NCBI GenBank assembly: GCA_021828925.1
Contig: JAJZCT010000046.1
Span: 1-11,456 of the forward strand
Source of the DNA: Planctomycetota bacterium
GTDB taxonomy: Bacteria; Planctomycetota; Phycisphaerae; WQYP01
Reading direction: 5' to 3'
Length of the DNA stretch: 11,456 bases
Part shown: one piece after another, positions 1 through 11,456 of the stretch
Numbering within the stretch: the first letter of the stretch is position 1
Layout: each line of letters begins with the position of its first letter
Notes under the pieces: generated by a model
What the model was told of the DNA's origin: nothing
What the model saw: only the letters and a program-made list of their open reading frames with translations
Database searches by the model: none
Made by a program: the position numbers and the translations under genes

Positions 1-269
1 GCTCTGTCACGCCTATAAATTAGGATTGACGGAGGGCCAGGGGGTTGTGGGCGCGAAGCGAGGAGGAAAGTGTATGGGAACATACATTGACGACGAGCGC
101 CAAAGCTCACGGCCTCCTGGCCCCCGCCCTGCGGGGTTGGCCGCAAACGCCCCATCTGCGGCGTCGCAGCAGCTCAAGGGGTCTACAGACCCGGTTTTCG
201 CCGCTGCTTCTTGCATCTGGAGCCTTTGCGGCCAATCAATCCTAATTTGTAGGCGTGGCAGAGCACTAG
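1..269 (+). mobile_element. MITE-like structured repeat element with terminal inverted repeats (copy 1)
   Basis: Seen directly: bases 1-29 and 236-264 are inverted repeats matching at 27 of 29 positions. The right side ends in GCACTAG; the left end probably runs just off the window. Inside are two further arms. Arm A pairs 34-52 with 105-123 and encloses a TGTATG-GGAA-CATACA hairpin (71-86). Arm B pairs 137-147 with 225-235 (11 bp, perfect) and is capped by GGGTC-TACA-GACCC (179-192). A diverged half copy sits at 2944-3030. No transposase is encoded. Inference: a non-autonomous element mobilised in trans; the CTAG end would fit TA-targeting (IS630/Tc1-like) insertion, but no target duplication can be confirmed because the left flank is missing. 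It supplies the first part of the reading frame of the gene that follows. Confidence 0.72.
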
Positions 270-1558
270 CCGCAGTTGCAATTCTGGCAGCCGCGATGAT
301 TCCATGGTCTGTCGCCTCCTGCCTGCACGCTAAAAGCGCCAGCCCGGCAATTTCCCCAGCGATACCTGAAAAAGTTTCGGCCATGCTGGCGCAAGGATTG
401 AAAGATTTATCCTCTGAACGTTATGCGGAACGGCAACATGCCACGAAAATTATTCAAACCGCTCTGGGTTTGCAGTTGCAGGCTATCATCAACGCCGGCG
501 GCCCGGAACAGGCGACACGGTTGATAAAACTGCTGAATTTTAACATCAATCTGGATCGTTGGACCATGGCGGTGATCAAATTGCCGCAGGAACAACGCAT
601 GGCCATGTTCAACTGGGGCGTTAGACCCGCGGTGCTGCCGCTGGTGGGAGCAGCTTTTGCGCGGCACGCGGACATCCGTGCGTCAGCAGCAGCCGGCTTG
701 GCAAAAATTCCGGGCAGGAACAGCAATTGGATATTGGATCGTTTACTGCGTGATCAACGGCGTGTGGTGTATCTTTCAACCATGGCGGCCCTGTGGAGCC
801 GCAAGCCATCACAGAAAATGGTGCGGATTGTCTTCCACCGGGCGGTGGGCAATATGACCATGTACAGCGGGGCCACCACGCGGCAGGTGGTGCGCTTTAA
901 TGGTCAGAACATTTACATTATGCACTTTGTCAATTATTGGCAGCAGGCGCAGGATGGGCAATATGCGGCCCAATTATTGCAGCATTGGCACCCCCATCAC
1001 TTGAAATCAATGTTGGTGAACTTTACGGAGAAAATGGCGCGGCAATCCGGAGCCGATGATATTCTTCAGAACCCCAGCATGTTGCAGGGGCGCAATTTCA
1101 TTGAACTGTTTTCACAATATAAGCCGCTGCTGGCGGCGCCGTATCTGCTTAATTTAATTTGCCGACCGCAGACCAATCAGATTAATTTTGTATTTAACGG
1201 CCAAAGCGTACATTGGGATAATCGCACCATTCCGCTGTATCTGCTGGTGTTACTCTCCGGCCATAAACCGCAGCATTATCATTTTTTCAAATCCGCCCTG
1301 TACGGAGGAAGCTGGCTGTTTAACACGCAGGTGCAGGAAGAAACAACCATCAAGGCGATGCTGAAATTCTGGAAACAACGCGGTGTGATACCGACACCCC
1401 CAGTTCAACCCGGCGCCGCCAAACCCGCTGTCGGCCCGCCGATCCCCGGGCCGTTTCCGCGTATGGTTGTCCCCCCCATGGCTGTACCCGCGGTCGGCAA
1501 CGCACCGGTGTTGATTAAGCACCTGCCCGCGAAAACACCATCGCCCGCAGCCAAATAA
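74..1558 (+). CDS. Exported HEAT-like repeat protein of unknown function, N-terminus supplied by repeat element
   Basis: I do not recognise a named family. The chosen ATG at 74 follows AGGAGG (61-66) by 7 bases, but it lies inside the repeat element; the frame is open from the window edge through the element. The first ~65 residues are therefore element-encoded and unlike a normal N-terminus. Around residues 61-82 comes an arginine pair and a hydrophobic run (LAAVAILAAAMIPWSVA) followed by VASC, a plausible signal peptide or weak lipobox. The mature part begins with a SERYAERQHATKII-type helix pair of the sort common in planctomycete exported proteins, continues as alpha-helical HEAT-like sequence, has an Asn/Gln/Tyr-rich middle, and ends in a ~60-residue Pro/Ala-rich tail (IPGPFP, PVQPG). 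The true start could be further downstream, e.g. ATG 296, which lacks a ribosome site. It converges on the next gene with a 4-bp gap. The coding call is firm; start and function are not. Confidence 0.7.
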   Translation: MGTYIDDERQSSRPPGPRPAGLAANAPSAASQQLKGSTDPVFAAASCIWSLCGQSILICRRGRALAAVAILAAAMIPWSVASCLHAKSASPAISPAIPEKVSAMLAQGLKDLSSERYAERQHATKIIQTALGLQLQAIINAGGPEQATRLIKLLNFNINLDRWTMAVIKLPQEQRMAMFNWGVRPAVLPLVGAAFARHADIRASAAAGLAKIPGRNSNWILDRLLRDQRRVVYLSTMAALWSRKPSQKMVRIVFHRAVGNMTMYSGATTRQVVRFNGQNIYIMHFVNYWQQAQDGQYAAQLLQHWHPHHLKSMLVNFTEKMARQSGADDILQNPSMLQGRNFIELFSQYKPLLAAPYLLNLICRPQTNQINFVFNGQSVHWDNRTIPLYLLVLLSGHKPQHYHFFKSALYGGSWLFNTQVQEETTIKAMLKFWKQRGVIPTPPVQPGAAKPAVGPPIPGPFPRMVVPPMAVPAVGNAPVLIKHLPAKTPSPAAK

Positions 1559-1562
1559 GGCC

Positions 1563-2929
1563 TCAGGATGTCATTTCAGCATTTCCGGTTACTGAATCAA
1601 GGGAAACCGCGGTGCTCAATGCCGCTGATTTACGGTGCATGCGGGCCAGCATGGCACGAGTAATCAAAACCGCGGCTGTACCGAGAGCCAATCCGCAAAT
1701 TAATCCGCCAAGGAACATTGGCCCCAGATAGGTGGAAAAATACCCTGCCATGAAAGTTGCTGATGTTCCATAAATTCCGGAGACAGTAGCTTGCCGTGCA
1801 ACATCAAATAGCCGGTTTGAATGTTTATAAATATTAAAATCGGGATCAACGGCGGAAGGGATATCTGCGTGGCCAGAAGCGTTGCGGGAATATTGACATG
1901 CAGGCGGCGAGCGGTGTAGATGGCCAGCAGCGTTTGAATTCCATAAAGCGGCAGTACGGCTATAAGCACGCCGACGCCCACGGCCGTAGCCAGCATGGCG
2001 TCGGCCAAGGCATCACACTGCGCCAATCCAAGTTGCCACTTCCAGAATCGCCAGTTCGACCAATTCCGCCAGGAGACATTCTGGCTATAAAGTGAAGTAT
2101 GGCACTTGCGGCACGGCATGGGATTGATAATGCGCCAGGTAGTCAGCATAACATTCAACCGCACGCCGCGAATGGTGTCGCGCACGGGTCGGAAATGGGT
2201 AATACGGTTGTCCGCTGTAAAGTAAATACAAGTAATAGGCGCTGACCGCACCTTCAAGCCTGCCCAGGCGTGGCGAACAAGCGTTTCGGTTTCAAAATCA
2301 AATCGCCGGAACAGGTGTGTCAACGTCAGAGTGTGCCGCAGGGGATAAATCCTTAACCCGCACTGCGTATCGGGTACATCTTGTCCGGTTTGCAAAAGCA
2401 TCCAGAAGCGGGACATATCCCGTCCGCGTTTGCTGCGGGCGGGGACATCGGCAAAATCCATCTGCCGATCTCCGATGATTAAATCATCGGGAAATAGTTG
2501 GCCCATCCGCATGAGTCGAAAAATATCAGTTACCCGATGTTGCCCATCAGAGTCAATGGTAATCGCGTGGGTGCAACCGGCGTCCCGCGCGGCGGCAAAC
2601 CCGGTTAATAGCGCGGCTCCCTTCCCACGATTGCGCCGATGATGCAAAATCCGCAGGGCGCCATTGGGCCCAGCGGGATACTGTAATTCCAGCTTCCGCA
2701 ACACATCCGCGGTGCAATCGGTACTGCCGTCATTAACGACAAAAACCGTCGCTTCCGGAAGTTTTTCCAGCACCTCGTCAATGACTTTTGCCAGCGTTCC
2801 GCCGTGGTTGTACACGGGAATTATAACGCTGTACACAATCTCCGACTGCGTTGCCGCCGGCATTGCGGCCGTTTCATCGCTGATCGCCGCCGCGATCCGG
2901 GGCGCATGAGTTAAGTCCATATCTGTCAT
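1563..2929 (-). pseudogene. GT2 glycosyltransferase fused to DUF2062 membrane domain, frameshifted near the 3' end
   Basis: Reading from 2929, residues ~31-240 form a family 2 glycosyltransferase of the dolichol-phosphate-mannose-synthase type: SVIIPVYNHGGT, NDGSTD (66-71), the nucleotide-sugar/metal motif DSDGQH (126-131) and DTQCGLRIYP (187-196). A short linker with PCRKC (272-276) leads into DUF2062 (~290 onward), with GVGVLIAVLPLYGIQTLLA and a second hydrophobic stretch. The first frame stops at 1700 after unrelated residues. The expected last DUF2062 helix (YLGPMFLGGLICGLALGTAA) is instead in another frame, 1751-1563, overlapping by 52 bases. The switch falls near a run of five A's on the plus strand (1736-1740); one extra base there would give a single protein of about 454 residues. 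The likely role is sugar transfer from a nucleotide sugar to a membrane lipid or envelope carrier. It may be a real mutation or a homopolymer sequencing error. No strong ribosome site precedes 2929; ATG 2920 is an alternative. Confidence 0.85.
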
Positions 2930-2943
2930 AGCTGCCCATTATT

Positions 2944-3030
2944 TCTGTAAACCCATTGAGCCGCTGCGACGCCGCGGATGGCCCGTTTGCGGCCAATCAA
3001 TCCCACCTTGCAGGCTTGACAGAGCACTAG
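2944..3030 (+). repeat. Right-half copy of the left-edge element (copy 2)
   Basis: Bases 2986-3030 match 225-269 at 39 of 45 positions, including the identical terminal CAGAGCACTAG. Bases 2944-2996, read in reverse complement, match 137-189 at 47 of 53 positions. This copy therefore begins at the apex of arm B and runs to the right end; the left terminal repeat and arm A are absent upstream. Flanks after CTAG differ between copies (CCGCAG versus ATTGGA), so this is a dispersed element and not a duplication of the neighbourhood. It lies between the start of the GT2 gene and phoU. Confidence 0.8.
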
Positions 3031-3145
3031 ATTGGATAACATCTTGTTTCGCATAGTCACGACCCTTTGCGGAACCACCATCCGCAGCATGAAATTTCCT
3101 GGCGCCGAGAATCTATTATACCCACATCCCCAAAACAGCGCCAGG

Positions 3146-3172
3146 TGCGAAAATTATCATGCGAAAATTATC
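3146..3172 (+). repeat. Tandem 13-bp direct repeat upstream of phoU
   Basis: The unit TGCGAAAATTATC occurs twice exactly (3146-3158 and 3160-3172), separated by one A, giving a 14-bp period. It ends about 30 bases before a TATACT box and 78 bases before the chosen phoU start. Such spacing would suit a regulator-binding site, but the unit does not match the classic Pho-box half-site CTGTCAT, so any role is inference. Confidence 0.5.
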
Positions 3173-3201
3173 TGCTGTTCGCTCCGTGGTACGTACTGGG
3201 T

Positions 3202-3207
3202 TATACT
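3202..3207 (+). promoter_or_regulatory. Putative -10 box for phoU
   Basis: TATACT lies 43 bases before the preferred GTG start, giving a predicted leader of roughly 35-40 bases. No good -35 hexamer is visible at 16-18 bases spacing (TTCGCT at 3178 is the nearest), so this is a composition-plus-position call only. Confidence 0.35.
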
Positions 3208-3250
3208 TAAATTAAGTTTGTCGGTCTAAGCGTTGTCTGTGGAGCGGTCC

Positions 3251-3901
3251 GTGTCGATTCAGTTTGTTGAAGCCCTGGAACTTCTGCATCATCGTTGTGT
3301 GGATATGGCTGCATTGGTTCAAGGAGCCGTTGAACAAGTGACGCAAGCGGTGATTCATTGTCGGCCCGATATCGTCCAGGGCGTGCGCGACACTGAGGAG
3401 CAAATTGACGCCGAGGAAGTCAAAATTGAACGCGCCGCCATCAACATGCTCTCGGAACATCAGCCCACCGCGTCTGATCTCCGCACGGTTTTTGCCATCG
3501 TAAAAATTAACAGCGATCTGGAGCGCATCGGCGATTGCGCCTACAACATCGCGCAGATGGTTCAGTCGTTCTCCGCGACGGTCTCGGAAATTCCCCATGA
3601 ATTAAAAACCATGGCTGAATCCACGCTCAAGCAGGTGGATGATACAACCAAATGTCTGGGGTTAAGCGATCCGGCTTTAGCCTCCGAAGTCTGCCGCGGC
3701 GATGATGTTATTGATGCGCTCTACCATCAGATTTATCAGGACTTGCAGGCCGGCATGGTGGCCGATACACAGAATGTACCGGCCGATCTGGCGATGATTA
3801 TGATTGCGAAAAACTTTGAGCGCATCGCTGATCATTGCACCAACATCGCCGAAGAAGTGGTATTCCTCGTGCGCGGGCAAATTATCCGCCACGTCCATTA
3901 A
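3251..3901 (+). CDS. phoU: PhoU phosphate-uptake regulator
   Basis: PhoU is a cytoplasmic helical protein that damps signalling from the PstSCAB transporter to the PhoR kinase when phosphate is plentiful. The protein (216 residues from this start) has the expected two three-helix halves, each with the metal-cluster signature E-x3-D-x3-N: ERIGDCAYN (E91, D95, N99) and ERIADHCTN (E190, D194, N198). The N-terminal helix ELLHHRCVDMAALVQGAVEQ is also typical. I prefer GTG 3251 because GGAG (3241-3244) stands 6 bases upstream and PhoU proteins begin close to this helix; the in-frame TTG at 3233 would add six residues and has no ribosome site. No pst, phoR or phoB gene is in the window, so this copy is an orphan here. 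The family call is secure; regulation of the gene is not known. Confidence 0.95.
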   Translation: MSIQFVEALELLHHRCVDMAALVQGAVEQVTQAVIHCRPDIVQGVRDTEEQIDAEEVKIERAAINMLSEHQPTASDLRTVFAIVKINSDLERIGDCAYNIAQMVQSFSATVSEIPHELKTMAESTLKQVDDTTKCLGLSDPALASEVCRGDDVIDALYHQIYQDLQAGMVADTQNVPADLAMIMIAKNFERIADHCTNIAEEVVFLVRGQIIRHVH

Positions 3902-3952
3902 GGAACGGGTCCCAAATAACATCCCCAAAACCCGATACCGCCCCTCACATAG

Positions 3953-3971
3953 CCGCCGGCTTTGCCGGCGG
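3953..3971 (+). terminator. GC-rich hairpin after phoU
   Basis: CCGCCGGC-TTT-GCCGGCGG is a perfect 8-bp stem with a 3-base loop, 51 bases after the phoU stop and in the convergent gap before the Fur-family gene. There is no following T tract, so it may end transcription only weakly or in both directions, or be a repeat-type hairpin. Confidence 0.4.
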
Positions 3972-4033
3972 TGGCGTATTGGGTTGCGGCGTAAGCTGGG
4001 AAATTATTCTGATACCGTTCCTGATTTGTTACG

Positions 4034-4474
4034 TCAATGAACCCGTGGTGGATTGCCTGCCGGCCTTCCAAGAATCTGGAACCGGTGGGCCACGGAGGTA
4101 AACCCCATTTCTCTGGCAATGCGATCTCTTAGAGCTGCGATTTCCGGACTGGAAAAGGGAATAATTTTTCCGGTTTGTACATCCACCAGATGGTCGTGGC
4201 CGCGTTGCGTTCCGACAAAATCATAATAGCTTTGTTTTCCGGCACCGAAGAAAATCTGATTCACCAGCAGGCATTCCACTAAATGTTTAAGTGTGCGGTA
4301 CACCGTGGCCTTGCTGACGCGGTGTTGCTGCCGCCGCAGTGCCAGCAGCAATTCCTCAGCCTCAAACGGGCGATCAAAGCTCTCAATAACTTCCAGCACC
4401 ACACGCCGCTCTTCGGTGTATTTTTGCCGATGGTCATGGAGAAATTTCTTGAAAAGTTCCTGTGCCTGTTCCAT
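4034..4474 (-). CDS. Fur-family metal-dependent transcriptional regulator without structural CxxC
   Basis: This is a DNA-binding repressor of the ferric uptake regulator family. From ATG 4474 it is 146 residues: an N-terminal winged helix (YTEERRVVLEVIE, recognition helix VSKATVYRTL at 53-62), then the dimerisation/metal domain with HDH (93-95), an FSSPEIAALRDRIAREMGF helix and H130 in HRFQILG. Both CxxC pairs that bind structural zinc in many Fur and Zur proteins are missing; VDVQTGK stands where CxxCGK is usual. This resembles the cysteine-poor Fur/Mur form known from Alphaproteobacteria, so iron, manganese or another metal could be the signal; the sequence does not decide. An in-frame ATG at 4552 would add 26 residues that look non-homologous, and neither start has a strong ribosome site. 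It is divergent from the VWA gene and could control it or itself from the ~145-bp intergenic region. Confidence 0.9.
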   Translation of the reverse strand: MEQAQELFKKFLHDHRQKYTEERRVVLEVIESFDRPFEAEELLLALRRQQHRVSKATVYRTLKHLVECLLVNQIFFGAGKQSYYDFVGTQRGHDHLVDVQTGKIIPFSSPEIAALRDRIAREMGFTSVAHRFQILGRPAGNPPRVH

Positions 4475-4555
4475 ATCCAGGATTATCCATTCCAAAGACG
4501 CAATGGGCAAATGCGGATTTTCGGGAGACCTTTTCGCCCCGCCGATCCACATGGC

Positions 4556-4561
4556 TATAAT
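4556..4561 (+). promoter_or_regulatory. Putative -10 box for the VWA gene in the fur-VWA divergent region
   Basis: A consensus TATAAT lies about 58 bases before the preferred start of the rightward VWA gene. No convincing -35 is seen at 16-18 bases upstream. The box lies where a Fur-like protein could act on both divergent genes, but I see no clear Fur-box palindrome. Confidence 0.35.
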
Positions 4562-4618
4562 GCGGTATCAGCCTGTCCGATTTAGACCACAGGCTCAATG
4601 ATAGCAGGATGCTGTGCC

Positions 4619-5761
4619 ATGCTTTTTAATTATGGTGAATTTGACGGTTCGGAGTTTCCCACTCCCGAGAGCCTTTTTGCCACGGATAGTATTTTTGATT
4701 TTATTCTCTCTTATGGCGACCAGGCCCTTGAAGCCCTGGCCAAACTGCAACCGGCGGATTCGGATATTCTTGAACAATTGATAAAGGATGGTCTGCTGGA
4801 AAAAGCAGCGGGAAAATTCCGCCTTACGCCGCGTGCCATCAACGCCATGCAACGAAAAGCCTTAATGGAAATTTTTGCCCATCTGCCCCGCGGCAGCCGC
4901 GACGGTCATCCCACCACCAACGCCGGTGCCGGTGCCGACCGCCTGGAGGGCACACGCAAATATCAGTTTGGTGACCCCATCAGTGAACTGGATATGTTGC
5001 AATCCCTGCGTAATGCCATGGCCCGCTCGGTCACCGCCGGCAACTCGCCCGGCCTGCCGATTCAATTTAACGAGCATGATCTGGAATTGCATCTCCTGGA
5101 AGGTTCCACCGCCTGCGCCCTGTGCATCCTTATTGATATGTCCGGCAGTATGATACGCTACGGTCGATTTTTGGCGGCCAAAAAAGTTGCCATGGCGCTG
5201 ACCGCTCTGGTTCGCCGGTGCTTTCCCCAGGATACCGTTGATATTGTCGGATTTTACAGTACCGCCGCCGTTGTTTCCGAACTGCAACTTCCTCTGCTGA
5301 TGCCTAAAGCCGTCTCCACCCATGAGTATGAAATTGAAGTCCATATTCCGCTTTCGCAGGCGCAAAAAACGCATCAGCATTTTACGAATCTGCAATTGGG
5401 GATGCAGATGGGAAGACGAATACTTAATTCCCGATCCGCTGAACAAAAGCAGATGTTCATCATTACCGATGGTCAGCCCACAGCGCACGTGGATGGTGAT
5501 ATGCTGCACCTGCTGTACCCGCCGAGACGGGAAACGGCGGTGGCGACCTTGCGTGAGGCGCTGACCTGCAGCCGGGCGGGTATTCGCGTGGCGAGTTTTG
5601 CCCTCATTGAAGATTACTGGGATATGCAATGGGTGGAGTTTATCGATCAACTCACGCGCCTGTGCCGGGGGGTGGCGTTCTATTGCACCGGCGATAACCT
5701 TGCGGGGTGTGTGATGGAAAGTTATTTAAGCGGTAAAAAAAGTAAAACGTTTATTGCGTGA
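4619..5761 (+). CDS. VWA-domain protein with intact MIDAS (COG4867-like)
   Basis: The C-terminal half is a von Willebrand factor A domain with a complete metal-ion-dependent adhesion site: DMSGSM (DxSxS; D173, S175, S177 from this start), the threonine in HFTNLQLG (T256) and ITDGQPTAH (D284). The N-terminal half carries NYGEFDGSEF, a helical LKDGLL/RLTPRAINAMQ segment and RKYQFGDPISELD, as I remember for the cytosolic COG4867 VWA family. Such proteins often work with a MoxR-type AAA+ ATPase that remodels a target, but no ATPase gene is present here. There is no signal peptide, so it is probably cytoplasmic. I prefer ATG 4619, with AGGA nine bases upstream and family-like MLFNYGEFDG; ATG 4598 would add seven residues (MIAGCCA). 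It ends 15 bp from the convergent zincin gene. The domain is certain, the biological role unknown. Confidence 0.88.
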   Translation: MLFNYGEFDGSEFPTPESLFATDSIFDFILSYGDQALEALAKLQPADSDILEQLIKDGLLEKAAGKFRLTPRAINAMQRKALMEIFAHLPRGSRDGHPTTNAGAGADRLEGTRKYQFGDPISELDMLQSLRNAMARSVTAGNSPGLPIQFNEHDLELHLLEGSTACALCILIDMSGSMIRYGRFLAAKKVAMALTALVRRCFPQDTVDIVGFYSTAAVVSELQLPLLMPKAVSTHEYEIEVHIPLSQAQKTHQHFTNLQLGMQMGRRILNSRSAEQKQMFIITDGQPTAHVDGDMLHLLYPPRRETAVATLREALTCSRAGIRVASFALIEDYWDMQWVEFIDQLTRLCRGVAFYCTGDNLAGCVMESYLSGKKSKTFIA

Positions 5762-5776
5762 TCAACTCCGCGGGGC

Positions 5777-6346
5777 TTATCCGGACCAAGTTTGAAATTG
5801 CTCCAATACCGGTGGTAAAACCTTCAGGCCCCGCTTTTTCGCCAGGCGAACATAATGGTACATGCTGCGCCGATAATGCCGCTCCACCCGCCGATCGACG
5901 GAAATACCGCGTTTGCGCATCTGTTCGAACGCCCATTGCCAGACATGGTATTCCTCCAGGCAGCGTGGGCGAAATTTTTTGAATCCCACTGCGTGATGCC
6001 CCACCTCATGCATGAAAATGCACGCACTGACTGCGGATCGCGGACGCGGGGCCGAGATCATCCGACGGACATCACCGTTGTTGTAATGCAGTTCATACGC
6101 CACGCCGCTCATGCTGGAACGCCATTTACGAATTGAAATGCCGTACTGAGATTTCATCTCCTGCACCAACTGGTCGTAAAATCGGTGATGTTCACGAAAT
6201 GGCACGTCCACCAGTGATCGGTACGCAAGTGTTTTACCGCGCGGGGTAATTTTTCCGGAGACCGCCGGTTTAACTGCCTCCCGCGGCTTATTTTTAATGC
6301 GTGGTTTCTTCAAAAATGCAAATAGATCCAGTTGCCTCTCGGCCAT
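5777..6346 (-). CDS. Small HEVGH zincin-type metalloprotease-like protein with QLDLF clamp-binding-like motif
   Basis: The 189-residue protein has HEVGHH at 113-118, the HExxH zinc site of zincin proteases, followed by RCLEEYHVWQWAFEQM where E131/E132 or H134 could be the third ligand. Upstream is a strand-like YELHYNNGDVRRMISAP, as in minimal zincins of the SprT, ImmA and WLM type. I cannot assign it to one of these. The extreme N-terminus, MAERQLDLFAFLKK, contains QLDLF (residues 5-9), a match to the QL(S/D)LF consensus by which bacterial proteins bind the beta sliding clamp. A basic, Pro-rich linker (residues 13-45) and a very basic C-terminus (RRVERHYRRSMYHYVRLAKKRG) would suit nucleic-acid contact. 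ATG 6346 has AGGA eight bases upstream. No signal peptide or membrane segment is visible. The coding call is strong; protease activity and clamp binding are inference. Confidence 0.85.
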   Translation of the reverse strand: MAERQLDLFAFLKKPRIKNKPREAVKPAVSGKITPRGKTLAYRSLVDVPFREHHRFYDQLVQEMKSQYGISIRKWRSSMSGVAYELHYNNGDVRRMISAPRPRSAVSACIFMHEVGHHAVGFKKFRPRCLEEYHVWQWAFEQMRKRGISVDRRVERHYRRSMYHYVRLAKKRGLKVLPPVLEQFQTWSG

Positions 6347-6476
6347 TGTTTTTATCCTGTTTAGAACGCGCCGCCAGAGCTATTTTATCGGTCAGTCCGA
6401 GACGAGTTCTTAAATATTTCCAAACGCAATATTGTTGAAAAATAAACAATCGTATCAAGCGCTGGGCCAGATTCAT
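6294..6476 (-). CDS. Possible small protein bridging the DUF255 and zincin genes
   Basis: A 60-residue frame starts at an ATG overlapping the DUF255 stop codon (ATGA), the usual arrangement for translational coupling, and runs 53 bases into the zincin gene in another frame. The N-terminal part (MNLAQRLIRLFIFQQYCVWK) would make a basic amphipathic or weakly hydrophobic helix; the last 17 residues overlap zincin codons and look arbitrary. There is no similarity that I recognise. Without it the 126 bases between DUF255 and the zincin would be non-coding leader. The ATGA overlap is the main support, so this is a tentative call. Confidence 0.35.
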   Translation of the reverse strand: MNLAQRLIRLFIFQQYCVWKYLRTRLGLTDKIALAARSKQDKNNGREATGSICIFEETTH

Positions 6477-8383
6477 GTTCTCGCCACTGTTGATAGGTAT
6501 TCAGGATGCTCCACGACCGTGGATAGAATTGATGAAAACGCCAGGGGGTATTGCTGAATAAGCGGTGCCAGCCCGGATAGGCTCCGGGCGATTACCGCGC
6601 GATAAGTGGTTTTCGGTGATGCGAAATCTATTTTCAACAGCAGGTTCATGGCCATGGCCGCGGCTGATGGCACGGCATTGTCGCTGCCGCTGGGAACACG
6701 GAGAAATAGTTGCTCGTGGCGATCGCTGGAGATATAAAATTTCCCAGTTTGCTGCTGAAAAAATTCAGTGGAAATAGCTTCGCCGGCCTGCGTGGCGACC
6801 GCCAGCCAGGCATCGCTATCTTGCGGCGCAAAATGTCGTGCCGCCGCCGCCAGATGCCACACACCCAAACCGAAGCACGCTTCATCCTGGAGAAATGCCG
6901 GAATTTCCGCCTGGCCGCCGCGGCTCACATGCAGCCTATTTCCGGCGGCGTCTCTATGAATCGCCAGTATGGCCGATGCGGCTCGTGCCGCAGCTTGATA
7001 ATAGCGTGGTTCATTGATCAGCACCGCAACTTGCGCCAACGCCTGAATCATCAGGCCATTCCAATCCGTAAGAATTTTATCATCACAATGTGGAGCGATC
7101 CGTGCGGATCTGATTTCCAGCAGATGTGATCTGATTTTCTGCAACCGTGCCTGTACCACGTCCGGCGTTTGCCCGAAGCGCTCCGCGAGTTGTGTAACAT
7201 CCGATTTGACTCGCGCAATATTACGCCCTTCCCAATTGCCTTCCGGGGAAAAGTCCCAATATTCGCTTGCCAATTCGCGGTCGCTGGAATCGGGAATGGC
7301 CATGAGTATTTCCCGAAAGTCCCACACATAAAATTTCCCCTCTTCGCCCTCGCTATCCGCGTCCAAACTGCTGAAAAACAGCCCGTCGGGAGCCGTCATG
7401 TCCCGCAGCCAGAAATCCAATGTTTCGCGGGCGATCTGTATATAATGATCCCGCTTCAACAGCACGCCCGCGCGGGCGTAAACCAGCGCCAATTGCGCAT
7501 TGTCATACAGCATTTTTTCAAAATGCGGAACCAGCCATTGTTCATCCGTGCTGTAGCGGCAAAATCCGCCCCCGATCTGATCATAAATCCCGCCCGCCGC
7601 CATATTGTCCAGTGTAAGTGTCAGCCAGGAGCGAATCAGTGCGGCAAGTTCGCCGGAAATTGTGATTGCCGGGTGCAACGTACCTGCCGCCTGCTGCTCC
7701 AGCAGAATAATCCACAAGAGTAACGTCTGATGCGGAGGAAATTTGGGGGCACCGCCCAGGCCGCCCCACGTTAAGTCCATGCGATTTTTACACGTCTCCA
7801 AGGCACCAGCAATCCATGCCGGAACATCGACGGCCGTATTTGCGTTACCGCCCCGGTTCAGATGTTCGGAAATGGTGCCGGCAATGTGTTCCGCCTGTGC
7901 CAGCACCTGACTCCGTTGATCACGCCAAGCCTTGGTGATGGCCGAAAGTACCGAGGGAAAGCCGGGGCGGCCATATTGATCTTCCGGCGGAAAATAGGTG
8001 CCGGCGTAGAAAGCTTTGAGTTCCGGCGTAAGCCACACGCTCATCGGCCAGCCACCGGAGCCGGTGATAATTTGTGTGGCCGGCATGTACAGTTCATCCA
8101 GGTCGGGGCGTTGCTCCCGATCAACCTTGATATTCACAAAATGCTCATTCATGTATTGGGCAATTTGCGTATTTTCAAAAACCTCCCGCTCCATGACGTG
8201 GCACCAGTGGCACGCAGAATAGCCAATGGACAAAAATATGGGTACATCCCGCGCGCGGGACAACGCCAAGGCTTCCAAGCTCCAGGGATACCAATCCACG
8301 GGGTTGTACGCATGTTGTAAAAGATACGGACTGCGGGAATCAATCAGACGGTTGGGGCGGCGCGTAGGGGGCTGATCGCTCAT
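6473..8383 (-). CDS. Thioredoxin-fold DUF255 protein (YyaL / SPATA20-like)
   Basis: This 636-residue protein belongs to the widespread family with an N-terminal thioredoxin-like domain (DUF255) and a C-terminal alpha/alpha barrel resembling N-acylglucosamine epimerase or glycoside hydrolases. Family hallmarks are RLIDSRSPYLLQHAYNPVDW, the redox-type CHWC motif at 58-61 (SIGYSACHWCHVMERE), VDREQRPDLDELYM, GGWPMSVWLTPE and YAGTYFPPED. The barrel shows GGIYDQIGGGFCRYSTDE, PHFEKMLYDNAQLA, SSLDADSEGEEGKFYVW and DDKILTDWNGLMIQA. The exact reaction is not established for the family. Length is a little below the usual ~680-700. No signal peptide is visible, so it is probably cytoplasmic. ATG 8383 lies 9 bases after the rpmH stop, which suggests co-transcription with rpmH; AGG just upstream is a weak ribosome site. 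Confidence 0.95.
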   Translation of the reverse strand: MSDQPPTRRPNRLIDSRSPYLLQHAYNPVDWYPWSLEALALSRARDVPIFLSIGYSACHWCHVMEREVFENTQIAQYMNEHFVNIKVDREQRPDLDELYMPATQIITGSGGWPMSVWLTPELKAFYAGTYFPPEDQYGRPGFPSVLSAITKAWRDQRSQVLAQAEHIAGTISEHLNRGGNANTAVDVPAWIAGALETCKNRMDLTWGGLGGAPKFPPHQTLLLWIILLEQQAAGTLHPAITISGELAALIRSWLTLTLDNMAAGGIYDQIGGGFCRYSTDEQWLVPHFEKMLYDNAQLALVYARAGVLLKRDHYIQIARETLDFWLRDMTAPDGLFFSSLDADSEGEEGKFYVWDFREILMAIPDSSDRELASEYWDFSPEGNWEGRNIARVKSDVTQLAERFGQTPDVVQARLQKIRSHLLEIRSARIAPHCDDKILTDWNGLMIQALAQVAVLINEPRYYQAAARAASAILAIHRDAAGNRLHVSRGGQAEIPAFLQDEACFGLGVWHLAAAARHFAPQDSDAWLAVATQAGEAISTEFFQQQTGKFYISSDRHEQLFLRVPSGSDNAVPSAAAMAMNLLLKIDFASPKTTYRAVIARSLSGLAPLIQQYPLAFSSILSTVVEHPEYLSTVART

Positions 8384-8392
8384 AGAGCCTGA

Positions 8393-8527
8393 TCATACCA
8401 CATTGACACTGCGACCGACGCGGCGTTTGCGATTCATCAGCTGCCGCCCTTTTTTGGTTTTCATTCTGGCGCGGAAGCCGATTTTACGCACGCGCTTACG
8501 ATTGCTGACTTTATGCGGATAATGCAC
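8393..8527 (-). CDS. rpmH: Ribosomal protein bL34
   Basis: A 44-residue, very basic protein read from GTG 8527: it begins MHYPHKVSNRKRVRK and contains the L34 core GFRARMKTKKGR followed by NRKRRVGR. L34 sits in the large ribosomal subunit near the exit-tunnel base and binds 23S rRNA. Length matches the family's usual 44-47. GGAG stands 7 bases before the GTG, and that GTG is required, because the next in-frame ATG lies in the middle of the core. The usual neighbours are absent: no rnpA (RNase P protein), yidC or dnaA flanks it. Instead the DUF255 gene begins 9 bases downstream and an exported beta-propeller gene ends 31 bases upstream. Confidence 0.95.
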   Translation of the reverse strand: MHYPHKVSNRKRVRKIGFRARMKTKKGRQLMNRKRRVGRSVNVV

Positions 8528-8543
8528 GACTCAACTCCAAAAT

Positions 8544-8549
8544 ATTATA
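8544..8549 (-). promoter_or_regulatory. Putative -10 box for rpmH
   Basis: TATAAT on the minus strand lies in the 31-bp gap between the beta-propeller stop and the rpmH GTG. It would start RNA only ~10 bases before the GTG, almost at the ribosome site, giving a near-leaderless message. No good -35 is seen; the AT-rich match could be chance. Confidence 0.3.
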
Positions 8550-8558
8550 TTTAACGCA

Positions 8559-10781
8559 TCAATGTACCGTTACCAGCACCGATGCGTAGGCCTCGTTCCC
8601 GGCGGCATCAACCGCTTTTACCACAATTCGATGCGGGCCGCCGGTCAGCACACCTGTTCTACCGTGGAACCCTTCCAGCGGAGAATCAAAGATAGTAGCA
8701 GAAGCTGCCGCCGGACGCCAGTTCTTTGAAGAATCCACCTGTAGGCTGACCGCCGTTATGGGCGAAAGCTTATCCGATGCCACGCCGGTTACCACAATGC
8801 GTCCATCTGCCGTCTGCCGCCATTTCAGGCGGGCAATCTTGGGCGGGGTGTTATCCACCAGGATGCGGCGGGATTCTCGGGCCACACTTTGCGTGGCTGC
8901 CGGGGTATTGTCCGGTGCATCCGAGGCAATAACCTTCACCCGATAATACCCATCCGGAATGCCGACAAGCTTCCAGAGGTAATGATGAGCGGAAATATTC
9001 TTCGCGATGCGAATCCAGACGGGAATCCCTTTCTGCCGGTATTTCACCGTATATTGCAGCGTATCGCCGTCCGGGTCATTGGCTTTCCATTTCACCAGCA
9101 CCGCATGGGCTGGTTTGCTCTGGTAGTGGGTTTGCACGCTGCTAAGCACCGGCGGCACGCTGATGTGCTGGTAGCTGATGCGTGTGGATCGTATAACGGG
9201 TGTTGCCCCTTTCGCGCTGCGCTTAAGCACCAGGCGGAATTGCAAAAATCGCGCCGGCGGGCTTGAAATTTTCCGATAACTGTTGGCCGGTATCAAGGAT
9301 GTCCAGCGGCTCCAGAACTTCGCGGATGTCTTCACGTTCCGCACGTTGCCGCTGCGGGTCTGAATATCCACCGCCGCGCCTGCGGGTACCTTGGCGACAA
9401 TATGCGCTGCGCCCCAATTGCTGGGCAACTTGGCATCCAACACCTTGCTGACATAATGACCCGCACGCTGAGTTTGGGAGGTAAGTTGATAAATCTGCCC
9501 TTGATTAGCCGTGCCGATCAGTAATCGGTCGTCACCGGTTTCCGCAAGACTAAGCAGATCTGACTGCTTAAGCCGCTCCAGCAGGGTCTCGGTCTGCGTG
9601 AATGGATCATACGACAATAACCGCCCATGGCCGCCAAGACCCAGAATCAGATGATGCTTGGCGTAAAGCATCGAAAGCACCATATCCGGCACCTTGAGCA
9701 ATACGCGAACACGTCCGCTGGGGCTGATCTGATAGACCACATTACTTTTTACCGTTGGTGCGGTAGACGCTGAATTATCACTGTCCGCTGATGGAAACGG
9801 CCCGGGAATTCGTGTGCGTTCCGCCGCCGGTTTTCCCGCCCCCGCAACGGCGGCGCCATGCGCCTTTTTACCGGCCTTGCCCTTTTTGCCGGGCAGTTGA
9901 ATACCGCTTCCAACTGAAACGGGCCGACCGTTCGGATGCAGCACCGGTGTAAAGACCCCGCCATCCAGCTTCGCCCGGTGGGGTGAGGCAGTTCCGGCAA
10001 AAATATCGCCCTCGCCATCCACCGCCAAAGTGGATATTTCCGCATGGTCCGCCGACATCAATACATAAGATTTACCGGTTTTCGGATTGATCCGGATCAC
10101 CAGTCCCGGCCCATCCGTCCCGGCTAACACCGAAGAGTCGGTTGCACGTGCCAGGCACGTGACATTATGTACGCCGGTTTTCAATAGTATCTTTGCTTTC
10201 CCGCCCGCCGGGATATCCCACACTTCGCCGTGGGGGCCGGTGGCCAGAATAATTGAACCATTCGGCAGCGGCAAAATCGACCAGATATATTTAACCGCCG
10301 GGTTCTGAAATATCGTTTTGGCCGTGACTTTTCCGCCGGCGTTAAGGGTTAATTCCACAAGTTCCGCTTTACTGCCGCAGGCCGCCACGAGCAGTTTTCC
10401 ATCTTTCATAAATGCCAGCGACAATATCTGATCCGACGCCTTGGGCGGTGCATACACCGCCACCGGCTTGCCGGCGACCATCCGGTACACTTTGCCCTTG
10501 GGGCTAGTACCGAACCAGATATCTCCATGGGAAGATACCGCAATGGCATTGATAAAATCAAATCCGGTTTTCGGCAGTAAGGTTTTCAAGTGTCGGCTTA
10601 AGGCCAAATCGCCGTAATTGTTGACAATAACACCATGAAAGTGTCCCGAAGCGTAGGCGGCTTCATCCGTGAATTTCCAGCTCTGCGGATGCACCGCCCA
10701 AGCACTTTGCGCTCCCGCCAGCAGCGCCAGCGCCGCCGGAACCAGAAGTATTTTCAAACCGAGTTTTGCGTTCTGAAACAT
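8559..10781 (-). CDS. Exported seven-bladed beta-propeller protein with C-terminal FN3-like domains
   Basis: From ATG 10781 (GGAG five bases upstream) the 740-residue protein starts with a clear signal peptide: MFQNAKLGLK, a hydrophobic stretch and AWA before V30. About seven blade-like repeats follow, each with a small-residue turn, a short strand and G-x-G closing, e.g. AIAVSSHGDIWFGTSPKG, LAFMKDGKLLVAACG, ILPLPNGSIILATGPHG, LAVDGEGDIFAGTAS and LAETGDDRLLIGTANQG. A low-complexity Lys/Gly/Ala linker (GKKGKAGKKAHGAAVAGAG) interrupts before the last blades. The C-terminal third is beta-rich with a fibronectin-III or Ig-like pattern: VKWKANDPDGDTLQYTVKY, DGYYRVKVIASDAPDN and a final VKAVDAAGNEAYASVLVTV. 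It is probably periplasmic or surface-bound and a binding scaffold rather than an enzyme; no catalytic motif is visible. An upstream in-frame ATG at 10859 would precede the signal peptide and is unlikely. It follows the S55-like gene by 90 bases. Confidence 0.88.
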   Translation of the reverse strand: MFQNAKLGLKILLVPAALALLAGAQSAWAVHPQSWKFTDEAAYASGHFHGVIVNNYGDLALSRHLKTLLPKTGFDFINAIAVSSHGDIWFGTSPKGKVYRMVAGKPVAVYAPPKASDQILSLAFMKDGKLLVAACGSKAELVELTLNAGGKVTAKTIFQNPAVKYIWSILPLPNGSIILATGPHGEVWDIPAGGKAKILLKTGVHNVTCLARATDSSVLAGTDGPGLVIRINPKTGKSYVLMSADHAEISTLAVDGEGDIFAGTASPHRAKLDGGVFTPVLHPNGRPVSVGSGIQLPGKKGKAGKKAHGAAVAGAGKPAAERTRIPGPFPSADSDNSASTAPTVKSNVVYQISPSGRVRVLLKVPDMVLSMLYAKHHLILGLGGHGRLLSYDPFTQTETLLERLKQSDLLSLAETGDDRLLIGTANQGQIYQLTSQTQRAGHYVSKVLDAKLPSNWGAAHIVAKVPAGAAVDIQTRSGNVRNVKTSAKFWSRWTSLIPANSYRKISSPPARFLQFRLVLKRSAKGATPVIRSTRISYQHISVPPVLSSVQTHYQSKPAHAVLVKWKANDPDGDTLQYTVKYRQKGIPVWIRIAKNISAHHYLWKLVGIPDGYYRVKVIASDAPDNTPAATQSVARESRRILVDNTPPKIARLKWRQTADGRIVVTGVASDKLSPITAVSLQVDSSKNWRPAAASATIFDSPLEGFHGRTGVLTGGPHRIVVKAVDAAGNEAYASVLVTVH

Positions 10782-10802
10782 GAAATCTCCAGTTACCTGC
10801 TG

Positions 10803-10808
10803 ATTATA
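10803..10808 (-). promoter_or_regulatory. Putative -10 box for the beta-propeller gene
   Basis: TATAAT (within the palindrome ATTATAAT) lies 21 bases before ATG 10781, with GGAG between them, giving a ~15-base leader. No clear -35 is present at normal spacing. It may give this gene its own start in addition to read-through from upstream. Confidence 0.3.
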
Positions 10809-10871
10809 ATCTACTGACTCCGCCGGTTCCGCACCCAGGTCGGCACGGCATGCAATCAACTGATTCCAAAA

Positions 10872-11392
10872 TCACTGCGCCGGCGGCCCCATCGGCCCCG
10901 GCATTTCCGGCGTGCCCGGAAAAGCGGGGGCCGGCTTGAGTTTTACGAAACGCTCATTGGCGTGGCGACTGACCTTGATTGTAAACTGCTGGCCGCCCTG
11001 CTCCACAATGGCTCCCGCCGGAACAACTTCCCGCACCGAGTTAAACAGCGGATACAAATTGGCCGGTGGATTCTCCGCCATGATGGCAACCCGGCTTAAG
11101 GGAAGATTGGGCATGGCATTGTGCCGCTGATCCACGCCGTGCATATTCAACACCAGTTGTCCGTAAACATCGTTATCCTTGTACCCTGTGAGATGTTTAA
11201 TATCGGCAATTAACTCATCCAAACTCCCCGGAGCAAAGCGCTGCGGAAAATAAGTCATTTCCTGCTGAATAACGGAATTAGATGACCCAACCACCAGATT
11301 GTATGGGCCATCGGGGGTGTTGGCCGGAACCGGTATGTGCAGATACACATAATGTTCCGGCCCGCGGAAGGGCTTGATGGTTAAACGCACGC
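10872..11392 (-). CDS. C-terminal part of a probable SpoIVB-S55-peptidase-like exported protein (partial)
   Basis: Only the C-terminal ~173 residues are present; the rest is off the right edge. The segment reads as beta-rich: VRLTIKPFRGPEHYVYLHIP, PANTPDGPYNLVVGSSNS, then FAPGSLDELIADIKHLTG and NLPLSRVAIMAE, ending AGAIVEQGGQQFTIKVSR and a Pro/Gly tail (FPGTPEMPGPMGPPAQ). The order of a P-x-G-x-Y-x-L-x-V strand, a SLDELI helix and an LP-x-S segment resembles the C-terminal region of planctomycete SpoIVB-peptidase-S55-domain proteins as I remember them. The peptidase domain is not in view, so this is a tentative name. The frame appears to continue to 11441, but residues upstream of 11392 come from a perfect inverted copy of this same gene and an in-frame TAA closes it at the window end, so I end the trustworthy CDS at 11392. 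Confidence 0.5.
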
Positions 11393-11456
11393 GGAGTTTG
11401 GATGAGTTAATTGCCGATATTAAACATCTCACAGGGTACAAGGATAACGATGTTTA
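11164..11456. repeat. Perfect 64-bp inverted repeat at the right window edge (fold-back)
   Basis: Bases 11164-11227 and 11393-11456 are exact reverse complements over all 64 positions, separated by 165 bases, and the second arm runs to the last base of the window. The first arm is ordinary coding sequence of the partial CDS (around SLDELIADIKHLTGYKDND), so the second arm is an inverted copy of a gene piece placed inside its own upstream part. Perfect identity, lack of mobile-element features and position at the sequence end point to an assembly or amplification chimera. Confidence 0.9.

Follow-up and report, generated by a model that had tools for sequence, protein, structure and literature searches.

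A MITE-like element of Planctomycetota with IS630-type ends and a putative inverted pair of strand-specific hairpin modules

The window, i.e. the whole analysed stretch of 11,456 nucleotides from contig JAJZCT010000046.1 of a Planctomycetota bacterium, begins with a copy of a non-autonomous, MITE-like transposon that has ends of the IS630 (Tc1/mariner) type. Sequence comparison across the wider family indicates that the two interior arms of this element are inverted copies of one hairpin module, hereafter M, which lies on the plus strand in arm A and on the minus strand in arm B. Arm B behaves oppositely to arm A and the outer stem has no strand preference, which argues against selection on a single plus-strand RNA; selection therefore acts on an inverted pair of strand-specific modules placed between DNA-level terminal repeats.

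Three models were used: R1 describes the whole core, R2 describes arm A alone, and R3 is a joint module model (73 positions, 11 base pairs) that covers both arms of several families, including that of the window. The features of the window element are as follows:

1..29, plus strand: left terminal inverted repeat and outer stem, paired with 236-264 (27/29)
30..125, plus strand: arm A, the hairpin bearing M on the plus strand (RNA minimum-energy fold and conserved inner motif)
45..116, plus strand: first copy of M, a purine-rich inner motif around the tip hairpin (R3 61.8 bits, R2 90.2 bits; in the training set of both models)
127..136, plus strand: small CCC..GGG hairpin separating the arms (fold; 2/3 of its pairs invariant in 22 copies)
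137..235, minus strand: arm B, the hairpin bearing M on the minus strand (RNA minimum-energy fold)
148..220, minus strand: second, inverted copy of M (R3 minus-strand match, 59.3 bits; in the training set)
236..269, plus strand: right terminal inverted repeat including the CTAG (TA) end (inverted match, other copies and IS630 ends)
266..269, no strand: CTAG, presumed TA target duplication (right end; CTAG counts in 21 full copies)

The window element lacks its first five bases (CTAGT), as it is cut off at the window edge with 5 nt lying outside, and full-length copies elsewhere begin CTAGTGCTCTG or a close variant. With a length of about 275 bp, the element is below 500 bp and too short for a transposase gene. 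The plus-strand RNA fold of 1-269 reached -167.3 kcal/mol (z -11.7), and none of 200 shuffles was as good. The three-way junction, both arms and both tip hairpins described in an earlier note on this DNA are all present in the minimum-energy fold; the proposed outer stem is borne out (93% complementary), and the four G-U pairs that were pointed out in arm A (42-115, 45-112, 46-111 and 50-107) are present in the sequence. The GNRA-type tip loop described there occurs in the window and is not a feature of the family, since other copies carry GGTA, GGGA, GAGA and other loops. The notion that the whole structure belongs to the plus strand only fails, because the minus strand has a strong fold of its own (-147.0 kcal/mol, z -10.0). 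A search of Rfam 15 with the window and 18 related loci (E up to 1) gave no family match and three stray unrelated matches, all below the gathering score.

Two further observations concern the surroundings of the element in the window. The open frame 296-1558 meets no stop codon when it is followed back across the element, and it reaches the window edge (518 aa counted from base 2). Its gene probably starts at 296, and the frame had no Pfam match (E up to 0.001). At the other end, 11164-11230 and 11390-11456 form a 67-nt inverted repeat that is 99% complementary and ends exactly at the window end, and it is probably a fold-back artefact at a contig end.

The anatomy and the mobility of the element are well supported. 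Among genome contigs, the outer-stem pattern was found in 29 stretches, all from four assemblies titled as planctomycetes (isolates SulCav_PC08_64_54_21, ZJ5.bin40, JA4.bin8 and SKS5.bin63), on which the phylum label Planctomycetota for the sampled genomes rests. Whole-genome searches of these four MAGs returned 85, 23, 12 and 26 matches, which include cross-matches between the two ends and are not copy numbers. The outer-stem pattern had no match in viral contigs, and the element queries had none in plasmid records and phage records. CTAG stands on both sides in 12 of the 21 full copies with both ends visible, and on at least one side in 19 of them; IS630 is said, in the title of one paper, to prefer CTAG. 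An orthologous empty site was identified, in which L069, from another genome, is without the element that L050 carries, both flanks align and only the element is missing; a few bases have diverged at this junction, so the TA duplication cannot be read off directly. A comparison of L196 with L062 and L025 shows absence of the element between orthologous genes, without an exact junction, and the comparison of L034 with L194 gave no alignment at the junction.

Gene context at 46 loci, assigned by a crude ORF rule, comprised 15 tandem, 11 convergent and 8 divergent sites, 11 sites inside a long ORF and one at an edge. No orientation pattern emerged under this rule; this fits an element that is indifferent to orientation, without proving it, and a terminator role based on gene orientation was rejected for the same lack of pattern.

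The second, diverged copy announced in the earlier note exists, as a right-end fragment only: 2945..3030 on the plus strand holds the right terminal repeat and part of arm B in flipped form, with profile hits on both strands. Positions 2979-3030 match 218-269 directly (83%) and 2944-2996 match 137-189 in inverted orientation (89%), and the flipped part of arm B in 2944-3030 suggests the inversion of an arm.

Several variant arrangements were noted among the related loci. At L060, L061, L064, L119, L129 and L135 there are hairpins of about 43-45 bp that share the terminal repeats of the element, and by eye the forms at L119 and L060 fit an internal deletion at a GAG microhomology. Element ends adjoin with one CTAG in common at L044, L114 and L311, and at the last of these a CTAGTGCGCTGTTCC end comes immediately after an element with CTAGGAGCCTGTCCGAGTAA ends. 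At L106 / L161 (G001:C331), two element ends that face outward enclose an IS630 transposase region, with CTAG-TCCGGAGTTCA flanking it on both sides, as if it had entered the CTAG at which two elements meet. A second double-arm family with CTAGGAGCCTGTCCGAGTAA-like ends (L306-L313, L252 and L253) coexists with the window family in several genomes.

The ends of the element resemble those of complete IS630 transposons. Full-length IS630 elements with the same kind of ends about 1.2 kb apart were found at L354 (G287) and L353 (G199), and L352 (G116) is an IS630 with similar ends, one of them weaker, in a genome that also holds the element; the transposases of all three carry DDE_3, and HTH domains were confirmed as well. 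A DDE_3 locus, L163 (G004), is an internally deleted, broken IS630 with the ends CTAGTGCTCTGTCACG and GACAGAGCACCAG, and a search with the related transposase of L168 gave matches in 97 of 397 genomes of the class. The right end of the window element, compared inward over its first 33 bases, agrees with L352 at 24 and with L354 at 25 positions. The best pairs reached 26/33 (G116 element and L352), 28/33 (G044 element and L353) and 28/33 (one G001 element and L354), against 19-21/33 for mismatched subfamilies (19-20 for the G044 subfamily vs the other IS630 ends) and a mean of about 8.5/33, with a maximum of 18, for shuffled ends. The structured core was nearly absent from the IS630 loci tested, with one weak match among 14 sources (L339, E 0.02). 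The element is presumably moved in trans by IS630-family transposases. The earlier statement that the structure is not just transposon ends holds for the core and not for the outer stem, which resembles IS630 ends. ISY100, of the IS630/Tc1/mariner group, inserts almost only into TA and duplicates it (PMC2170065).

A longer partner carrying the ends of the small elements was also sought. In G681 all listed matches lie on one 8.9-Mb contig and comprise 19 end pairs 239-240 bp apart, three shorter pairs and some unpaired ends; those in G013 comprise three pairs of about 280 bp, four short pairs and some unpaired ends. A longer element with the ends of the small ones was not found among the listed pattern matches of G681 and G013, a search for IS-length partners that covered ends with up to 3 mismatches and so leaves room for more diverged ends. 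Mobilisation by Y1/RAYT as a general explanation is at most weakened by the absence of PF01797 (Y1) matches from G001, the draft genome with the most element matches; G002-G004 had 8, 7 and 5, and only distant pattern matches to the terminal repeat occur near these 20 loci.

Compensatory change is abundant in the structure. In 22 full copies and a 100-pair structure derived from the same 22-copy alignment, 96.9% of cells were paired and 30 pairs had changed on both sides; none of 500 shuffles reached any of the five measures, and slid structures gave at most 9 such pairs. Among 20 more diverse cores, 35 of 64 pairs had changed on both sides. In nine representatives, conservation of the inner, mostly unpaired motif exceeded that of the base helix in arm A (0.82 vs 0.66) and, slightly, in arm B (0.79 vs 0.72). 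Alignments A1 and A2, like the 81-copy tests of strand preference described below, excluded pieces at contig ends, truncated copies and copies that had been reached through their ends alone. The earlier idea of a mobile, MITE-like family under structural constraint agrees with these abundant compensatory changes and with the many matches collected from the four planctomycete assemblies.

The relationship between the two arms was evaluated in the wider family. R2 gave opposite-strand matches to the two arms (E up to 0.1) in 8 of the 42 sources (L201, L202, L292, L296, L277, L278, L280 and L304). Of 16 elements compared by local alignment, nine (from 7 genomes) had a higher score between arm A and the reverse complement of arm B than any of the 500 shuffles, and a tenth exceeded 487 of 500; in direct orientation z never rose above 1.9. 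R3 found opposite-strand arm pairs at L304, L300 and L211, in genomes outside its training set, and also at L306, L309 and L311, which are relatives of a trained arm. The window's own arms are not detectably alike (498 of 500 shuffles do as well), and their kinship rests on the wider family because direct similarity has been lost in the window subfamily.

For the test of strand asymmetry, helices were registered by Watson-Crick pairs only, so that RNA folding could introduce no bias, and each single mismatch was scored as it reads on the plus strand. The set consisted of 81 copies in six groups, split into nine for the site-level and energy tests. With three Watson-Crick flanking pairs, the ratio of G.T to A.C on the plus strand was 18:2 in arm A, 8:35 in arm B and 27:27 in the outer stem. 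Counted once per distinct family and site, the ratios for outer stem, arm A and arm B were 16:20, 11:2 and 7:14 with three flanking pairs, 17:23, 19:8 and 10:22 with two, and 24:27, 27:20 and 19:31 with one. The wobble asymmetry is clear at the level of cells, moderate at the level of sites and weak with the loosest setting. One contrary case is arm A of G013 (0:8 with one or two flanking pairs); arm A of the second family (TIR2fam) is even (7:7 and 6:7 with one or two flanking pairs), and departures from the commonest pair are nearly symmetric in the 22-copy alignment (G-U 31, A-C 26). The plus-strand preference read from the G-U pattern in the earlier note holds for arm A, with arm B opposite and the outer stem neutral. 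G.T is milder than A.C in single-stranded DNA as well, so the wobble test alone is no proof of RNA.

Folding energies follow the same division. In the window, the RNA minimum free energy of arm A is -57.8 kcal/mol on the plus and -38.9 on the minus strand, and that of arm B is -62.4 on the minus and -50.1 on the plus strand. Across the 81 copies, the plus strand gives the more stable arm A in 76 and the minus strand the more stable arm B in 65; the outer stem is nearer to even (plus more stable in 49/81), and arm B of G534 has no energy preference (1/3). With DNA parameters the strand difference in the window is smaller (plus vs minus: arm A -22.4 vs -17.7, arm B -25.8 vs -30.7).

Strand preference is also found where M stands alone. 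The single-M set comprised 30 loci with one R3 match in the stretch, 24 from the R3 search of the phylum and six earlier ones; loci for this test were chosen by a model that itself contains 11 base pairs, and three of them (L357, L359 and L375) are from genomes in which double elements occur as well and may have been cut by a contig end. The M strand was the more stable in 29 or 30 of the 30, depending on flank length, with a mean energy difference of -10.1 kcal/mol vs -1.0 in dinucleotide shuffles. At two flank lengths, G.T:A.C was 34:8 and 57:20 with one flanking pair, 25:1 and 39:5 with two, and 10:0 and 17:3 with three. When the mismatches with two flanking pairs were sorted by position, the ratio was 16:4 outside the motif and 7:0 inside, and G.T exceeded A.C individually at 17 loci, with the reverse at 4.

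M extends well beyond the window family. R3 matched 85 of 382 sampled genomes of the phylum (E up to 0.001, 12 candidates scored per genome) and R1 matched 26 of 392 (6 candidates per genome), the E-values of these covariance models being rough; BLAST with the window-type core found 19 of 397 genomes of the class (2 per genome). Among 30 loci from the R3 search, six have a nearby second M on the opposite strand (L355, L358, L361, L363, L365 and L381), and two of the remaining 24 are without enough flank for an inverted-repeat test. At the 22 testable loci, the flanking inverted repeat beats all 500 shuffles in 10 and 497-499 in three, and nine are not clear. The ends differ among most single-M loci, and those of L360 and L367 are alike by eye.

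The exchange of ends is best seen in G013. Core identity among its eight copies is 95.7% for the 23 pairs that span two end classes and 95.2% for the 5 pairs from a single class, while the outer 17 bases are 60% identical between and 85% within classes; the core carries four different matched end pairs (TAGAAGCTGTTTCA, TAGGGGCTCTAACAG, TAAGAATCTATCTCA and GAGCGTGTATGAAAG). The TAGAAGCTGTTTCA ends are paired either about 280 bp or 54-72 bp apart. The 54-72 bp hairpins were considered as ancestors that received the core and were rejected, as parts of the core edge survive in them and they resemble internal deletions. In G685, L221 and L305 are M-like hairpins bordered by runs of A and of T, in the manner of two-way terminators; R3 matches L221 (40.6 bits) and has no match in L305, which by eye appears to follow a stop codon.

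How M works was weighed among four readings. The leading one, to which we give an even chance, is that M acts as RNA in read-through transcripts. In this model, the non-autonomous IS630-ended element would be moved in trans by IS630-family transposases, and each of its two inverted copies of M, set between the terminal repeats, folds best and tolerates G-U on one strand. Because the M strands are opposite in arms A and B, a transcript running in from a neighbouring gene in either direction would have one well-folded M. M could then serve as an orientation-independent transcript signal, bound by a host RNA-binding protein, RNase or RNA polymerase, and might stabilise, process or insulate the mRNA, which would make insertions tolerable and allow M to be kept while the transposon ends are exchanged.

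A serious contender, if a rather unlikely one, is that M is a single-stranded DNA hairpin, one per strand, used by an enzyme of the host or the element in replication or transposition. The placement of M on opposite strands gives each single strand one copy, and folded DNA is also expected to favour G.T over A.C. REP hairpins have been proposed to serve RAYT/TnpA(REP) enzymes in this way. A precedent exists in REPINs, mobile doublets of two REPs in inverted orientation that show compensatory changes (PMC3116915). The element shares this design and differs from the RAYT-linked REPINs in its IS630-like ends, its 73-position module with a conserved inner motif and its length of about 275 nt, and no Y1 domain was found in G001, the richest of the four genomes, albeit a draft. 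In addition, the IS630-like ends point away from single-stranded DNA, as the relative ISY100 moves by double-strand cut and paste (PMC2170065), and the strand energy difference with DNA parameters is smaller in absolute terms.

It is improbable that the element is an ordinary IS630-derived MITE whose palindrome is kept by template switching or conversion in hairpins and whose interior is functionless. The even outer stem (27:27), compensatory changes that by eye often come in blocks, the lack of pattern among insertion sites and the occurrence of internally deleted copies would all suit such a palindrome. However, a neutral palindrome should leave the two strands of the arms alike, should not conserve the inner motif beyond the helices and should not share M with elements that have different ends, and the opposite was observed on all three points. 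The element is like the IS630-derived MITE RUP in being short, without transposase, present in many copies, TA-bounded and stably folded, with IS630-like terminal repeats; RUP of Streptococcus pneumoniae is described as a simple 107-bp unit with IS630-Spn1-like ends (PMC3049150), whereas the interior here consists of two inverted strand-specific hairpin modules common to elements with other ends. The earlier note implied a gene for a trans-acting small RNA, read from the plus strand and carried by a MITE; this is very improbable, because arm B prefers the minus strand in both wobble and energy and loci with a single M exist, even if arm A prefers the plus strand and the whole element is slightly more stable on it (mean -7.7 kcal/mol, 22 copies).

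The element was also compared with other repeat families. GTAG repeats are reported from the PVC group (PMC3733652), and the element resembles GTAG- and CGTC-tagged REPs as a high-copy palindrome. These REPs are single tagged stem-loops of 20-40 bp, whereas the element is TA-bounded and about 275 bp long; a GTAG-type tag is not present at the stem foot, and the element ends in CTAG-bounded IS630-like repeats. Pneumococcal BOX elements are likewise structured MITE-like repeats, some of them transcribed and with ends proposed to be ISSpn2-like (PMC3049150); they are set apart by description alone, in that the portion available does not describe them as inverted strand-specific modules. Among the literature matches listed, which covered few subscription papers, no title or abstract opening describes the element.

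MITEs are usually described as leftovers of insertion sequences, with matching ends and an indifferent interior. Here the conserved part is the interior and the exchangeable part is the ends. We tentatively propose, as a possibility on the doubtful side of even, that M is an RNA module, selfish or symbiotic and spread across the phylum, which has been adopted, singly or as an inverted pair, by many transposon ends; insertion in either orientation would then yield a transcript with one working M, and the module, not the transposon, would be the lasting lineage, changing its ends by exchange. The presence of M in 85 of 382 genomes between differing ends points to a function needed by the host or by the transposon lineage, and its relatedness across elements with different ends suggests that the hairpin itself does something. 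Inverted doubling is a simple way for a mobile element to ignore the direction of transcription.
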